Shown one piece after another: positions 1 to 64,000 of a stretch of DNA of 64,000 nucleotides. A program made the position numbers and the translations under genes. The notes beneath the pieces are model-generated. The model was not told the origin of the DNA, ran no database searches, and saw only the letters and a list, made by a program, of their open reading frames with translations. Within the stretch, counting starts at the first letter, position 1; each line of letters starts with the position of its first letter. The stretch covers positions 62,001-126,000 of the forward strand of contig NZ_AP024620.1 of assembly GCF_023734095.1 (NCBI RefSeq), written 5' to 3'. The stretch comes from Moorella sp. Hama-1 (GTDB lineage Bacteria > Bacillota > DSM-521 > Neomoorellales > Neomoorellaceae).

Positions 1-39
1 CCGGAGCGGGCCATCAAAGACGGCGCCCGGGTGCGCTAG
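1..39 (+). CDS. 3' end of a gene, probably methionyl-tRNA synthetase
   Basis: Thirteen codons run from the window edge to a TAG at 37-39 and encode PERAIKDGARVR. The ending '.DGARVR' resembles the end of the C-terminal tRNA-binding domain of MetRS. In B. subtilis metS lies directly before tatD, as here. The body of the gene is outside the window, so the name rests on context plus a very short tail. Confidence 0.4.
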   Translation, partial: PERAIKDGARVR

Positions 40-55
40 GCCGGCGCGGTTAAAA

Positions 56-826
56 ATGATGACACTCATCGATTCCCACGCTCATTTGAACGACCCGGCC
101 TTTGCCGGCGACCTGGACGAGGTGATGGGCCGCCTGGAGGAGGCCGGAGTGGTGGGGCTGGTCAACGTCGGCTACGACGTGCCTTCCTCCCGCCGGGCCG
201 TGGAACAGGCCCACAGCCGGAGCTACATCCACGCTGCCGTGGCCGTCCATCCCCATGATGCCCTTTCCTTTGATGCGGAAGCGGAAGCAACCATCCGTGG
301 CCTGGCCCGGGACGGCCGGGTGGTGGCCATTGGGGAAACGGGGTTGGATTACTACCGCAACCTCTCCCCCCGCCAGCGCCAGCAGGAGGTCTTCCGCTGG
401 CACCTGGAACTGGCCCGGGAATGGCGTTTGCCGGTGATTATCCACGACCGGGACGCCCACGAGGATACCCTGCGTATTTTAAAAAAGGCCGGCCCCCTGC
501 CGGCCGGCGGCGTTCTCCACTGCTTTTCCGGTAGTTGGGAGATGGCCCGCGAGTGCCTGGAACTGGGCTTTTATATCTCCTTCGCCGGGCCGGTGACCTT
601 TAAAAACGCTGTTAAGCAGCGGGCCATAGCCGCCCGGGTACCCCTGGAGCGGCTGCTCATCGAGACTGATTGTCCCTACCTGACCCCGGAGCCCCACCGT
701 GGCCACCGCAACGAACCGGCCTATGTGGGCCTGGTGGCGGCGGCCCTGGCCGCCGCCCGGGGCCAAACAGTAGAAGAGATAGCGACCGCCACAGCCACTA
801 ACGCCCGGCAGCTGTTTGGGATGTGA
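56..826 (+). CDS. tatD: TatD family metal-dependent hydrolase/DNase
   Basis: Full-length TatD-family TIM-barrel hydrolase of 256 aa. The N-terminal metal motif is LIDSHAHLND (residues 4-13). A central GETGLDYYR segment and VIIHDRDA follow, then LHCFSGS and the C-terminal ETDCPYLTPEPHRGHRNEP motif. Family members are metal-dependent 3'-5' nucleases or deoxyribonucleases (B. subtilis YabD). Two ATG codons lie side by side at 56 and 59; no strong ribosome-binding site separates them. It follows the putative metG end by 16 bp, as in the Bacillus order metS-tatD-yabE-ksgA. A rho-independent terminator follows. Confidence 0.93.
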   Translation: MMTLIDSHAHLNDPAFAGDLDEVMGRLEEAGVVGLVNVGYDVPSSRRAVEQAHSRSYIHAAVAVHPHDALSFDAEAEATIRGLARDGRVVAIGETGLDYYRNLSPRQRQQEVFRWHLELAREWRLPVIIHDRDAHEDTLRILKKAGPLPAGGVLHCFSGSWEMARECLELGFYISFAGPVTFKNAVKQRAIAARVPLERLLIETDCPYLTPEPHRGHRNEPAYVGLVAAALAAARGQTVEEIATATATNARQLFGM

Positions 827-881
827 CGAGAGTTCTACTTTAGCTTCGTTATGTACAAAGTAACTGGCGACCATTCCATTG

Positions 882-914
882 GCCTGTCCCTTTACTCAGG
901 GGGCGGGCTTTTTT
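882..914 (+). terminator. Rho-independent terminator after tatD
   Basis: Stem GCCTGTCCC (882-890) pairs with GGGGCGGGC (900-908), with two G-U pairs and an 8-nt loop, and is followed by TTTTTT. It closes the tatD transcript. From 915 to the repeat at about 1030 I see no gene beyond an 11-codon ORF at 991-1026 without support. Confidence 0.75.
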
Positions 915-1030
915 AATATGCAGTGGCCAGGTATAAAACCTAAATATTCTGGTAAGACTATAGTTAACACATAATGGAAGGAATGGCACGATGCGACAAA
1001 CAGTTACCGGTAAACCGGAGAAGTAAAAGA

Positions 1031-1121
1031 TAGGCCAGCTTGAATCTGAAACTGGCGCAGCCAGTTTCGACGAGCCTCCCACCTCTCACCTCCCACTTCT
1101 CACATCTCATTTCGAAGGAGT
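1031..1121 (+). repeat. Type A intergenic repeat, copy A1 (5'-truncated)
   Basis: Contains the hairpin GAAACTGGC-GCA-GCCAGTTTC (1048-1068), then the CT-rich tract and the end TCTCATTTCGAAGGAG. The head module found in other copies is missing. The final AAGGAG is placed as the ribosome-binding site for the gene starting at 1128. Other copies are at about 6824, 21146, 24521, 26127 and 26452. Confidence 0.9.
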
Positions 1122-1127
1122 GAAGCC

Positions 1128-2108
1128 ATGTCTCCGCTGCGACCGCCTTCCGGCCAGCGCCCTGCCGGCCGGGGGCGCAAGTTGGCAAGCTTATTTTGCC
1201 TGCTGGCGGGGCTGCAAGCCCTGCTCCTGGTTGGTTGGACCAGCAACCTGGTAGACATCTATGTTGACGGTCAAGTCCGGCAGGCGGCCACCAATAACTG
1301 GCTGTTGGGCGATGACCTGGCCCTGGAGCAGGATCAATTGCACCTGGGCGACTGGGTTTTACCCCTGCCCGGCGGCTGGTTTTGGCCGGGCTTAAAGCTG
1401 ACCATGGCCGGTGGTATGCCGGTACAGGCGGAGATCGCCGGACAAAACCTCTGGTCTGAGGCGCCGCCGCCGGCGGTAGCCGGGGTTCTGGCCCGGGCCG
1501 GGATTACCCTGGGGCCCCGGGACAAGGTGGAGAGCAACCTGGGCAGTGCTGATCTCTACCAGTATATCCGGGTAATCCGGGTCGAGGATACGATAGAGTT
1601 ACAGCCGGAATCGGTAGCTCCGGGAGTAGTGCGCCGGCCGGATTATTACCTGCCTCCCGGACAGGAAAAGGTGGTCCAGGAGGGGCAACCCGGGGTGCGC
1701 TACTATAAATACCTGGTTACCCGGGAAAACGGTGAAGAAGTCGAGCGCCGGCTGGTAGACACCTGGATCGAGGTCCAGCCCCGGCCCAAAGTAGTAGCCT
1801 ACGGTAGCAGGGCCTATCCTGCGGTTGCTGCCCGGGCCGGAGAAACTATCAAGGTGGTGGCAACGGCCTACACCCATACAGGCAACCGGACGGCAACTGG
1901 TATCTGGCCCTACCGGGGTATCGTCGCCGTGGACCCGCGGGTTATACCCCTGGGCACCAGGCTCTATGTCGAGGGCTACGGTTATGCCGTGGCCCAGGAT
2001 ACCGGGGGCCTGATAAAAGGCAACCGTATCGATGTCTTTATGAACAGTGAAGCCGAGGCCATCCAGTGGGGCCGGCGACCGGTAACTGTCCGGATTCTCG
2101 AAAATTAG
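1128..2108 (+). CDS. G5/3D-domain cell-wall protein, YabE-like (first of two)
   Basis: 326 aa. A hydrophobic segment near residues 22-40 acts as signal or anchor. The middle is a degenerate DUF348/G5-type region. The C-terminal 3D domain carries its three conserved aspartates in VAVDPRVIPLGTRLYVEGYG, AQDTGG and RIDVF. The 3D fold resembles MltA-type peptidoglycan hydrolases, and the resuscitation-factor-like protein YabE has the same architecture, so peptidoglycan remodelling at the outer membrane face is likely. The start ATG follows AAGGAGTGAAGCC, whose AAGGAG is the end of repeat A1. A paralogue follows after about 100 bp, a tandem duplication in which this copy has the weaker N-terminal repeats. 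Confidence 0.8.
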   Translation: MSPLRPPSGQRPAGRGRKLASLFCLLAGLQALLLVGWTSNLVDIYVDGQVRQAATNNWLLGDDLALEQDQLHLGDWVLPLPGGWFWPGLKLTMAGGMPVQAEIAGQNLWSEAPPPAVAGVLARAGITLGPRDKVESNLGSADLYQYIRVIRVEDTIELQPESVAPGVVRRPDYYLPPGQEKVVQEGQPGVRYYKYLVTRENGEEVERRLVDTWIEVQPRPKVVAYGSRAYPAVAARAGETIKVVATAYTHTGNRTATGIWPYRGIVAVDPRVIPLGTRLYVEGYGYAVAQDTGGLIKGNRIDVFMNSEAEAIQWGRRPVTVRILEN

Positions 2109-2121
2109 ACAAAAATTTCCA

Positions 2122-2154
2122 GACGCAGGGGCAGGAAAATCTTACCCCTGCGTC
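2122..2154 (+). terminator. Strong hairpin between the two YabE-like genes
   Basis: GACGCAGGGG (2122-2131) pairs perfectly with CCCCTGCGTC (2145-2154). No clear T-tract follows, so it may be a weak terminator, an attenuator or an mRNA-processing barrier rather than a full stop. Confidence 0.5.
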
Positions 2155-2212
2155 GAAATGTTTATATCATATTAAGGGGAGGAGCTAGCTTTATTTATTC
2201 AGGAGGTGACTC

Positions 2213-3214
2213 ATGGACGGTTGGATTGATAAGTGGCGTCAAAAACACGCCCGGGGGCGCCGCCGGCCCTGGCTCTGGATTCTTGTGGCGGTAGTGCTGC
2301 TTCTGACCGGCACCGGGTGGGGCGTAGTGACTTATACCTGGAAGCAAGCAGTCGTGGAGGTGGATGGGCAGAGGATAGTCACCCGTACCTTTGCCCCGAC
2401 AGTCGCCAGGCTGCTGGAACAACAACATATCACCCTGGGAGCAGAGGACGTAGTTACCCCGGCCCTGGAGGCACCGGTAACGAAAAATATAGTCATAACC
2501 GTGCAGCGGGCCGTGCTAGTTAAAATAAGGGTCGATGGGCGGGAACAGGAGGTTTTAACGCCTCCGGCTCTGGTAGCCGCTGTCCTGAAAAAAGCTGGAG
2601 TCAATCTGAACCCCGACGATAAAGTAACGCCGGACCCCAACGCTACCGTTGGCGCCGGGGATACCATCAAGGTAATCCGGGTAACCAGCAAAAGTGAGAG
2701 TGTCGATAAAGAAATCCCTTACCGGGTAGAGCGCCGCCCTGACCCGCAGCGGGAAAAGGGCAACACCAGCCTGGTGCAAAAGGGGGAAAAGGGCCTGCAA
2801 CGGGAAACCTACCGGATTACCCTGGAAGACGGCCGTGAGGTGAACCGGGAACTGGTGTCCTCGGAAACAATTAAGGAGCCCGTACCGGAGGTAATTGCCG
2901 TCGGCGCCATTGATACGGCTTCCCGGGGGGGACGGACGTTTCAGTTTGAGCGCGTTTTCTGGGCCACGGCCACGGCTTATACCCACTCTGGCGCCGCCAC
3001 GGCCAGCGGTGCCTATCCCCGGGTAGGGACTATTGCCGTAGACCCGACGGTAGTCCCCCTGGGTACGCGTCTCTATGTGGAGGGCTATGGTTTCGGCATC
3101 GCCCAGGATATAGGTAGTGCCATCAAGGGCGACCGCATTGATGTCTTTTTGGATACCGAGGCGGATACCTATCGCTGGGGCGTCCGCCGGGTAAAGGTCT
3201 ATGTCCTGCGTTGA
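2213..3214 (+). CDS. yabE: YabE-like DUF348/G5/3D-domain protein
   Basis: 333 aa. A membrane anchor at residues 21-41 (LWILVAVVLLLTGTGWGVV) is followed by two DUF348-type repeats (about 45-155), a G5 domain (about 160-220) and a C-terminal 3D domain with aspartates in IAVDPTVVPLGTRLYVEGYG, AQDIGS and RIDVFLD. Same architecture as B. subtilis YabE, thought to act on peptidoglycan; its gene also lies between tatD and ksgA. A near-perfect ribosome-binding site, AGGAGGTGACTC, precedes the ATG. Unlike B. subtilis, no rnmV (RNase M5) follows. Confidence 0.88.
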   Translation: MDGWIDKWRQKHARGRRRPWLWILVAVVLLLTGTGWGVVTYTWKQAVVEVDGQRIVTRTFAPTVARLLEQQHITLGAEDVVTPALEAPVTKNIVITVQRAVLVKIRVDGREQEVLTPPALVAAVLKKAGVNLNPDDKVTPDPNATVGAGDTIKVIRVTSKSESVDKEIPYRVERRPDPQREKGNTSLVQKGEKGLQRETYRITLEDGREVNRELVSSETIKEPVPEVIAVGAIDTASRGGRTFQFERVFWATATAYTHSGAATASGAYPRVGTIAVDPTVVPLGTRLYVEGYGFGIAQDIGSAIKGDRIDVFLDTEADTYRWGVRRVKVYVLR

Positions 3215-3243
3215 TAATACTACCAGGGTAAATAAGGCTAACT

Positions 3244-3275
3244 GGTAAAACCACCCCGCGCGGGGTGGTTTTACC
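3244..3275. terminator. Bidirectional terminator (perfect palindrome)
   Basis: A self-complementary 32-bp sequence with 15-bp arms around a CG centre; A-runs and T-runs lie inside the arms, so it can work on either strand. It separates yabE from rsmA, which has its own promoter. Confidence 0.8.
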
Positions 3276-3295
3276 TTACCAGGGGACAGTTATAT

Positions 3296-3324
3296 TTGTG
3301 CCACAGCCCCGGATGTAGTATAAT
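3296..3324 (+). promoter_or_regulatory. Sigma-A type promoter of rsmA
   Basis: TTGTGC (3296-3301), 17-bp spacer, perfect TATAAT (3319-3324). The GTG start lies 18 bp after the -10 box, so the leader is very short, with GGAGGGATCAGG as ribosome-binding site. Confidence 0.65.
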
Positions 3325-3342
3325 ACATCTGGAGGGATCAGG

Positions 3343-4206
3343 GTGGATTCTGTAGCCACGCCAGGCAGAACCCTGGCGCTGGTCCGGGAAAAAGGGCTGG
3401 TCCCACGGAAATCCCGCGGCCAGAATTTTCTCGTCGATGCTAATATCGTTCGTAAGATTGCCCGGGCCGCCGAACTCGGCCCCGGTGATACTGTTGTGGA
3501 AATCGGCCCCGGCCTGGGAGCCCTGACCCAGGAACTGGCTGCCAGGGCCGGCCAGGTCATTGCCGTAGAAATCGACCGGGAATTGCTTGCCACCCTGACG
3601 GAAACCCTGGCCGGTAAGGTTAACGTTCGCCTGGTGGCCGGTGATGCCCTGAAGCTTAACTTCGATCACCTGGTCGCTGAATCTTTGGGAGTTCAAGAGG
3701 GAAGGTTGCCCACATATAAAGTCGTGGCCAACCTTCCTTATTATATAACTACCCCGATCCTGCTGCACTTATTGACCAGCAGGTTCCGGATTGCCGTAAT
3801 GGTACTCATGGTCCAGGCCGAGGTGGGCTACCGCCTGCTGGCCCGACCCGGGGGCAAGGAATATGGCGCCCTGAGCGTAGCAGTGCAGTATTATACCGAA
3901 CCGGCCATCGCCCTCAGGGTTCCCCGGACGGTATTTTACCCCCGGCCGGAGGTAGATTCCCTGGTCCTTAAATTAACCCGCCGGGCCCGGCCACCAGTGG
4001 CGGTGGCGGATGAGGATCTCTTTTTCCGGATAGTCCGGGCCGCCTTTAACCAGCGGCGCAAGACCATCCTCAATGCCCTGGGCAGCCTGGGCCGGGAGAA
4101 GGCGGATCTAACCGGGGTCCTGGCAAGGGCCGGCATTGACCCCCGGCGCCGGGGGGAAACCCTGACGCTGGTAGAGTTCGCCAGGATCAGCCAGGCGTGG
4201 CAGTAA
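3343..4206 (+). CDS. rsmA: 16S rRNA (adenine-1518/1519-N6) dimethyltransferase
   Basis: 287 aa KsgA/RsmA. The SAM-binding motif I is VVEIGPGLGALTQELA (about 49-64); VEIDREL binds the ribose. The catalytic NLPYY motif is intact (VVANLPYYITTP, about 128-139). A helical C-terminal domain includes FNQRRKTILNAL. The enzyme dimethylates two adenines in the last 16S hairpin during small-subunit maturation. Start GTG 3343 is set by GGAGGGATCAGG. In many Firmicutes rnmV precedes ksgA; here the gene stands behind its own promoter. Confidence 0.96.
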   Translation: MDSVATPGRTLALVREKGLVPRKSRGQNFLVDANIVRKIARAAELGPGDTVVEIGPGLGALTQELAARAGQVIAVEIDRELLATLTETLAGKVNVRLVAGDALKLNFDHLVAESLGVQEGRLPTYKVVANLPYYITTPILLHLLTSRFRIAVMVLMVQAEVGYRLLARPGGKEYGALSVAVQYYTEPAIALRVPRTVFYPRPEVDSLVLKLTRRARPPVAVADEDLFFRIVRAAFNQRRKTILNALGSLGREKADLTGVLARAGIDPRRRGETLTLVEFARISQAWQ

Positions 4207-4231
4207 TAGCTCCAGCAAGCAAGGGAAGAAG

Positions 4232-4717
4232 GTGGAACCAGTGTATTTTACCAGTCCTACCAGGGGTCGCCTGACGGAAGACGAGATGTTTATCGATATG
4301 ATGCAGTTCGTTGATGCCAACCCGGAGGCCAATTATAAGATCATCATCGGCTCGGATTCCCAGGCCCGGGTACGCACCTGTTTCGTCACGGCCGTCATTG
4401 TGCACCAGGTGGGCCGGGGGGCCCGTTATTACTACCGGAAAAAGTACCAGCGCAAAATTACCTCCCTGCGCCAGAAGATCTTTTACGAAACGGCCCTCAG
4501 CCTGGAGACGGCCAGCTTTATCGCCCAGAAGCTGGCGGCCAACGGTCACGCCGACCTGAACCTGGAGATTCACCTGGATATCGGTCCCAATGGTGAGACT
4601 AAGGAGCTAATCCGGGAGATAGTCGGCATGGTGGTGGGCAGCGGTTTCGCCGCCAAGATTAAACCTTACTCCTGTGGTGCCTCCAAGGTAGCTGACAAAT
4701 ATACCAAGAGCGTTTAG
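4232..4717 (+). CDS. RNase H-like DUF458 protein, YkuK family
   Basis: 161 aa. Hallmarks of the YkuK/DUF458 family are FTSPTRGRLTEDEM at the N-terminus, IIIGSDSQ (acidic RNase H-like first strand), the central EIHLDIGPNGETKELI and the end IKPYSCGASKVADKYTKS. The fold is RNase H-like; the cellular substrate is not established. GTG start 4232 follows GGAAGAAG. It lies 25 bp after rsmA in the same direction and is probably co-transcribed. Confidence 0.85.
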   Translation: MEPVYFTSPTRGRLTEDEMFIDMMQFVDANPEANYKIIIGSDSQARVRTCFVTAVIVHQVGRGARYYYRKKYQRKITSLRQKIFYETALSLETASFIAQKLAANGHADLNLEIHLDIGPNGETKELIREIVGMVVGSGFAAKIKPYSCGASKVADKYTKSV

Positions 4718-4850
4718 GGATTACCAGAAGGTGCCTGCAGGGACCCCGGCTATAGCCAGGCCCGGCAGGTGAGGGGTATTAGCCACTGCCAGGAGTGCCG
4801 GGGAAACTAGTGGGGGTATTTCCTGTTGTCAAGCATTATGTAAAGTCTAA

Positions 4851-4882
4851 GGAGAAGCGGCCCGGTTCCGGGCCGCTTCTCC
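4851..4882. terminator. Bidirectional terminator
   Basis: Perfect 15-bp arms (4851-4865 and 4868-4882) around a TT loop, flanked by TAA on one side and TTTA on the other. It lies between the plus-strand ykuK-like gene and the convergent minus-strand LysM hydrolase. The rest of 4718-4981 shows no gene. Confidence 0.75.
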
Positions 4883-4981
4883 TTTACGGGCCTCCAGCCG
4901 GCCCCCCCGGAAAAATAGCGGGGGGAACGCCGGGCTCCCGTTTTCATCTGCTGCTGGCGTCCTGGGATGGTGTAGGGTTGT

Positions 4982-5767
4982 CTACCGGGCAAAGACATGG
5001 TTGCCGATGGTGGTAATTATGGTCCGCGTCCAGACCCAGGAGCCGGCCGGCACTTCGGCCGGATTCCAGAAATAAAGGGCACCGCCACTGGGGTCGTAAC
5101 CCCGCAGGGCCTCCCGGGCTGCCTTGTAGGCCGTAGCGTCGGGCTCGAGGTAGAATTGACCGTCGTTCACCGAGGTAAAGGCGTCGACGTCATAGATGAC
5201 CCCGTTAATGGTCGTCGGGAAACGGCCGTCCCGGGTACGGTTAATAGCCACGGCGGCTACGGCTACCTGCCCGGCATAGGGCTCACCCCGGGCTTCGCCA
5301 TAGACCAGGTGGGCCAGCAAATCCAGGTCGCTGGAGCTATAGCCGGGGCTTGTACCCCTGGAAGCAGTGGGTGCCTGGCTACCACCAGGCAGGCGGAGGG
5401 TCTGGCCGGGATAAATAACATCACTGGATAAGCCGTTGGCCGCCATCAGCTGGCTGGCCGATAGGCCATAACGCTGGCCGATGAGGAAAAGGGTATCGCC
5501 GGGCTGGACGACATAAGTACTGCTGCCCTGGTCGGGAACCTTGAGGGTTTGTCCCGGATAGATCCAGGTGCTGTCCAGATTGTTGTCTTTCTGTAATTCC
5601 CAGGCGCTGATGCCGAAGCGCTGGCCTATGAGGTACAGGGTATCACCAGGTTGGACGGTATAGGTGGCTGCGGCGGCTGTACCGGCGAAGGCCAGGAGTC
5701 CGGTTAGCAGGAAGGTAACCAATAGGAACAACCGCCAGCGGGTATGGTCTTTCCTAATTATTGCCAT
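4982..5767 (-). CDS. LysM-LysM-cell wall hydrolase (SleB/CwlJ-type)
   Basis: 261 aa if started at ATG 5767, preceded by AAGGAGTTG; the open frame extends to 5839 without a better site. A signal peptide (LFLLVTFLLTGLLAFAGTAAAA) is followed by two LysM peptidoglycan-binding repeats (each with YxVQPGDTLxLIGQRxG and a YPGQTL end) and a C-terminal Hydrolase_2 domain (LLAHLVYGEARGEPYAGQVAVAAVAINR... ALYFWNP). The catalytic Glu of the SleB/CwlJ family is in YGEARGEP. It is likely a spore cortex-lytic or cell-wall lytic transglycosylase. It lies downstream of, and is probably co-transcribed with, the glycosyltransferase at 5849-6823. Confidence 0.88.
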   Translation of the reverse strand: MAIIRKDHTRWRLFLLVTFLLTGLLAFAGTAAAATYTVQPGDTLYLIGQRFGISAWELQKDNNLDSTWIYPGQTLKVPDQGSSTYVVQPGDTLFLIGQRYGLSASQLMAANGLSSDVIYPGQTLRLPGGSQAPTASRGTSPGYSSSDLDLLAHLVYGEARGEPYAGQVAVAAVAINRTRDGRFPTTINGVIYDVDAFTSVNDGQFYLEPDATAYKAAREALRGYDPSGGALYFWNPAEVPAGSWVWTRTIITTIGNHVFAR

Positions 5768-5848
5768 CAACTCCTTAAACTTTTTTATCTTACCAGGACA
5801 GGCCATACAGCTTACAATTATTATAACTTTAATTAACATAATCCGTCA

Positions 5849-6823
5849 TTACCAAATAGTTGACAAGGTTGGTGCATTATGGTAACCAGAAATCACAACC
5901 AGGGGCCGCCGGCCAGAAAGAACTTCGGCCAGGATGTCGCGCCGGCGGAGGGTGTCGTAGCCTAGGTAATTACACCCACCCAGGGAACGTCCGGGGGGTT
6001 CTCCCCGGGCAACTCTGAGGGCCTGGATACAGTCACCAATGAGAGTCGTAGCCATGGTAGCGGCATGGGGATGGGGGCGCTGGCGTGAACCCAGGTAGAT
6101 ATGTTCCAGCTCGACGGCCACAGCCACCCGGCAGCCGGTACGGCGAGCATGGACCAGGGTCAGGGGAGGTACGACCAGGTCAACCGGGGGGACGTTCAGG
6201 AGTAAGCGGCGGGAGATAGCGTGGGGCCCGTGGGAAGGGGTAGCATCATTGATGCTGGGCCAAAATCCCAGCTCTTTATTCAGCAAACCACGATAAAAAA
6301 GAACTGTTTCGGCCAGGGGAGAACGGGGTTTGCGCCCGGGGTAGCAGTTGCAAAGGGCCAGATCCGTGCCTGCAGACAGGGCTTCCAGGAGACGCTGCAT
6401 TGTCGCGCCGATGTTACCTATCATATCGCCGTCCACAAAAAGGACACCCCTGGCCCCCTGCTCCAGGGCATACAGGCTACCGATAGCCCGGGGAACATCC
6501 GGTCCCAGGGCCTCGGTGAACAGGATAGTCTTAATCCGCGGTTCCGGCAGGGTCAAAACCTCAGCCAGGGTCGCGTCCTGGCAGCCGTTGAGTACCAGGA
6601 TCAAAAGCCCCAAGGGCAGGGGCCACAGGTTTTTAATTACCTCGAGCAGCCGCCCGGCTTCATTGCAGGCGGGGATGACGGCGGCAAACAAGTTCTCACC
6701 ATCCTCGGCAGCCGGTTTTGCTCCACTATATTTTATTCCTGCGCTTGAGAATTGGCGAAAGTTGTCGTTCACCACCTGTGGGTAACGCAACATAAAATAG
6801 AATAGTCGGAGGTCGTATTTCAT
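5849..6823 (-). CDS. Family 2-like glycosyltransferase (GT-A fold)
   Basis: 324 aa. The nucleotide-sugar fold begins at FAAVIPACNEAGRLLEVI (about 46-63), with ILVLNGCQDATL and the metal-binding FVDGDMIG (DXD-like). The rest is less standard and has no membrane segments, so it is probably a cytosolic GT-A enzyme of unknown acceptor. The ATG at 6823 has no good ribosome-binding site. It lies inside the head of repeat A2 on the opposite strand, so the repeat may have replaced the original start region. The next gene on the strand is the LysM hydrolase, suggesting a spore or cell-envelope role. Confidence 0.65.
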   Translation of the reverse strand: MKYDLRLFYFMLRYPQVVNDNFRQFSSAGIKYSGAKPAAEDGENLFAAVIPACNEAGRLLEVIKNLWPLPLGLLILVLNGCQDATLAEVLTLPEPRIKTILFTEALGPDVPRAIGSLYALEQGARGVLFVDGDMIGNIGATMQRLLEALSAGTDLALCNCYPGRKPRSPLAETVLFYRGLLNKELGFWPSINDATPSHGPHAISRRLLLNVPPVDLVVPPLTLVHARRTGCRVAVAVELEHIYLGSRQRPHPHAATMATTLIGDCIQALRVARGEPPGRSLGGCNYLGYDTLRRRDILAEVLSGRRPLVVISGYHNAPTLSTIW

Positions 6824-6959
6824 TTCGGGTTAGCCCCTCATGGGGGCACACCGCCAACAGCAAAAGGGAGAAATGAGAGGCAGGCCAGCTTTAGTCTGAA
6901 ACTGGCGCAGCCAGTTTCGACAAGCCTCCCACCTCACACATCCCATTTTGGGGGAGGGA
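6824..6959 (+). repeat. Type A intergenic repeat, copy A2
   Basis: Full-length but diverged copy: head GCCCCTCATGGGGGC, GAAATGAGAGGC, hairpin GAAACTGGC-GCA-GCCAGTTTC, then the CT-rich tract and CCCATTTTGGGGGAGG. The last bases form the ribosome-binding site of yabG. It fills the divergent gap between the glycosyltransferase and yabG. Confidence 0.88.
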
Positions 6960-6965
6960 GACAGG

Positions 6966-7868
6966 GTGGATCAAATCAAGCCCGGTGATATTGTGGCACG
7001 TAAATCCTACCAGAAGGATATATTTTTCAAAGTCAAGTCCCTGACGATCACGGATACGGGAACGACGACGGCCATTTTAAGGGGCCTGGATGTACGGCTG
7101 GTGGCTGATGCTCCCCTTGAAGATCTGGAACTGCAGCCGGCGGAAGAGGTGTTGCGTTATCGCCATGACGATATTCAACGGCATAACGGATGTATCCGGC
7201 GCATCCTGCAGCGCCGGGCCGCGGAGAAGGCAGCTCTCCTTACCCGCAGCGAGGAAATAACTATAAAGGAAAAGCCGGCGGATAAGGAGGCACAGCCGGG
7301 GGATTTTTTTGAGGTCCCGGGCCGGGTGCTGCACCTGGATGGCGATGAAGAATACCTGGATAAGTGTCTTCACGCCTACGAACAGTTAAAAGTCCCGGCC
7401 CACGGCGCTTATCTTTCCGAAGAGCAGCAGGCGGCTAAAGTAAAGGAGCTATTACAGGAGTATACCCCGGATATCCTGGTCCTGACGGGCCACGACGGCC
7501 TGGTCCGGGATAAGAAGGATTTTGGCGACCTGGACAGCTACCGGCATTCCAAGCACTTTGTAGCTGCGGTCAAGGCAGCCCGGGCGGTACGACCCGGTCA
7601 TGATGATCTGGTTATCTTTGCCGGCGCCTGCCAATCCCATTATGAAGCCCTCCTGAAGGCCGGAGCAACCTTTGCCAGTTCCCCCCTACGGGTTTTAATC
7701 CACGCCTACGACCCCGTTTTTATTGTCGAGCGGGTGGCCTACACCTCCATTGAGAAGACCATGGCCCCGGCGGAAATAATTAAAGATACCATTACCGGTA
7801 CTGAGGGTGTTGGTGGAGTAGAGATTAAAGGTAAACTACGTCTCGGGTATCCCAGTTCGCCTTATTAA
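6966..7868 (+). CDS. yabG: Sporulation-specific protease YabG
   Basis: 300 aa from GTG 6966, chosen because GGGGGAGGGAGACAG precedes it; a TTG at 6948 is less likely. The N-terminal DQIKPGDIVARKSYQKDIFFKV matches the YabG start region, and PDILVLTGHDG, FAGACQSHYEALLKAGA and SSPLRVLIHAYDP are family blocks. YabG (peptidase U57) cleaves spore coat and cortex proteins during spore maturation in Bacillus and processes SpoIVA and preproSleC in clostridia. As in B. subtilis it is followed by veg. Its ribosome-binding site is contributed by repeat A2. Confidence 0.92.
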   Translation: MDQIKPGDIVARKSYQKDIFFKVKSLTITDTGTTTAILRGLDVRLVADAPLEDLELQPAEEVLRYRHDDIQRHNGCIRRILQRRAAEKAALLTRSEEITIKEKPADKEAQPGDFFEVPGRVLHLDGDEEYLDKCLHAYEQLKVPAHGAYLSEEQQAAKVKELLQEYTPDILVLTGHDGLVRDKKDFGDLDSYRHSKHFVAAVKAARAVRPGHDDLVIFAGACQSHYEALLKAGATFASSPLRVLIHAYDPVFIVERVAYTSIEKTMAPAEIIKDTITGTEGVGGVEIKGKLRLGYPSSPY

Positions 7869-7910
7869 AATAATTCCTGGATCAATGCTGCTATTATGCC
7901 ATTATTCCCC

Positions 7911-7940
7911 TTGACAATTAGCCCTCGGCTTTAGTAAAAT
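7911..7940 (+). promoter_or_regulatory. Upstream veg promoter candidate P1
   Basis: TTGACA (7911-7916), 18-bp spacer, TAAAAT (7935-7940). It is one of two stacked sigma-A type promoters before veg. Confidence 0.6.
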
Positions 7941-7951
7941 AACTTGATAAT

Positions 7952-7980
7952 TTGACATTACCTTTTTTCCGCGGTATAAT
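7952..7980 (+). promoter_or_regulatory. Consensus sigma-A promoter of veg (P2)
   Basis: TTGACA (7952-7957), exactly 17 bp, TATAAT (7975-7980): a perfect consensus match. B. subtilis veg is also known for a very strong vegetative promoter, so the strength appears conserved. Confidence 0.9.
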
Positions 7981-8010
7981 AAGGTATACGCGGAAAGAGG
8001 GTGGTCTTAT

Positions 8011-8286
8011 TTGAATGGGAAGGAAGTATTGGCAACCATCAGGGAGGATCTGGAATCCCGCGTCGGTCAGAAGGTAAAACTACGGGCCAACCGGGGCCGT
8101 AAAAAGATCCTGGAACGGACCGGGGTCCTGGAAAAGACTTACCCTAATATCTTTATTATTCGCCTGGAAGAGCAGAAATGCCCGGAACGCCGTATCTCCT
8201 TCAGTTATACTGACGTTCTTACTAATACGGTGGAACTGATGGTGGAAGGCGATTGTGGCGATAAAAAGCTTGGCGCCAAACTTTAA
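8011..8286 (+). CDS. veg: Veg protein
   Basis: 91 aa, usual Veg length. Family blocks LESRVGQKVKLRANRGRKKILERTGVLEKTYPNIFII and SFSYTDVLTNTVEL are clear. Veg is a small, abundant protein that stimulates biofilm matrix genes in B. subtilis; its biochemistry is poorly known. TTG start 8011 follows AGAGGGTGG. It has its own strong promoter pair and its own terminator, so it is a monocistronic unit between yabG and the fixABCX operon. Confidence 0.93.
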   Translation: MNGKEVLATIREDLESRVGQKVKLRANRGRKKILERTGVLEKTYPNIFIIRLEEQKCPERRISFSYTDVLTNTVELMVEGDCGDKKLGAKL

Positions 8287-8288
8287 GG

Positions 8289-8317
8289 GGTTACCGGTTA
8301 CCTGGTAACCTTTTTTT
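8289..8317 (+). terminator. Terminator of veg
   Basis: GGTTACC (8289-8295) pairs with GGTAACC (8304-8310), followed directly by seven T residues. Confidence 0.85.
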
Positions 8318-8430
8318 GTTGCCTGGAGCGTTGCCGGCTGGAACAGTGACCGGGCGGCATCATTCCAAACCCTAGAGTGTATAGCTATAGCGGCCCTGCC
8401 CCATACTAGCAAAGGGGGTGGGGTTTTTTG

Positions 8431-9240
8431 TTGCAAATGGTAGTCTGCGTCAAACAGGTGCCGGATACAACGGAGGTACGCATCGATCCCCGCACCAATA
8501 CCCTGGTCCGGGCCGGCGTGCCGGCCATTATCAATCCCTTTGACGCCCATGCCGTCGAGGCAGCGGTCCAGCTGAAAGAACGGTATGGCGGCCGGGTAAC
8601 GGCCTTGTCCATGGGTCCGCCCCAGGCCACCGAGGTCCTGCGGCGCGCCCTGGGTATGGGTGCCGATCGGGCCATCCTCCTGAGTGATCGGGCCTTTGCC
8701 GGTTCTGATACCCTGGCTACCAGCTATATCCTGGCGGCAGCCATTAGAACCATCGACCGGGAAACCCCGGTGGATCTGGTCTTCTGCGGCAAACAGGCTA
8801 TCGACGGTGATACGGCCCAGGTCGGGCCGGGTATTGCCACCCGCCTGGGATTCACCCAGCTAACCTACGTCATGGCCATTGACAGCGTAGATCTAGGGGG
8901 GCGGCAGATCCAGGTCCAGCGCAAGCTGGAGGGGAAACGGGAGGTTGTCCGGGGCCGCCTGCCGGCCCTGGTGACGGTGGTCAAGGATTTGAATGAACTC
9001 CGTTATGCTTCTCTGCCGGCCCTGATCCAGGCCGCCCGGGCGGAGATCGTCACCTGGAATAAAGATAACCTGGCCATCGACCCGGCGCACCTGGGCCTGA
9101 AGGGTTCACCCACCTCGGTCCGGCGTATCTTTGCCCCGCCGGAACGGCCGGGTGGGGAGCTTATCCCCGGTGACCCCCGCCAGGCGGCGGCCACCCTGGT
9201 GGCCAAACTGGTCCTGACAAAGATTATTGCGGATAAGTAG
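8431..9240 (+). CDS. fixA: Electron transfer flavoprotein beta subunit (FixA)
   Basis: About 269 aa, EtfB/FixA family. It starts QMVVCVKQVPDTTEVRIDPRTNTL and has the family blocks NPFDAHAVEAAVQLKERYGG, ALGMGADRAILLSDRAFAGSDTLATSYILA and FCGKQAIDGDTAQVGPGIA. TTG 8431 is 7 bp behind GGGGGTGGGG; TTG 8428 and ATG 8437 are alternatives. With the next three genes it forms fixABCX, a complex known in other organisms to bifurcate electrons from NADH to ferredoxin or flavodoxin and to a quinone. This would suit an acetogen needing low-potential electrons. Confidence 0.92.
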   Translation: MQMVVCVKQVPDTTEVRIDPRTNTLVRAGVPAIINPFDAHAVEAAVQLKERYGGRVTALSMGPPQATEVLRRALGMGADRAILLSDRAFAGSDTLATSYILAAAIRTIDRETPVDLVFCGKQAIDGDTAQVGPGIATRLGFTQLTYVMAIDSVDLGGRQIQVQRKLEGKREVVRGRLPALVTVVKDLNELRYASLPALIQAARAEIVTWNKDNLAIDPAHLGLKGSPTSVRRIFAPPERPGGELIPGDPRQAAATLVAKLVLTKIIADK

Positions 9241-9259
9241 AGGAAGGAGCTGACGCGAA

Positions 9260-10285
9260 CTGACTGCAACCGCCAATGGCGAATATCGCGGTGTCTGGGT
9301 CTTCATCGAACAGGTCAACGGCGAGCCGGCCCCGGTTTCCTGGGAGCTGCTGGGGGTCGGGCGGCAGCTGGCCGACACCCTGGAGGTAGAACTTGCCGGT
9401 GTCCTGTTGGGACAGGGGGTGGCCGGTCTGGCCAGGGAAGCCTGGGCCTATGGCGCTGACAGGGTTTACCTGGTAGAGGATGCCATCCTGGGACCCTACC
9501 GTACCGCCCCCTACGCCCGGGCCCTGGTGGAGCTGGTCAAAGGTTATAAACCGGAGATTCTTCTCCTGGGGGCCACCAGCCTGGGCCGGGACCTCTCGGG
9601 AGCGGTGGCCACGGCCCTGGAGACCGGCCTCACGGCTGATTGTACTGGCCTCCATATTGACCCCGAAACCCGTCTGCTGGAACAGACCCGGCCGGCCTTC
9701 GGTGGTAATGTCATGGCCACTATCCTCTGCCGCCACCACCGGCCCCAGATGGCGACCGTCCGGCCGCGGGTCATGCCCCTGCCTCGCCGCCAGGAGGACC
9801 GCCAGGGGAAGCTGGTGCGGGTGACTGTACCCTTTGCAGGGGAAGAGGCCGGAGTCCAGGTAGTGGAGATTATCGCTGAGCCCGGGAAGGCCGTTTACCT
9901 GGACCGGGCCGAGATTATCGTGGCCGGCGGCCGTGGGCTGGGGTCCAGAGAAAACCTGCACCTTCTGGAAGAGCTGGCCGGCGTCCTGGGGGGCACCCTG
10001 GGGGCCTCCCGGGCGGCCGTGGAGGCCGGCTGGCTACCACCCGAGTACCAGGTGGGCCAGACGGGAACCACCGTCCGGCCGAAGGTCTATTTCGCCATTG
10101 GTATTTCCGGGGCCATCCAGCACCTGGTCGGCATGCAGACTGCCGACGTGATTGTGGCGATCAATCAGGACCCGGAGGCCCCCATTTTTAAGGTGGCCAC
10201 CTATGGTATTATCGGCGACTTCCTGGAGGTAGTACCTGCCCTGACGGAGGAGTTCCGGCGGCAGCTGGCCGGGTGCCCGGCTTGA
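9260..10285 (+). CDS. fixB: Electron transfer flavoprotein alpha subunit (FixB), probable CTG start
   Basis: 341 aa when begun at CTG 9260. The coding frame, stopped by TGA at 9251-9253, contains conserved EtfA N-terminal sequence (GVWVFIEQVNGEPAPVSWEL) before the first TTG at 9407. No ATG, GTG or TTG lies in frame between 9254 and 9406. AGGAAGGAG at 9241-9249 is ideally placed for the CTG. The C-terminal FAD-binding domain shows VAGGRGLGSRENL, LGGTLGASRAAVEAGW, QVGQTGTTVRPKVYFAIGISGAIQHL and VAINQDPEAPIF. It pairs with FixA as the flavin-carrying ETF dimer. Confidence 0.88.
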   Translation: MTATANGEYRGVWVFIEQVNGEPAPVSWELLGVGRQLADTLEVELAGVLLGQGVAGLAREAWAYGADRVYLVEDAILGPYRTAPYARALVELVKGYKPEILLLGATSLGRDLSGAVATALETGLTADCTGLHIDPETRLLEQTRPAFGGNVMATILCRHHRPQMATVRPRVMPLPRRQEDRQGKLVRVTVPFAGEEAGVQVVEIIAEPGKAVYLDRAEIIVAGGRGLGSRENLHLLEELAGVLGGTLGASRAAVEAGWLPPEYQVGQTGTTVRPKVYFAIGISGAIQHLVGMQTADVIVAINQDPEAPIFKVATYGIIGDFLEVVPALTEEFRRQLAGCPA

Positions 10286-10311
10286 ACCGGCGGGGCGGAA
10301 TTTCGTTACCG

Positions 10312-10465
10312 CGGAGCCCCACAGGGGGGCCAGCGCCCCCGCCAGCGAATTATAAAAATGGAGGCTAAGGTAAAGGGTTTGAGGTACAGGCGGAGGGCGA
10401 CTTGGTTCGAGGTATTAATAAACTCAGCGAAGCCGCGGCGAGAGAGCGGCTATGGGTGGGGATAC
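10312..10465 (+). repeat. Type B intergenic repeat, copy B3 (left half, inside the fix operon)
   Basis: Carries the shared head (GGAGCCCC...GCCCCCGCCAGCGAA), then GTACAGGCGGAGGGCGACTT, GGTTCGAGG, AAACTCAGCGAAGCC, matching the left arm of the full element at 61654-61967. The right arm is absent. It separates fixB from fixC by about 195 bp in an otherwise tight operon; no gene is seen in the gap. Confidence 0.75.
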
Positions 10466-10480
10466 TATCTATGGAGATGA

Positions 10481-11785
10481 ATGGGGATGGCTGAAAGGTT
10501 TGAGGTCGCAGTTGTCGGCGCGGGACCGGCCGGCCTGGCGGCGGCCCTAACCCTGGCCCGGGCCGGGGTAGAGGTCATTATCTTTGAACGCGGGGAGCAC
10601 CCGGGCAGCAAAAATATCATGGGGGGCGTCCTCTATCGCCACCCTACAGAAGCTGTAGTTCCCGAGTTTTATCACCAGGCCCCCCTGGAACGGCCGGTGG
10701 TGGAACAGCGCCTGTGGCTCCTCACGGCAGAAGCGGCCCTGACCCTGGGTTACAAAGATCAGGTCTTCGCCGGTGAACCCTATAACGCCTTTACCGTCCT
10801 GCGGGCCCGGTTTGACCGCTGGTTGGCGGAGCAAGCGGTAGCCGCCGGGGCGGTGCTGATTAATGAAACGGTCATTGAAGACCTCCTCTGGAAGGAAGAC
10901 CGGGTCATCGGGGTCCGGGCCGGCCGGGAAGGGGGCGATGTCCGGGCCGGGGTGGTCATCCTGGCCGAAGGGGCCAACTCCCTCTTGACCCAAAAGGCCG
11001 GGCTGAAGCGTGATGGCATCAGCACCAATCAGCTGGCCGTGGCTGTGAAGGAAATAATTGCCCTCCCCCGGGAGAAGATCGAGGATCGCTTCAACCTGGA
11101 AGAGGGCCAGGGCTGCACCATTGAACTCCTGGGGGAAGCCACCAAGGGCATGATGGGTACCGCCTTTATCTATACCAATAAAGACTCCCTCTCTGTGGGG
11201 GTTGGGGTCCTTCTATCGAGCCTGGTGCGCCGCCGCCTGAACCCCAATGACCTCCTGGAGCACCTCAAGTCTCACCCCATGGTCCGCCCCCTGTTGGCCG
11301 GGGGCGAGAGCAAGGAGTACCAGGGCCACCTCATCCCCGAAGGGGGTTACCAGGCCGTACCCCAACTCTATGGCAACGGCGTCCTGGTGACCGGCGATGC
11401 CGCCATGCTGGTCAACGGCATCCACCGGGAGGGCGCCAACCTGGCCCTGACCTCGGGCCTGCTGGCGGCTCAGACCATCCTGGCCGCCAGGGAGAAAGGG
11501 GACTATAGCGCGGCCAACCTGGCACCCTACCGCCAGGCCCTGGAGGAGAGCTTTGTTCTGAAAGACTTACGTAAATACCAGCGGGCGCCCTTCTTTTTTG
11601 ATCAGAACCCCCATTTCTTTACCCTGTACCCGGAGCTCCTCTCCCGGGCCGCCCGGGAGTTCCTGACAGTCGATAATGTCCCCAAACGCGAGAAGCAGAA
11701 CCGCATCTTGCGAGAAGTAACCGCCGCACGCAGTCGTTTCCAGATCGCCCGGGATCTCTATAGCTTCTGGAGGGTGATGGGTTGA
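10481..11785 (+). CDS. fixC: FAD-dependent ETF:quinone oxidoreductase-like protein (FixC)
   Basis: 434 aa. The N-terminal Rossmann motif VAVVGAGPAGLAAALTLARAGV is followed by FERGEHPGSKNIMGGVLY, the FixC-family signature. A second FAD motif is GNGVLVTGDAAMLVNGIHREGANLALTSGLLAA. FixC resembles ETF-QO and receives electrons from the FixAB flavins to pass to quinone through FixX. ATG 10481 or 10487 may be used, both after ATGGAGATGA. Its stop overlaps the fixX start (TGATG), so the two are translationally coupled. Confidence 0.92.
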   Translation: MGMAERFEVAVVGAGPAGLAAALTLARAGVEVIIFERGEHPGSKNIMGGVLYRHPTEAVVPEFYHQAPLERPVVEQRLWLLTAEAALTLGYKDQVFAGEPYNAFTVLRARFDRWLAEQAVAAGAVLINETVIEDLLWKEDRVIGVRAGREGGDVRAGVVILAEGANSLLTQKAGLKRDGISTNQLAVAVKEIIALPREKIEDRFNLEEGQGCTIELLGEATKGMMGTAFIYTNKDSLSVGVGVLLSSLVRRRLNPNDLLEHLKSHPMVRPLLAGGESKEYQGHLIPEGGYQAVPQLYGNGVLVTGDAAMLVNGIHREGANLALTSGLLAAQTILAAREKGDYSAANLAPYRQALEESFVLKDLRKYQRAPFFFDQNPHFFTLYPELLSRAAREFLTVDNVPKREKQNRILREVTAARSRFQIARDLYSFWRVMG

Positions 11786-12063
11786 TGCGCCTGGAAGATA
11801 AACTTTTTCTCAATCGCTACCAGACGGACAAACACCCGCACTTGTATATTAAGGACCGGGAGGTCTGCCGCCACTGTGAGGGCAAGCCCTGTACCTTTAT
11901 CTGCCCGGCCCGGGTCTACGTCTGGAATGAGCAGGAGGAGCGTATTGAGACCGCCTATGAAGGCTGCGTGGAGTGCGGCACCTGCCGGTATGGCTGTGCC
12001 CATGATAATATCGACTGGCGCAACCCCCGCGGCGGTTTCGGTATTCTCTATAAGTACGGGTAG
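11785..12063 (+). CDS. fixX: Ferredoxin-like protein FixX
   Basis: 92 aa, the usual FixX size. Cysteines sit in CRHCEGKPCTFICP and CVECGTCRYGC, giving a ferredoxin-type iron-sulfur site; the C-terminal NPRGGFGILYKYG is a strong FixX signature. It passes electrons from the FixC flavoprotein. The ATG at 11785 overlaps the fixC stop. Confidence 0.93.
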   Translation: MRLEDKLFLNRYQTDKHPHLYIKDREVCRHCEGKPCTFICPARVYVWNEQEERIETAYEGCVECGTCRYGCAHDNIDWRNPRGGFGILYKYG

Positions 12064-12213
12064 TCCTAGATACTACCTGATATCAGTGGTGCGGGCTTCG
12101 CGTTCTACTTCTTTCGTAAGGAACACTGGTTCGGTTATCGTAACACTGCTTTGTGGGCACATTTTCCAGGCTGGTTAATATGATGTAGTAAAGACCAGCC
12201 GGAGGTGGCCCCG

Positions 12214-12645
12214 ATGACAATTGACCATATAATTAACCTGCTGAACCTGGATCTCTCCTGGGAATACGCCGCCATGATCCAGTACATCCAGCACGCCAGC
12301 CTGCTGACCGGGCCGGAGTACTTCGCCATTATCGATGAGGAGCTCCAGCATGCCCAGGCCGAGCACGAGCACGCTGTGAGAATTAGCGATAAGATCCAGT
12401 ACCTGGGGGGATTCCCGACGGTTAGTGTCCAGGAGATTAAGACCTCCCTCAGTAACGTAGAGATGCTTCGCCAGGATCTCCAGGCTGAATATGACGCTTT
12501 GAACCGTTATCTCCAGCGCATTGAACAACTGGAAGCCCTGAAACTCTACGATGTCGCCCAGGTCATCCGCGAGATCGCCCTGGTAGAACAGGAGCATATT
12601 ATTGATCTGGAAAAGTCCCTGGGTATCCAGAAAGTCAGGCGTTAA
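12214..12645 (+). CDS. Ferritin-like diiron protein
   Basis: 143 aa, all-helical by composition. Two Glu/ExxH metal-ligand sets are visible: EYAAMIQY with EELQHAQAEHEH, and EYDALNRY with EQEHIIDLEKSLG. This matches the bacterioferritin/rubrerythrin superfamily, without a rubredoxin domain. Likely roles are iron storage or peroxide defence in an anaerobe. ATG 12214 is chosen because GGAGGTGG precedes it by 5 bp; a GTG at 12205 lies inside that site. From 12646 to 12788 I see no gene. Confidence 0.8.
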   Translation: MTIDHIINLLNLDLSWEYAAMIQYIQHASLLTGPEYFAIIDEELQHAQAEHEHAVRISDKIQYLGGFPTVSVQEIKTSLSNVEMLRQDLQAEYDALNRYLQRIEQLEALKLYDVAQVIREIALVEQEHIIDLEKSLGIQKVRR

Positions 12646-12788
12646 ATCAGGTCAAGAGAAGCAATGATTACTGGGGAGCTTACCAATCCCCTGTTTTTTT
12701 ATGCCCCGGTAAATGGTGCTGGCAACGAACCGTACTGCTCTATCAGCCATATCATGGTTAATAAAACCATTTTCCGGGAGGAATTAAC

Positions 12789-13727
12789 GTGGCCCTACAG
12801 GAGCGGCAACTGGAGAACAACTGGTATTATGTCCCCGACCCGCCCGGGCTGGCCTCCCTGCGCAGCCACGGTGGCCTGCTGCGCTATATCCTGCCCTTCT
12901 GGTTCGGGGTTACGGAGAACGGGGGCCTGGCGGACCAGGCCGACGCCGGGGGCCTGGCGGCCATCCGGAGCTACAACCTGCCGGTGCTGGCCATTGTGCA
13001 TAACTACTCCAGTCCCCAGTACGGCCCCCTGATCCACAGGTTGCTGACGACGACCGGGTTGCGCCAGACCCTGGTCCAGAGCATCCTGACCCTGATGTAC
13101 CGCTGGGGCTTTGCCGGGGTGAATATCGATTTTGAGTTCATCCCGCCAGAGGATCGCCCCTACCTGACTCAGTTTATGAACCAGCTGGGGCAGACCCTCA
13201 GACCGGCGGGTTTCTTAACTACCATCTCCGTACCGGCGGAACTGGGGGATAATCCCCGCCACCCCTTTTCCGGGGCCTTCAGCTACCCGGAGCTGGCCGC
13301 CGCCAGCGACCAGCTCTACCTCCTGGCCTATGACGAACACTTCGCCAGTCCCGGCCCCATTGCTTCGACAGGCTTTATCCGCCAGGTGCTGGATTATGCC
13401 GTGACGGTAATACCCCGGCAAAAGATCCGCCTGGGTATGGCTGTCTACGGCTATGACTGGGCTGAAGGGGCCCGGGTGCCGGTGACCCTGTCCCACAGCC
13501 AGGTCCAGGACCTGGCCCGGCGGGTCGGGGCCAGCGTCTACTACGACCCTAACGCCCTGGAATCGACCTTCAGCTATGTCGAGGATAATACCCCCCACGT
13601 GGTCTGGTTTGAGGACGTACGCAGCTTTAGCGTCCGTCTGGGGCTGGTCCAGGAATACGGCCTCCCGGGAATCGGTGTCTGGCGCCTGGGTCTGGAAGAC
13701 CCGCGTATCTGGGAACTCAGGGGGTAA
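12789..13727 (+). CDS. Glycoside hydrolase family 18-type protein (YaaH/YdhD-like, no LysM)
   Basis: 312 aa TIM barrel. The GH18 catalytic strand reads WGFAGVNIDFEFIPPEDRPYL, with the acid Glu in DFE. Other typical pieces are LPVLAIVHNY, DQLYLLAYDEH and IRLGMAVYGYDW. B. subtilis spore-associated YaaH and YdhD share this catalytic domain after LysM repeats. Here there is neither a LysM nor a signal peptide, so it is likely delivered from the mother cell or forespore cytoplasm, acting on cortex peptidoglycan. GTG 12789 follows GGGAGGAATTAAC. It faces PFOR across a shared terminator. Confidence 0.83.
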   Translation: MALQERQLENNWYYVPDPPGLASLRSHGGLLRYILPFWFGVTENGGLADQADAGGLAAIRSYNLPVLAIVHNYSSPQYGPLIHRLLTTTGLRQTLVQSILTLMYRWGFAGVNIDFEFIPPEDRPYLTQFMNQLGQTLRPAGFLTTISVPAELGDNPRHPFSGAFSYPELAAASDQLYLLAYDEHFASPGPIASTGFIRQVLDYAVTVIPRQKIRLGMAVYGYDWAEGARVPVTLSHSQVQDLARRVGASVYYDPNALESTFSYVEDNTPHVVWFEDVRSFSVRLGLVQEYGLPGIGVWRLGLEDPRIWELRG

Positions 13728-13732
13728 AAAAT

Positions 13733-13760
13733 AAGGCCAGGAGTGTTAACTCCTGGCCTT
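13733..13760. terminator. Bidirectional terminator between GH18 gene and PFOR
   Basis: AAGGCCAGGAG (13733-13743) pairs with CTCCTGGCCTT (13750-13760); an A-run lies on the left and T residues in the right arm. It serves the two convergent genes. Confidence 0.85.
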
Positions 13761-13775
13761 ACAGCGCCTCCGGTA

Positions 13776-17294
<3,519 letters not shown>

Positions 17295-17339
17295 TCATCC
17301 TCCTTGAAAAAAATTCAACCTACCCCCCTACCCCATACT

Positions 17340-17368
17340 ACTCTAGCACTACCTATATTAATGGTCAA
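17340..17368 (-). promoter_or_regulatory. Candidate promoter of PFOR
   Basis: On the minus strand, TTGACC (17368-17363), 17-bp spacer, TAGAGT (17345-17340), about 50 bp before the ATG. The -35 is good and the -10 weak, consistent with possible activation. Confidence 0.45.
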
Positions 17369-17426
17369 TACTAAAGTATAATGTATAAAAAAGACACAAT
17401 GGCCTGAGATCCCGAATAAAAATATA

Positions 17427-17445
17427 GCCCCGGGGAAACAGGGGC
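17427..17445 (-). terminator. Possible terminator after the lipoprotein gene
   Basis: On the minus strand GCCCC pairs with GGGGC around an 8-nt loop and is followed by TATATTTTTATT. The stem is only 5 bp. Confidence 0.4.
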
Positions 17446-17569
17446 ATAGCCAGCCACGTCGTGATGACGGAAAAGGTTTTTTCAGGCCTGCTGGCCCGGG
17501 TACCGGTATCTACCGGCGGCGCCGGCCACGGTAGAAGGGTGGGTGGGCAGTCCGTGCAGGCCGGATCCT

Positions 17570-18850
17570 TTAAGGCCCGGTGCTGATGTTGTCAATCCGC
17601 CAGCCGGTAGTAGGCGTCTCCCGGCGCAGGGTAAAAAAGCGGATCTGCCGGCCGCTATCATAAGTAATGACCCTCCTGACGTTGAGATCAACTTCGACAA
17701 CGTACTTCTTTACATTCGGGTCTACCGGGCCGGGATCCTGGTAGGGCTGGATGCGAATCACCCTGGCCCGGGTGATGTTGTTGATCTCATCGGCATCGTT
17801 GGTGGCATAGGAGTAGTTATAGAGGCGGTTGTTATCCATGTTGTTAAAAAGATAAGTGACTAGACGCCGCCTGGTTTCACAGGCATGGGCTGTCCGCGGG
17901 TCCTTATGATCGATAGCTTCGTAGTAAGTCTCGATGACCTTTTCCGGGGTCATCTGGCTGATGAGCTTTTCCTGTTCATTATGGTGGTCGATAAACTGGT
18001 CAACCCATTGCCCCCAGGTTTTCCCGGTGATCTCCTCCATCCGGCGCCCCTTCAGGGAGCAGGCAAAGGCATCGTGACGGCCGGCGTCCAGCCAGGCACC
18101 GACTATTTTATCGCCGTCCCGGACGATTACAGCCCGGCCGGCGTCCTGGCGTGGTTTCATAAAAGCCGGGAGGGGTTCTTCCAGCTTGTAAAGGTTAATC
18201 TGGACGTTTTTTCCCAGGTAGGGGGTCAGATCCAGGCCGACATCCTTGCTCAACTCGTTATTATAGGCATAGTAAAGGGATACCGGATATTCCCCGGATT
18301 CATGCTGGAATGTATCCGGCAGGCCGCCTGTGTAACTCTTGATCTTATAAAATACAGTCCAGCCGTATTGCTTCAGGAAGGCGACATCGGCCGGGTCGAC
18401 GTCGCTGGTGGCCTCGGGATACTGGGACAAGATGGCCAGATTGGTGCTAAATTTAAGGGGTACCTGGTGCCAGCCATCCTCCAGTTCCAGGTAACCGGGG
18501 CTGTTATCCTGGTGGTAATAAGGATACTGTTTACTGGCCAGGGTTTCGCCATTATGGGTGAATTTAAAAGCCAGGTAGTCCCGGGCACCGCCCCAGGAGG
18601 ACGGCGGTGGGTTGGTGCCCGGCAGTTGCCCCAGGAAATCCAGCAGGCGCCGGGTGAGTTGTTTATCATTGAGGTTGATGACTTGTTTGGGTTCACCGGA
18701 GGATTGGTTAACATAAAATTCAAGGCCGACAATACTACTTTTGTATTCCTGAAAACTGGCTGTCGCAGTAACCGGGGGAGGTTCGGACCGGCATCCGGCC
18801 AGGCTCAAGGACAGCAGGACCAGCAAAAGGACAAGTAAACGCCGGGGCAT
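17570..18850 (-). CDS. Predicted lipoprotein of unknown function
   Basis: 426 aa. The lipobox signal peptide is MPRRLLVLLLVLLSLSLAGC, so the mature protein is anchored at Cys20. The middle region has no motif I recognise. The C-terminal 110 residues (from VIETYYEAIDHKDPRTAHACETRRR to GWRIDNISTGP) resemble the DUF4829-type secreted domain of Firmicutes, related to NTF2-like folds. I do not know its function. It stands alone with its own promoter, between PFOR (same strand) and the divergent ModE-like gene. Confidence 0.7.
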   Translation of the reverse strand: MPRRLLVLLLVLLSLSLAGCRSEPPPVTATASFQEYKSSIVGLEFYVNQSSGEPKQVINLNDKQLTRRLLDFLGQLPGTNPPPSSWGGARDYLAFKFTHNGETLASKQYPYYHQDNSPGYLELEDGWHQVPLKFSTNLAILSQYPEATSDVDPADVAFLKQYGWTVFYKIKSYTGGLPDTFQHESGEYPVSLYYAYNNELSKDVGLDLTPYLGKNVQINLYKLEEPLPAFMKPRQDAGRAVIVRDGDKIVGAWLDAGRHDAFACSLKGRRMEEITGKTWGQWVDQFIDHHNEQEKLISQMTPEKVIETYYEAIDHKDPRTAHACETRRRLVTYLFNNMDNNRLYNYSYATNDADEINNITRARVIRIQPYQDPGPVDPNVKKYVVEVDLNVRRVITYDSGRQIRFFTLRRETPTTGWRIDNISTGP

Positions 18851-18906
18851 GGGCTTCTCTCCTGTTATAAGTTTTAAGTGGGTTTAAAAGGGCAGTTCAA
18901 TCTATA

Positions 18907-18935
18907 ATAATATCCCTGATGGGCTTCTATATCAA
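18907..18935 (-). promoter_or_regulatory. Promoter of the lipoprotein gene
   Basis: On the minus strand TTGATA (18935-18930), 17-bp spacer, TATTAT (18912-18907). Confidence 0.55.
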
Positions 18936-19033
18936 TAGACGTTTGTTTTTTAGATAAGGTTCCCCGGAATTCAGGAAAAAATAACCTTTCGGGGTTCCCT
19001 AAAATAGGTTTCTACCAGAAATGGCAAAAGTTA

Positions 19034-19062
19034 TTGACCGTTCCTTCCCATGAGTTTACAAT
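19034..19062 (+). promoter_or_regulatory. Sigma-A type promoter of the ModE-like/tup operon
   Basis: TTGACC (19034-19039), 17-bp spacer, TACAAT (19057-19062), 23 bp before the ATG at 19086. The ModE-like protein it drives may regulate this site itself. Confidence 0.7.
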
Positions 19063-19085
19063 AAAAGGTGTAACGGGGTGAAAGA

Positions 19086-19412
19086 ATGCAGGTACGTTAT
19101 AAGCTCTGGCTGGAAGAGGATGAGCATGTCTTCGGGGAGGGTCTTTTTGAGCTCCTCCAGGAGGTTGACCGGCTGGGCTCCATCAACCAGGCGGCCCGGA
19201 GCCTGAAGATGTCTTATCGCCAGGCCTGGGGCCAGGTTAAGAAGGCCGAGGAACGCCTGGGACAACGGCTCCTGATTACCCGCGTAGGAGGTGAGACCGG
19301 CGGTGGGGCCGAACTTACCCCGGTAGGTAGGAGGCTGGTGCAGCGTTACCAGCAGTTTAAAAGGGAGGCTGCGGCAGCCATTGAGGAGGCCTTCCAGCGC
19401 TGCTTCAGTTGA
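19086..19412 (+). CDS. ModE-type HTH regulator, DNA-binding domain only
   Basis: 108 aa. It matches the N-terminal winged-helix domain of ModE: LFELLQEVDRLGSINQAARSLKMSYRQAWGQVKKAEERLGQRLLITRVGGETGGGAELTPVGRRLVQRY. The oxyanion-binding MOP/TOBE domains of full ModE are missing, so metal sensing, if any, is done by other means. It is the first gene before tupABC and probably controls tungstate or molybdate uptake. ATG 19086 follows ACGGGGTGAAAGA. Confidence 0.85.
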   Translation: MQVRYKLWLEEDEHVFGEGLFELLQEVDRLGSINQAARSLKMSYRQAWGQVKKAEERLGQRLLITRVGGETGGGAELTPVGRRLVQRYQQFKREAAAAIEEAFQRCFS

Positions 19413-19457
19413 TTTTTAACCTCGTTATGCTGGCGCAAACATAAGGAGGCGTTTAGA

Positions 19458-20378
19458 ATGCTGAGGATTAAGAGATATGGGCTGTTTCTATCTTTGCTGG
19501 TGGTTTTGCTCCTGACCTTGATCGGCGGCTGCGGTCAGGGCCAGGCTAAAAAGGAAGGGGACAAGCAGGCAACGCCGGCCACCACGGCGTCAGCAGGGCC
19601 CATCAATAAGGATCTTATTCTGGCTACAACTACCAGTACCATGGATAGCGGCCTCCTCGACGTATTGATTCCCATGTTCGAGAAAAAGACCGGTTATACC
19701 GTTAAACCCAATGCTGTGGGCACAGGACAGGCCCTGGCCATGGGCGATCAGGGTAATGCCGATGTCCTCCTAGTCCACGCCCCGGCTGATGAAATAAAGC
19801 TGGTCCAAAAGGGGACGGCCATCAACCGGCAGCTGGTCATGCATAATGACTTTATCATCGTCGGGCCGCCGTCCGACCCGGCCGGGATCAAAGGCACGAA
19901 AAAGGCCGTTGATGCTCTAAAGCATATCGCCGCCAAACAGGCCATCTTCGTCTCCCGGGGCGATGACTCCGGCACCCATAAGATGGAGAAGTCCCTCTGG
20001 ACGGCCGCCGGTATTCAGCCCCAGGGTAAATGGTACCAGGAAGCCGGCGCCGGCATGGGCCAGACCCTGAATATAGCTTCGGAAAAGTCCGGCTACACCC
20101 TGACGGACCGGGCCACCTACCTGTCGTTAAAGAAAAACCTTAAATTGGAAATTATGGTTGAAGGGGAAAAATCCCTCCTTAACATTTACCATGTCATGCA
20201 GGTTAACCCTGAGAAATTCCCGGGGATGAAGATCAACAGCGAGGGCGCGAAAGCCTTTGTCGACTTTATGCTGGCACCGGAGACCCAGAAGGTCATCGGC
20301 GATTTCAAAAAGGATAAATACGGGCAGTCCCTCTTCTTCCCCGACGCCGGCAAGGACGAGAACACCCTGGGACAATAG
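19458..20378 (+). CDS. tupA: Tungstate ABC transporter substrate-binding lipoprotein
   Basis: 306 aa. The lipobox is LLLTLIGGCGQG; the mature part begins after Cys25. The TupA signature LILATTTSTMDSGLLD (about 55-70) contains the TTTS oxyanion-binding motif. VGTGQALAMGDQGNADVLLVHAP, FVSRGDDSGTH and GYTLTDRATYL are further family blocks. TupA binds tungstate with very high affinity. Moorella-type acetogens use tungsten in formate dehydrogenase and aldehyde oxidoreductases, so the locus feeds central metabolism. ATG 19458 follows AAGGAGGCG. Confidence 0.93.
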   Translation: MLRIKRYGLFLSLLVVLLLTLIGGCGQGQAKKEGDKQATPATTASAGPINKDLILATTTSTMDSGLLDVLIPMFEKKTGYTVKPNAVGTGQALAMGDQGNADVLLVHAPADEIKLVQKGTAINRQLVMHNDFIIVGPPSDPAGIKGTKKAVDALKHIAAKQAIFVSRGDDSGTHKMEKSLWTAAGIQPQGKWYQEAGAGMGQTLNIASEKSGYTLTDRATYLSLKKNLKLEIMVEGEKSLLNIYHVMQVNPEKFPGMKINSEGAKAFVDFMLAPETQKVIGDFKKDKYGQSLFFPDAGKDENTLGQ

Positions 20379-20399
20379 GGAAGGAGTACAAGCTGACCG

Positions 20400-21143
20400 G
20401 TGGAAGCAGTCTGGCAGGGGCTAACCCAGGCCCTCCTTTTACTTATCAGGCGCGATCCCGGCGTGATGGAGGTTGTCATCCTCACCCTGAAGGTCTGCGG
20501 CCTGGCGACCTTTATTAGCATCCTGATCGGGGTTCCCCTGGGGACTTTCCTGGCTTTGAGGGCTTTCCCCGGGCGCCAGGTGGCTGTCAGCCTGGTTAAT
20601 ACCGGCATGGGCATGCCGCCGGTGGTTGTCGGCCTCCTGGTAAGCTTCTTACTATGGCGCAGCGGTCCCCTGGGGTACTTTGGCCTGATCTACACCCCCA
20701 CGGCCATGGTTATCGCCCAGTCCCTGATCGCCGCCCCCCTGGTTATTGGTTTGACTATGGCAGCCATCCAGCAGTTACCGGCCCGGCTCCGGACCCAGAT
20801 CCTGGCCCTGGGGGCTTCGCCGGTGCAACTCTACTGGACTTTGCTCAAGGAAGCCCGCCTGGGCATCCTGGCAGCCATTATTGCCGGTTTTGGTGGGGTG
20901 ATTTCCGAGGTCGGAGCGGCGACCATGGTCGGGGGCAATATCATGCACCAGACCAGAGTATTGACGACGGCCACCATGATGGAAGTCTCCCGGGGGCATT
21001 TTGATGTGGCCATGGCCCTGAGTTTTATTCTCCTGGGATTGGCCTTCAGTATCACCTTTGCCCTGACAATACTGCAGCAACGGGAAAGGGGACAAACGGG
21101 AAGGGGTAACGCCAGGAGTTCCTGGCGGTTGTTCCGGAGTTAA
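20400..21143 (+). CDS. tupB: Tungstate ABC transporter permease
   Basis: 247 aa with about five membrane segments. The EAA-type cytoplasmic loop reads LRTQILALGASPVQLYWTLLKEARLGILAA. VISEVGAATMVGGNIMHQTRVLTTATMMEVSRGHFDVAMALSFILL is typical of TupB. GTG 20400 is 21 bp behind the tupA stop, with GGAAGGAG upstream. A type A repeat separates it from tupC. Confidence 0.92.
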   Translation: MEAVWQGLTQALLLLIRRDPGVMEVVILTLKVCGLATFISILIGVPLGTFLALRAFPGRQVAVSLVNTGMGMPPVVVGLLVSFLLWRSGPLGYFGLIYTPTAMVIAQSLIAAPLVIGLTMAAIQQLPARLRTQILALGASPVQLYWTLLKEARLGILAAIIAGFGGVISEVGAATMVGGNIMHQTRVLTTATMMEVSRGHFDVAMALSFILLGLAFSITFALTILQQRERGQTGRGNARSSWRLFRS

Positions 21144-21145
21144 CA

Positions 21146-21312
21146 CCATTTTTGGCAGAACCCTATTTTCGGGGGAGCCCCTCATGGGGGCAAACTCCAC
21201 CAGCGAACGGGAGAAATGAGAGGCGGGCAAGTTTTAATCTGAAACTGGCGCAGCCAGTTTCGACGAGCCTCCCACCTCTCACTTCCCACCTCACACATCT
21301 CATTTCGGAGGA
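21146..21312 (+). repeat. Type A intergenic repeat, copy A3
   Basis: Full copy: tail-like module CCATTTTTGGCAGAACCC, TATTTTCGGGGGAG, head GCCCCTCATGGGGGC, GAAATGAGAGGC, hairpin GAAACTGGC-GCA-GCCAGTTTC, CT-rich tract, TCTCATTTCGGAGGAG. It lies inside the tup operon, just before tupC. Confidence 0.93.
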
Positions 21313-21329
21313 GCCCTGGGGGGAGGCAA

Positions 21330-22403
21330 TTGAGTATCGGTATCAAAGTTCGGGGCCTGCGGGTAATCAAGGGCGGGCGCCAGGTTCTGGCCGTCGACGA
21401 TCTGGAGATCGGCCGGGGAGAAGTATGGGGCTTGATCGGCCCCAACGGTGCCGGCAAAAGCACCCTGCTCCAGGCCCTGGCCCTGCTGGAAGAGCCGGCC
21501 GCGGGGGCAATCCTCTTTGATGGCCGGCGGGTAGATTATCGCCAGGTCTTATCCTGGCGACGGCAGCTGGCAGTAGTTTTTCAGGAACCCCTGCTGCTAA
21601 ATACTACTGTCTATAATAATTTGGCCACAGGCCTGCGCTTCCGGGGATTCTCCCGGGAGGCAATCGAAGAACGGGTACAACGCTGGTTGCAGGTCCTGCA
21701 AATAGAACACCTGGCCAACCGCCCGGCCCGGGGGCTCTCCGGCGGCGAGGCCCAGCGGGTAAGCCTGGCCCGGGCCCTGGTCCTGGAACCCCAGGTCCTT
21801 TTTCTGGACGAACCCTTCGCCGCCCTGGATGCACCTACCCGGGCCAACCTGTTGGAGGAACTCCATAATATCCTGGAGAAGACAGGTATTACGGCTGTTT
21901 TTGTGACCCATGACTTTACTGAGCTTCCCTTTCTGGCTGACCAGGTAGCTGCCCTGCAGGAGGGGCGGATTATCCAGACGGGCTCCCCGGAAACAATCCT
22001 CTGGCGACCGGCCAGTGTACAACTGGCAACCTTTGTCGGGATCACCAACCTACTGCCGGGGGAGGCCCGCCTGAATGGGGGCGGTTCCGTCCAGGTACGC
22101 CTGCAGGGGGGGGCAACTATCCTGGCCGGTACCCGGGTTAATGGCCGGGTAGTGGCCTGCCTGCGGCCGGAGGAGATAGTTATTGGGGGGATTAAGGAAG
22201 GCGAAAACCGGGGTAACAGGCTCCGGGGAAGGATCAAGAGGGTGGTACCCCAGGGAGGGCAGTACCGGGTGGAGGTGGATTGCGGCCTGGAACTGGTGGC
22301 CCTGGCGGGAGCCTCCCAGATACGGCAGGGTTTGATGGCTCCCGGCCGGGAAATTGCGGTGACCTTTCCCCCGGAGGTAGTCCACCTGATCCCGGCCTGT
22401 TAA
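21330..22403 (+). CDS. tupC: Tungstate ABC transporter ATP-binding protein with TOBE-like C-terminus
   Basis: 357 aa. Walker A is GPNGAGKST (about 36-44), the signature LSGGEAQRVSLARAL, Walker B VLFLDEPFAALD, and the switch His VTHDF. Residues about 240-357 form an extra TOBE-like domain, as in ModC, which may bind oxyanions and give feedback inhibition. TTG 21330 follows GGGGGGAGGCAA. It completes tupABC with the two upstream genes. Confidence 0.9.
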   Translation: MSIGIKVRGLRVIKGGRQVLAVDDLEIGRGEVWGLIGPNGAGKSTLLQALALLEEPAAGAILFDGRRVDYRQVLSWRRQLAVVFQEPLLLNTTVYNNLATGLRFRGFSREAIEERVQRWLQVLQIEHLANRPARGLSGGEAQRVSLARALVLEPQVLFLDEPFAALDAPTRANLLEELHNILEKTGITAVFVTHDFTELPFLADQVAALQEGRIIQTGSPETILWRPASVQLATFVGITNLLPGEARLNGGGSVQVRLQGGATILAGTRVNGRVVACLRPEEIVIGGIKEGENRGNRLRGRIKRVVPQGGQYRVEVDCGLELVALAGASQIRQGLMAPGREIAVTFPPEVVHLIPAC

Positions 22404-22406
22404 CCC

Positions 22407-22436
22407 TTGCGGGCCGGCTCGGAAAACAGGTATAAT
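22407..22436 (+). promoter_or_regulatory. Promoter of the response regulator gene
   Basis: TTGCGG (22407-22412), 18-bp spacer, perfect TATAAT (22431-22436). The predicted transcript starts near 22443, at the ribosome-binding site itself, leaving almost no leader. Confidence 0.55.
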
Positions 22437-22457
22437 AGCCCCGAAGGGGTGATAAAG

Positions 22458-23138
22458 CTGCCTAAGATACTGGTAGTTGATGATGAGCCGGCTATCGTAG
22501 AGCTGGTGAAGTTTAACCTGGAACAGGCTGGTTTTACTGTCGTAACCGCCGGTGACGGGGCCGAAGCCCTGCAAAGGGCCGAGGGGGAAAAACCCGACCT
22601 GATTATCCTGGATGTTATGCTCCCCCGGGTCGACGGCTTTGAAGTCTGTCGCAGCCTCCGGGCCAAGGGCAACACACCCATCCTGATGCTGACGGCTCGC
22701 CGGGAAGAGGTGGACCGGGTCCTGGGCCTCGAGCTGGGGGCTGATGATTACCTGACCAAACCCTTCAGCCCCCGGGAGCTCGTCGCCCGGGTGCGGGCTA
22801 TCTTGCGGCGGGCGGCGGAAAAACAAGGGCAGAACGACGGTATTATTAACATTGGCGACCTGGTGATTAACCCGGCCAGCCACCTGGTAACAGTAAGGGG
22901 CGAGCCAGTGGATCTGACCCTGAAGGAATACCAGTTGCTCCAGCTTCTGGCGGAGAACCGGGGCCGGGTTTTCAGCCGGGAGGCCCTCCTGGAACGTTTA
23001 TGGGAAGGGGAGTATTACGGCGATACCCGGACCATTGATGTGCACATCCGCCACCTGCGGGAAAAGATTGAAGCCAACCCCAGCAACCCCCGTTATATCA
23101 TTACGGTCCGCGGGGTGGGCTACAAGTTCCGGGATTAA
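22458..23138 (+). CDS. OmpR/PhoB-family response regulator, orphan, probable CTG start
   Basis: 226 aa from CTG 22458. The protein then begins (M)PKILVVDDEPAIVEL, the normal start of PhoP/PhoB proteins, and GAAGGGGTGATA lies 4 bp upstream; GTG 22449 is the alternative. The receiver has the acidic pair DD, phospho-acceptor Asp in LIILDVMLPRVDG, and Lys in DDYLTKPF. The winged-helix C-terminus reads LTLKEYQLLQLLAENRGRVFSREALLERLWEGEYYGDTRTIDVHIRHLREKIE. No histidine kinase is adjacent. A Pho-box-like array at 63817 could be a target of such a regulator. Confidence 0.88.
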   Translation: MPKILVVDDEPAIVELVKFNLEQAGFTVVTAGDGAEALQRAEGEKPDLIILDVMLPRVDGFEVCRSLRAKGNTPILMLTARREEVDRVLGLELGADDYLTKPFSPRELVARVRAILRRAAEKQGQNDGIINIGDLVINPASHLVTVRGEPVDLTLKEYQLLQLLAENRGRVFSREALLERLWEGEYYGDTRTIDVHIRHLREKIEANPSNPRYIITVRGVGYKFRD

Positions 23139-23428
23139 TCCTGCCCCTCCTGGCCATGACGGGGGGCCTTTTTGACCATCATCAGGGCCTGGGTCAGGGC
23201 GCGGTAGATATCGGCGCGGTGCTGGGACTCCAGCATAGCTATTTTCGAATAGACGGCCCCTTTTTCCCGGACCACGTAACGGGGTGGCAGCTGGTTTAAG
23301 GCCAGGGCAACGGTGTCATGACGGCAGGCTTCGCAGCGGCAGGCTTCAGGGTCCTGCTTCAGGACCTCATCCAGCAGTTCCCAGACGCAATCCTCCATAT
23401 AGTTCTTGAGAAAAAGCTTTCCAGCCAT
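23135..23428 (-). CDS. ComFB-like protein
   Basis: 97 aa from ATG 23428, set by GGAAGGAGATCAAG; an upstream ATG at 23446 is weaker. The family pattern is NYMEDCVWELLDEVL, then the cysteine cluster CRCEACRHDTVALALNQLPPRYVVREKG. ComFB proteins are small and were first seen in the Bacillus comF locus; some cyanobacterial members bind cyclic nucleotides. The function here is unknown. It is convergent with the response regulator, whose last 4 bp overlap it. Confidence 0.78.
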   Translation of the reverse strand: MAGKLFLKNYMEDCVWELLDEVLKQDPEACRCEACRHDTVALALNQLPPRYVVREKGAVYSKIAMLESQHRADIYRALTQALMMVKKAPRHGQEGQD

Positions 23429-23657
23429 CTTGATCTCCTTCCTCATCAGGCTCCCCCAGGGGAGTTTATTTTGCCTTTAAAGTATTCGTCTTGATCTTTC
23501 TCCTTCCTGCTTTTCCCCGGCATTTCCTGGCAATAATTTAGCTACATATAGGCAAACCTGTATACCGGCAGGGTGAAAAGGAGTTTATTAAAAAGAGGAA
23601 TCCCCGGGTTAATAGCCAATTGTACATAGGTATTAAGGGGAGCGAGGGGGATCATTT

Positions 23658-24515
23658 TTGGATTTCCTGACGGTACCGGCCTATGGTAAAATAAATCTAA
23701 CCCTGAGGGTCCTGGAACGGCGCCCGGATGGCTATCATAATTTGAGCACCATCTTCCAGTCCATTGCTCTGGCAGACAGGTTAACCTGCAGTCGCCATCA
23801 AGAAGGCCTCCACCTGGAAACTACCGGGGTGCCGGTACCTGTCGGGCCCGCTAACCTGGTCTACCAGGCCGCCTACCGGTTGCAAACCCGGTACGGCTTT
23901 CCAGGGGTAAAAATTACTTTGCAGAAGCAAATCCCCCCGGCCGCCGGCCTGGCTGGCGGCAGTAGCGATGCGGCGGCTACCCTGCTGGCGGTCAATACCC
24001 TTTTTAACCTGGGCCTGACACCGGGGCAGCTGGCCCGGGAGGGGGTGGCCTTGGGAGCAGATATACCCTTCTGCGTCCTGGGTGGTACTGCCCTGGGCCG
24101 GGGGCGGGGGGAAGAGTTAACCCTTTTACCTCGGGTTCCGCCCTTGTGGCTGGTACTGGTCAAGCCGTCCTTCGGCGTTAGTACGGTGGACGTATATCAG
24201 GCCTGGGACGCCAACCGTGGCTGGGGGCCCCTGGAACCTCCTGACGAAGAGAGAGCCCTGGCTGCCATCAGAAGTGGTGACCGCAAAAAACTCCTGGCCG
24301 CCCTGGGCAACGACCTGGAGGCGGTTACCTGCCGCCTCTACCCCGAAGTGACGGCCATTAAACTGCGCCTGCTGGCCGAAGGGGCCGAACGGGCGGTTAT
24401 GTGCGGCAGCGGCCCGGCGGTATTCGGCGTGGCTGCCGGTGAGGAACAAGCCCGGCGTATCGCCGCCCGGCTGCAGGAGACCTACCCGGAAACCTTCGTA
24501 ACGCGAACTTTATGA
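23658..24515 (+). CDS. ispE: 4-diphosphocytidyl-2-C-methyl-D-erythritol kinase
   Basis: 285 aa GHMP kinase. The N-terminal AYGKINLTLRVLERRPDGYHNL and the glycine-rich ATP loop PAAAGLAGGSSDAAATLLAVN (about 94-114) are diagnostic, as is the C-terminal VMCGSGPAVFG. It phosphorylates CDP-methylerythritol in the non-mevalonate isoprenoid pathway. TTG 23658 follows GAGGGGGATCA. In B. subtilis ispE follows veg and sspF; here the fix, PFOR and tup cassettes intervene. The upstream gap 23429-23657 shows no gene. Confidence 0.96.
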   Translation: MDFLTVPAYGKINLTLRVLERRPDGYHNLSTIFQSIALADRLTCSRHQEGLHLETTGVPVPVGPANLVYQAAYRLQTRYGFPGVKITLQKQIPPAAGLAGGSSDAAATLLAVNTLFNLGLTPGQLAREGVALGADIPFCVLGGTALGRGRGEELTLLPRVPPLWLVLVKPSFGVSTVDVYQAWDANRGWGPLEPPDEERALAAIRSGDRKKLLAALGNDLEAVTCRLYPEVTAIKLRLLAEGAERAVMCGSGPAVFGVAAGEEQARRIAARLQETYPETFVTRTL

Positions 24516-24520
24516 TGGAG

Positions 24521-24670
24521 ACTATTTTCGGAGGAGCCCCTCATGGGGGCAAACTCCACCAGCGAACGGGAGAAATGAGAGGCAAGGCTTTAACCTGAAA
24601 CTGGCGCAGCCAGTTTCGACAAGCCTCCCACCTCTCACCTCCAACCTCACACATCTCATTTCGGAGGAGG
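24521..24670 (+). repeat. Type A intergenic repeat, copy A4 (best-preserved)
   Basis: Begins CTATTTTCGGAGGAG and ends CATTTCGGAGGAGG. Outer arms GAAATGAGA (24572-24580) and TCTCATTTC (24654-24662) pair perfectly; the inner hairpin GAAACTGGC-GCA-GCCAGTTTC is 24597-24617. The CT-rich tract (24624-24653) contains TCACCTCC. GGAGGAGG (24663-24670) is the ribosome-binding site of the next gene. Confidence 0.95.
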
Positions 24671-24676
24671 GTAGCC

Positions 24677-25375
24677 GTGAAAAACCTGCTCAGTGGCAAA
24701 CTGGAGAATTATAAACCCCTGCGGGAGATAGTTTTTGAAGCCCTGCGTGAAGCCATTATCAACGGCCAGCTCAAGGCCGGCGAGAGACTCATGGAGGTCC
24801 AGCTAGCGGAGGAAATGGGCGTCAGCCGGACACCGGTGCGGGAGGCCATCCGCAAGCTGGAGCTGGAAGGCTTTGTGGTCATGATTCCCCGCAAAGGGGC
24901 CTATGTAGCCGACCTTTCCACCAAGGATATAGCCGACGTCTTCGAGATTCGTTCAGCCCTGGAATCCCTGGCGGCAGCCCTGGCCTGTGAACGCATAACC
25001 GAAGAGGAACTGGATGAGCTGGAACGCCTCCTGATCAGGGTGGCCGACTGCACGGCGGCCAACGACCTGGATACCCTGGTCGAGGTCGACACCCAGTTCC
25101 ATGACGTCCTCTATAAAGCCAGCCGCAATGACCGCCTGGTCCAGATCATTAATAACCTGCGGGAACAGATCCAGCGCTTCCGTACCATCTCGATGGGTAC
25201 CCCGGGTCGCATGCGGGAGACCCTGGAGGAACACAAGCAGCTGGTAGAGGCGATTACTGAACGGAACGTGGAACTCGCCCAGCGGATTGCCCAGGAGCAC
25301 ATTGAGAATGCGGAGAACCGCATGATGGAAGCCATCAGGGAAGATATGCGGTCCAGCGGTAGACGTAGAGCTTGA
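24677..25375 (+). CDS. GntR/FadR-family transcriptional regulator with FCD domain
   Basis: 232 aa. The winged helix has LREAIINGQLKAGERLMEVQLAEEMGVSRTPVREAIRKLELEGFV (about 22-66). The FCD ligand domain follows, with metal-ligand style residues in IRSALESLAAALACERI, DTQFHDVLYKASRN and EEHKQLVEAITERN. Effector unknown; FCD proteins usually sense small carboxylic acids or sugar acids. GTG 24677 takes its ribosome-binding site from repeat A4. The next gene starts 12 bp downstream. Its place corresponds to purR in B. subtilis, but the family is different. Confidence 0.88.
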   Translation: MKNLLSGKLENYKPLREIVFEALREAIINGQLKAGERLMEVQLAEEMGVSRTPVREAIRKLELEGFVVMIPRKGAYVADLSTKDIADVFEIRSALESLAAALACERITEEELDELERLLIRVADCTAANDLDTLVEVDTQFHDVLYKASRNDRLVQIINNLREQIQRFRTISMGTPGRMRETLEEHKQLVEAITERNVELAQRIAQEHIENAENRMMEAIREDMRSSGRRRA

Positions 25376-25387
25376 GGGGGCGGGAGT

Positions 25388-26104
25388 ATGCAGGTTGATG
25401 CCATTATCCTGGCCGGGGACCAAGAGGGACGCTCCCTGATCCCCATTGGTAACCGTCCCATGGTGGCCTGGGTAGTAGCCGCCCTGGAGGCCGCTCCCAG
25501 TATCCGCCGGTTGGCAGTAGCCGGCCCACCGGAACTGGCCGCCGTCCTTTCCCCGCAGGTCACCCTGGTAGCGGCCGGTAAAACAACGGTCGAGAGCGCC
25601 CTGAACGGGGCGGCAGCCTTTCCGGAGGCTGAGTGGCTGCTGATGGTGACGGCCGATATACCTTTATTAAAGCCCGAGGCGGTGGAGGATTTCCTCCAGC
25701 GTTGCCAGCAACGGCCGGCGGATTTCTATTATCCCATTGTTCGCCGGGAGGCCAATGAGGCCCATTATCCCGGGGTCAAGCGGACTTATGTCCGCCTGCG
25801 GGAGGGGATTTTCACCGGGGGCAATATGGTTTTAATTAAGGCCAGTGCTCTGAAGACCTGTGCCCGCCAGGGTCAGGAGCTGGTACGCCTGCGCAAGAGC
25901 CCCCTGGCCCTGAGCCGTTTAATAGGTTTGGGCTTTATTCTCCGGTTTCTCACCCGGCAATTAACCATTGCCGAGGCCGAGGAACGCTTCTCCCATCTCT
26001 TGGGAACCCGGGGGGCAGGGGTGATTACTCCTTACCCGGAGATCGGCATCGATGTCGATAAAGAGAGTGACCTGGAACTCGCCCGCCGCGCCTTGGGCGA
26101 GTAG
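25388..26104 (+). CDS. MobA-like nucleotidyltransferase of unknown substrate
   Basis: 238 aa GT-A-type NTP transferase: DAIILAGDQEGRSLIPIGNRPMVAWVVAAL at the start, a metal aspartate in MVTADIPLL, and EIGIDVDKESDLELARRAL at the end. The usual LAGG...R...K loop is altered to LAGDQEGRSLIPIG, so the first glycine pair and the canonical lysine are changed. It resembles MobA/IspD/GlmU N-domains but I cannot assign a substrate. It lies between the GntR regulator and glmU; a link to cofactor or envelope sugar metabolism is only inferred. Confidence 0.7.
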   Translation: MQVDAIILAGDQEGRSLIPIGNRPMVAWVVAALEAAPSIRRLAVAGPPELAAVLSPQVTLVAAGKTTVESALNGAAAFPEAEWLLMVTADIPLLKPEAVEDFLQRCQQRPADFYYPIVRREANEAHYPGVKRTYVRLREGIFTGGNMVLIKASALKTCARQGQELVRLRKSPLALSRLIGLGFILRFLTRQLTIAEAEERFSHLLGTRGAGVITPYPEIGIDVDKESDLELARRALGE

Positions 26105-26126
26105 GAGGCGGGGTTCAGGTTTGCAC

Positions 26127-26284
26127 TTGGCAGGACCCTATTTTCGGAGGAGCCGACCATGGCGGCGGGCCGCCACCAACGAAGGGAAGAAATGAGAGGC
26201 GAGCAAGCTTTAATCTGAAACTGGCGCAGCCAGTTCAAGAATCCCACCTCTCACCTCCCACCTCACACATCTCATTTCGGAGGA
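26127..26284 (+). repeat. Type A intergenic repeat, copy A5
   Basis: Begins TTGGCAGGACCCTATTTTCG and ends CTCATTTCGGAGGAG. Together with A6 it has a derived head (GCCGACCATGGCGGCGGGC) and a shortened right hairpin arm (GCCAGTTCAAGAATCCC). The whole gap 26105-26620 is occupied by A5, B2 and A6; there is no gene in it. Confidence 0.92.
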
Positions 26285-26457
26285 GCCCCTCATGGGGGGC
26301 TAACGCCCCCCTCCACGGACTATGAAAATGTAGGTTGAGGCAAGGGCTGGCTGGTACAGGCGGAAGGCTGAGCGCTAAGTTTGCTCGCCGAGAACCACGG
26401 AGCCTGGAGACCTGTACCGCCAGCCCCGCAGCGGTCACTGTAAGTTGCAACCATTAT
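26285..26457 (+). repeat. Type B intergenic repeat, copy B2 (internally deleted palindrome)
   Basis: Head CCCCTCATGGGGGGC, then TGAAAATGTAGGTTGAGGCA. Arms GGGCTGGCTGGTACAGG (26344-26360) and CCTGTACCGCCAGCCCC (26411-26427) face each other. The inner right-arm sequence AAGTTTGCTCGCCGAGAACC is kept but the inner left arm present at 61722 is lost. Ends GTAAGTTGCAACCA. Confidence 0.88.
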
Positions 26458-26615
26458 TACCAGAACCCGATTTTCGGAGGAGCCGACCATGGCGGCGGGC
26501 CGCCACCAACGAAGGGAAGAAATGAGAGGCGAGCAAGCTTTAATCTGAAACTGGCGCAGCCAGTTCAAGAATCCCACCTCTCACCTCCCACCTCACACTT
26601 CTCATTTCGGAGGAA
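26452..26615 (+). repeat. Type A intergenic repeat, copy A6
   Basis: Nearly identical to A5 from TTTTCGGAGGAG onward at a distance of 330 bp, so the two arose by recent duplication across B2. The end CTCATTTCGGAGGA is the ribosome-binding site of glmU. Confidence 0.93.
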
Positions 26616-26620
26616 TCTTT

Positions 26621-27994
26621 ATGGCAGAAACGGGAGAAGCCATAGCCGTGATCCTGGCCGCCGGTCAGGGGAAGCGCATGCATTCCCGGCGACCCAAGGT
26701 GTTGCACCGGATAGCTGGCCGTTACCTGGTAGAACACGTCCTGGCGGCAGCCAGGGAAGCCGGTATAGATAAACAGGTTATCGTCATCGGCCACGGGGCG
26801 GAGGAAGTCCGGGAAGCCCTGGGCCCAGGTTACACCTACGTTCTCCAGGAACAGCAACTGGGCACCGGGCATGCCCTGGCCCGGGCCCGGAAAGCAGCTA
26901 ACACGGCAGCAACAGTTCTGGTGCTCTGCGGGGATACCCCCCTCCTGCGGCCGGAAACCCTGGCCAGGCTGTTAAAAGAGCACCGGGACAGGCAGGCTGC
27001 CGTTACTGTTTTAACGGCGGTTCTCGACGACCCCACCGGGTATGGCCGCATCATCCGCGACGGCCAGGGACGGGTAACGGGGATTGTCGAAGAGCGGGAC
27101 GCCAGCCCCATGGAAAGGACCATCAGGGAAATCAACACCGGCACCTACTGTTTTGCGGCCGCTTATCTCTGGCCCTTTCTGGAGCAACTGAAGCCTGATA
27201 ACGACCAGGCCGAATACTACCTTACCGATGTGGTGGCCCTGGCTTGCCGGGAGAGCCTGCCGGTCCTGGCGGTTGCCACCGACGACCCAGAAGAGACTTT
27301 GGGGGTCAACGACCGCGCCCAATTGGCTGCGGCCGGAGCCGTACTACAGCGCCGGATTAATAACCGCTTGATGCTGGCTGGGGTGACCATAATTGATCCG
27401 ATAGCCACCTATATTGACGCCACTGTTCAGGTCGGCCAGGATACGATTATTTATCCGGGAACCTTCCTGGAGGGGCATACTATTATTGCTGCTGGCTGTA
27501 CCCTGGGACCGGGAACCACCCTGCGGGACTGCCAGGTAGGAGAGGGCAGTCAAATTATCCACACCGTGGCCCTGGAAAGTCAGATCGGCGCCGGGTGCCA
27601 GGTCGGGCCCTTTACCTACCTGCGGCCGGGAACCATCCTGGAAGACAGGACCAAAGTGGGCGACTTTGTCGAACTCAAAGCCACCCGCATCGGCACCGGT
27701 TCCAAAGTACCCCACCTGACCTACCTGGGCGATACTACCGTGGGTACAGGGGTGAATATCGGCGCCGGCACCATTACCTGTAACTATGACGGCCAAAAAA
27801 AATGGCCGACGGTCATCGAAGATGGGGCCTTTATCGGCAGTAACAGCAACCTGGTGGCTCCCGTCCGGGTAGGCGCCGGCGCCCTGGTAGGAGCAGGTTC
27901 GACCATTACCGAGGATGTTCCCGCCGGTTCCCTGGCCCTGGCCCGGGGACGGCAAGTAAATTTAGTCGGGCGGGGTCAAAAAAAGCGATGCTAA
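26621..27994 (+). CDS. glmU: Bifunctional UDP-GlcNAc pyrophosphorylase / GlcN-1-P acetyltransferase
   Basis: 457 aa, normal length. The uridylyltransferase domain starts [24 protein letters not shown] (LxxGxGTxM...PK type) and has [12 protein letters not shown]. The C-terminal left-handed beta-helix of hexapeptide repeats runs from about residue 255, with [51 protein letters not shown]. It makes UDP-GlcNAc for peptidoglycan. ATG 26621 follows GGAGGAATCTTT from repeat A6. glmU-prs-ctc-pth-mfd order is as in B. subtilis. Confidence 0.97.
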
Positions 27995-28074
27995 AAGGCA
28001 GGAAAAAGTTTAACCGGGGCGAAATAGATAGAGTTAAACTTTTCCCGGTAAACCTGGAGGTTATCTAAGAACAA

Positions 28075-29022
28075 ATGGAAACCGATAGCGGACGCCTGAA
28101 AATCTTTACTTGTAACGCCAACCCCAAACTGGCCGAGGAGATCGGCGCCTATCTGGGCGTGCCCCTGGGTGCGGCCAAGGTAAAACGTTTCAGCGATGGG
28201 GAGATCAGCGTCGTCATTGATGAAAGCGTGCGGGGGGAGGATGTCTTTGTCATCCAGCCTACCTGCGAACCCGTCAATGACAACCTGATGGAACTCCTGA
28301 TCATGATCGATGCCCTGCGCCGGGCCTCCGCCCGGCGGATCACGGCCGTTGTACCCTACTACGGTTATGCCCGCCAGGAGCGCAAGACCCGGGCCCGGGA
28401 CCCCATCTCCGCCAAACTGGTGGCCAACCTCATCACCGCCGCCGGCGCCCACCGGGTCCTGACCATGGACCTGCACGCGGCCGCCATCCAGGGTTTCTTC
28501 GATATCCCGGTGGACCACCTGACGGCCGTCCCCATCCTGGCCGATTACTTCAATAGCAAGGGCTTTGACCAGGCGGTGATTGTCTCCCCGGACCTGGGGG
28601 GCGTGACCCGGGCCCGTAACTTCGCCGAACGCATTGGCGCCGAGATCGCCATAATCGACAAACGGCGACCGGCACCCAACGTGGCGGAGATTATGAACCT
28701 CATCGGGGACGTTAAAAATAAAACGGTCATCATGATTGATGACCTCATCGATACGGCCGGAACCATCTGCCTGGGGGCCCAGGCCCTGCTGGATCAGGGG
28801 GCCCGGGCCGTATATGCCTGCTGTACCCACCCGGTCCTTTCCGGACCGGCCCGGGAACGCTTGACGGCCTCACCCTTGCAGGAGGTAGTCGTCTGCAACA
28901 CTATCCCCGTGCCGGCGGGTAAGGAGATACCCAAGTTGCGGCGCCTCTCTGTTGCTTCCCTCCTTGGCGAAGCCATTATCCGCATCCATGAGGACCTTTC
29001 AGTCAGCAAACTCTTTGATTAG
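28075..29022 (+). CDS. prs: Ribose-phosphate pyrophosphokinase
   Basis: 315 aa, normal class I PRPP synthase. It has [68 protein letters not shown], the catalytic [22 protein letters not shown] loop and the PRPP-binding [14 protein letters not shown]. It supplies PRPP for nucleotides, His, Trp and NAD. The ATG lies 14 bp behind CTGGAGG, slightly far. The stop overlaps the convergent PRC-barrel gene by 4 bp, with no room for a terminator. Confidence 0.97.
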
Positions 29023-29681
29023 CTGTCCTGGCCGGGAGGCGGCCCGTCGTCCTTCTTTTGGCCAAAGGGCAGGCGCCGCCAGTAGCGGTTGACAGTTTCA
29101 CCGACCTTGCGGGGGATAACACCGGCGTTATCCAGGGTTTTGCCGGCGTTTTTGCAGGCGTCCTGCCAGTTGATGCTTAACAGGCCGCCGGGTTTCTGGA
29201 GGGCCTCTTCAGCGCCGGCCCGAGCAATGAGGGCGTCCCGGCCACAGGTGATGATCTGGGCGGTTTCCAGGGAACGCGCCCCCTGGAGGAGGCCGCCTTT
29301 AACGTCCAGGTAGTGGATTTTACCATCCTGGGGGTCAAAACGAAAATCCTCCACCGTACCCAGGACGGTGCCCTCTTCCGTAATGACCCTGGCCCCCAGG
29401 AGGGGCAGGGGGTGTTTGGCCAGGGCTTCCAGCTCGGGTAGAGAACTGAGTTTGACCACGGCTGTGGCCTCATCAACAGTAACGGCATGGCTACCGACGC
29501 TTTTGACATGGCTGTAAGGGATGACCGGTTGTTCCTTAAACCACCCTTTGCGGTCAACGGTAAAGGCGGCGATGGTCATTTGCTGGTGGTCAATGAGCAG
29601 GCGTTTAATGCGCCCCAGCTGGTGACCATCGGCCAGGCTAACCACCGGCATGCCCATGAGTTTTTTACTGGTATAATACAT
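29019..29681 (-). CDS. PRC-barrel domain protein
   Basis: 220 aa from ATG 29681, preceded by GGGAGGTGAGGCAG; a GTG at 29690 is inside that site. Two PRC-barrel domains are visible: about 5-75 ([37 protein letters not shown]) and about 85-155 ([37 protein letters not shown]). PRC barrels occur in RimM and in YlmC/YmxH-like sporulation proteins; the function here is unknown. It is convergent with prs and divergent from ctc. Confidence 0.78.
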
Positions 29682-29791
29682 CTGCCTCACCTCCCGGCTT
29701 ATACATGCTTATTCAGCCGGGGGAAGGTTTATGCTGCCAACAAGCAGGCTAAACTTAAAACTAAACTTAAAAAATAAAGGAGCTGGGACAT

Positions 29792-30421
29792 ATGCAGGCC
29801 CAAACAGTAAGGGTAGATCTACGTCCGCAAACAGGTAAACAGTCGGCCCGGCGGCTGCGCCGGCAAGGAAAACTACCGGGGGTGCTCTACGGCAAGAAAG
29901 CCGGCAACCTGGCAGTAGTCATCCCCGGCCGGGAACTCGAACACATCCTGGCTACAGAGGGCGAGAATGCCTTATTGAAGCTGAAGATCACCGGGGGAGA
30001 CCAGGAAAAAGAATTCGCCGCTGTTATCCGGGAGATCCAGCGCCACCCCATCAAGGGTAACCTGACCCATGTCGATTTCTACCAGGTTTCCCTGGAGGAT
30101 AAGCTTAAGGCAACGGTACCGGTAGTCCTGGAGGGTGAAGCCCGGGGGGTCAAGGAAGGCGGTATCCTCCAGCACGGCGCCCGGGAGATTGAGGTTGAAA
30201 GCCTGCCCGGGGATTTGCCGGAAAGTATCGTCGTGGACGTCAGCAGCCTGGGTATAGGTGAACACCTGACGGTAGGCGATATTAAGGTGCCGGCCGGGGT
30301 CAAGGTTCTGTCAGATCCGGATACCATTGTCGCCCTGGTGGTAACCACCCGCGCGGCCGATACTGGGACCACCGAGGAGACGTCACCCGCAGAGACCCCG
30401 GCCGCCCCGGCAGAAGAATAG
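29792..30421 (+). CDS. rplY: 50S ribosomal protein L25, general stress (Ctc) form
   Basis: 209 aa, the long CTC form with both the L25 5S-rRNA-binding domain (LRPQTGKQSARRLRRQGKLPGVLYGKK...) and a C-terminal TL5 domain (GVKEGGILQHGAREIEVESLPGDLPESIVVDVSSLGIGEHLTVGDI). A low-complexity acidic tail ends it. It binds 5S rRNA. The site AAAGGAGCTGGGACAT precedes ATG 29792. Next to pth, as in B. subtilis (ctc-spoVC). Confidence 0.95.
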   Translation: MQAQTVRVDLRPQTGKQSARRLRRQGKLPGVLYGKKAGNLAVVIPGRELEHILATEGENALLKLKITGGDQEKEFAAVIREIQRHPIKGNLTHVDFYQVSLEDKLKATVPVVLEGEARGVKEGGILQHGAREIEVESLPGDLPESIVVDVSSLGIGEHLTVGDIKVPAGVKVLSDPDTIVALVVTTRAADTGTTEETSPAETPAAPAEE

Positions 30422-30430
30422 ACCAGGGGG

Positions 30431-31003
30431 GTGGCGCCGGTGCTGATGGTCGTAGGTCTGGGCAACCCCGGGCGCCGTTACGAGGCTACCCGGCATAATG
30501 CCGGTTTCATGGCCGTCGATCTTCTGGCCGATGACCTGGGGATCAGCCTGGACCGGACCCGGGACCAGGCCATAACCGGCCAGGGCCTGGTCGGAAACAA
30601 CCGGGTCCTCCTGGTCAAGCCCCAGACGTATATGAATAACAGTGGTCAGGCCGTCGCCCCCTTGGCGCGCTGGTACGGCATTGCCCCGGAAGCCATCCTG
30701 GTCATCCACGATGACCTGGATCTGGCCCCGGGGCGGCTACGTCTCCGGCCGGGAGGTAGTTCCGGGGGCCACCGGGGCCTGCAGTCAATTATGACCCACC
30801 TGGGGACCACCAGTATTCCCCGGTTAAAAATAGGTATTGGCCGGCCGGCGGATGGGGAAGATGTAGTTGACTACGTCTTGCAGCCCTTTAGCCAGAGTGA
30901 CTGGGAATTGGTACGGCCGGTGCTCCTCAAAGCGGCAGAAGCAGCCCGTTTTCTCCTGGAGGGGGGCGGTATGGAGGAGGCCATGAACCGCTTTAACCAT
31001 TAA
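30431..31003 (+). CDS. pth: Peptidyl-tRNA hydrolase
   Basis: 190 aa. Active-site features are VVGLGNPGRRYEATRHNAGF (catalytic His in TRHNAGF), LVKPQTYMNNSG and VIHDDLDLAPGRLRLRPGGSSGGHRGLQSI. It releases tRNA from peptidyl-tRNA dropped by stalled ribosomes; in B. subtilis the gene (spoVC) is needed for sporulation. GTG 30431 lies 9 bp after the rplY stop, with CCAGGGGGGT as ribosome-binding site. Confidence 0.96.
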   Translation: MAPVLMVVGLGNPGRRYEATRHNAGFMAVDLLADDLGISLDRTRDQAITGQGLVGNNRVLLVKPQTYMNNSGQAVAPLARWYGIAPEAILVIHDDLDLAPGRLRLRPGGSSGGHRGLQSIMTHLGTTSIPRLKIGIGRPADGEDVVDYVLQPFSQSDWELVRPVLLKAAEAARFLLEGGGMEEAMNRFNH

Positions 31004-31082
31004 TGGAGCACACCGCCCGGGGCTGCCCCTGCCGGGGTCGGGCTGTCAGGCTATAGCTTGCGGGTCATTTTACCCTGGCGGG

Positions 31083-31526
31083 GTGGTAGTTTTGCCTGCT
31101 GTTAAAACCCTCCTGGTAGGTTTTCTGGCCGCCCTGGGAGCCGGCCTTTTGAACCAGTTACTACTGGGCCAGCGGGTCCGGCATGTGCCGGCCACCTTGG
31201 GGCCCCTTGTTGAAGAGGCTTTAAAGACAGGCCTGGCTCTGGTCACGGGGACCTCCCTGCCCGGTGTCCATAGTACCTTCGGGTTGGTAGAGGGGCTGTG
31301 GGAACTCGGATGTAGGCCAGTTAAGCCCGGAGGGTATTTTACCAGGTGGGGGCCGGCCCTGGCAGCCCTGGGAGGCCATTCCCTGTTCGGCTGGCTGGCC
31401 TTTCTGGCCTATAATCGCACCAGTCGGCCCAGCCTGGCCTGGGCTATAGGCTTCCTGGCCCATCTGGCCTGGAACAGGGGCATTATCAGCCTCCATTGCC
31501 GCCCCTGGCGCCGCTACAAAACTTGA
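31083..31526 (+). CDS. Small PrsW-like membrane protein (putative intramembrane protease)
   Basis: 147 aa with about four hydrophobic stretches. Residues arranged as in PrsW/CPBP-type intramembrane metalloproteases are visible: GPLVEEALKTGLAL (EExxK), STFGLVEGLWE (a second Glu set), GGHSLFGWLAFLA (His) and FLAHLAWNR (second His plus Asn). These polar residues inside membrane segments suggest a metal site. It is much shorter than PrsW. It occupies the place of fin/yabK between pth and mfd but is unrelated to Fin, a small zinc-finger-like protein. Assignment is from motif pattern only. Confidence 0.6.
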   Translation: MVVLPAVKTLLVGFLAALGAGLLNQLLLGQRVRHVPATLGPLVEEALKTGLALVTGTSLPGVHSTFGLVEGLWELGCRPVKPGGYFTRWGPALAALGGHSLFGWLAFLAYNRTSRPSLAWAIGFLAHLAWNRGIISLHCRPWRRYKT

Positions 31527-31552
31527 CTTCTACCACCGGGGACGAATATAAT
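31523..31552 (+). promoter_or_regulatory. Sigma-A type promoter of mfd
   Basis: TTGACT (31523-31528), 18-bp spacer, TATAAT (31547-31552). The -35 overlaps the last codons of the preceding gene. The leader to the mfd ATG is about 100 nt. Confidence 0.7.
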
Positions 31553-31662
31553 ATATACTGAAGTTATAATTGATAGTATAGATGGGGCCCGCGGTCAGGG
31601 CCTTTTATTAGTCCATCAAGGCTTGACCGGGCCGGGTTCAATCTTTTTTTGGAGTGCGCTAG

Positions 31663-34600
31663 ATGTACAATAAAGGCATATTGGAAATTATCAGAGATAG
31701 TGAACAATTTCACGCCATCTGCAGTGGGCTACGCCAGGGCCTGGGGGAGTTGCAACTCTACGGCCTGCCGGAGGGTTTGAAAGGCCTGTGGCTGGCGGCC
31801 ATGCTGGACGAGTTTCAACCCATTTTAGTGGTGACCGCCGGCAATGAGGAAGCCCAGCGCCTAGCAGCAGATATTGATTCCTTCTGGCCAGGGGAGGGTA
31901 TTGGTTATTTGCCGCCGGATGAACTCCTGCCGGTGGAGGTCTATACCCCCAGCCCGGAACTGGCCACCCAGCGCCTGAAGGTCCTCACGGACCTGGTCAG
32001 CGGCCGGACCCGGATCCTGGTGGCGCCGGTAGAAGTCCTCCTCCGCCGGCTGCCACCCCCTGGGACCCTGTCCCGATCCCTCCAGGCCCTGGAGGTTGGC
32101 CAGGTCATTGATCGGGAGGCCCTCCTGCAGAAACTCATTGCCCTGGGTTACCGGCGGGAAGAGGTTGTGGAAGCCCCGGGCCAGCTGGCGGTAAGGGGAG
32201 GCATTATTGACATCTTCCCCCTGGGGGCTGATGAACCCCTGCGTTTGGAACTCTTTGGCGATGAAATCGATTCCTTGCGCCGTTTTGATCCGGCGACCCA
32301 GCGTTCCGTGGCCGACCTGCGGGCAGTGCTCCTGGGCCCGGCCCAGGAAGTGCTCCCGCCCCCGGATCTCGCACCGGGATTGGAGGCGTTGAAGGCAGAA
32401 TTTTCCCAGACCTATACCCTCCTGCGCCGGCGCCAGCCCCAGGCGGCCCGGGAATTAAAGGAAAGGGTTCAGGGGTTAATAGCCATCCTGGAGACAGGCT
32501 CCTGGCCCGAAGGTAGTAAACAACTGCAGCCCTTTTTCTACCCCCACCAGGTCACCCTCTTTGACTACTTCCAGCGCCGGCCCCTGGTAATCCTGGACGA
32601 CCCGGCGCACCTGCTGGAAGAGATGCGCCGCCGGGAACAACAGCGCCTGGGTATCTTTACCGATATGCTGGCCGCCGGTCTGGTTTTACCTTCCCAGGGC
32701 CAGGCCTACCTGGAGAGCGCCGATCTGGAGCGCCTGTGGCAGCGTAACCAGCGCCTCTATTTCGCCCTTTTACCCCGCCGGGTCCCGGGTACCAGTCCCC
32801 AGCGGTCGGTGGGCCTCAGTGCCCAGGCTCTCCCTGCCTTTCAGGGTAAGCTGGGCTTGGTGGTGGAAGAACTGAGCCGCTGGCGCCGGGAGGGGTACCG
32901 CGGCGTTTTAATGGTAGCCGACCCGAACCGGGTGGTTGCCCTGCGCCAGGCCCTGGCGGAACAGGGGATTGAAGCCAGCTCCCAGTCCGAGGCCAGGGAA
33001 ACCCTGCAGCGGGGCGAGATAATAATTGTTTCCGGGCGCCTGCGCCAGGGTTTTACCTGGCCGGAGATGCGCCTGGCCATTATCGGCGACACGGAGATCT
33101 ACGGTCCCGTAAAAAGGCCGCGGCGGGTTAAGACACCCCGCCAGGGGAGCAAGATTAACTCCTTTAGCGATCTCAAAGAAGGAGATTATGTCGTCCACGT
33201 CCACCACGGCATTGGCCGTTACCTGGGCCTCCAGCAACTGGACGTAGGCGGGGTTAAGAAAGACTATCTTCTTATCCAGTATGCAGGCAAGGATCGCCTT
33301 TATGTACCCGTGGACCAGGTTTCCCTGGTGCAGAAGTATGTTGGCAGCGAAGGCCATGTACCCCGCCTCTACCGCCTGGGGGGCAATGAGTGGAACAAGG
33401 TGAAGAGCCGGGTCCAGGAAGCCGTCCAGGAGATGGCCCGGGAACTCCTGGATCTCTATGCCCGGCGAGAAGCCATCCCCGGCCACGCCTTTGGGCCCGA
33501 CACCCCCTGGCAGCGGGAGTTCGAGGAGGCTTTTCCCTATACAGAAACTCCGGACCAGCTCCGGGCTATCGCCGAGGTCAAGGCTGACATGGAAAAGCCC
33601 CGGCCCATGGACCGCCTTCTTTGCGGTGATGTGGGCTATGGCAAGACGGAGGTGGCCATGCGGGCGGCCTTCAAGGCGGTTATGGACGGTATGCAGGTTG
33701 CTGTTCTGGTGCCGACAACCATCCTGGCCCAGCAGCACTATGAAACCTTTAAAGCCCGGTTTGCTCCCTTCGCCGTGAAGGTGGCTGTATTAAGCCGCTT
33801 CTGTTCACCCAAAGAACAGCGAACGGTGGTCGAAGCTTTAAAGCGGGGTACGGTGGATGTAGTTATCGGTACCCACCGTCTCCTCTCCAGCGATGTTAAT
33901 TTCCAGAACCTGGGCCTGGTAATCGTTGATGAGGAACAGCGCTTTGGTGTTGCCCATAAAGAAAAGCTAAAAAAACTGCGCTACACCGTCGACGTCCTGA
34001 CCATGACGGCCACCCCCATTCCCCGCACCCTGCATATGGCCATGGCCGGGGTGCGCGATATGAGCCTGATTGAGACGCCGCCTGAGGATCGCTTCCCGGT
34101 GCAAACCTACGTGGTCGAGTACAACCCGGAAATGGTACGGGAGGCCATCCGCCGGGAGCTGGACCGGGGCGGCCAGGTCTTTGTAGTGCATAACCGGGTG
34201 CAGGACATCGACCGTTTCGCCTACCATATCCAACAGCTGGTCCCCGAGGCCCGGGTAGGTATCGGCCACGGCCAGATGGGCGAAGAAGAGCTGGAGAATG
34301 TCATGCTGGACTTTATCAACGACCGTTATGACGTCCTGGTGAGTACCACCATCGTGGAAAACGGCCTGGATATCCAGAATGCCAATACCCTGATTGTCGA
34401 CGAGAGCGATAACTTCGGCCTGGCCCAGCTCTACCAGTTGCGGGGGCGGGTCGGCCGCAGCAACCGCCTGGCCTACGCCTATTTTACCTACCGGCCGGAC
34501 AAAGTCCTGGGCGAAGTGGCGGAGAAACGCCTGGCCGCCATCCGGGACTTTACTGCCTTTGGTTCCGGTTATAAAATCGCCCTGCGGGACCTGCAGATCC

Positions 34601-35277
34601 GGGGCGCCGGCAACTTCCTGGGTCCCGAGCAGCATGGCCACATGATGGCCGTTGGTTTTGACCTCTACTGCCAGCTCCTGGAGGAAGCGGTCCAGAAATT
34701 AAAACAACAGCGCGAGGATATTGACGGGACGGTACGGGCTCCGGCAGCGGAGGACCATCAGGTCGCCCCCATTGAACTGGCAGTGGACACCTTCTTGAGT
34801 GACGAGTATGTCCCGGAGGCCACCCTGAAGATGGAGCTTTATCACCGCTTGATGGCTGCCGGCGACCTGGCCGGCGTCGAGGATATCGCTGCGGAAATGG
34901 AGGATCGCTACGGCCCGCCACCGCCGGAAGCCCGGAACCTGCTGGCCCTGACCAGGGTACGCCTCCTGGCCCGGGAGGTGGGGGTAATTAGCGTCACCCA
35001 GAAGAACCGGGAGGTAGAGTTGAGTTTTGGCCAGCACGCCGGCTTGCGGGGAGAGAAGCTCTTGCAGCTGACCCAGTATTTCCCCCGGCGGCTGGCCTTC
35101 TCCTCCGCCGGTGGTCTGACCATCAGGGTCAGGGTTATGGGCCTGGGCCAGGAGGAGTTACTGAATCTCCTGGAGAAAATCCTGGCCAGGATTAAAGAGC
35201 TCATCAGCGAAACGGACGCTGGCCGGCCGGAGTCCCGGACCGCCATGGGAGCCATCCAGGGTTCGAATCTTGTATAA
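31663..35277 (+). CDS. mfd: Transcription-repair coupling factor
   Basis: 1204 aa. N-terminal UvrB-like domains begin GLPEGLKGLWLAAMLDEFQPILVVTAG. The RNA polymerase-interacting domain (about 500-570) has LKEGDYVVHVHHGIGRYLGL. Helicase motifs are Walker A LCGDVGYGKTEVAMRAAF (about 648), DEEQRFG (about 755), TATPIPRTLHMA, and the TRG-region QLRGRVGRSNRLAYAYFTY. The C-terminal TRCF domain is present. It removes stalled RNA polymerase and recruits UvrA. ATG 31663 follows TTTGGAGTGCGCTAG. Confidence 0.97.
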   Translation: MYNKGILEIIRDSEQFHAICSGLRQGLGELQLYGLPEGLKGLWLAAMLDEFQPILVVTAGNEEAQRLAADIDSFWPGEGIGYLPPDELLPVEVYTPSPELATQRLKVLTDLVSGRTRILVAPVEVLLRRLPPPGTLSRSLQALEVGQVIDREALLQKLIALGYRREEVVEAPGQLAVRGGIIDIFPLGADEPLRLELFGDEIDSLRRFDPATQRSVADLRAVLLGPAQEVLPPPDLAPGLEALKAEFSQTYTLLRRRQPQAARELKERVQGLIAILETGSWPEGSKQLQPFFYPHQVTLFDYFQRRPLVILDDPAHLLEEMRRREQQRLGIFTDMLAAGLVLPSQGQAYLESADLERLWQRNQRLYFALLPRRVPGTSPQRSVGLSAQALPAFQGKLGLVVEELSRWRREGYRGVLMVADPNRVVALRQALAEQGIEASSQSEARETLQRGEIIIVSGRLRQGFTWPEMRLAIIGDTEIYGPVKRPRRVKTPRQGSKINSFSDLKEGDYVVHVHHGIGRYLGLQQLDVGGVKKDYLLIQYAGKDRLYVPVDQVSLVQKYVGSEGHVPRLYRLGGNEWNKVKSRVQEAVQEMARELLDLYARREAIPGHAFGPDTPWQREFEEAFPYTETPDQLRAIAEVKADMEKPRPMDRLLCGDVGYGKTEVAMRAAFKAVMDGMQVAVLVPTTILAQQHYETFKARFAPFAVKVAVLSRFCSPKEQRTVVEALKRGTVDVVIGTHRLLSSDVNFQNLGLVIVDEEQRFGVAHKEKLKKLRYTVDVLTMTATPIPRTLHMAMAGVRDMSLIETPPEDRFPVQTYVVEYNPEMVREAIRRELDRGGQVFVVHNRVQDIDRFAYHIQQLVPEARVGIGHGQMGEEELENVMLDFINDRYDVLVSTTIVENGLDIQNANTLIVDESDNFGLAQLYQLRGRVGRSNRLAYAYFTYRPDKVLGEVAEKRLAAIRDFTAFGSGYKIALRDLQIRGAGNFLGPEQHGHMMAVGFDLYCQLLEEAVQKLKQQREDIDGTVRAPAAEDHQVAPIELAVDTFLSDEYVPEATLKMELYHRLMAAGDLAGVEDIAAEMEDRYGPPPPEARNLLALTRVRLLAREVGVISVTQKNREVELSFGQHAGLRGEKLLQLTQYFPRRLAFSSAGGLTIRVRVMGLGQEELLNLLEKILARIKELISETDAGRPESRTAMGAIQGSNLV

Positions 35278-35306
35278 GAGTCTATTTACGGAGGGGAGCT
35301 GCGACC

Positions 35307-36221
35307 GTGACGGTTGATATCACCCACCTCTGGCAACGACTACAGCCAGGCCTGTTCATCTTCCTGGAAAAGCTCTTCTGGGCGGCAGTCATTATGGTGG
35401 CCGCCCTGATCCTCTACCGGCTGCTCTCCGGGTTTATCCACCGCATCTTTCAGGTCACCAAGAGGGATCCCCAGCGGGAAAAGACCCTGGAAACCCTCCT
35501 TGGTTCCGCCCTGCGCTACCTTATTTATGCCGTGGCCGTGATGATGGCCCTGGACCGGTTTGTTGACATAACCCCCATTCTCGCCGGGGCCGGGGTGGTG
35601 GGCCTAGCCATCGGCTTTGGCGCCCAGAGCCTGGTCAAGGATATAATTACCGGCTTCTTTATCATCTTTGAAGACCAGTTTCACGTCGGCGACCTGGTGG
35701 AGATTAACGGTCAGGTGACGGGCACGGTGGAGGAGCTGGGCCTGCGGATTACCACCGTCCGGGAATGGAGTGGCAAAAAGTTTTATATAGCCAACAGTGA
35801 AATCAAAACTATCCGCAACTACAACCGGGATGAACTGCGGGCTATTGTTACGGCTACCTTTCCCTTTGAAGAAGACCCGCGGCGTATCCGGGCGGTCCTG
35901 GAACAGGCCTGCCGGGAAGTGGAGCAGGAGTACTACGAGGCCTTTATTCCCGGCCCCGGCGGCCAGGGGCTGGCCGAGGCGCCCCACATCTATGGGGTGA
36001 GCGATATCGATAAATCGGATAAAGGGGGCCAGTTTACCATTACCGCCCGGACCTGGCCCGGGTCCCTCTGGGAAGTGGAAAGAGCCCTGCGGGAGAAAAT
36101 CTGGCAGGCCTGCAAAGATAACGGTATTCGCCTGGCTTATCCCACCAGGGTCTATGTTGGTAACCAGCCCGGGGAAGGTGACGACGGGGTGGGCAGTTTC
36201 ATGGGTGCTGGAGGACGTTAA
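35307..36221 (+). CDS. MscS-family mechanosensitive channel
   Basis: 304 aa. Two or three N-terminal membrane helices are followed by the pore helix region GAGVVGLAIGFGAQSLVKDIITGFFIIFEDQFHVGDLVEING (about 94-135), the MscS signature, then the soluble beta domain. It opens under membrane tension to release solutes. GTG 35307 follows GGAGGGGAGCTGCGACC. It is 29 bp after mfd and probably co-transcribed. It takes a position that is not occupied by such a gene in the B. subtilis cluster. Confidence 0.92.
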   Translation: MTVDITHLWQRLQPGLFIFLEKLFWAAVIMVAALILYRLLSGFIHRIFQVTKRDPQREKTLETLLGSALRYLIYAVAVMMALDRFVDITPILAGAGVVGLAIGFGAQSLVKDIITGFFIIFEDQFHVGDLVEINGQVTGTVEELGLRITTVREWSGKKFYIANSEIKTIRNYNRDELRAIVTATFPFEEDPRRIRAVLEQACREVEQEYYEAFIPGPGGQGLAEAPHIYGVSDIDKSDKGGQFTITARTWPGSLWEVERALREKIWQACKDNGIRLAYPTRVYVGNQPGEGDDGVGSFMGAGGR

Positions 36222-36300
36222 TTACTTTTAAAACTTTATTTTTTACTGCTGAACACTTTTTTATGCAGGGTAACCAGTTATAGAAAAGGCAGGGAAAAAA

Positions 36301-36331
36301 TGAATAAACCCCCCGGCTGGATTATATACTA
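36301..36331 (+). promoter_or_regulatory. Candidate sigma-G promoter of spoVT
   Basis: TGAATA (36301-36306), 18-bp spacer, TATACTA (36325-36331), close to the forespore sigma-G consensus TGAATA/CATACTA. B. subtilis spoVT is sigma-G dependent, so site and gene agree. It lies 62 bp before the GTG start. Confidence 0.65.
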
Positions 36332-36393
36332 ACAGTGAAAGCTATCTAAGGAAAAAGGTTACCTGTAAAAGGGTAAAGGGGGGATAGACTGCA

Positions 36394-36945
36394 GTGAAAG
36401 CAACAGGCATTGTACGACGCATCGACGATCTAGGACGCGTAGTGATACCTAAAGAAATCAGGCGCACCCTGCGGATCCGCGAAGGTGATCCCCTGGAGAT
36501 CTTCGTGGACCGCGAAGGCGAGGTGATTTTGAAGAAGTACTCGCCCATTGGTGAGCTGGGGGATTTCGCCAAGGAATATGCAGATTCCCTTCACGAAGCC
36601 ATCGGCCATATTGCCTGTATCGCGGATCGAGACAATATTATTGCGGTGGCAGGTGCCCCCAAGAAGGAATTCCTAGATAAACCCATCGGGCAAGCAGTAG
36701 AAAGGGTAATGGAGGAACGCAAATCTATCCTGGCCAATTCCCCGGGTGAAGACCTTTTCCCCATTGACGGCGAGGGCGAAGCCCATAAATTTACGGCTGA
36801 GGTTATTGCCCCGATAATTGCCGAGGGAGACCCCATTGGCGCCGTTATCCTTTGTTCCCGGGAACCAGGGGTCAAAATGGGGGACATGGAGTTAAAACTG
36901 GCGGAAACGGCAGCAGGCTTTCTGGCCAAACAAATGGAGCAATAA
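36394..36945 (+). CDS. spoVT: Stage V sporulation protein T
   Basis: 183 aa. The N-terminal AbrB-type swapped-hairpin DNA-binding domain reads MKATGIVRRIDDLGRVVIPKEIRRTLRIREGDPLEIFVDREGEVILKKYSP in consecutive pieces; the C-terminal GAF-like domain has HIACIADRDNIIAVAGAPKKEFLDKPIG. SpoVT adjusts sigma-G-dependent forespore gene expression. GTG 36394 follows AAAGGGGGGATAGACTGCA. A terminator follows at once, so it is a single-gene unit. Confidence 0.96.
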   Translation: MKATGIVRRIDDLGRVVIPKEIRRTLRIREGDPLEIFVDREGEVILKKYSPIGELGDFAKEYADSLHEAIGHIACIADRDNIIAVAGAPKKEFLDKPIGQAVERVMEERKSILANSPGEDLFPIDGEGEAHKFTAEVIAPIIAEGDPIGAVILCSREPGVKMGDMELKLAETAAGFLAKQMEQ

Positions 36946-36949
36946 TGAA

Positions 36950-36977
36950 CGGCGCCCCTGGCGCCGCTTTCTTTTTT
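36950..36977 (+). terminator. Terminator of spoVT
   Basis: CGGCGCC (36950-36956) pairs with GGCGCCG (36960-36966), 3-nt loop, followed by CTTTCTTTTTT. Confidence 0.82.
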
Positions 36978-37029
36978 AGCGCTTATCTGGTACAATTAAG
37001 CGGTATTCTTTTCCTGCGAGGCGAAGCTA

Positions 37030-38556
37030 ATGGCAGGCAAGGTAATCATTGCCGGCCTGGGGCCGGGGGATCCGGCCCAGGTGCCAGCGGCCGTCCTGAC
37101 TGCCCTGGCCGGAGTGGACAGAATCTACCTGAGGACCTCCCATCACCCGGCAGTGGCTGCCCTGGAGGAGCAGGGTTTACAATGGCAATCCTTTGATACT
37201 TTTTACGAAGAAGCAGCCGATTTTGAAGAACTTTACCGGCGGATCGCCAGTTTCTTGCTCCAGGAAGCTGGGGGTCAGGCCCCGGCCCGGCCTGGCCGGC
37301 AGGAAAACCCAAGTGCGATCCCTGCCCGGGCCCCCCGGAGCCTGATCTATGCCGTGCCCGGGCATCCCCTGGTGGCCGAGAAGAGTGTGGCCTTACTCCT
37401 GGAGCAGGCCCCGGCTGCCGGGGTGGAACTGCAGATCATACCGGCCATGAGCTGCCTGGATGCCCTGTTCGCTGTTCTCCGGCTCGACCCCGCCGGGGGA
37501 TTAATCGTAAACGACGCCCTGGACTTTACGGCGCGGGGACTAGACCCTGGCCGCGGTTTGCTTCTCACCCAGGTATACAACCGCCGGGTGGCCGGGGAAG
37601 TTAAGCTGGAACTAATGAAGGTCTACCCTGATGAACACCCGGCGACCGTCGTCCGCGGGGCTGGACTCCCTGATGGTGAACGGGTGGCCACCGTACCCCT
37701 CTATGCCATCGACCGGTTGGACTGGGTCGATCACCTGACCAGTCTCTACCTGCCTCCCTGCCCTGAAGCCCGGGACCGGACCCTGGCCGGCCTGGAGGCC
37801 ATTATGGCCCGGCTGCGGGAACCGGGGGGTTGCCCCTGGGATCGAGAGCAAACCCATGAGTCTCTGAAACGCTACCTGGTGGAAGAGACCTATGAGGTCC
37901 TGGAGGCTATCGACAGTGGGGACATGAATAAACTATGCGAAGAATTGGGAGACTTACTGCTACAAGTAGTCTTTCATGCCCGGCTGGCCGAGGAAGAGGG
38001 CGACTTTACCCTGGCCGACTGCCTGGAGGCCATCTGCACCAAGATGCGACGGCGCCATCCCCATGTTTTTGGTCCGGCCGTCCTGAATACGGCCGGGGAG
38101 GTGCTGGTACGCTGGGACCAGATCAAGGCTGCCGAAAAGAGAGAGCAGGGAGAAGAAGCGCCCTCGGTGCTGAGTGTTCCCCGGGGCCTGCCGGCCCTGT
38201 TAAAGGCCCTCAAGGTCCAGGAACAGGCCGCCCGGGTGGGTTTTGACTGGGCGGACATAGATGATGTCTGGGCCAAGGTCGGGGAAGAGATGGACGAGCT
38301 AAAACGAACCCTTAACAGCACCGGCAAGGCGGAACAGGCCGCCGAGCTGGGGGATACCCTGTTCTCCCTGGTTAACCTGGCCCGCTGGCTGCGGGTGGAG
38401 CCCGAGGCGGCCCTCCAGGCAACCATCGACAAATTCAGCCGCCGTTTTCGCTATATTGAGCAAGCAGCCCGGGACCAGGGCCGCGATATCGAGGAACTTA
38501 CCCTGGCGGAGATGGACGCTCTCTGGGAAAAAGCGAAAAAAATTAGCCTATCGTAG
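37030..38556 (+). CDS. mazG: Tetrapyrrole methylase-like/MazG fusion (YabN)
   Basis: 508 aa. The N-terminal domain (1-220) is a tetrapyrrole methylase fold (VIIAGLGPGDPAQVPAAVLTAL, YAVPGHPLVAEKSVALLLEQ). The C-terminal MazG nucleotide pyrophosphohydrolase (about 250-508) has LREPGGCPWDREQTHESLKRYLVEETYEVLEAID and EELGDLLLQVVFHARLAEEEG, with the EExxE-type metal ligands, and a second degenerate MazG half. It hydrolyses NTPs, perhaps damaged ones. Same fusion and place as B. subtilis yabN. ATG 37030 follows GCGAGGCGAAGCTA. Confidence 0.93.
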   Translation: MAGKVIIAGLGPGDPAQVPAAVLTALAGVDRIYLRTSHHPAVAALEEQGLQWQSFDTFYEEAADFEELYRRIASFLLQEAGGQAPARPGRQENPSAIPARAPRSLIYAVPGHPLVAEKSVALLLEQAPAAGVELQIIPAMSCLDALFAVLRLDPAGGLIVNDALDFTARGLDPGRGLLLTQVYNRRVAGEVKLELMKVYPDEHPATVVRGAGLPDGERVATVPLYAIDRLDWVDHLTSLYLPPCPEARDRTLAGLEAIMARLREPGGCPWDREQTHESLKRYLVEETYEVLEAIDSGDMNKLCEELGDLLLQVVFHARLAEEEGDFTLADCLEAICTKMRRRHPHVFGPAVLNTAGEVLVRWDQIKAAEKREQGEEAPSVLSVPRGLPALLKALKVQEQAARVGFDWADIDDVWAKVGEEMDELKRTLNSTGKAEQAAELGDTLFSLVNLARWLRVEPEAALQATIDKFSRRFRYIEQAARDQGRDIEELTLAEMDALWEKAKKISLS

Positions 38557-38633
38557 CTGGAAATGCAGGAGATTGTTGGATTGTAGCGAATACATGACGA
38601 CAAGGGCACATGTTTATGCAGGAGGGATTAATA

Positions 38634-38909
38634 GTGAACAAAATGGACCTGGTTGCCAGCGTCGCCGAAAAAGCGGATCTGACCAAAAAGGATGCCGAGA
38701 GGGTAGTCAGCGCGGTCCTGGCAAGTATCGAAGAAGCCCTGGCCCAGGGCGAAAAGGTACAGCTGGTGGGTTTCGGTACCTTTGAAATCAAAGAACGGGC
38801 GGCCCGGGTAGGCCGTAACCCGCGGACGGGGGAAGAGATCCAGATTGCCGCCACCCGGGCACCTGTTTTTAAGGCGGGTAAAGCCTTAAAAGACGCCGTA
38901 GCCCGGTAA
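38634..38909 (+). CDS. hup: HU family DNA-binding protein
   Basis: 91 aa from GTG 38634, 7 bp behind GGAGGG. Complete [37 protein letters not shown], then [48 protein letters not shown], including the DNA-binding arm. It packages DNA. The rqcP start follows the stop with one base between. Confidence 0.96.
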
Positions 38910-38910
38910 C

Positions 38911-39171
38911 ATGCGTCTGGACAAGTTTCTCAAGGTTTCCCGCCTGGTGAAAAGGCGTACCCTGGCCAAGGAGATCTGCGATGGCGGCGGGGTAGAAGTC
39001 AACCGCCGCCCGGCCAAGGCCAGCACCGAGGTTAAACCGGGGGATGTCCTGACCCTGAAGCTCGGCAGCCGCTGGCAAACCGTTGAAGTCCTGGCCGTAC
39101 CGGAACATATTGCGGCCAACCAGGCTAAAGAAACCTACCGCGTGCTGGCCGAGGGCCAGGGGGAAGCCTGA
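38911..39171 (+). CDS. rqcP: S4-domain RNA-binding protein RqcP (YabO)
   Basis: 86 aa consisting of an S4 domain: MRLDKFLKVSRLVKRRTLAKEICDGGGVEVNRRPAKASTEVKPGDVLTLKLG in pieces. RqcP/YabO helps RqcH add alanine tails to nascent chains on obstructed large ribosomal subunits. The upstream HU gene is the partner in the same transcript, as is yabN in many Firmicutes. A strong terminator follows. Confidence 0.93.
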   Translation: MRLDKFLKVSRLVKRRTLAKEICDGGGVEVNRRPAKASTEVKPGDVLTLKLGSRWQTVEVLAVPEHIAANQAKETYRVLAEGQGEA

Positions 39172-39172
39172 A

Positions 39173-39204
39173 AAACAGGCCGGGGTGCATACCCCGGCCT
39201 GTTT
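39173..39204 (+). terminator. Strong terminator after rqcP
   Basis: A 13-bp stem, AAACAGGCCGGGG (39173-39185) with CCCCGGCCTGTTT (39192-39204), and a 6-nt loop; T residues are within the right arm. Confidence 0.82.
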
Positions 39205-39247
39205 CCTGCCTATACTAAGGTTAAACCTTTAAAGGCAGGGAAGAGAT

Positions 39248-40183
39248 ATGGCTTACAGGTTGAAGCTGGGAGCAGCCTTACTGGGGCTCCTGTTGTTGAG
39301 CCAGTTATTTGCCGGCTGCCGGGCGCCGGCCAGGAAGCCGGCCCCGGCGGCCCAGGAACCGACTATCTCCCTTTATGTCAACCAAACCGGGGAAGTCAAG
39401 CGGATGAAGATTGAAGACTACCTGCCCGGGGTAGTGGCCGCCGAGATGGAACCGACCTGGCCCCTCAATGCCCTGGCGGCCCAGGCCATCCTGGCCCGGA
39501 CCTTCACCATGAAAAAAATAGCCGAGGGTGGCGTTAAGGCCCACGGTACCGATGCCTCCACCAGTGTGGAGGAGTTCCAGGCCTATGATCCTACCAGAAT
39601 CAACGACAACGTCCGCCGGGCTGTAGAGATGACCCGGGGTGAGGTTGTCAAGTACCAGGGCGATTATATCAACGCCTGGTTTTACGCTTCCGGTGGTCCC
39701 CAGACGGCGGCCTCGGCGGTAGAAGGCATGAACTTTCGTCGCGAACCGGCACCCTATATCCAGAGCGTACCCGATCCGGGCATGGCCATAACTACCGCCG
39801 AAAACAAGGGCTGGACGGCCGGTTTTAGTAAAGCCGAGCTGGCGGCGGCCGTCCGCAAGGTGACCGGTCAGGACCCGGGACCCATTACGACCGTAAAGGT
39901 GGCGGCCAAAGGCCCCTCCGGCCGCGCCACCCAGTTTCAGGTCGGCAGGTCGACGGTGGATGCCCCGGCCCTGCGGCTGGCCCTGGGTAACGACCGGTTG
40001 CGCTCCACCTTGATAACCAGTATTACCACAACCGGGGATCGGGTGACCTTTAAGGGCGAGGGTTACGGTCACGGTGTTGGCATGAGCCAGTGGGGGGCTA
40101 AAGCCCTGGCCCAGCAGGGCAAATCGCCCCAGGATATAATCAAGTACTTTTTCAAAGGCGTGGAGCTGGTCAAGGCCTGGTAG
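39248..40183 (+). CDS. SpoIID/LytB-domain lipoprotein
   Basis: 311 aa. The signal peptide ends in a lipobox, LLLLSQLFAGC. The SpoIID domain follows: MKIEDYLPGVVAAEMEPTWPLNALAAQAILARTFTM (catalytic Glu in AAEM), ASTSVEEFQAY, FYASGGPQTA and the C-terminal GYGHGVGMSQWGAKALAQQGKSPQDIIKYFF. SpoIID enzymes are lytic transglycosylases that cleave glycan during engulfment; this may be a paralogue rather than SpoIID itself, as it is not next to spoIIQ-type genes. ATG 39248 follows GGCAGGGAAGAGAT. Confidence 0.88.
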   Translation: MAYRLKLGAALLGLLLLSQLFAGCRAPARKPAPAAQEPTISLYVNQTGEVKRMKIEDYLPGVVAAEMEPTWPLNALAAQAILARTFTMKKIAEGGVKAHGTDASTSVEEFQAYDPTRINDNVRRAVEMTRGEVVKYQGDYINAWFYASGGPQTAASAVEGMNFRREPAPYIQSVPDPGMAITTAENKGWTAGFSKAELAAAVRKVTGQDPGPITTVKVAAKGPSGRATQFQVGRSTVDAPALRLALGNDRLRSTLITSITTTGDRVTFKGEGYGHGVGMSQWGAKALAQQGKSPQDIIKYFFKGVELVKAW

Positions 40184-40250
40184 GCCGCCAGCTTTTTTTA
40201 TACTTTTTATCTCCTGCCCCGCATAAAATTTACGGGAGGGGGTATGGGGG

Positions 40251-40517
40251 ATGAGTGACGGGCAACACCAGCTGACCATAATCAACCGGGAAAAACTGGT
40301 TTTAAGCGGCGTCCTCCAGGTGCTCAACTACGACGAAGAAGAGATCCTCCTGGAGACCACCATGGGCCACCTGACCATTAAGGGTAACGGTTTTAATATT
40401 AGCACCCTGAGCCTGGAGACCGGCAACCTGGAGGTCAGCGGCAGGGTGAACAATCTTAATTATAGCGAGGGGAAGGGCGCCAGGGGGAAGGGCTTGTGGC
40501 AGCGCCTCTTTCGATGA
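40251..40517 (+). CDS. yabP: Spore cortex assembly protein YabP
   Basis: 88 aa. Typical YabP pattern: HQLTIINREKLVLSGVLQVLNYDEEEILLETTMGHLTIKGNGFNISTLSLETGNLEVSGRVNNLNYSE. B. subtilis YabP is made in the mother cell and is needed for spore cortex formation. Its stop overlaps the yabQ start by ATGA, so the pair is translationally coupled. Confidence 0.95.
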   Translation: MSDGQHQLTIINREKLVLSGVLQVLNYDEEEILLETTMGHLTIKGNGFNISTLSLETGNLEVSGRVNNLNYSEGKGARGKGLWQRLFR

Positions 40518-40999
40518 TCCCGATCCTGGACCAGTGGCGATTATTCCTGGCCCTGGCCGGTGCGGGGATGGTCCTGGCTTTCACCTATGATTGCTACCGG
40601 GTGGGCCGTTACTTCTGGCGGCCACGGTACCTGACTACCCTGGCCGGCGATGCCCTGTTCTGGCTGGTATTCACCTTGCTGGCCTTTACCCTGCTAATGC
40701 TAATCAACTGGGGTGAGGTGCGGGCCTATACCCTCCTGGCCCTGGGCCTGGGGGCCGTCTTCTACGGCCTCTTTTTCAGCCAGGGCACCCGCCGCGGCCT
40801 CTATGCCGGCGGCCGGCTTCTGGGGACGGTGCTGGCTTCCTGCCGGCGGCTCCTCAAGGGGACGGTGCTGGTCATCCTCTTGCCCGGCCGCCTGGCCTTC
40901 AATTTTCTGACCCTGCCCTTCAAGCCCCTGGGCTTGATCTGGCGGCGCTGGCGGCGGCCTGGTGGCCCCGGCGGACCGGGAGGGCCGGTAGATATTTAA
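40514..40999 (+). CDS. yabQ: Spore cortex membrane protein YabQ
   Basis: 161 aa from ATG 40514, overlapping the yabP stop; a GTG at 40496 is possible but lies inside yabP. Several membrane helices (LFLALAGAGMVLAFTYDCYRVGRYF, LFWLVFTLLAFTLLMLI, YTLLALGLGAVFYGLFF) match YabQ, an integral mother-cell membrane protein required for the cortex. The tail is Gly/Arg/Pro-rich. Confidence 0.9.
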   Translation: MIPILDQWRLFLALAGAGMVLAFTYDCYRVGRYFWRPRYLTTLAGDALFWLVFTLLAFTLLMLINWGEVRAYTLLALGLGAVFYGLFFSQGTRRGLYAGGRLLGTVLASCRRLLKGTVLVILLPGRLAFNFLTLPFKPLGLIWRRWRRPGGPGGPGGPVDI

Positions 41000-41060
41000 T
41001 TTATTTACACCGGCGGCAGGATTATCCTCCGGGGCAGCGAATTATATATTTGTCCAATAG

Positions 41061-41092
41061 TTGTCCACAGTTTGTGCATAATATGTGGATAA
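41061..41092. promoter_or_regulatory. Inverted pair of DnaA-box-like sites
   Basis: TTGTCCACA (41061-41069) faces TGTGGATAA (41084-41092, reverse complement TTATCCACA, the perfect consensus). The two are separated by 14 bp and lie 16 bp before the HTH gene start at 41109. Between 41000 and 41060 nothing else is seen. Confidence 0.6.
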
Positions 41093-41108
41093 ACCTGGGG
41101 AAGAGAAC

Positions 41109-41351
41109 GTGCAAATTGAAATCCGGGGTGCGGAGAAACTAAGTTTCCGGGAACGCCAGGTAGTGGCCCTTAAAGAGATGGGACTGGGTAACGAAGAGGT
41201 TGCCCGGCGCCTGGGTCTGAGCGCCAGCAGTGTGGCCACCCTTTACCACCGGGCCCGGACCAAGGGTTACCAGGTGGTTATTGTCCTGCCCGGCGAAACC
41301 CTGGGGCTATTTGCGGGGGAAGATGATGAGCAAGGTAATTCGCCTGCCTAA
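41109..41351 (+). CDS. Small helix-turn-helix protein
   Basis: 80 aa from GTG 41109 (GGGGAAGAGAAC upstream); GTG 41085 overlaps the DnaA-like site. The centre, LSFRERQVVALKEMGLGNEEVARRLGLSASSVATLYHRARTKGY, is a sigma-region-4/LuxR-like HTH. The remaining 25 residues are acidic and unassigned. It lies between yabQ and divIC, an extra gene relative to B. subtilis, and overlaps the divIC start by 26 bp, implying coupling. It may autoregulate the divIC unit; this is inference. Confidence 0.7.
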   Translation: MQIEIRGAEKLSFRERQVVALKEMGLGNEEVARRLGLSASSVATLYHRARTKGYQVVIVLPGETLGLFAGEDDEQGNSPA

Positions 41352-41670
41352 GGGCCGGCGGCCCTGGCCGCAGGTAGTGGCCCTGGTTATTGTTCTTTAT
41401 CTTTTGTACTCCTTTGGCCATCTGGGCCTGGCCCTTTACCAGACCAACCTGCAGATGCGGGATTATGAAAACCAGAAGGCCGCCCTGCTGCAGCAAAACG
41501 CCAGCCTGAAGCAGCAGATACAGGAATTGAATAGCGATAGCTATATTGAAAGGGTGGCCCGGGAGGAACTGGGGCTGGTAAAACCCGGCGAGCGGGTGAT
41601 TATGCCGGCTCAACCCGGCCAGGTACGGCCCCTTAAACCACCGGAGCCGGGCCATCAATTTCGCGATTAA
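41326..41670 (+). CDS. divIC: Septum formation initiator, DivIC/FtsB family
   Basis: 114 aa from ATG 41326 (or 41323), directly behind GGGGGAAG. Layout is typical: a short basic cytoplasmic part (VIRLPKGRRPWPQ), one membrane helix (VVALVIVLYLLYSFGHLGLALY) and an outer coiled coil (LQMRDYENQKAALLQQNASLKQQIQEL), ending with SYIERVAREELGLVKPGE. DivIC works with FtsL and DivIB at the septum. Same neighbours as in B. subtilis (yabQ before, yabR after). Confidence 0.92.
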   Translation: MSKVIRLPKGRRPWPQVVALVIVLYLLYSFGHLGLALYQTNLQMRDYENQKAALLQQNASLKQQIQELNSDSYIERVAREELGLVKPGERVIMPAQPGQVRPLKPPEPGHQFRD

Positions 41671-41694
41671 ACCATCCTGGTTACATCTTAGTTA

Positions 41695-41724
41695 TTGACA
41701 AATTTCTTAACTCTTGCATATAAT
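41695..41724 (+). promoter_or_regulatory. Sigma-A promoter of yabR
   Basis: TTGACA (41695-41700), 18-bp spacer, TATAAT (41719-41724): both hexamers perfect. Confidence 0.85.
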
Positions 41725-41762
41725 GGGATCAGCTTGACCAGGAATGGAGGAATACGGCTCGT

Positions 41763-42155
41763 ATGTCCATCACTGTGGGCACTGTTTTGGAAGGGGTGGT
41801 CAGCGGGATCACCAGGTTCGGTGCCTTCGTGGAACTACCAGGCGGTGTGACGGGTCTGGTGCATATCTCCGAGGTTGCTGATACCTATGTGAAGGATGTC
41901 AATGACTATATTAAAGAAAAGGATCGGGTCAAGGTAAAGGTCATCAATATTGATGAGAAAGGCAAGATCGGCCTTTCCATTAAGCGCGCCAATCCTGATT
42001 ATGTCGAGCGGCGCGGCCCACGTCACGGGCGCCAGTTATCCTCGGCTTCCTTTGAGGATAAACTGGCCCGCTTTATGAAGGAAAGTGACGAGCGCATCCA
42101 GGATTTAAAGCGGCATACAGATTCCAAACGGGGCGGCCGTGGTTCGCGGTATTGA
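41763..42155 (+). CDS. yabR: S1 RNA-binding domain protein YabR
   Basis: 130 aa. One S1 domain fills the first 75 residues: VGTVLEGVVSGITRFGAFVELPGGVTGLVHISEVADTYVKDVNDYIKEKDRVKVKVINIDEKGKIGLSIKRA in pieces. A basic tail follows. Likely RNA or ribosome binding; the role is not known. ATG 41763 follows GGAGGAATACGGCTCGT. It has its own strong promoter and is closed by a terminator. Confidence 0.93.
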   Translation: MSITVGTVLEGVVSGITRFGAFVELPGGVTGLVHISEVADTYVKDVNDYIKEKDRVKVKVINIDEKGKIGLSIKRANPDYVERRGPRHGRQLSSASFEDKLARFMKESDERIQDLKRHTDSKRGGRGSRY

Positions 42156-42185
42156 GCAGGTCTTATTATATGAGCTAATTCATCC

Positions 42186-42213
42186 GGGCACCTTAAGGGT
42201 GCCCTTAAATTTT
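42186..42213 (+). terminator. Terminator of yabR
   Basis: GGGCACC (42186-42192) pairs with GGTGCCC (42198-42204), followed by TTAAATTTT. Confidence 0.75.
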
Positions 42214-42231
42214 GTTAGCAGGTGAAGCCCG

Positions 42232-43122
42232 ATGACCCTTTATGCAGCCCTGGATATAGGCTCCAATTCGGTCCGTTTGCTGCTGGGCGAAGTTGCCGGA
42301 GAACGCGTTACGCCCCGCCGGGCCGAACTCCGCAGCACCCGGCTCCTGGCCGGGGCTACCGGGGGCTGGCTCCAGGAAGAGCCGGTCCGGCGGACGGCTG
42401 CAGCTGTGGCCGAACTGGCCGGCCTGGCCCGGGGATACAACCCGGCCAGGACGGCCTGCATTGCCACCAGCGCCGCCCGGGAGGCCCGCAATCCAGAAAT
42501 TTTAGCGGCGGCAGTAGCGACAGGAGCCGGTTTGAATGTTAATATTATTGAGGGCTCTACCGAAGCCCGCCTGGCCTACCAGGGAGCCCTGGCCGGCCTG
42601 ACCGTACCAGTCGCCAATCCCCTGGTTATTGACATTGGTGGTGGCAGCACGGAGTTCAGCTGGCAGGAGGGCAGGGAGCTCCAGTTTACCAGCGTTCGGG
42701 TAGGTGCCGTGCGGGTCATGGAAGAGGGCCTGGATAGGGAGACGATAGCAACCCTGCTCGCCCCGGTCCTTAGCCGGGTTCGCAGAAGCCGGCCGGGGCT
42801 AATTATCGGCACCGGCGGGACCTTTACCACCCTGGCGGCCCTGGAACTGGGGTTACCTTCCTACCAACCGGATCTGGTCCACGGCCTGGTACTGACTACC
42901 GGTCAGGTCCGGGACTGGCGGCGGCGCCTGGCGGCCTTGCCCCTGGAGGCCCGGCGGGAGTTGCCGGGCTTACAGCCGGAGCGGGCCGATATTATCGTCC
43001 CTGGAGTTACCATTCTCGAAATAATCCTGGCCGGGTTGGGAGCGGCAGCAGTGCAGGTCAGCGAGGCTGACCTCCTGTGGGGCCTGCTCCTGGCCCTGGC
43101 CCGAGGGGAGCAACTGGAATGA
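42232..43122 (+). CDS. Ppx/GppA family phosphatase
   Basis: 296 aa of the actin-like ASKHA fold: YAALDIGSNSVRLLLGEV (phosphate 1), IEGSTEARLAYQGAL, LVIDIGGGSTEFSW (phosphate 2) and IIGTGGTFTTLAAL (adenosine loop). Family members hydrolyse polyphosphate or pppGpp; which applies cannot be told from sequence. It is the short form without the C-terminal HD-like domain. ATG 42232 follows CAGGTGAAGCCCG. Its stop overlaps the ubiX start, so it heads the ubiX unit. Confidence 0.9.
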   Translation: MTLYAALDIGSNSVRLLLGEVAGERVTPRRAELRSTRLLAGATGGWLQEEPVRRTAAAVAELAGLARGYNPARTACIATSAAREARNPEILAAAVATGAGLNVNIIEGSTEARLAYQGALAGLTVPVANPLVIDIGGGSTEFSWQEGRELQFTSVRVGAVRVMEEGLDRETIATLLAPVLSRVRRSRPGLIIGTGGTFTTLAALELGLPSYQPDLVHGLVLTTGQVRDWRRRLAALPLEARRELPGLQPERADIIVPGVTILEIILAGLGAAAVQVSEADLLWGLLLALARGEQLE

Positions 43123-43682
43123 AAATAGTTGTCGCCGTTACCGGCGCCACCGGTGCCGTCTACGCCGTGCGGCTTCTGGAGGCCCTAAAAGGGGCCGGTA
43201 CCGAGGTCCACCTGGTTTTAAGCCGCTGGGCCGGCGAGACCCTGCGCCTGGAAACTGGTTTGACCGCCACCGCCCTGGAGGAACTGGCTACCTGCTGCTA
43301 CCAGGAGAACGACCTGGCTGCGCCGGTGGCCAGCGGTTCCTTCCCCCACCAGGGGATGGTGGTTGTCCCCTGCAGCATGAAGACCCTGGCCGGCATTGCC
43401 CACGGTTATGCCGCCAACCTGATCATGCGGGCGGCTGATGTTACTATCAAGGAGGGGCGCAAGCTGATCCTGGTACCCCGGGAGACGCCCTTAAGCGCCA
43501 TCCACCTGGAGAACATGTTAACCATGGCTCGCCTGGGAGCAGTAATTATGCCCCCCATGCCGGCTTTTTACTACCGGCCCCAAACCGTCGACGACGTAGT
43601 CAACCATCTGGTGGCCCGGATCCTGGACCACCTGGGCCTGGAGCAGGATCTGGTACCCCGCTGGGGCCTACCCCGAAAATAG
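43119..43682 (+). CDS. ubiX: Flavin prenyltransferase UbiX
   Basis: 187 aa from ATG 43119 (ATGA overlap with the preceding stop). UbiX blocks: KIVVAVTGATGAVYAVRLLEAL (FMN site), VVVPCSMKTLAGIAHGYAANLIMRAADVTIKEGRKLILVPRETPLSAIHLENMLTMARLGAVIMPPMPAFYYRPQTVDDVV in pieces. It joins a dimethylallyl group to FMN to give prenylated FMN, the cofactor of UbiD decarboxylases; a ubiD gene follows 64 bp downstream. Confidence 0.96.
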   Translation: MKIVVAVTGATGAVYAVRLLEALKGAGTEVHLVLSRWAGETLRLETGLTATALEELATCCYQENDLAAPVASGSFPHQGMVVVPCSMKTLAGIAHGYAANLIMRAADVTIKEGRKLILVPRETPLSAIHLENMLTMARLGAVIMPPMPAFYYRPQTVDDVVNHLVARILDHLGLEQDLVPRWGLPRK

Positions 43683-43746
43683 GCTTCTGGTAAAAAGGAA
43701 ATTGTCAACCGGTGGCGAATTTATAACCCGGGAAGGGTGAAGAAAT

Positions 43747-45183
43747 GTGGCTCATAGGGATTTACAAGCCTACCTGGCCTATTTAGAAGCCAACAACCTG
43801 CTGCACCGGGTTAAGGTCGAGGTCGACCCCATCTTTGAGATTGCCGCCATCAGTGACCGGGTAATCAAAAGGGGCGGCCCGGCCCTTCTCTTCGAGCGGG
43901 TGAAGGGTTCAACTCTGCCTGTGGCCACCAACCTCTTCGGCAGCACGGAACTGGTAAAGGCCGCCCTGGAAGTGCCGGAACTAGAGGAACCGGCCCGGCG
44001 CCTCCGGGCCCTTTTAGACCTGCCGGCCGATCCCGGCGGCTGGCTGGACAAACTGCGCCTCCTCCCCCGCCTGGCGGAACTCGGTCGCTACCTCCCCCGC
44101 CGGGTGAAGGAGGCTCCCTGCCAGGAAGTTAGGGTGGAACCTCCCTCCCTGGAGGAACTGCCGGTCCTGCAGCTCTGGCCGGGGGACGGCGGCCGTTTCC
44201 TGACCCTGCCCCTGGTCTTTACCCATGACCCCGCCACCGGTCGCCGGAATGCAGGCATGTATCGAATGCAGGTCTTTGACGCGGTCACCACCGGCATGCA
44301 CTGGCATATCCACAAGGACGGGGCCGAACACCTGCGCCGCAGCAAGGGCCGCTTGGAGGTAGCCGTCGCCCTGGGCGCTGACCCGGCAGTCATCTATGCC
44401 GCTACCGCCCCTCTGCCTGCTGGCCTGGATGAAATGCTCCTGGCCGGTTTTTTACGCCGGGAACCGGTGGAGATGGTGCCGGCCCTGACGGTGGATATCG
44501 CGGTCCCGGCCCGGGCGGAAATTATCCTCGAGGGTTATGTCGACCCCGGTGAGACCCGCCGGGAAGGCCCCTTTGGCGACCACACCGGTTATTACTCGCC
44601 GGCGGATAATTACCCTGTATTTCACCTGACTTGCCTGACCCGGCGGCGGCAGGCGGTTTACCCGGCTACCGTGGTGGGGCCGCCGCCCATGGAGGACGCC
44701 TACCTGGGGAAAGTAACAGAACGCCTCTTCCTGCCCCTGATCCAGCTCCAGCTCCCGGAGGTGGTGGACATCAACTTCCCCCCTGCCGGGGTCTTCCATA
44801 ACTGCGTCATTGTCGCCATCCGCAAGGCTTACCCCGGCCAGGCGCGTAAAGTCATGCACGCCCTCTGGGGGATGGGGCAAATGATGTTCACCAAGCTCAT
44901 CATCATCGTCGATGCCGATGTGGACGTCCATGACCCGCAGGAGGTCTCCTGGCGCGTCCTTGGTAATATTGACCCCCGCCGGGATGCCGTTATTATTGAC
45001 GGCCCGGTGGACATCCTGGATCACGCCGCTCCCCACACGGGTTTCGGCAGCAAGATGGGGCTGGACGCCACCCGGAAACTGCCGGAAGAGGGAGCCTCGC
45101 GGCCCTGGCCGGAGGAGGCCCGGGCCAGCCGGGAGGTCCTGGAACTTATCGACAGGAGGTGGCAGGAGTATGGCCTGGCGTAA
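43747..45183 (+). CDS. UbiD-family prenylated-FMN decarboxylase
   Basis: 478 aa. The prFMN/metal region is RRNAGMYRMQVFDAVTTGMHWHIHKDGAEHL (about 160-190), and the catalytic acid segment is LEGYVDPGETRREGPFGDHTGYYSPADNYPVFHLT (about 260-293), which holds the Glu/Glu pair. With UbiA next to it, the likely job is decarboxylation of a prenylated or futalosine-route naphthoate in menaquinone synthesis, but other aromatic acids are possible. GTG 43747 follows GGAAGGGTGAAGAAAT. The ubiA start lies 14 bp inside its end. Confidence 0.92.
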   Translation: MAHRDLQAYLAYLEANNLLHRVKVEVDPIFEIAAISDRVIKRGGPALLFERVKGSTLPVATNLFGSTELVKAALEVPELEEPARRLRALLDLPADPGGWLDKLRLLPRLAELGRYLPRRVKEAPCQEVRVEPPSLEELPVLQLWPGDGGRFLTLPLVFTHDPATGRRNAGMYRMQVFDAVTTGMHWHIHKDGAEHLRRSKGRLEVAVALGADPAVIYAATAPLPAGLDEMLLAGFLRREPVEMVPALTVDIAVPARAEIILEGYVDPGETRREGPFGDHTGYYSPADNYPVFHLTCLTRRRQAVYPATVVGPPPMEDAYLGKVTERLFLPLIQLQLPEVVDINFPPAGVFHNCVIVAIRKAYPGQARKVMHALWGMGQMMFTKLIIIVDADVDVHDPQEVSWRVLGNIDPRRDAVIIDGPVDILDHAAPHTGFGSKMGLDATRKLPEEGASRPWPEEARASREVLELIDRRWQEYGLA

Positions 45184-46027
45184 GTTCAGGATCTTTCTCG
45201 AGATGATTAAATTTGAGCATACCATCTTCGCCCTGCCCTTTGCCTACCTGGGGGCCTTTATCGCCGCGGGCGGCCACCCGACACCGTCCCAGCTGGGGTG
45301 GATAACCCTGGCCATGCTTGGGGCGCGCACTGCGGCCATGTCCCTGAACCGGCTGATTGACCGCCACCTCGACGCCCTCAATCCCCGCACCGCCAACCGG
45401 GCCCTGCCCCGGGGACTTATATCTGTTGCCGAGGTCTGGCTCTATACCCTCCTTTCCTTTGGCCTGCTCTTTTTTGCCGCCACCCGCCTGAACTGGCTTT
45501 GTGTGGAGTTAATGCCCATTGCCGTCCTGGTCCTGGTTCTCTACTCTTATACCAAGCGCTGGACCTGGGCCTGCCACCTGTTCCTGGGGCTGGCCGACGC
45601 CCTGGCGCCGGTGGGGGCCTGGGTAGCCATCCGGGCGGCCATTGACCTGCCGTCCGTTATCCTGGGTCTGGGGATGGGGAGCTGGGTGGCTGGTTTTGAT
45701 ATTATCTATGCCTGCCAGGATTATGATTTCGATTGCCGCTACGGTGTCCATTCCATACCGGTCCGTTTCGGTAAGGAGCGGGCCCTGGTCATTGCCCGCT
45801 ACCTGCACGCCTTCTCGATTATAATGCTGGTCGGCCTGGGTTTCCTTACCCACCTGAGCTGGCTGTACTTCCTGGGCGTTCTGCTGGCCGCAGCAATCCT
45901 GGTCCATGAACATCGCCTGGTAGCACCGGAAGACCTCTCACGCCTCAACCTGGCCTTCTTAAATATGAACGGCTATTTAAGCGTGCTGATGTTTGTCTTT
46001 ACCCTGCTGGCTTTAACCCTTAAATAA
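45170..46027 (+). CDS. UbiA-family polyprenyltransferase
   Basis: 285 aa from ATG 45170, preceded by AGGAGGTGGCAGGAGT; the longer open frame upstream lies over ubiD and is not used. Polytopic, with the two Asp motifs NRLIDRHLDALNPRTANR (about 62-79) and YACQDYDFDCRYGVHSIPVRFG (about 183-204). It prenylates an aromatic carboxylate such as 4-hydroxybenzoate or a 6-naphthoate (MqnP type). ubiX, ubiD and ubiA thus form one quinone-type module. FixCX, elsewhere in the window, would need such a quinone. Confidence 0.92.
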   Translation: MAWRKFRIFLEMIKFEHTIFALPFAYLGAFIAAGGHPTPSQLGWITLAMLGARTAAMSLNRLIDRHLDALNPRTANRALPRGLISVAEVWLYTLLSFGLLFFAATRLNWLCVELMPIAVLVLVLYSYTKRWTWACHLFLGLADALAPVGAWVAIRAAIDLPSVILGLGMGSWVAGFDIIYACQDYDFDCRYGVHSIPVRFGKERALVIARYLHAFSIIMLVGLGFLTHLSWLYFLGVLLAAAILVHEHRLVAPEDLSRLNLAFLNMNGYLSVLMFVFTLLALTLK

Positions 46028-46029
46028 TA

Positions 46030-46049
46030 GCCGGGATTCCGGCCTTTTT
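46030..46049 (+). terminator. Possible weak terminator after ubiA
   Basis: GCCGG (46030-46034) pairs with CCGGC (46039-46043), followed by CTTTTT. Short stem, so partial termination is likely. Confidence 0.45.
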
Positions 46050-46055
46050 CCGGGG

Positions 46056-47054
46056 GTGCTAGAGATATTGAAAATCAAGGGACTGGTACTACTCTTACTC
46101 CTTATCTTCCTCGTCCCCGCCGTGGCGGGCTGTAGCAACCCGGCGGGCAGCGGGAGCAGCAAAGCAGAGGACCTGAAGCTGGGGTTAATCCCGGTAGAGG
46201 ATAACTTCCCCTTTTTTGTCGCCGAGAAGGAGGGCCTCTTTACCAAAGCCGGCTTGAAGGTGGAACTGGTACCCTTTAATAGTGCCCGGGATCGCGACCT
46301 GGCCCTGCAGTCCGGGAGTATCGACGGCGAGGTGGCCGATATTGTCGCTACGGCCCTGCTGCGTAAAGGTGGGACGCCGGTAAAGATCGCCTCCCTGACT
46401 ATGGGGGCCACCCCGGCCGAGGGACGCTTCGCCCTCCTGGCCGGGCCCGGGGCCAATATCAGCTCCCCCGGCCAGCTCCAGGGCCGGACCGTCGGCATCT
46501 CGGAAAACACTATTATCGAATATGTAGCTGACGGCCTCCTGCGGGAAGGGGGGGTTGACCCCGCGGCCGTCCAGAAGCTCCCCGTACCCCAGATCCCGGA
46601 ACGCCTTCAGCTCCTGCTGGGGGGCAGGCTGGACGCCGCCCTGCTGCCGGATCCCTTTGCTTCCCTGGCCGCCCAGAAGGGGGCCAGGGTGATCCTGGAC
46701 GATACGCAGATCAAACGCAACCTCTCCCAGGTGGTACTTATCTTCCGGGAGGAAGCCCTCCAACAAAAGAAGCCGGCCATCAAGAAACTGCTTCAGGTAT
46801 ATACCGAAGCCGCCAATTTAATAACCCGGAACCCTTCAGCCTACCGGGAACTCTTTATTGAAAAAGCCAGGATACCAGCAGAACTCAAAGACACCTACCT
46901 GGCGCCCCATTACTCCCCGCCGCAATTGCCCCGGCGGGAGGAGGTAGCGGCAGTGATGGACTGGATGGTGGCTAAAAAGCTCCTGGCCGCACCCTATAAA
47001 TACGAAGAATTGGTTGACCCGGATCTTGTTAACCCCGGTGGGAACAACCGGTGA
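46056..47054 (+). CDS. THI5/NMT1-like ABC transporter substrate-binding lipoprotein
   Basis: 332 aa from GTG 46056 (TTG 46068 is possible). The lipobox is LIFLVPAVAGC. The mature domain is of the SsuA/ThiY/NMT1 type: LKLGLIPVEDNFPFFVAEKEGLFTKAGLKVELVPFNSARDRDLALQSGSIDGEVADI and the later QIPERLQLLLGGRLDAALLPDPFASLAA. Such proteins bind sulfonates, pyrimidines or other small aromatics; the substrate is unknown. It starts a three-gene importer whose genes overlap. Confidence 0.85.
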   Translation: MLEILKIKGLVLLLLLIFLVPAVAGCSNPAGSGSSKAEDLKLGLIPVEDNFPFFVAEKEGLFTKAGLKVELVPFNSARDRDLALQSGSIDGEVADIVATALLRKGGTPVKIASLTMGATPAEGRFALLAGPGANISSPGQLQGRTVGISENTIIEYVADGLLREGGVDPAAVQKLPVPQIPERLQLLLGGRLDAALLPDPFASLAAQKGARVILDDTQIKRNLSQVVLIFREEALQQKKPAIKKLLQVYTEAANLITRNPSAYRELFIEKARIPAELKDTYLAPHYSPPQLPRREEVAAVMDWMVAKKLLAAPYKYEELVDPDLVNPGGNNR

Positions 47055-47791
47055 TCCAGGTTACCGGCGTTTCCTGTGTTTATGTTAACAACGGTACAGA
47101 GGTGCCGGCCCTGGTGGATATTAGCCTTGCCGTACCTGCCGGGCAAATCTGCGTCCTGATTGGGCCCTCGGGTTGCGGCAAAACGACCCTGCTCTACCTG
47201 CTGGCCGGGTTATTGAAACCCACCCGGGGGGAGATCCAGATTAACGGCGCCCTGGTAACCCGGCCGCGCCGGCAGACGGCCATTATCCTCCAGGATTACG
47301 GCCTCCTGCCCTGGAAAACGGTCTGGAAAAACGCCGCCCTGGGCCTGGAACTGCGGGGCTGCCCCCGGAGGCAGCAGCAAAGGCTCCTCGAACCCCTGCT
47401 GGCGGCCCTGGGCCTGGCCGGCCTGGAGCAGCGTTACCCGGCCCAGCTGAGTGGCGGCCAGAAGCAGCGGGTGGCCATCGCCCGGGCCCTCTCCCTGGAG
47501 CCTGATACCCTCTTGATGGACGAGCCTTTTTCAGCCCTCGATGCCCTGACCCGGGAAGGCCTGCAGCAGACCCTGGTGGATATCCACCGGCAGCGCCGGC
47601 TGACGACAGTTCTGGTTACCCATAATATCGAAGAGGCTGTCTTCCTGGGGCAGCAGATTGTAGTCCTGACGGCCGCCCCGGGGCGCCTCAAGGCCGTCCT
47701 GGAGAACCCGGAAGCCGGTACCCCGGACTACCGCTTTTCTGAAACCTTTCACCGTAATTGCTCCCGGCTACGCCAACTCCTCGGAAAATAG
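47051..47791 (+). CDS. ABC transporter ATP-binding protein (SsuB/ThiZ-like)
   Basis: 246 aa. Walker [10 protein letters not shown] (about 37-45), Q-loop [12 protein letters not shown] with the aromatic pattern of the sulfonate/nitrate/taurine class, signature [15 protein letters not shown], Walker [12 protein letters not shown], and VTHNI. GTG 47051 overlaps the preceding stop (GTGA). It energises the importer with the flanking binding protein and permease. Confidence 0.93.
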
Positions 47792-47792
47792 A

Positions 47793-47819
47793 TGTGGGAT
47801 TTGGGAGGTGAGAGGTGGG
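47793..47819 (-). repeat. Inverted fragment of the type A CT-rich module
   Basis: The plus strand reads ATGTGGGATTTGGGAGGTGA then GAGGTGGG. Its complement matches the CCCACCTCTCACCTCCCA... tract at the end of type A copies. It therefore lies opposite to the other copies and supplies GGGAGGTGAGAGGTGGG as ribosome-binding site for the permease ATG at 47820. Confidence 0.6.
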
Positions 47820-48557
47820 ATGTATAAACGCCGAATAGTCGCCTACCTGGGGTCCATTCTCTTTTTGTTTGGCTGCTGGTGGCTGCTGGCCCGGGTAATC
47901 AACAACCCGGGTTTGCCCGGGCCCGGGCCGGCCCTGGAGGGGCTGGCCCGTTCCTGGCCGGAGCTCGCCCGGCACCTTTACGTCAGTGTTTACCGGGTGG
48001 TAGTTAGCCTGGCCCTGGCCCTGTTTCTGGCTGTACCCCTGGGACTCTGGGCCGGCCGTAACCGGGCTGTTGACTCCTTCCTGGCCCCCATGGTTTACCT
48101 CCTCTACCCTATTCCCAAGGTGGCTTTACTGCCGGTGGCTATGGTCCTGCTGGGGATTGGGGATGGGGCCAAGATGCTCATTATTTTCCTGGTGATCTTT
48201 AACCAGATCCTGATTACCACCCGGGATGCGGCCCGTAAGATACCAGACCAGCTGTTGCTCTCCGTCGCCTCCCTAGGTGCCGGTACAGCCAGCCTCTTTC
48301 GCCAGGTCATCCTACCGGCCTGCCTGCCGGATATTATTACCGCCAGCCGCGTTTCCCTGGGCAGCGCCATTTCCGTCCTTTTTTTAAGCGAGACCATCGC
48401 CGGTAACAGCGGGCTGGGGTACTTTATCCTGGACGGTCTTTTCCGGGCCGATTACGGGGCCATGTTCGCCGGTATCCTGACCATGGCCGGCATGGGCCTG
48501 GTGTTATATATCCTGCTCCACCTCTGCGAATACCTCCTCTGCCCCTGGCAAAGGTAG
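47820..48557 (+). CDS. ABC transporter permease (SsuC/ThiX-like)
   Basis: 245 aa from ATG 47820; the frame is open further upstream (GTG 47808) but that lies in the repeat fragment. About six membrane helices. The EAA loop region reads IPDQLLLSVASLGAGTASLFRQVILPACLPDIITASRVSLGSAISVLFLSETIAGNSGLGYFI, typical of BPD_transp_1 permeases for sulfonate/thiamine-precursor importers. It is the third gene of the importer. After its stop, 48558-48720 shows no gene. Confidence 0.92.
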   Translation: MYKRRIVAYLGSILFLFGCWWLLARVINNPGLPGPGPALEGLARSWPELARHLYVSVYRVVVSLALALFLAVPLGLWAGRNRAVDSFLAPMVYLLYPIPKVALLPVAMVLLGIGDGAKMLIIFLVIFNQILITTRDAARKIPDQLLLSVASLGAGTASLFRQVILPACLPDIITASRVSLGSAISVLFLSETIAGNSGLGYFILDGLFRADYGAMFAGILTMAGMGLVLYILLHLCEYLLCPWQR

Positions 48558-48720
48558 GATAATACAGGCGGCGTTTCCTGATGGCCCCCGCGGCGTACTT
48601 TGCTACAACGCCAGGAGCAATAAAAGTACCGGGTGGGTATTTACCGGGGAGCCTGCCGGATCTGGGCTCGTACAGGAGTCTGGTAAAAGGAAAACTTAGC
48701 AAGGAAAGGGGGGCCAGTTC

Positions 48721-49110
48721 ATGCGGGGTATAAACTGCCTGGCCGGCAGGGGGCGCTGCCGGGTATCCTGCCGGGTTTTTGTCACCGGCGAGGGCCTTAT
48801 TGCCCACCTGCTGGGGGGCGAAAAACCCCATGTCGGAGCCGTAGCCCTGGGGGTACCGCGGCCGAGCCTGCGGGGAGAGGGTACAAGTGCCACTATATCG
48901 GTCCTGACCCTGACGGGCCATAAGGACGACGAGGTGGCCCGGCCGGCGGCTGCCACCATGGCGGCAGCCTGCCAGGCCCCAGTGGTAGTCGTCGCCGGCA
49001 TTCACCTGGACGGGGCCACGCCGGAAGAAATATTAAAGCTCCAGGAGAACACCCACCGGGTCGTGGCCAGGGCCGTCAAGGTCGTTAAAGTTATGTGGCT
49101 GAGTGCATAG
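48721..49110 (+). CDS. LpdD-like small protein (putative prenylated-flavin chaperone)
   Basis: 129 aa. The pattern LLGGEKPHVGAVALGVPRPSLRGEGTSATISVLTLTGHKDDEVARPAAATMAAA...VVVVAGIHLDGATPEEILKLQENTHRVV is that of the small LpdD-type proteins found with UbiD-family gallate decarboxylases, also annotated as PAC4-like. LpdD is thought to help deliver or mature prenylated FMN. The ubiX and ubiD genes upstream make this role plausible. ATG 48721 follows GGAAAGGGGGGCCAGTTC. Assignment is from memory of the pattern, so moderate. Confidence 0.6.
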   Translation: MRGINCLAGRGRCRVSCRVFVTGEGLIAHLLGGEKPHVGAVALGVPRPSLRGEGTSATISVLTLTGHKDDEVARPAAATMAAACQAPVVVVAGIHLDGATPEEILKLQENTHRVVARAVKVVKVMWLSA

Positions 49111-49160
49111 TTTGCTAGCCGACAACCACCAGAGCCCGGAGCTGTACCTACAGCCCCGGG
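49109..49160 (+). repeat. Type B repeat fragment, copy B4 (right arm only)
   Basis: TTTGCTAGCCGACAACCACC, then AGCCCGGAGCTGTACCTACA and GCCCCGGG, parallels the right arm at 61898-61946 (TTTGCTCGCCGAGAACCACG etc.). It is diverged and lacks the left arm; it lies in the gap between two convergent genes. Confidence 0.55.
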
Positions 49161-49185
49161 TAACTAACTCAATTCGCCACACCAT

Positions 49186-50136
49186 TCAGTGAGCGGAAGC
49201 CTCAGGGTTCTCCAGGGATACATCAAAACCCAAGGCCCGCAGGGTCCGGGCATCAGCCACCCCGGTAGCCTGGAGGCCGTGGTAGAGCTGGAACTCCTTA
49301 ACGGCCAGCTCGGTCATCAGGCCGTAGTCACCATCAGCAGGCCCGAAGAGGTAGAAGCCCTTTTCCCGCAGGCGGGCCTGCAGGGTGAGGACCTCCGGAG
49401 AGCCCTGGCCGGGTTTCAGGGGACCGGTGGGCAAAGTATAGGGCCCTTTAACTACCACCGGGGTCCCTACCGGGATCCAGGGGTAGATGGTTTCAATATC
49501 TTCATTGTACATACGGAAACAACCGGCCGAGGCCGCCCAGCCGATAGACCAGGGACGGTTGGTGCCGTGGATACCGTAGTTGCCCCAGGGGACGTTGAGG
49601 CCCATCCAGCGGGTGCCAAAGGCCCCCCCGGATTCATAGGCCTTATCGACGATCTTCCATTCCCCCACGGGTGAAGGGCTATCATACTTGCCTATGGCTA
49701 TTGGGTATTCGCGGAACACCTGACCGTCTACCAAAAGGGATAGTACCAGGCGTTCAGTATCCACGATGATCTTCAGCTGTTTCCCCGGGGGTGGGGGCCC
49801 GGAATCAGAGGAGGCGACTCTTACCCCCCGGGCCAGTTCCTGCCAGGTGGCCTGGTCGACCCGGCCCACGGGGGGCAAGTGATGTTCCCGTTGAAAATTG
49901 ACTACGGCCCGGTGGGTAGCTTCGTTAAAAATACCGTTCCAGGGACCGAAGTAAAACCCAAGCTGGGCCAGGCGCAGCTGGAGATCGCTGACATCCAGCC
50001 CCGTGAGGGGGGGATTGGTAAGCTCCAGGACCCGGGAACTATTGTCTATACAGGGGCAGGACTCGCGGGCTAGGGCCGGCGTTCCCAGGAGTAAAAAAAG
50101 GGCCAGGAAAAGGGGTAGGTAATACTTCGGGTACAT
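49186..50136 (-). CDS. L,D-transpeptidase (YkuD) with two peptidoglycan-binding domains
   Basis: 316 aa from ATG 50136, set by GGGAGGAAAGATT; the open frame continues to 50208. Signal peptide YLPLFLALFLLLGTPALA. A first peptidoglycan-binding domain (LQLRLAQLGFYFGPWNGIFNEATHRAVVNFQREH), then the YkuD domain with the catalytic motif INGTNRPWSIGWAASAGCFRMYNEDI in its usual H...S.GC.R form (HGTN...SAGCFRM), then a second binding domain (LQARLREKGFYLFGPADGDYG). It forms 3-3 cross-links in peptidoglycan or anchors proteins, possibly in the spore. Confidence 0.93.
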   Translation of the reverse strand: MYPKYYLPLFLALFLLLGTPALARESCPCIDNSSRVLELTNPPLTGLDVSDLQLRLAQLGFYFGPWNGIFNEATHRAVVNFQREHHLPPVGRVDQATWQELARGVRVASSDSGPPPPGKQLKIIVDTERLVLSLLVDGQVFREYPIAIGKYDSPSPVGEWKIVDKAYESGGAFGTRWMGLNVPWGNYGIHGTNRPWSIGWAASAGCFRMYNEDIETIYPWIPVGTPVVVKGPYTLPTGPLKPGQGSPEVLTLQARLREKGFYLFGPADGDYGLMTELAVKEFQLYHGLQATGVADARTLRALGFDVSLENPEASAH

Positions 50137-50307
50137 AATCTTTCCTCCCGGTAAAATCCCTCCAGAATAGTATGCACCGGGACAGGAAGATTTTTTACGC
50201 ATCTTCAATCCGAACCCGCCGGGAAGTTTTACCAGACGTTTAGATACCCCCGTCCACGGGGCACATTATAAGTGTAAGGCAAGAAGTCTACTGGCGGGGA
50301 TGTAGCT

Positions 50308-50739
50308 ATGTGGTTGGCCCTTTTTATCGCCCTGGTCGCCGGCGTTGCCATGGCCTTCCAGGGTTCTTTGAATTCGGCCCTGGCCAAAATCACCGGCCTC
50401 CTCCAGGCCACCCTGATTGTCCATTTTACTGCTACCCTGGTAGTGGCGCTCCTCCTCTTCTTTCCCCTGGGCGGTAGTCACCCGGGCCGGATCTGGCACT
50501 GCCCCTGGTACCTCTGGCTGGGCGGCCTGATCGGGGTAATTATCACCTACGGGGTGGTGGCCAGCATCCCCAGGGTTGGTGTCGCCCTGGCCACCACAGC
50601 CATTATCGTCGGCCAGGTAACCGCAGCCCTGGTAATCGATCACTTCGGGTTCTTCGGCCTGGATAAGATACCCTTTACCTGGTGGAAGGCCGCCGGCCTG
50701 GTCCTCCTGGCCACCGGCGCCCGCCTGATGTTAAATTAG
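50308..50739 (+). CDS. YdcZ/DUF606-type DMT family membrane protein
   Basis: 143 aa, five hydrophobic segments with almost no loops: MWLALFIALVAGVAMAFQGSLNSALAKITGLLQATLIVHFTATLVVALLL at the start and GVVASIPRVGVALATTAIIVGQVTAALVIDHFG later. QGSLNSAL and the internal GQVTAALVIDHFG are typical of the DUF606 inner-membrane family. Substrate unknown. ATG 50308 follows GGCGGGGATGTAGCT. Confidence 0.85.
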   Translation: MWLALFIALVAGVAMAFQGSLNSALAKITGLLQATLIVHFTATLVVALLLFFPLGGSHPGRIWHCPWYLWLGGLIGVIITYGVVASIPRVGVALATTAIIVGQVTAALVIDHFGFFGLDKIPFTWWKAAGLVLLATGARLMLN

Positions 50740-50755
50740 GAGGTTGATTTTTCCC

Positions 50756-50784
50756 TTGACAAACCGGGGGTCTTCAGGCATAAT
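50756..50784 (+). promoter_or_regulatory. Promoter of the tRNA pair
   Basis: TTGACA (50756-50761), 17-bp spacer, CATAAT (50779-50784), 12 bp before the first tRNA. Confidence 0.75.
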
Positions 50785-50795
50785 ATCATGTGCGT

Positions 50796-50872
50796 GGCGG
50801 TGTAGCTCAGGTGGTCAGAGCATGCGGTTCATACCCGCAGTGTCGTAGGTTCGAATCCTACCACCGCTACCA
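50796..50872 (+). tRNA. tRNA-Met (anticodon CAT)
   Basis: Complete 77-nt cloverleaf with encoded CCA. Acceptor GGCGGTG/CACCGCT, D stem GCTC/GAGC, anticodon stem TGCGG/CCGCA with loop TTCATAC (CAT at 50830-50832), T arm GTAGG-TTCGAAT-CCTAC. Acceptor and body match elongator tRNA-Met rather than the initiator, which has GGG/CCC in the anticodon stem. A tRNA-Met/tRNA-Glu pair also precedes spoIIE in B. subtilis. Confidence 0.95.
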
Positions 50873-50882
50873 GAACCAATTT

Positions 50883-50957
50883 GGCCCGTTGGTCAAGAGG
50901 TTAAGACACGAGCCTTTCACGCTCGTAACGGGGGTTCGATTCCCCCACGGGTCACCA
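50883..50957 (+). tRNA. tRNA-Glu (anticodon TTC)
   Basis: Complete 75-nt cloverleaf with CCA. Acceptor GGCCCGT/ACGGGTC, anticodon stem CGAGC/GCTCG with loop CTTTCAC (TTC at 50916-50918), T arm GGGGG-TTCGATT-CCCCC. It is 10 bp after tRNA-Met in the same transcript. Confidence 0.96.
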
Positions 50958-50960
50958 GCA

Positions 50961-50988
50961 AACCACCCCGATACCGGGGTGGTTTTTT
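50961..50988 (+). terminator. Terminator of the tRNA operon
   Basis: AACCACCCCG (50961-50970) pairs with CGGGGTGGTT (50975-50984), followed by a T-run. Confidence 0.88.
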
Positions 50989-51088
50989 GTCGAAAAGTTG
51001 TCCGCTGCCTTTACCTGAACCTGACAAAATTTGAAGGAAAAAGGACCTATAATAGTTACTAGGTAATGGTAAAGGCGGGTGATTTTTC

Positions 51089-53125
51089 ATGTCCGGGCAT
51101 ACCGGTGTTCATCCCTGGCGGCAGCAGGCCAGGGCCCTGACGGGCAACGAGTTGATTCCGGATGTTTTACTGCTAGCAGCGGCCTTTTTCCTGGTACGGG
51201 CCGCTCTCCTGGAGGAACTCTTCCCCTTTGGGCCGGCTATAATTATCGCGGCTGGCTCCCGGCGGCGCCTCCTCTGGCCGGCCGTCCTGGTAGCCGCGGT
51301 CAGTGTCTGGCTGGCCGGCTCGCCCCAGGTATACAGCCGGCTGCTGATCTTCCTCTTTTTGGGCCTGACGGGCACCCTTTATCCCTCCCTGCGCCAGCGT
51401 GGCCCCCTGACCAGGGCTACCCTGGCTCCGGTAGCTATTATCCTGGTCCGGGGTTTAAGCCTGACCATCTGGCAACCCTCCTTTTATGGCTGGGTCCAGA
51501 TAATATTTGAAGCCCTCCTGGCCTGGGGCCTGACCCTGGGACTCCTGGAGACGGCTGCTGCCAGGCGCCAGGAGGAGCGCTTGCTTGGGGGCGGCCTTTT
51601 TCTCCTGGGCCTCCTCCTGGGCCTGCAGGGCTGGCAGGTAGCCGGCCTCTCCATTCAGGGAATTATCAGTCGCTATATCCTGCTCCTGGCGGCCCTGGTC
51701 GGGGGACCTGGCGTTGGCGCCGCTGCCGGGGCAGCGGTAGGATTTTTACCCAGCTTGGCGGCCTTGATCACCCCCTCCCTGGCCGGGCTCATGGCCTTTA
51801 CCGGCCTGGTGGCCGGCTCCCTGCGCAACCTGGGGAAGCCCGGGGTAATCAGCGGCTTTTTGCTGGCCCATCTGGTGCTGGCCAACTATTTTCTGGGGAG
51901 CGAAGGCGTCCTGGCCGCCCTGCGGGAAAGCGGCCTGGCCATCCTGGCCATGGTTGTTACCCCACCCTTCCTGGTTAATTACTTCCGGGAATTCCTGACC
52001 GTGCCGGCAGCTACCCAGCCGGTACCGGCCGGTACCCGCCGGCAGGAAAACCTGAAGCAGGCCCTGAAGAGCCTGGCCCGGAATCTCAGGTTTCATGGTT
52101 ACGATGAGAGTCCCTTAAACGTCGTACGCCAGGTGGCCAGGGCTGCCTGCCGGGGTTGCCCGGCGGGCAAGGTCTGCTGGGAACTGGAAGGGGAACAGAT
52201 GCTTAATACTTTGCAAGACTTATTGCAGCAGGGGAGTAAGGGTCCCCTTACGGCTGCCGATCTCCCGGAATGGTTGGCGTCGCGTTGCGGCCGGGGGCGC
52301 GAACTCCTGGCTGCCCTGACTACCCGATCCAGCCAGGGGCAGAAGAAGCCGGCAGAGGATGGCTTGACCACCTGGCTGGCCAGTATCTTTGATAACCTGG
52401 CCGCCATGGTAGATAACGCATTCCAGATGGATAGCACCGGGGACGGTACCGGGCAGCCGGCCTTAAAGGTCAGCGTCGGCATGGCTTCGATCCCGCGCCA
52501 CCGGGCGGATGTGACGGGTGATGCCTTTGTAGCGGCGACCCTGGAACCCTCCCGGCAGCTTCTGATCCTGGGTGATGGTATGGGGGCCGGCCGGGAGGCA
52601 GCTGATGCCAGTGGTACGGCCCTGGAATTGCTCCAGGACTTGCTGGCCGCCGGGTTCAGTCCCGAACTCGCCCTGAGAACAGTCAATATGATCCTTCTGC
52701 TACGGACGTCCAGGGAGAACTTTACCACCCTCGACCTGGCCATGGTCAATTGCCAGAATGGCCAGACAGAGTTTTATAAGTTAGGGGCCTGCCCTAGCTT
52801 TATCCAGCGCCAGGACGGGGTCAAGCTCCTGCGCAGCCACTCCCTGCCGGTGGGCATCCTTGAGGACCTGCAGGTAGAACCCTTGCGGGAAGAGCTGCAG
52901 GAGGGAGACCTGCTGGTCATGGTCAGCGACGGTGTCCTGGAGGCCCACCGGGATTTAAACGAAAAGGAGAAGTGGGTCAGCAAGGCCCTGCAGCGGGCCG
53001 GGGAGGCCCGGCCCCAGGAGATTGCCGACCGCCTGTTAAGGCAGGCCCGGGCCCTGGTGGATGGTGACCCTCCTGATGATATGACGGTGGTGGTGGCCCG
53101 GGTGGAGAAGGCCGCCGGCGGATAG
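51089..53125 (+). CDS. spoIIE: Stage II sporulation protein E
   Basis: 678 aa, shorter than the about 820 aa of B. subtilis. The N-terminal third to half is polytopic (from VLLLAAAFFLVRAALLEELFPFGPAIIIAA to about residue 305). A linker with a Cys cluster (CRGCPAGKVCWELEG) follows. The C-terminal PP2C phosphatase (about 465-678) has LGDGMGAGREAADASGTALELL and ends GDPPDDMTVVVARV, with the metal aspartates. SpoIIE dephosphorylates SpoIIAA to free sigma-F in the forespore and acts at the polar septum. ATG 51089 follows AAAGGCGGGTGATTTTTC. Confidence 0.95.
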   Translation: MSGHTGVHPWRQQARALTGNELIPDVLLLAAAFFLVRAALLEELFPFGPAIIIAAGSRRRLLWPAVLVAAVSVWLAGSPQVYSRLLIFLFLGLTGTLYPSLRQRGPLTRATLAPVAIILVRGLSLTIWQPSFYGWVQIIFEALLAWGLTLGLLETAAARRQEERLLGGGLFLLGLLLGLQGWQVAGLSIQGIISRYILLLAALVGGPGVGAAAGAAVGFLPSLAALITPSLAGLMAFTGLVAGSLRNLGKPGVISGFLLAHLVLANYFLGSEGVLAALRESGLAILAMVVTPPFLVNYFREFLTVPAATQPVPAGTRRQENLKQALKSLARNLRFHGYDESPLNVVRQVARAACRGCPAGKVCWELEGEQMLNTLQDLLQQGSKGPLTAADLPEWLASRCGRGRELLAALTTRSSQGQKKPAEDGLTTWLASIFDNLAAMVDNAFQMDSTGDGTGQPALKVSVGMASIPRHRADVTGDAFVAATLEPSRQLLILGDGMGAGREAADASGTALELLQDLLAAGFSPELALRTVNMILLLRTSRENFTTLDLAMVNCQNGQTEFYKLGACPSFIQRQDGVKLLRSHSLPVGILEDLQVEPLREELQEGDLLVMVSDGVLEAHRDLNEKEKWVSKALQRAGEARPQEIADRLLRQARALVDGDPPDDMTVVVARVEKAAGG

Positions 53126-53233
53126 CGTATAGCGTATAAAGGATATTATTTCCGGAAAAACTCACCAGGGAAAGCAGGAAAAAGGCAGTTGATGACGAAA
53201 TAAGGAAGCAAGTCATTGTCGGAGGCATGCCCT

Positions 53234-54610
53234 GTGCTGGACCGGGTCCGACAAACAATCCATAAATACCGCCTGCTGGTACCTGGTGACAAAGTAATCG
53301 TCGGGGTTTCCGGGGGACCGGATTCCCTGGCGTTATTGCATAGTCTAATGGTTTTGCAGGGGGAGTTTGATTATACCCTGCAGGTGGCCCACTTGAACCA
53401 CGGGCTACGGCCGGAGGCGGCGGCCGACGCCGAATATGTGCGCGACCTGGCCGCCGGATGGGGGCTGCCGGTAACAGTCGCTCAACGCGACGTTTTAACT
53501 TTCCGCCAGGAACACCACCTCTCCTTGGAGGCCGCTGCCAGGGAGGTGCGCTATCGTTTCCTCCGGGAAGTGGCGGCCACGGCCGGGGCTACCAGGATAG
53601 CCGTCGGCCATCAGGCTGAAGACCAGGCCGAGACTGTCCTGCTGAATCTCCTGCGGGGCAGCGGCCTGAAGGGTTTGAAGGGGATGTTGCCCCGCCGGGG
53701 CGATCTAATCCGGCCGTTATTGTTTATCGACCGGGCCGCCATTGAGGCTTACTGCCGGGAACAGGGTCTCCAGCCCCGCCGGGACTTTACTAACGACGAC
53801 GTGACCTACCGCCGCAACAAGATCCGCCACCAGCTGCTGCCCCTCCTGGCCCGGGAGTATAATCCAGCTATAGTTGCCACCCTGGGCCGGACGGCCCTGA
53901 TTTTGCAAGAAGAGGAAAGGGTCCTGGCGGACCTGGCTGACAGGGCCCTGACCGACCTTATTAAGAGCCGGGATGACGATGGATTGATCCTGGATCGCCA
54001 GGGATGGCTGGACCTGGCCCCGGCCCTCCAGCGCCGGGTTTTAAAGCTGGCCGCTGCCGCCCTGGACCGCCAGGTTAGCTTTCGGCAGGTAGAACAGGCG
54101 CGGGAGGTAGCCCGGCAGGGCGGCGCCCTCACCTGGCCGGGGCGACTGCGGCTGCTGGCCGAGGGCCCGGAGCTGCACCTGGAACTACCCCGGGGGGAAC
54201 CGGGGCGCCTTGCATTTGCCTACCCCCTGGCAGTGCCGGGTTTAACGCCCCTGCCAGAGGTGGGGCAAGCCATCCGGGCCGAGTTTGCCCCTCCACCCCG
54301 GACCTTTGCGCCGGGCCGTGAGGATGAGGCCTGGCTGGACCGGGAACAGCTCAAGGCACCCCTGCTGGTGCGTAATTGGCGCCGGGGGGATTTTTTCCTT
54401 CCCCTGGGATTAAAGGGGAAAAAGAAACTGCAGGATTATTTTATTGACCGTCACCTGCCTGCTGCCCGGCGCCCCCGGGTACCCCTGGTTACCAGCGGCG
54501 GTCGCATCGCCTGGGTTGCGGGCCTGGGCCTGGCCGACGACTTCAAAGTAACCCCGGCCACCAGGGAAACCCTGCATTTGCAGTTGGAACCGTGGCCGCA
54601 AGATGCCTGA
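53234..54610 (+). CDS. tilS: tRNA(Ile)-lysidine synthase
   Basis: 458 aa from GTG 53234, preceded by GGAGGCATGCCCT; TTG 53216 is an alternative. The PP-loop is VIVGVSGGPDSLALLHSL; VAHLNHGLRPEAAADAEYV and GHQAEDQAETVLLNLLRGSGLKGL follow. The C-terminal substrate domain has LLVRNWRRGDFFLPLGLKGKKKLQDYFIDRHLPAARR. It makes lysidine at position 34 of the minor tRNA-Ile. The stop codon falls inside the target-site duplication of the IS element, 9 bp before its left end, so the gene is not disrupted. Confidence 0.95.
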   Translation: MLDRVRQTIHKYRLLVPGDKVIVGVSGGPDSLALLHSLMVLQGEFDYTLQVAHLNHGLRPEAAADAEYVRDLAAGWGLPVTVAQRDVLTFRQEHHLSLEAAAREVRYRFLREVAATAGATRIAVGHQAEDQAETVLLNLLRGSGLKGLKGMLPRRGDLIRPLLFIDRAAIEAYCREQGLQPRRDFTNDDVTYRRNKIRHQLLPLLAREYNPAIVATLGRTALILQEEERVLADLADRALTDLIKSRDDDGLILDRQGWLDLAPALQRRVLKLAAAALDRQVSFRQVEQAREVARQGGALTWPGRLRLLAEGPELHLELPRGEPGRLAFAYPLAVPGLTPLPEVGQAIRAEFAPPPRTFAPGREDEAWLDREQLKAPLLVRNWRRGDFFLPLGLKGKKKLQDYFIDRHLPAARRPRVPLVTSGGRIAWVAGLGLADDFKVTPATRETLHLQLEPWPQDA

Positions 54611-54619
54611 CTGGTGAAT
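54601..54619 (+). repeat. Target-site duplication, left copy
   Basis: AGATGCCTGACTGGTGAAT, identical to 56060-56078. It includes the tilS stop codon. Confidence 0.95.
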
Positions 54620-56059
54620 GTCAAGGGACAATGAAAATGTCACTATAAAAACACCTTAATGGGACAGAGAAAATGTCACCCCTCTTGAGTAAGGGGCAAG
54701 GAATTATCCACAGGTAAAGGCATCGCTTTTTTGGTCTGGTTAATAGGTATCCGGCGCCAGGGATGGTCTGGGGCCGGAGTATGAGCCTTACTGGCAGGAG
54801 CCTTTTTAGGTTCTTCAGCCTTCACCGCAGGCGCCGGGGTAAACTCCTGTAATGCATAGTAATTACCGCCATACAGAGCACTCAAAGAACCATCCAGATG
54901 CGTCAGCACCTCAACAGTCGACCGTGGCTGCAAAGGAACGACAGCGCCCTTAGTATCCACCAGTTGGTAAGTGCGGCCCAGATAGGAGATAGAAGAACCG
55001 CGGGACGCCTTGCGATCCTCACGCGTCGAAAGGATTTGCTTCAACCTAGCCGGTGGCGGACAAGGGGCGTAAGCCGGTGCCGGGTCAGCAGGGGCAACGG
55101 TGAAACGCCGGTTAAACCTCTCCCTAAAGCCCGGCAGGAAGGCATTAGCCGCCTCCAGGGTAGAGATACCAGCCAGGCGGAGTTCAATCATCAGGCGGCC
55201 CTGGAGGGTGCCCCAGAGGCGCTCTATGCGCCCCTTGGCCTGTGGTGAACGGGCCTTAATATGATTAATCCCCAGCTCAGAGATGGCCCGGCCGAACTGG
55301 GTTAAAGGGGCAGTCTGGCCGGCCAGTTCCTCCTCGATCGAGAGCCTGTCCCCCTTAGGGGAAAAGAAGATAGTGTGGCGGTCAGAGTATAGGCTCCTGG
55401 GCACGCCGCAATTCTGCACCACCTGGGACAGCAGCTGCAAGTAACCGTGGAGGCACTCGTGGAGTTCAAAATGTAGCCCCTGAACCTTGCCAGTGGCATC
55501 GTCGATGGAACCGTGCAAAGCAAGCTCCGGGCCGCGATCCTCCAGCCAGGCGAAGGGACTGGCGTCGATCTGGGAAAGGAGGCCCTCCTGGGGCATGCGG
55601 TCACGCGACTTCTGGCGCTTGGGCGCCCTGTGGGTATGAGCCAGAGGAATACCAGCCTCCTTCAAAATCCGGCCCACGGTCTTAGCCGAAAGAATGGTCT
55701 CATAGAACTCCTCCAGGAGCTCAGCCACCTGCTGGCAGCTAGCATCACGAAGAGGGCCCCGGGCCAACATGACCACCTTCTTTCTAGTGTCTTTAGGCAC
55801 GGCATGCTTAGGAATCCGACCTCTGTTTTTATGAGCCAGGCCCGCAACACCTTCAGCTTTCATCCTCTCCTTCAAGCGAATGACCTGGCGTTCAGTTAAG
55901 CCCAAGACCTCGGCAGCCTGCCTGTTAGTAATTTTGCCTTCGATGGCTTTCTCAATCACAAACACCCTGCGGGACTCTTTGGCACTCAAAAAGATTTCTC
56001 CTCTCATAGTGACATTTTCTCAGTCCGCTTACAGGGTGACAATATCACAGTCCGGTGAC
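54620..56059 (-). mobile_element. Complete insertion sequence, about 1440 bp, IS1202/ISNCY-like
   Basis: Bounded by an exact 19-bp direct repeat. The terminal 24 bp of each end match imperfectly in inverted orientation, both beginning GTCA, having GGAC at positions 7-10 and ending TGTCAC. A second inner copy lies inside each end, around (C/G)GGAC(A/T)GAGAAAATGTCAC. One transposase gene fills it. Long target duplications are known for IS1202-like elements. It lies between tilS and ftsH, where hprT stands in Bacillus. Confidence 0.92.
54676..56007 (-). CDS. DDE (rve-type) transposase of the IS element
   Basis: 443 aa, uninterrupted. An N-terminal HTH (EGKITNRQAAEVLGLTERQVIRLKERM) and a linker precede the integrase-like core: first Asp in SQIDASPFAWL, second Asp in YSDRHTIFF, Glu in GRIERLWGTLQGRL. 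A C-terminal beta domain and a Pro/Ala/Lys-rich tail follow. The intact frame and near-perfect target duplication suggest recent insertion and possible activity. The first ATG lies about 50 bp inside the right end. Confidence 0.93.
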   Translation of the reverse strand: MRGEIFLSAKESRRVFVIEKAIEGKITNRQAAEVLGLTERQVIRLKERMKAEGVAGLAHKNRGRIPKHAVPKDTRKKVVMLARGPLRDASCQQVAELLEEFYETILSAKTVGRILKEAGIPLAHTHRAPKRQKSRDRMPQEGLLSQIDASPFAWLEDRGPELALHGSIDDATGKVQGLHFELHECLHGYLQLLSQVVQNCGVPRSLYSDRHTIFFSPKGDRLSIEEELAGQTAPLTQFGRAISELGINHIKARSPQAKGRIERLWGTLQGRLMIELRLAGISTLEAANAFLPGFRERFNRRFTVAPADPAPAYAPCPPPARLKQILSTREDRKASRGSSISYLGRTYQLVDTKGAVVPLQPRSTVEVLTHLDGSLSALYGGNYYALQEFTPAPAVKAEEPKKAPASKAHTPAPDHPWRRIPINQTKKAMPLPVDNSLPLTQEG

Positions 56060-56078
56060 AGATGCCTGACTGGTGAAT
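56060..56078 (+). repeat. Target-site duplication, right copy
   Basis: AGATGCCTGACTGGTGAAT, the second copy; its last T is also the first base of the ftsH -35 box. Confidence 0.95.
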
Positions 56079-56106
56079 TGCAATCAGATTTTCCCTGTGC
56101 TACAAT
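56078..56106 (+). promoter_or_regulatory. Sigma-A type promoter of ftsH
   Basis: TTGCAA (56078-56083), 17-bp spacer, TACAAT (56101-56106). It begins at the edge of the IS target duplication, so the insertion removed everything upstream of the core promoter. Confidence 0.65.
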
Positions 56107-56151
56107 ATATACCTATAAGATGAAGGGGCGGGGCAAGAGGAGGGTAACCCT

Positions 56152-58092
56152 TTGAACCGAATTTTTAAGAACCTGGCTATCTATCTGCTCATAGTATTAC
56201 TGGCAGTTTCCGTAATCCGGTTATCAACACCGCCGGAAAAGCCAGTCGAGGAATGGGATCTCACCCGTTTCTACCAGGCGATTGATCAGGACCAGGTTCG
56301 GGAAGTTACGTTAACACCTCAAGATAATATTATTAAAGTTGACGGGGTCTTAAAGAATAACGCCAAGTTTACGGTCAATGCCCCATCTTCAACCCCGCTG
56401 ACGGATAAATTAATCAGTAAGGGTGTTGTTACCAAAACCCAGCCATCGCCGCAACCGCCCTGGTGGACCAGCCTGCTGGGCAGTCTTTTGCCTATCCTCT
56501 TGCTGGTCGGGCTGGTCTTCTTTATGATGCAGCAGACCCAGGGGGGTGGTTCCTGGGTAATGCAGTTTGGCAAGAGCCGGGCCCGCTTGCATACCGACGA
56601 AAAACGCAAGGTTACCTTCGCAGACGTGGCCGGGGCCGATGAGGTCAAGGAAGAACTGGAGGAAGTCGTCGAATTTCTAAAAAACCCGCGCAAATTTAAT
56701 GAGCTGGGGGCCAGGATCCCCAAAGGTGTCCTGCTCTTTGGCCCGCCCGGTACGGGTAAGACCCTGCTGGCCCGGGCTGTGGCCGGGGAAGCCGGGGTGC
56801 CCTTTTTCAGCATCAGCGGTTCGGACTTTGTGGAGATGTTTGTCGGTGTCGGCGCCTCCCGGGTGCGGGATCTCTTTGAACAGGCCAAGAAAAACTCCCC
56901 CTGTATTGTCTTTATCGATGAGATCGACGCCGTCGGTCGCCAGCGGGGCGCCGGCCTGGGCGGCGGCCATGATGAGCGGGAACAGACCTTAAACCAGCTG
57001 CTGGTGGAGATGGATGGTTTTAATGCCAATGAAGGTATTATTATCATCGCCGCCACCAACCGGCCCGACATCCTGGATCCGGCCCTGCTGCGTCCGGGCC
57101 GCTTTGATCGCCAGATAGTAGTGGATATACCCGATGTGAACGGCCGCAAGGATATCCTCAAGGTTCACGTCCGTGGTAAGCCCCTGGATAACGCTGTTGA
57201 TCTCGATGTCCTCGCCCGCCGCACCCCGGGCTTTACCGGTGCCGACCTGGCCAACCTGGTCAACGAGGCGGCCCTGCTGGCCGCCCGGCGGGGCAAGCAT
57301 AAGATCAGTATGGAAGAAATGGAGGATTCCATCGAACGGGTTATCGCCGGGCCGGAAAAGAAGTCCCGGGTCATTAGCGATTACGAGAAGCGTTTGGTGG
57401 CCTTCCATGAGGCCGGCCATGCCCTCCTGGGTCATTACCTGCCCCATACCGACCCCCTGCACAAGGTATCCATTATCCCCCGGGGCCGGGCTGGTGGTTA
57501 TACCCTGTTGCTGCCCAAGGAAGATCGCCGCTATATGACCAAGTCCCAGATTATCGACCAGGTGATTATGCTCCTGGGCGGCCGGGTGGCCGAGGCCCTG
57601 GTTTTAAAAGAGATTAGCACCGGCGCCCAGAACGACCTGGAACGGGCCACTGAACTGGTCCGCAAGATGATCACCGAGTTTGGCATGTCGGAGGAACTGG
57701 GCCCCCTTACCTTTGGCCGCAAGCAGGAAACCATTTTCCTGGGCCGGGATATCGCCCGGGATCGCAATTATAGCGAGGCCGTTGCTTTTTCCATTGATAA
57801 AGAGGCCCGGCGCATTATCGATGACTGCTACAACCGGGCTAAAGACTTGCTGCAGAAGCACCTGGCCGAACTGCACCTGGTGGCCAGGGCTCTGATGGAG
57901 AAGGAAACCCTGGAGGCCGAAGAGTTTACGTCTATTATTGAGGCCTATGACCGGGAACACAACGTCCCGGCCGGTAATACCCCGGAAGCCACCGAACCGG
58001 CTGCCACTGGCGGCCAGGACACGGGGAAGGGGAGTCTCGGGAATCCCCTCATTAAGTTAACCTATTTGCAGGGTTTGAAAGGAGTATGGTAG
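56152..58092 (+). CDS. ftsH: ATP-dependent zinc metalloprotease FtsH
   Basis: 646 aa. Two membrane helices ([35 protein letters not shown]) flank an outer domain. The AAA module starts [26 protein letters not shown], Walker A GPPGTGKT (about 197), Walker [25 protein letters not shown]. The peptidase has the zinc motif HEAGH (about 420) and [10 protein letters not shown]. It degrades membrane and regulatory proteins. TTG 56152 follows GAGGAGGGTAACCC. ndk begins right after the stop. Confidence 0.97.
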
Positions 58093-58512
58093 TTGGCTCT
58101 GGAGCGCACCTTCAGCATGATTAAGCCGGAAGGGGTCCAGCGGGGTCTAGTGGGGACCATCCTGGCCCGCCTGGAACGCAAGGGTTACCGGATTGTGGCT
58201 TTAAAGATGCTGCGGCTGACCCCGGAACTGGCAGCCAGGCACTATGCCGAGCACCAGGGTAAACCCTTTTACCAGGATCTCATTAACCACATCACCTCCG
58301 GTCCGGTAGTAGCCATGGTCCTGGAAGGGCCCGGGGTAATAACCGGCCTGCGGCAGATGATGGGGGCTACCAATCCCCAGCAGGCCCTGCCGGGTACCAT
58401 CAGAGGTGATTTTGCCCTGGAAATGAGTTACAATGTCATCCATGGCGCCGATTCTCCGGCCAGTGCCCAGCGGGAAATTGCCCTTTACTTTACCCCGGCA
58501 GAACTGGGGTAG
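58093..58512 (+). CDS. ndk: Nucleoside diphosphate kinase
   Basis: 139 aa, normal size. [65 protein letters not shown] and the catalytic His in [21 protein letters not shown] are all present. It balances NTP pools by phosphate transfer. TTG 58093 directly follows the ftsH stop, with AAAGGAGTATGGTAG as ribosome-binding site, so the pair is one transcript ended by a terminator. Confidence 0.96.
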
Positions 58513-58518
58513 GGTTCT

Positions 58519-58542
58519 GGCCGGGAAACCGGCCCTTTTCTT
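58519..58542 (+). terminator. Terminator of ftsH-ndk
   Basis: GGCCGG (58519-58524), GAAA tetraloop, CCGGCC (58529-58534), then CTTTTCTT. Confidence 0.8.
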
Positions 58543-58575
58543 ATGGAAGGCAGATATTTTTACTAGCCGGAGGCG

Positions 58576-59097
58576 ATGAAGGTTGCGATGAAAACCCGGG
58601 AACGGCGGCAAAGAATCCTCGAGCTTTTAGATAACAACCTTCCCCACAAAGGGACGGATCTGGCCGCCACCCTGGGGGTCAGCCGCCAGGTGATCGTTCA
58701 AGATATTGCCGTTCTGCGGGCTGCCGGGGTTAATATCCTGGCCACGCCCCAGGGCTATCTCCTTCCCGCCCAGGAGGAAACCTGCCGGCGGACCTTCCCT
58801 TGCCGCCATGACCTGGCCGGTTTGGAGGAAGAGCTCCTTTTAATAGTGGATTATGGCGGCAAGGTTATTGACGTCATCGTTGAACATCCCCTTTATGGTG
58901 AAATCCGGGGCTACTTGATGCTCTCCTCCCGCTATGATGTCCAGAAGTTTGTCACCAACCTGGCTGGTAGTGGCGCCCGCCCCCTTTATACCCTCACCGG
59001 TAAAGGGGTTCACCTGCATACAGTTGAAGCTGCCGGGGAAGACATACTGGATATCATTGAGGAGAAGCTCTCCCGGGCGGGGTTCCTTTTAAAATGA
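58576..59097 (+). CDS. niaR: NiaR-type transcriptional repressor (3H domain)
   Basis: 173 aa (or 169 from ATG 58588). The N-terminal HTH is RRQRILELLDNNLPHKGTDLAATLGVSRQVIVQDIAVLRAAGVNILATPQGYLL. The 3H domain has its histidines in CRHDLAGLEEELLLIVD, VIVEHPLYGEIRGYL and GKGVHLHTVE. NiaR binds nicotinate and represses NAD synthesis and niacin uptake genes. No nad gene is adjacent, so its targets lie elsewhere. GGAGGCG precedes ATG 58576 very closely; GAAGG precedes ATG 58588. Confidence 0.88.
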   Translation: MKVAMKTRERRQRILELLDNNLPHKGTDLAATLGVSRQVIVQDIAVLRAAGVNILATPQGYLLPAQEETCRRTFPCRHDLAGLEEELLLIVDYGGKVIDVIVEHPLYGEIRGYLMLSSRYDVQKFVTNLAGSGARPLYTLTGKGVHLHTVEAAGEDILDIIEEKLSRAGFLLK

Positions 59098-59244
59098 AAG
59101 GAACCGGAGACCTTTACTAGTAGTCGCCAGGGGGGCAAGGAGGGGCTTCCTCCTGCCGTTTTTATCCTTCTGCCGGTGCTGCGCCAGAGGCATGGGGTCT
59201 TGATCATGCTTCGCGAGTTTTAAGTTAGGGGAGGGGTGAATTCT

Positions 59245-59610
59245 GTGCCAGGCTTCCTGGAGTATACCCTTTACCTCAGTAGCGATGATGTGCGGGTAGC
59301 CCACCACCTGGCCAGGGTAGTAAAACAGAGGGGGGGTCAGGCCGTTAACGCTTGCGGCCAGGAATCCGGCAGGGGAGCGGCCGTGGTGGTCCAGCTCAGC
59401 GACTGGCAGGAGTTCCCCTTGATCCGGGTCCTGGAGACTGTCCAGGCCGCCGCTAGGCCCCTGAACGTCCGGGTAAAAGGGGCTACCCTGGGCCCCACTC
59501 CGGTGGCAGCCATCCTGGCGGTAGCCCAACACGCCCTCCTGCTGGAGCACCCTCCGGTAATTATGGGCGAGCCAGCTACAGAGGCGAACCCTGCATCCTG
59601 TGAACTATAA
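59245..59610 (+). CDS. Hypothetical protein upstream of fhs
   Basis: 121 aa from GTG 59245, preceded by AGGGGAGGGGTGA. It begins VPGFLEYTLYLSSDDVRVAHHLARVVKQRGGQAVNA in pieces; mixed alpha/beta composition, no signal peptide and no membrane segment. Four cysteine-poor blocks give no motif I recognise. Codon use is like its neighbours and the ribosome-binding site is strong, so it is probably a real gene. A promoter for fhs lies beyond its end. Confidence 0.55.
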   Translation: MPGFLEYTLYLSSDDVRVAHHLARVVKQRGGQAVNACGQESGRGAAVVVQLSDWQEFPLIRVLETVQAAARPLNVRVKGATLGPTPVAAILAVAQHALLLEHPPVIMGEPATEANPASCEL

Positions 59611-59685
59611 AAATAGGGACCTGGTAGTAGCGGCAGGTTTAATTATTTGCTTTCTCCGGGGGAGGGACAAGGCAAAAATTGTTGT

Positions 59686-59713
59686 TTGTCTTTTGCGATT
59701 AATAGTATATAAT
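59686..59713 (+). promoter_or_regulatory. Candidate promoter of fhs
   Basis: TTGTCT (59686-59691), 16-bp spacer, perfect TATAAT (59708-59713). It would give a leader of about 155 nt. The leader holds small hairpins (ATTGTG 59803-59808 with CACAAT 59817-59822; GGAAATG with CATTTTTCC just before the ribosome-binding site). Confidence 0.6.
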
Positions 59714-59873
59714 AGTGGATGGTCGCTGGTACGCCCGTTGGGCCATAAAGAAACATAAAATTTACTATTCAATCTACAAAAGTGGCAGCAGGAAAAATGA
59801 ACATTGTGTAGAACTTCACAATAAGAGAGGAAATGCTGGATGTCCATTTTTCCGTAAGAGAGGAGTGTTTACA

Positions 59874-61553
59874 TTGTCCAAGGTACCCAGTGATATCGAG
59901 ATCGCCCAGGCAGCCAGGATGAAACCCGTTATGGAACTGGCCCAGGCCCTGGGGCTGGAAGAGGACGAGGTCGAGCTTTATGGTAAATATAAAGCCAAGA
60001 TCTCCCTGGATGTTTATCGTCGCCTCAAGGACAGGCCCGATGGAAAACTTGTCCTGGTGACCGCCATTACCCCCACCCCGGCAGGCGAGGGCAAGACAAC
60101 CACCAGCGTCGGCCTGACTGATGCCCTGGCCCGCCTGGGTAAAAAAGTCATGGTTTGCCTGCGTGAACCCTCTCTGGGACCCAGCTTTGGTATTAAGGGT
60201 GGTGCTGCCGGCGGCGGCTATGCCCAGGTGGTCCCCATGGAGGATATCAACCTGCATTTTACCGGCGACATCCACGCCGTTACCTATGCCCACAACTTGT
60301 TAGCGGCTATGCTAGATAACCACTTGCAGCAGGGCAATGCCCTGAATATCGATCCCCGGACCGTTACCTGGCGGCGGGTCATTGACCTCAATGACCGGGC
60401 CCTGCGGAACATCGTCCTCGGCCTGGGGGGCAAAGCCAACGGCGTTCCCCGGGAGAGCGGTTTTGACATCTCCGTTGCCTCAGAGGTTATGGCCTGTCTA
60501 TGTCTGGCCAGCGACTTAATGGATCTTAAGGAACGCTTCAGCCGCATAGTTGTCGGCTATACCTATGACGGCAAACCGGTTACTGCCGGGGACCTGGAGG
60601 CCCAGGGTTCCATGGCCCTGCTCATGAAGGACGCCATTAAACCCAACCTGGTCCAGACCCTGGAGAATACGCCGGCCTTTATCCATGGCGGCCCCTTCGC
60701 CAATATTGCCCATGGCTGCAACAGCATCACCGCCACCAAGACGGCCCTGAAACTGGCGGATTACGTGATCACTGAGGCCGGCTTCGGTGCCGATCTGGGA
60801 GCGGAGAAGTTCTATGATATTAAATGCCGTTACGCTGGCTTAAAGCCCGACGCTACCGTCATTGTTGCCACCGTCCGCGCCCTCAAGATGCACGGCGGTG
60901 TACCCAAAGCCGAACTGGCCACGGAAAACCTGGAGGCCCTGCGGGAGGGTTTTGCCAACCTGGAGAAACATATCGAAAACATCGGCAAGTTTGGCGTGCC
61001 GGCAGTAGTAGCCATCAACGCCTTCCCCACTGACACCGAGGCCGAGTTAAAGCTCCTCTATGAGCTCTGCGCCAAAGCCGGCGCCGAGGTCGCCCTCTCA
61101 GAGGTCTGGGCCAAGGGTGGTGCCGGCGGCCTGGAACTGGCCCGTAAGGTTTTGCAGACCCTGGAGACTAAACCCTCGAACTTCCACGTCCTCTATAACC
61201 TCGATTTGAGTATTAAAGACAAGATTGCCCGGGTCGCCACCGAGATCTACGGGGCCGATGGGGTCAACTATACGGCTGAAGCCGATAAAGCTATTGAGCG
61301 CTATGAAGCCCTGGGTTACGGCAACCTGCCGGTAGTCATGGCCAAAACCCAGTATTCCTTCTCTGACGATATGACCAAACTGGGGCGGCCGCGTAACTTC
61401 ACCATTACCGTCCGGGAGGTCCGCCTCTCAGCCGGGGCTGGTTTTATCGTCCCCATTACCGGGGCGATTATGACCATGCCCGGCCTGCCCAAACGGCCTG
61501 CAGCTTGCAATATCGACATCGACGCCGACGGCGTCATCACCGGCCTGTTCTAG
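59874..61553 (+). CDS. fhs: Formate-tetrahydrofolate ligase
   Basis: 559 aa from TTG 59874, with GAGAGGAGTGTTTACA upstream; 559 aa equals the Moorella thermoacetica enzyme length as I recall it. The ATP loop is [20 protein letters not shown] (about 64-83). [22 protein letters not shown] and [21 protein letters not shown] are highly conserved. It activates formate with ATP to 10-formyl-THF, the first folate step of the methyl branch of the Wood-Ljungdahl pathway. A few residues differ from the M. thermoacetica sequence I remember, suggesting a related species or strain. It is monocistronic with its own terminator. Confidence 0.98.
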
Positions 61554-61580
61554 ACAAAGCCAGGCTGGCAATAAACTCCC

Positions 61581-61610
61581 AAAACCCCACTCCCTGGCGA
61601 GTGGGGTTTT
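61581..61610 (+). terminator. Terminator of fhs
   Basis: AAAACCCCACTC (61581-61592) pairs with GAGTGGGGTTTT (61599-61610), loop 6 nt, with a fifth T following. Confidence 0.9.
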
Positions 61611-61653
61611 TGCTGTGTCGCCGGCAGTGGTATAATGGGGGCTGGAGCCCCTC

Positions 61654-62003
61654 ATGAGGGCTGACGCCCCCGCCAGCGAACAATGAAAATGTAGGTTGAG
61701 GCAAGGGCTGGCTGGTACAGGCGGAAGGCGACTTGGTTCGAGGCGTACAGCAAACTCAGCGAAGCCGAAGCGAGGCGGCGGTGAACGGGATGGGGATCGT
61801 AACGTAAGTTGAGGAACGAAGAGTTCCGCTCCCCGCTGCGGTTATCAAAGAGATAAAGTCATGCCACCCCCGCCGCCGAGGAAGGCTGAGCGCCAAGTTT
61901 GCTCGCCGAGAACCACGGAGCCTGGAGACCTGTACCAGCCAGCCCCGCAGCTGTTACTGTAAGTTGCAACCATTTTTGGTAGAAGTCTATTTTCGGAGGA
62001 GGT
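61654..62003 (+). repeat. Type B intergenic repeat, copy B1 (full palindrome)
   Basis: Head GGAGCCCCTCATGAGGGC, then outer arms GGGCTGGCTGGTACAGG (61705-61721) and its exact complement (61929-61945). Inner arms also correspond: GGTTC-GAGGCG-TACA-GCAAACT on the left, AGTTTGC-TCGCCGAGAACC on the right. The tail GTTGCAACCATTTTTGG...TATTTTCGGAGGAGG supplies the folP ribosome-binding site. A TATAAT at 61631-61636 with a poor -35 may transcribe it. The gap 61554-62010 holds no gene. Confidence 0.9.
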
Positions 62004-62010
62004 ACGTAAC

Positions 62011-63204
62011 ATGTCCTGGCAGGACCAGATCGAAATAATCAACATTACCGATACGGCGACAGCCGCCCGGCTCATGGGCGAAGTGGGGGCTGATAGCGCC
62101 GGGATTGAACTCATGCTGCCCAAAGCCCGTCATTATTGCCTGAAACTAAAGGATGTGCCGGCCCGGGCCGCCAATATTCTCAAACAAGAACTCCTGGCCC
62201 GGGGCGGCGAGGCCGCCATGGCCGCCGGGGTAGCTGGCTGGTCAGTAGATAGGACGGATATCCTGATTTTTGCCTCCCGGCGGCAGCTGGAACTCCTGCT
62301 GGCCAAGCTGCCCCGCCAGGGTTTCGGCCTGGATAAACTAGCGGACGGTATCAGGGAGGCCCTGGACAACTGGGAGGAGCAGGGCTACCGGCAGATAGCC
62401 TGCCCGCGGGGGCCCCTGAGCCTGGGACAGCGCACCCTGGTCATGGGGATAGTCAACGTCACCCCGGATTCCTTTTCCGACGGCGGCCATTTCTATGACC
62501 CCGGCGCTGCTGTAGAACACGCCCACCGGCTGATCGCGGAAGGAGCCGATATAATCGACGTCGGCGGCGAGTCTACCCGTCCCGGTCATGAGCCGGTAGA
62601 CACGGCCGAGGAATGGCGCCGCCTGGAACCGGTACTGCGGCGCTTGATCAAGGAAATCAAAGTACCCATCTCGGTTGATACCTACAAAGCTATTACTGCC
62701 CGCCGGGCCCTGGAGATGGGGGTCGATATCATCAATGATATCTGGGGTTTCCAGGCTGACCCGGAAATGGCCCGGGTTTGCGGGCAATACCAGGTGGCAG
62801 TTATTCTCATGCATAATCATGACGGGACCCAATACCGGGATTTAATGTTCGACATCCTCAACTTCCTACGGACCAGCATTAAGCTGGCTGAGGACAACGG
62901 CGTCCCGGCGGAAAAGATTATTATCGATCCGGGCATTGGTTTTGGTAAGGACCTGGCCCAGAATCTCGAGGTAATGGCCCGCCTGGGCGAATTTAAGGTC
63001 CTGGGTAAGCCGTTATTGCTGGGAACCTCCCGCAAATCCATAATTGGCAAAACCCTGGATTTACCCGTCGACCAGCGCCTGGAGGGAACTGCCGCCACCG
63101 TTGCCCTGGGAATCGCCTGCGGGGCAGATATCGTCCGCGTTCACGACGTGCAGGCCATGGTGCGGGTCGCCCGGATGACGGATGCCATAGTGCGTCGATC
63201 TTAA
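62011..63204 (+). CDS. folP: Dihydropteroate synthase, long form
   Basis: 397 aa, against about 270-280 for ordinary FolP. The C-terminal TIM barrel is complete: VMGIVNVTPDSFSDGGHFYDPGAAVEHA (about 144-171), ADIIDVGGESTRPGHEPV, VPISVDTYKA, INDIWGFQADPEMARV, IIIDPGIGFGKDLAQNLEVM, LLGTSRKSIIG and RVHDVQAM. The first about 130 residues are an extra domain I do not recognise (starts MSWQDQIEIINITDTATAARLMGEVGADSAG in pieces). It makes dihydropteroate, needed for the large folate demand of acetogenesis. ATG 62011 uses the site at the end of repeat B1. Confidence 0.92.
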   Translation: MSWQDQIEIINITDTATAARLMGEVGADSAGIELMLPKARHYCLKLKDVPARAANILKQELLARGGEAAMAAGVAGWSVDRTDILIFASRRQLELLLAKLPRQGFGLDKLADGIREALDNWEEQGYRQIACPRGPLSLGQRTLVMGIVNVTPDSFSDGGHFYDPGAAVEHAHRLIAEGADIIDVGGESTRPGHEPVDTAEEWRRLEPVLRRLIKEIKVPISVDTYKAITARRALEMGVDIINDIWGFQADPEMARVCGQYQVAVILMHNHDGTQYRDLMFDILNFLRTSIKLAEDNGVPAEKIIIDPGIGFGKDLAQNLEVMARLGEFKVLGKPLLLGTSRKSIIGKTLDLPVDQRLEGTAATVALGIACGADIVRVHDVQAMVRVARMTDAIVRRS

Positions 63205-63291
63205 CAGAAATTTTACCGGGGCCATATTGTCGCCGGGAAGGCAAATAAGGTACAATGGGAGTGAATTTTAACTGGAGGGAGAGGCCGGGGC

Positions 63292-63816
63292 GTGGACGTC
63301 AGGCGCTGGGTACGGAACGGGGATTATTGCCTTTTTTATTACATTAATAAGCGGTTGCAGTGTGCTTTTCTGGACCGGGTAATGCCCCTGTTTACCCTGC
63401 TGGGGAGCGCGACCTTCGCCCTGCTCCTGGCCCTGGCTCCGGCCATGCTGGGCCGGGAACAGACCCGGGTGGCAGGCTGGCAGGCCTTATTTGCCCTTTC
63501 GGGGAGTCATCTGATGGTCCGATTCCTTAAGGCCTGGGTGGGCCGCTGCCGCCCTTACCTGGCCCTGCCGGGGACCCGTTACCTGGACCGGCCCTGGCAG
63601 GATTACTCCTTCCCTTCGGGGCATACTGCGGCCAGCTTTTCCCTGGCCATCGTCTTCGCCCTCAATTTCCCCTACCTCACCTGGCCCCTGGTGACCGTCG
63701 CCGGTATAACGGGTATCAGCCGGATGTATGTTGGTATGCATTACCCGACGGACGTCCTTGGCGGTGCAACTATGGGCGCCTTTGTCGCCTTTTTAATTCA
63801 CTCCTGGCCCTGGTAA
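63292..63816 (+). CDS. PAP2-family membrane phosphatase
   Basis: 174 aa with about five membrane helices. The three phosphatase motifs are present: KAWVGRCRPY (KxxxxxxRP), SFPSGHTAASFSLA (PSGH, catalytic His) and SRMYVGMHYPTDVLGG (SRxxxxxHxxxD). Likely substrates are undecaprenyl pyrophosphate or phosphatidic acid/PGP. GTG 63292 follows GGAGGGAGAGGCCGGGGC. Confidence 0.92.
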   Translation: MDVRRWVRNGDYCLFYYINKRLQCAFLDRVMPLFTLLGSATFALLLALAPAMLGREQTRVAGWQALFALSGSHLMVRFLKAWVGRCRPYLALPGTRYLDRPWQDYSFPSGHTAASFSLAIVFALNFPYLTWPLVTVAGITGISRMYVGMHYPTDVLGGATMGAFVAFLIHSWPW

Positions 63817-63870
63817 TTAACTTAAGCTTAACAAACTTCTAATCAGGACTTAACAAGGGCGGCTTATAAT
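63817..63870 (+). promoter_or_regulatory. Pho-box-like repeat array with -10 box
   Basis: TTAACT (63817), TTAACA (63828), CTAATC (63839, degenerate) and TTAACA (63850) are spaced exactly 11 bp apart, as in the PhoP box of Bacillus. TATAAT (63865-63870) lies 9 bp after the last one and no -35 box is seen, the arrangement of PhoP-activated promoters. Confidence 0.6.
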
Positions 63871-63923
63871 TTATAAGGGATTCATAGTCGAATTTTGTCC
63901 GAGGATAGGGAGTGGGACTACCG

Positions 63924-64000
63924 GTGCAGCGCGGTGCTGGTACCATGACTGCGACCAGGCGGAAGCAACTCTACCGGGAATACCTGGGCCATTATCTAAC
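63924..64000 (+). CDS. 5' end of an unidentified gene
   Basis: Open frame from GTG 63924 (MQRGAGTMTATRRKQLYREY...) to the window edge; ATG 63945 is in the same frame. AGGGAGTGGGACTACCG precedes the GTG. Only about 25 residues are visible, basic in character, and no family can be named. The Pho-box-like array upstream suggests phosphate control. Confidence 0.5.
   Translation, partial: MQRGAGTMTATRRKQLYREYLGHYL

Follow-up and report, generated by a model that had tools for sequence, protein, structure and literature searches.

What is the large imperfect palindrome that lies between folP and its likely promoter, and does it behave as a mobile element or as a structured RNA? A sequence-only reading of the window, by which we mean the whole 64-kb stretch of DNA analyzed here (positions 62001–126000 of a 3.32-Mb genome in a single contig), had posed these two as alternatives and had placed the feature at 61654–62003. 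We searched the entire genome and found an element at this place, with recurrent borders at 61644–62001 instead. We consider it likely that the folP feature is one copy of a family of non-autonomous mobile elements that insert inside Shine-Dalgarno (SD) sequences in the sense direction. SD insertion is the main property of the family and was absent from the earlier reading. The element and its surroundings comprise the following parts.

61592–61606, + strand: terminator-like stem followed by a T run, 3' of the formate-THF ligase gene (59715–61553)
61631–61636, + strand: TATAAT, likely −10 box of folP, judged from the sequence and from empty sites L135, L145, and L157
61644–62001, + strand: type B element at folP, 358 bp including the left GGAG
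61644–61647, + strand: left GGAG, remnant of the target SD and first recurrent border
61648–62001, + strand: type B body (CCCCTCATG ... TATTTTCGGAGGAG)
61654–61686, + strand: short frame, ATG...TGA, presumably translated, with its start codon exactly 6 nt past GGAG
61705–61721, + strand: left outer arm, 17 bp exact
61706–61945, + strand: conserved hairpin core with 32 covarying or constant pairs, the sole part common to other genera
61929–61945, + strand: right outer arm, 17 bp exact
61988–62001, + strand: tail TATTTTCGGAGGAG, the present folP SD (folP ATG at 62011)
62011–63204, + strand: folP, the host gene, dihydropteroate synthase (Pfam Pterin_bind)

A promoter scan returned none at its threshold upstream of the folP element. 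In sisters without the element, TATAAT lies ~10 nt before the folP SD, and here it lies directly upstream of the element. We therefore infer that the element forms the folP 5' leader, which would be ~350 nt long and lie between promoter and start codon.

The folP element belongs to a dispersed family

Using the folP element as the query, we obtained at least 47 matches in the genome, at least 41 of them 296 bp or longer, and nearly all of them have the borders GGAGCCCC and TATTTTCGGAGGAG. A second type, type A, has ends in common with type B and is present in at least 44 copies of 137–141 bp. Further copies with recurring borders had been anticipated, and more than 80 of types A and B together are found genome-wide. 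Decayed fragments are common. In the first half of the contig most copies are on the + strand and in the second half most are on the − strand, as expected if they follow gene direction. The window contains these additional copies:

10313–10442, + strand: B3, left part of a type B copy, upstream of the gene at 10481, 79% identity
21174–21313, + strand: type A copy
24533–24669, + strand: type A copy directly upstream of a GntR-type regulator gene
26149–26285, + strand: type A copy, head-to-tail upstream of B2, with a GGAG common to both
26282–26482, + strand: B2, type B, in the leader of a glmU-like gene
26479–26615, + strand: type A copy chained 3' of B2, its tail being the SD of the glmU-like gene
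49097–49158, + strand: B4, right part of a decayed type B copy, 80% identity

The incomplete copies B2, B3, and B4 had already been picked out in the sequence-only reading. B2 is real and is a folP-type element lacking 157 bp between two GGAAGGC repeats (61723 and 61880 in the folP copy), and B3 and B4 are confirmed as a left part only and a right part only. The glmU-like leader (window 26139–26620) carries the chain A, deleted B2, A, and a full type B copy occupies the SD of apparently the same gene in a sister (G004, L095); either this target was hit repeatedly or the insertion is old and shared. Elsewhere in the window, two adjacent tRNA genes lie at 50796–50954.

Type B is present in all 10 sister genomes searched, in differing copy number, and its core alone was found in two other genera. 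A sample of 398 genomes of the phylum contained 11 with a match, of which eight belong to the same genus, one to another genus in the family, and one to another family; the eleventh has a short match. A genome-contig collection, searched with a pattern that deliberately omitted the common form of the element, gave one Clostridia MAG (three loci) and two chance-like matches on Gordonia and Fimbriiglobus contigs, and viral contigs gave no match to the type B core. Sister G007 is rich in type A (at least 45 copies), and the hairpin and 7-nt-repeat part of type A has 21 matches in G014, from another family of the order.

Copies probably insert inside Shine-Dalgarno sequences

For an empty-site comparison we used 14 host genes and their orthologous leaders in sister species, with host gene names assigned partly by protein structure match and partly by reading the sequence. 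Most comparable leaders in the sisters have a single SD and no element, including those of folP, glyA, rplL, efp, acsE, aspartate kinase, folD, a P-II-like gene, and others. The empty sites read GAGATTCTGGAGGAG/GTTACTATG for aspartate kinase and ACATTTCGAGAGGAG/GTTTAGC for the P-II-like gene (both in G006), and TATAATATACTGCGGAGGATGATTTCTATG for folP (G009). A filled site has the form target-left, GGAG, element, GGAG, target-right. Beside one copy lies an AcsE-like protein gene whose product shares about 93% of 164 residues with structures 2ogy, 2e7f, and 1f6y of Moorella thermoacetica AcsE, which makes Moorella the most likely genus.

We then measured the distance from tail to host gene, counting start codons that open at least 50 codons and treating as terminal the 70 of 92 unique 3' ends that are not chained. 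A start codon lies 3–14 nt past the tail in 50 of these 70 terminal copies, mostly at 6–11 nt, and in 19 of 19 terminal copies in sisters; the corresponding figure for random GGAG sites in the window is 18.5%. For a minority of terminal copies, no SD is recognizable at the site, and some of these are real intergenic insertions. Because of the empty and filled sites and the start-codon spacing, we place the element inside the SD, in the sense direction, with its tail TATTTTCGGAGGAG as the new SD. The sequences show that the target SD is kept at the left end and that the tail brings a second SD, at a working distance from the host start. As intergenic GGAG sites are probably mostly SDs, the enrichment could in part reflect purifying selection acting on an inserter specific for GGAG.

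Identity is 99.4% between the folP copy and one lying 2.35 Mb from it (L002, at 2,476,456) and 99.3% for the best type A pair at distant loci; the folP and L002 sites are both empty in G009. The identity between distant copies indicates recent movement. With empty orthologous sites in sisters and near-identical copies far apart, the suggestion of mobility has held, and a mobile, SD-inserting family is well supported. Many copies are diverged (median pairwise identity 80%), and this, together with the common fragments, would suit old immobile repeats that were spread by recombination between SD-like sequences or are chance decay products. Such an origin is largely refuted by the near-identical distant pairs of both types, whose flanks are unrelated, and by the precise empty sites, and we regard it as very improbable.

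Common heads and tails enclose different bodies

Types A and B have a common head (GGAG-CC...-ATG) and tail (...ATTTTCGGAGGAG) and different bodies, and additional bodies occur in sister species. The shared ends seen in the window are thus real, and the proposal of a modular family with interchangeable bodies is supported. Of 46 unique heads, 42 place an ATG exactly 6 nt past the captured GGAG (27/29 in type B, 15/17 in type A). Three of the six spacer bases between GGAG and ATG are variable in type A, and the head ATG is gone from several diverged sister-species copies. Type A consists in its 3' third of degenerate 7-nt repeats (lag-7 identity 0.64 versus 0.33 when shuffled); short tandem repeats at the 3' end are found in type A only.

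Of the 92 unique 3' ends, 22 run directly into the head of another element, with the tail-to-head joint TATTTTCGGAGGAGCCCCTCATG. Comparison of the copies shows two further features at the sequence level: copies insert into the tails of older ones, which produces head-to-tail chains, and the two types have exchangeable bodies between common ends, the type B body being a conserved, covarying hairpin.

Several sister genomes contain related-looking repeats. In G004 and G006, the same GGAG-N6-ATG head is joined to other bodies (L206 and L207), with CGCAGGAG on both sides of L207. Other dispersed palindromic repeats (L130, L136, L144, L152, L142, L165, L089, and L119) appear to be additional bodies of this system or of one like it; some end in TTATTTTCAGGGTAG or GTATTTTAAGGAGG, and some carry GGGACATATCCC or GGAGCCGCGAATAG. 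In G014, which belongs to another family and is not one of the sisters, L194, L205, and L214 consist of a hairpin, GGAACTGGCGCAGCCGGTTCC, and then 7-nt repeats as in type A. They are not at SDs and seem to end at TTTTC-AGGG-like sites.

The type B body contains a conserved hairpin

The folP strand from 61644 to 62001 folds at −162.5 kcal/mol against a mean of −125.3 for 100 shuffles (z = −6.8), and the type A fold is also stable (z about −4). The exact 17-bp arms first described at 61705–61721 and 61929–61945 are present. The second, inner pair of arms (AGCAAACT/AGTTTGCT) did not stand up as a conserved helix, as many copies have AGATACTT on the left with an unchanged AGTTTGCT on the right. 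Conserved pairing instead consists of the outer arm and several short helices. In 34 diverse copies from three genera, 97.7% of the cells of the 32 core pairs are standard pairs, and 24 cells are changed on both sides versus 4.3 in shuffles. Sliding the partners destroys the core pairing. The block GGTGAACGGGATGGGG is nearly invariant among aligned copies. A manual tally of core pair types gave about 25 G-U versus 9 A-C cells, and this excess favors the + strand as the folded form, whether as sense RNA or as that DNA strand. A functional hairpin on the + strand is well supported. Mobile element and structured RNA were offered as alternatives; the empty sites and near-identical distant copies, taken with the covariation of the core, favor both together.

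A fold of this kind in a leader also brings to mind a cis-regulatory RNA, a riboswitch or attenuator of folate and other genes that is kept for translation control and whose repeats form a regulon. The sense position in 5' leaders, the stable fold, and its covariation agree with this, as does a possible pairing, in the predicted fold, between CCUC of the head and GAGG of the tail. However, the hosts (folP, rplL, efp, an ftsW-like gene, aspartate kinase, glyA, and acsE) have no common pathway, presence at the same gene varies between sister species, distant copies are near-identical, and decayed fragments are common. Rfam gave no match at the gathering threshold and, at a permissive threshold, only sub-threshold chance matches. 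Regulation as the reason for these repeats is improbable in our estimation.

Junctions are variable

We examined the flanks of the copies for traces of the insertion mechanism. GGAG is always doubled, standing at both sides, and longer shared sequence occurs only in some copies. The left flank is native wherever it can be judged. The right flank is native at L003 and at L005, L061, and L063, where CAAAGGAG, CAAAGGAG, and CGTAGGAG, respectively, stand on both sides and resemble empty sites. At folP, L021, and L046, the right flank is the element's own CGGAGGAG (CGGA) or a one-base variant. Left and right flanks of type B correlate at positions −8 to −5 (p = 0.0002, permutation); no correlation is seen in type A or further out. 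Part of this correlation may stem from chains, because many left flanks are remnants of older tails. The type B correlation hints at a fixed 8-bp target duplication, which is contradicted by folP, L021, and L046 and is absent in type A. The search for target duplications suggested earlier yielded no clean one of fixed length. Tandem SD repeats flank two copies, one of 16 bp on the right of L002 (G000 2476456; TCTATTTTCCAAGGAG) and one of 12 bp on the left of L021 (G000 1571091; GATTCTGGAGGA). As read from the aligned flanks, the junctions are variable and unlike the product of a fixed-stagger transposase. Not all of them seem explicable by a target duplication of fixed length, nor all by a constant end of the element.

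Candidates for the moving machinery

An autonomous parent with the same ends had been proposed as something to look for. We read 20 stretches of the genome itself, most of them picked for such tail sites, and none contained one; loci with unassigned tail-plus-CC sites were A or B copies or ordinary gene starts. The ends GGAGCCCCTCATG and TATTTTCGGAGGAG are not inverted copies of one another, so terminal inverted repeats are lacking, and the 17-bp arms lie ~60 bp inside. No Y1 transposase was found in the genome. An IS110 bridge-RNA element was rejected, as the single IS110 copy has ends and an RNA region unrelated to the element. An OMEGA/TnpB-associated element was rejected likewise, since the ends of the single tnpB locus are unrelated. 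A reverse transcriptase (RT) as a part of the element was also rejected, as both RT loci are plain group II introns that lack element ends, and group II Rfam models match only there and not at the element.

Movement in trans as DNA, by a site-specific recombinase or a single-strand (IS200/605-like) transposase with crossover at GGAG and a parent since lost or unrecognized, is a serious candidate, though we rate it somewhat below an even chance. The chains could be the tail-to-head joints of a circle, hairpins lie near both ends, and the filled sites of folP, L021, and L046 match a crossover at GGAG. Native variants on both sides at L005, L061, and L063 do not fit a single crossover, and the missing Y1 gene and the unrelated ends of the lone IS110 and TnpB copies also count against it.

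An RNA-derived retroelement, a bacterial analogue of SINEs, would have its RNA copied into SD sites by target priming with an RT encoded elsewhere. SINE tails often end in short repeats, and type A ends in its degenerate 7-nt repeats. Sense insertion, dissimilar ends without terminal inverted repeats, an RNA-like covarying core with G-U excess, a right junction that is at times native and at times element-derived, and the type B flank correlation all point the same way, and the genome does carry one intact group II intron RT. That correlation may, however, derive from tandem chains sharing tails, and full-length copies are common. RT number is also out of step with copy number: G007 has no RT and G009 has 13 RT matches and few copies, a comparison in which two genomes are incomplete (the G007 draft is 84% complete). 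Many of the G009 matches are equal in score, as in a group II intron burst in one sister. We consider retroposition unlikely.

A model for insertion into start signals

Taken together, the copies probably represent a non-autonomous, modular, SD-inserting mobile element whose body is RNA-like and whose movement depends on an enzyme acting in trans. Its hairpin would act as RNA or single strand recognized by a moving machinery encoded elsewhere. Insertions would persist since the tail rebuilds the SD. The head would give the captured SD an ATG at 6 nt, so that a short frame would be translated to its stop and ribosomes would reinitiate at the tail SD. A translation-neutral design of this kind, combining the head frame and the tail SD, is plausible from the layout of the copies. 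One may go further and imagine mobile RNAs that target the ribosome binding sites of mRNAs or genes, copy themselves into DNA, and rebuild the start signal, as a harmless bacterial counterpart of SINEs with translation-neutral insertion; we hold this to be a long shot.

As a rule, small mobile repeats survive by staying clear of genes. The family described here lands on the most conserved short signal upstream of genes and carries a replacement along, which makes entry possible into the leaders of essential genes (rplL, folP, efp, glyA, and acsE). Should SD targeting be confirmed, the family would exemplify a safe-harbor strategy absent from the literature searched. It would also give rise to long new leaders and short upstream frames in acetogens of biotechnological use and offer a concrete setting for the search for a new mobility enzyme.

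Comparison with known systems

A search of freely accessible papers found no publication on these repeats, and several known systems resemble them in part. Like riboswitches and other leader RNAs, the element has a 5' leader position and a stable, covarying fold; unlike them, it has many unrelated hosts, varies in presence between sisters, and lacks an Rfam match. The same lack of a model match sets it apart from introns and known ribozymes. MITEs, BOX, RUP, and similar small interspersed repeats (PMC3049150 for the pneumococcal ones) are likewise non-autonomous, dispersed, partly palindromic, and intergenic, whereas the element has two dissimilar ends without terminal inverted repeats and inserts inside SDs. 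REPINs (Bertels and Rainey 2011, PMC3116915) are also short, gene-less, and hairpin-forming, occur in many copies and in clusters, and are thought to be moved in trans. However, a REPIN is made of two inverted REPs and is linked to a Y1 (RAYT) gene, while the element has a body of 140–360 nt, sense insertion at SDs, and no Y1 gene. In position, the closest published counterpart is the TAACTGA heptamer repeat of Beggiatoaceae, located immediately upstream of start codons where the ribosome binding site is expected (MacGregor 2015, PMC4679880). Its 7-nt units and 7-nt-step changes recall the 3' third of type A. These heptamers are bare, have no structured body or SD, and lie where an SD would be, whereas the element described here carries and rebuilds a canonical SD.
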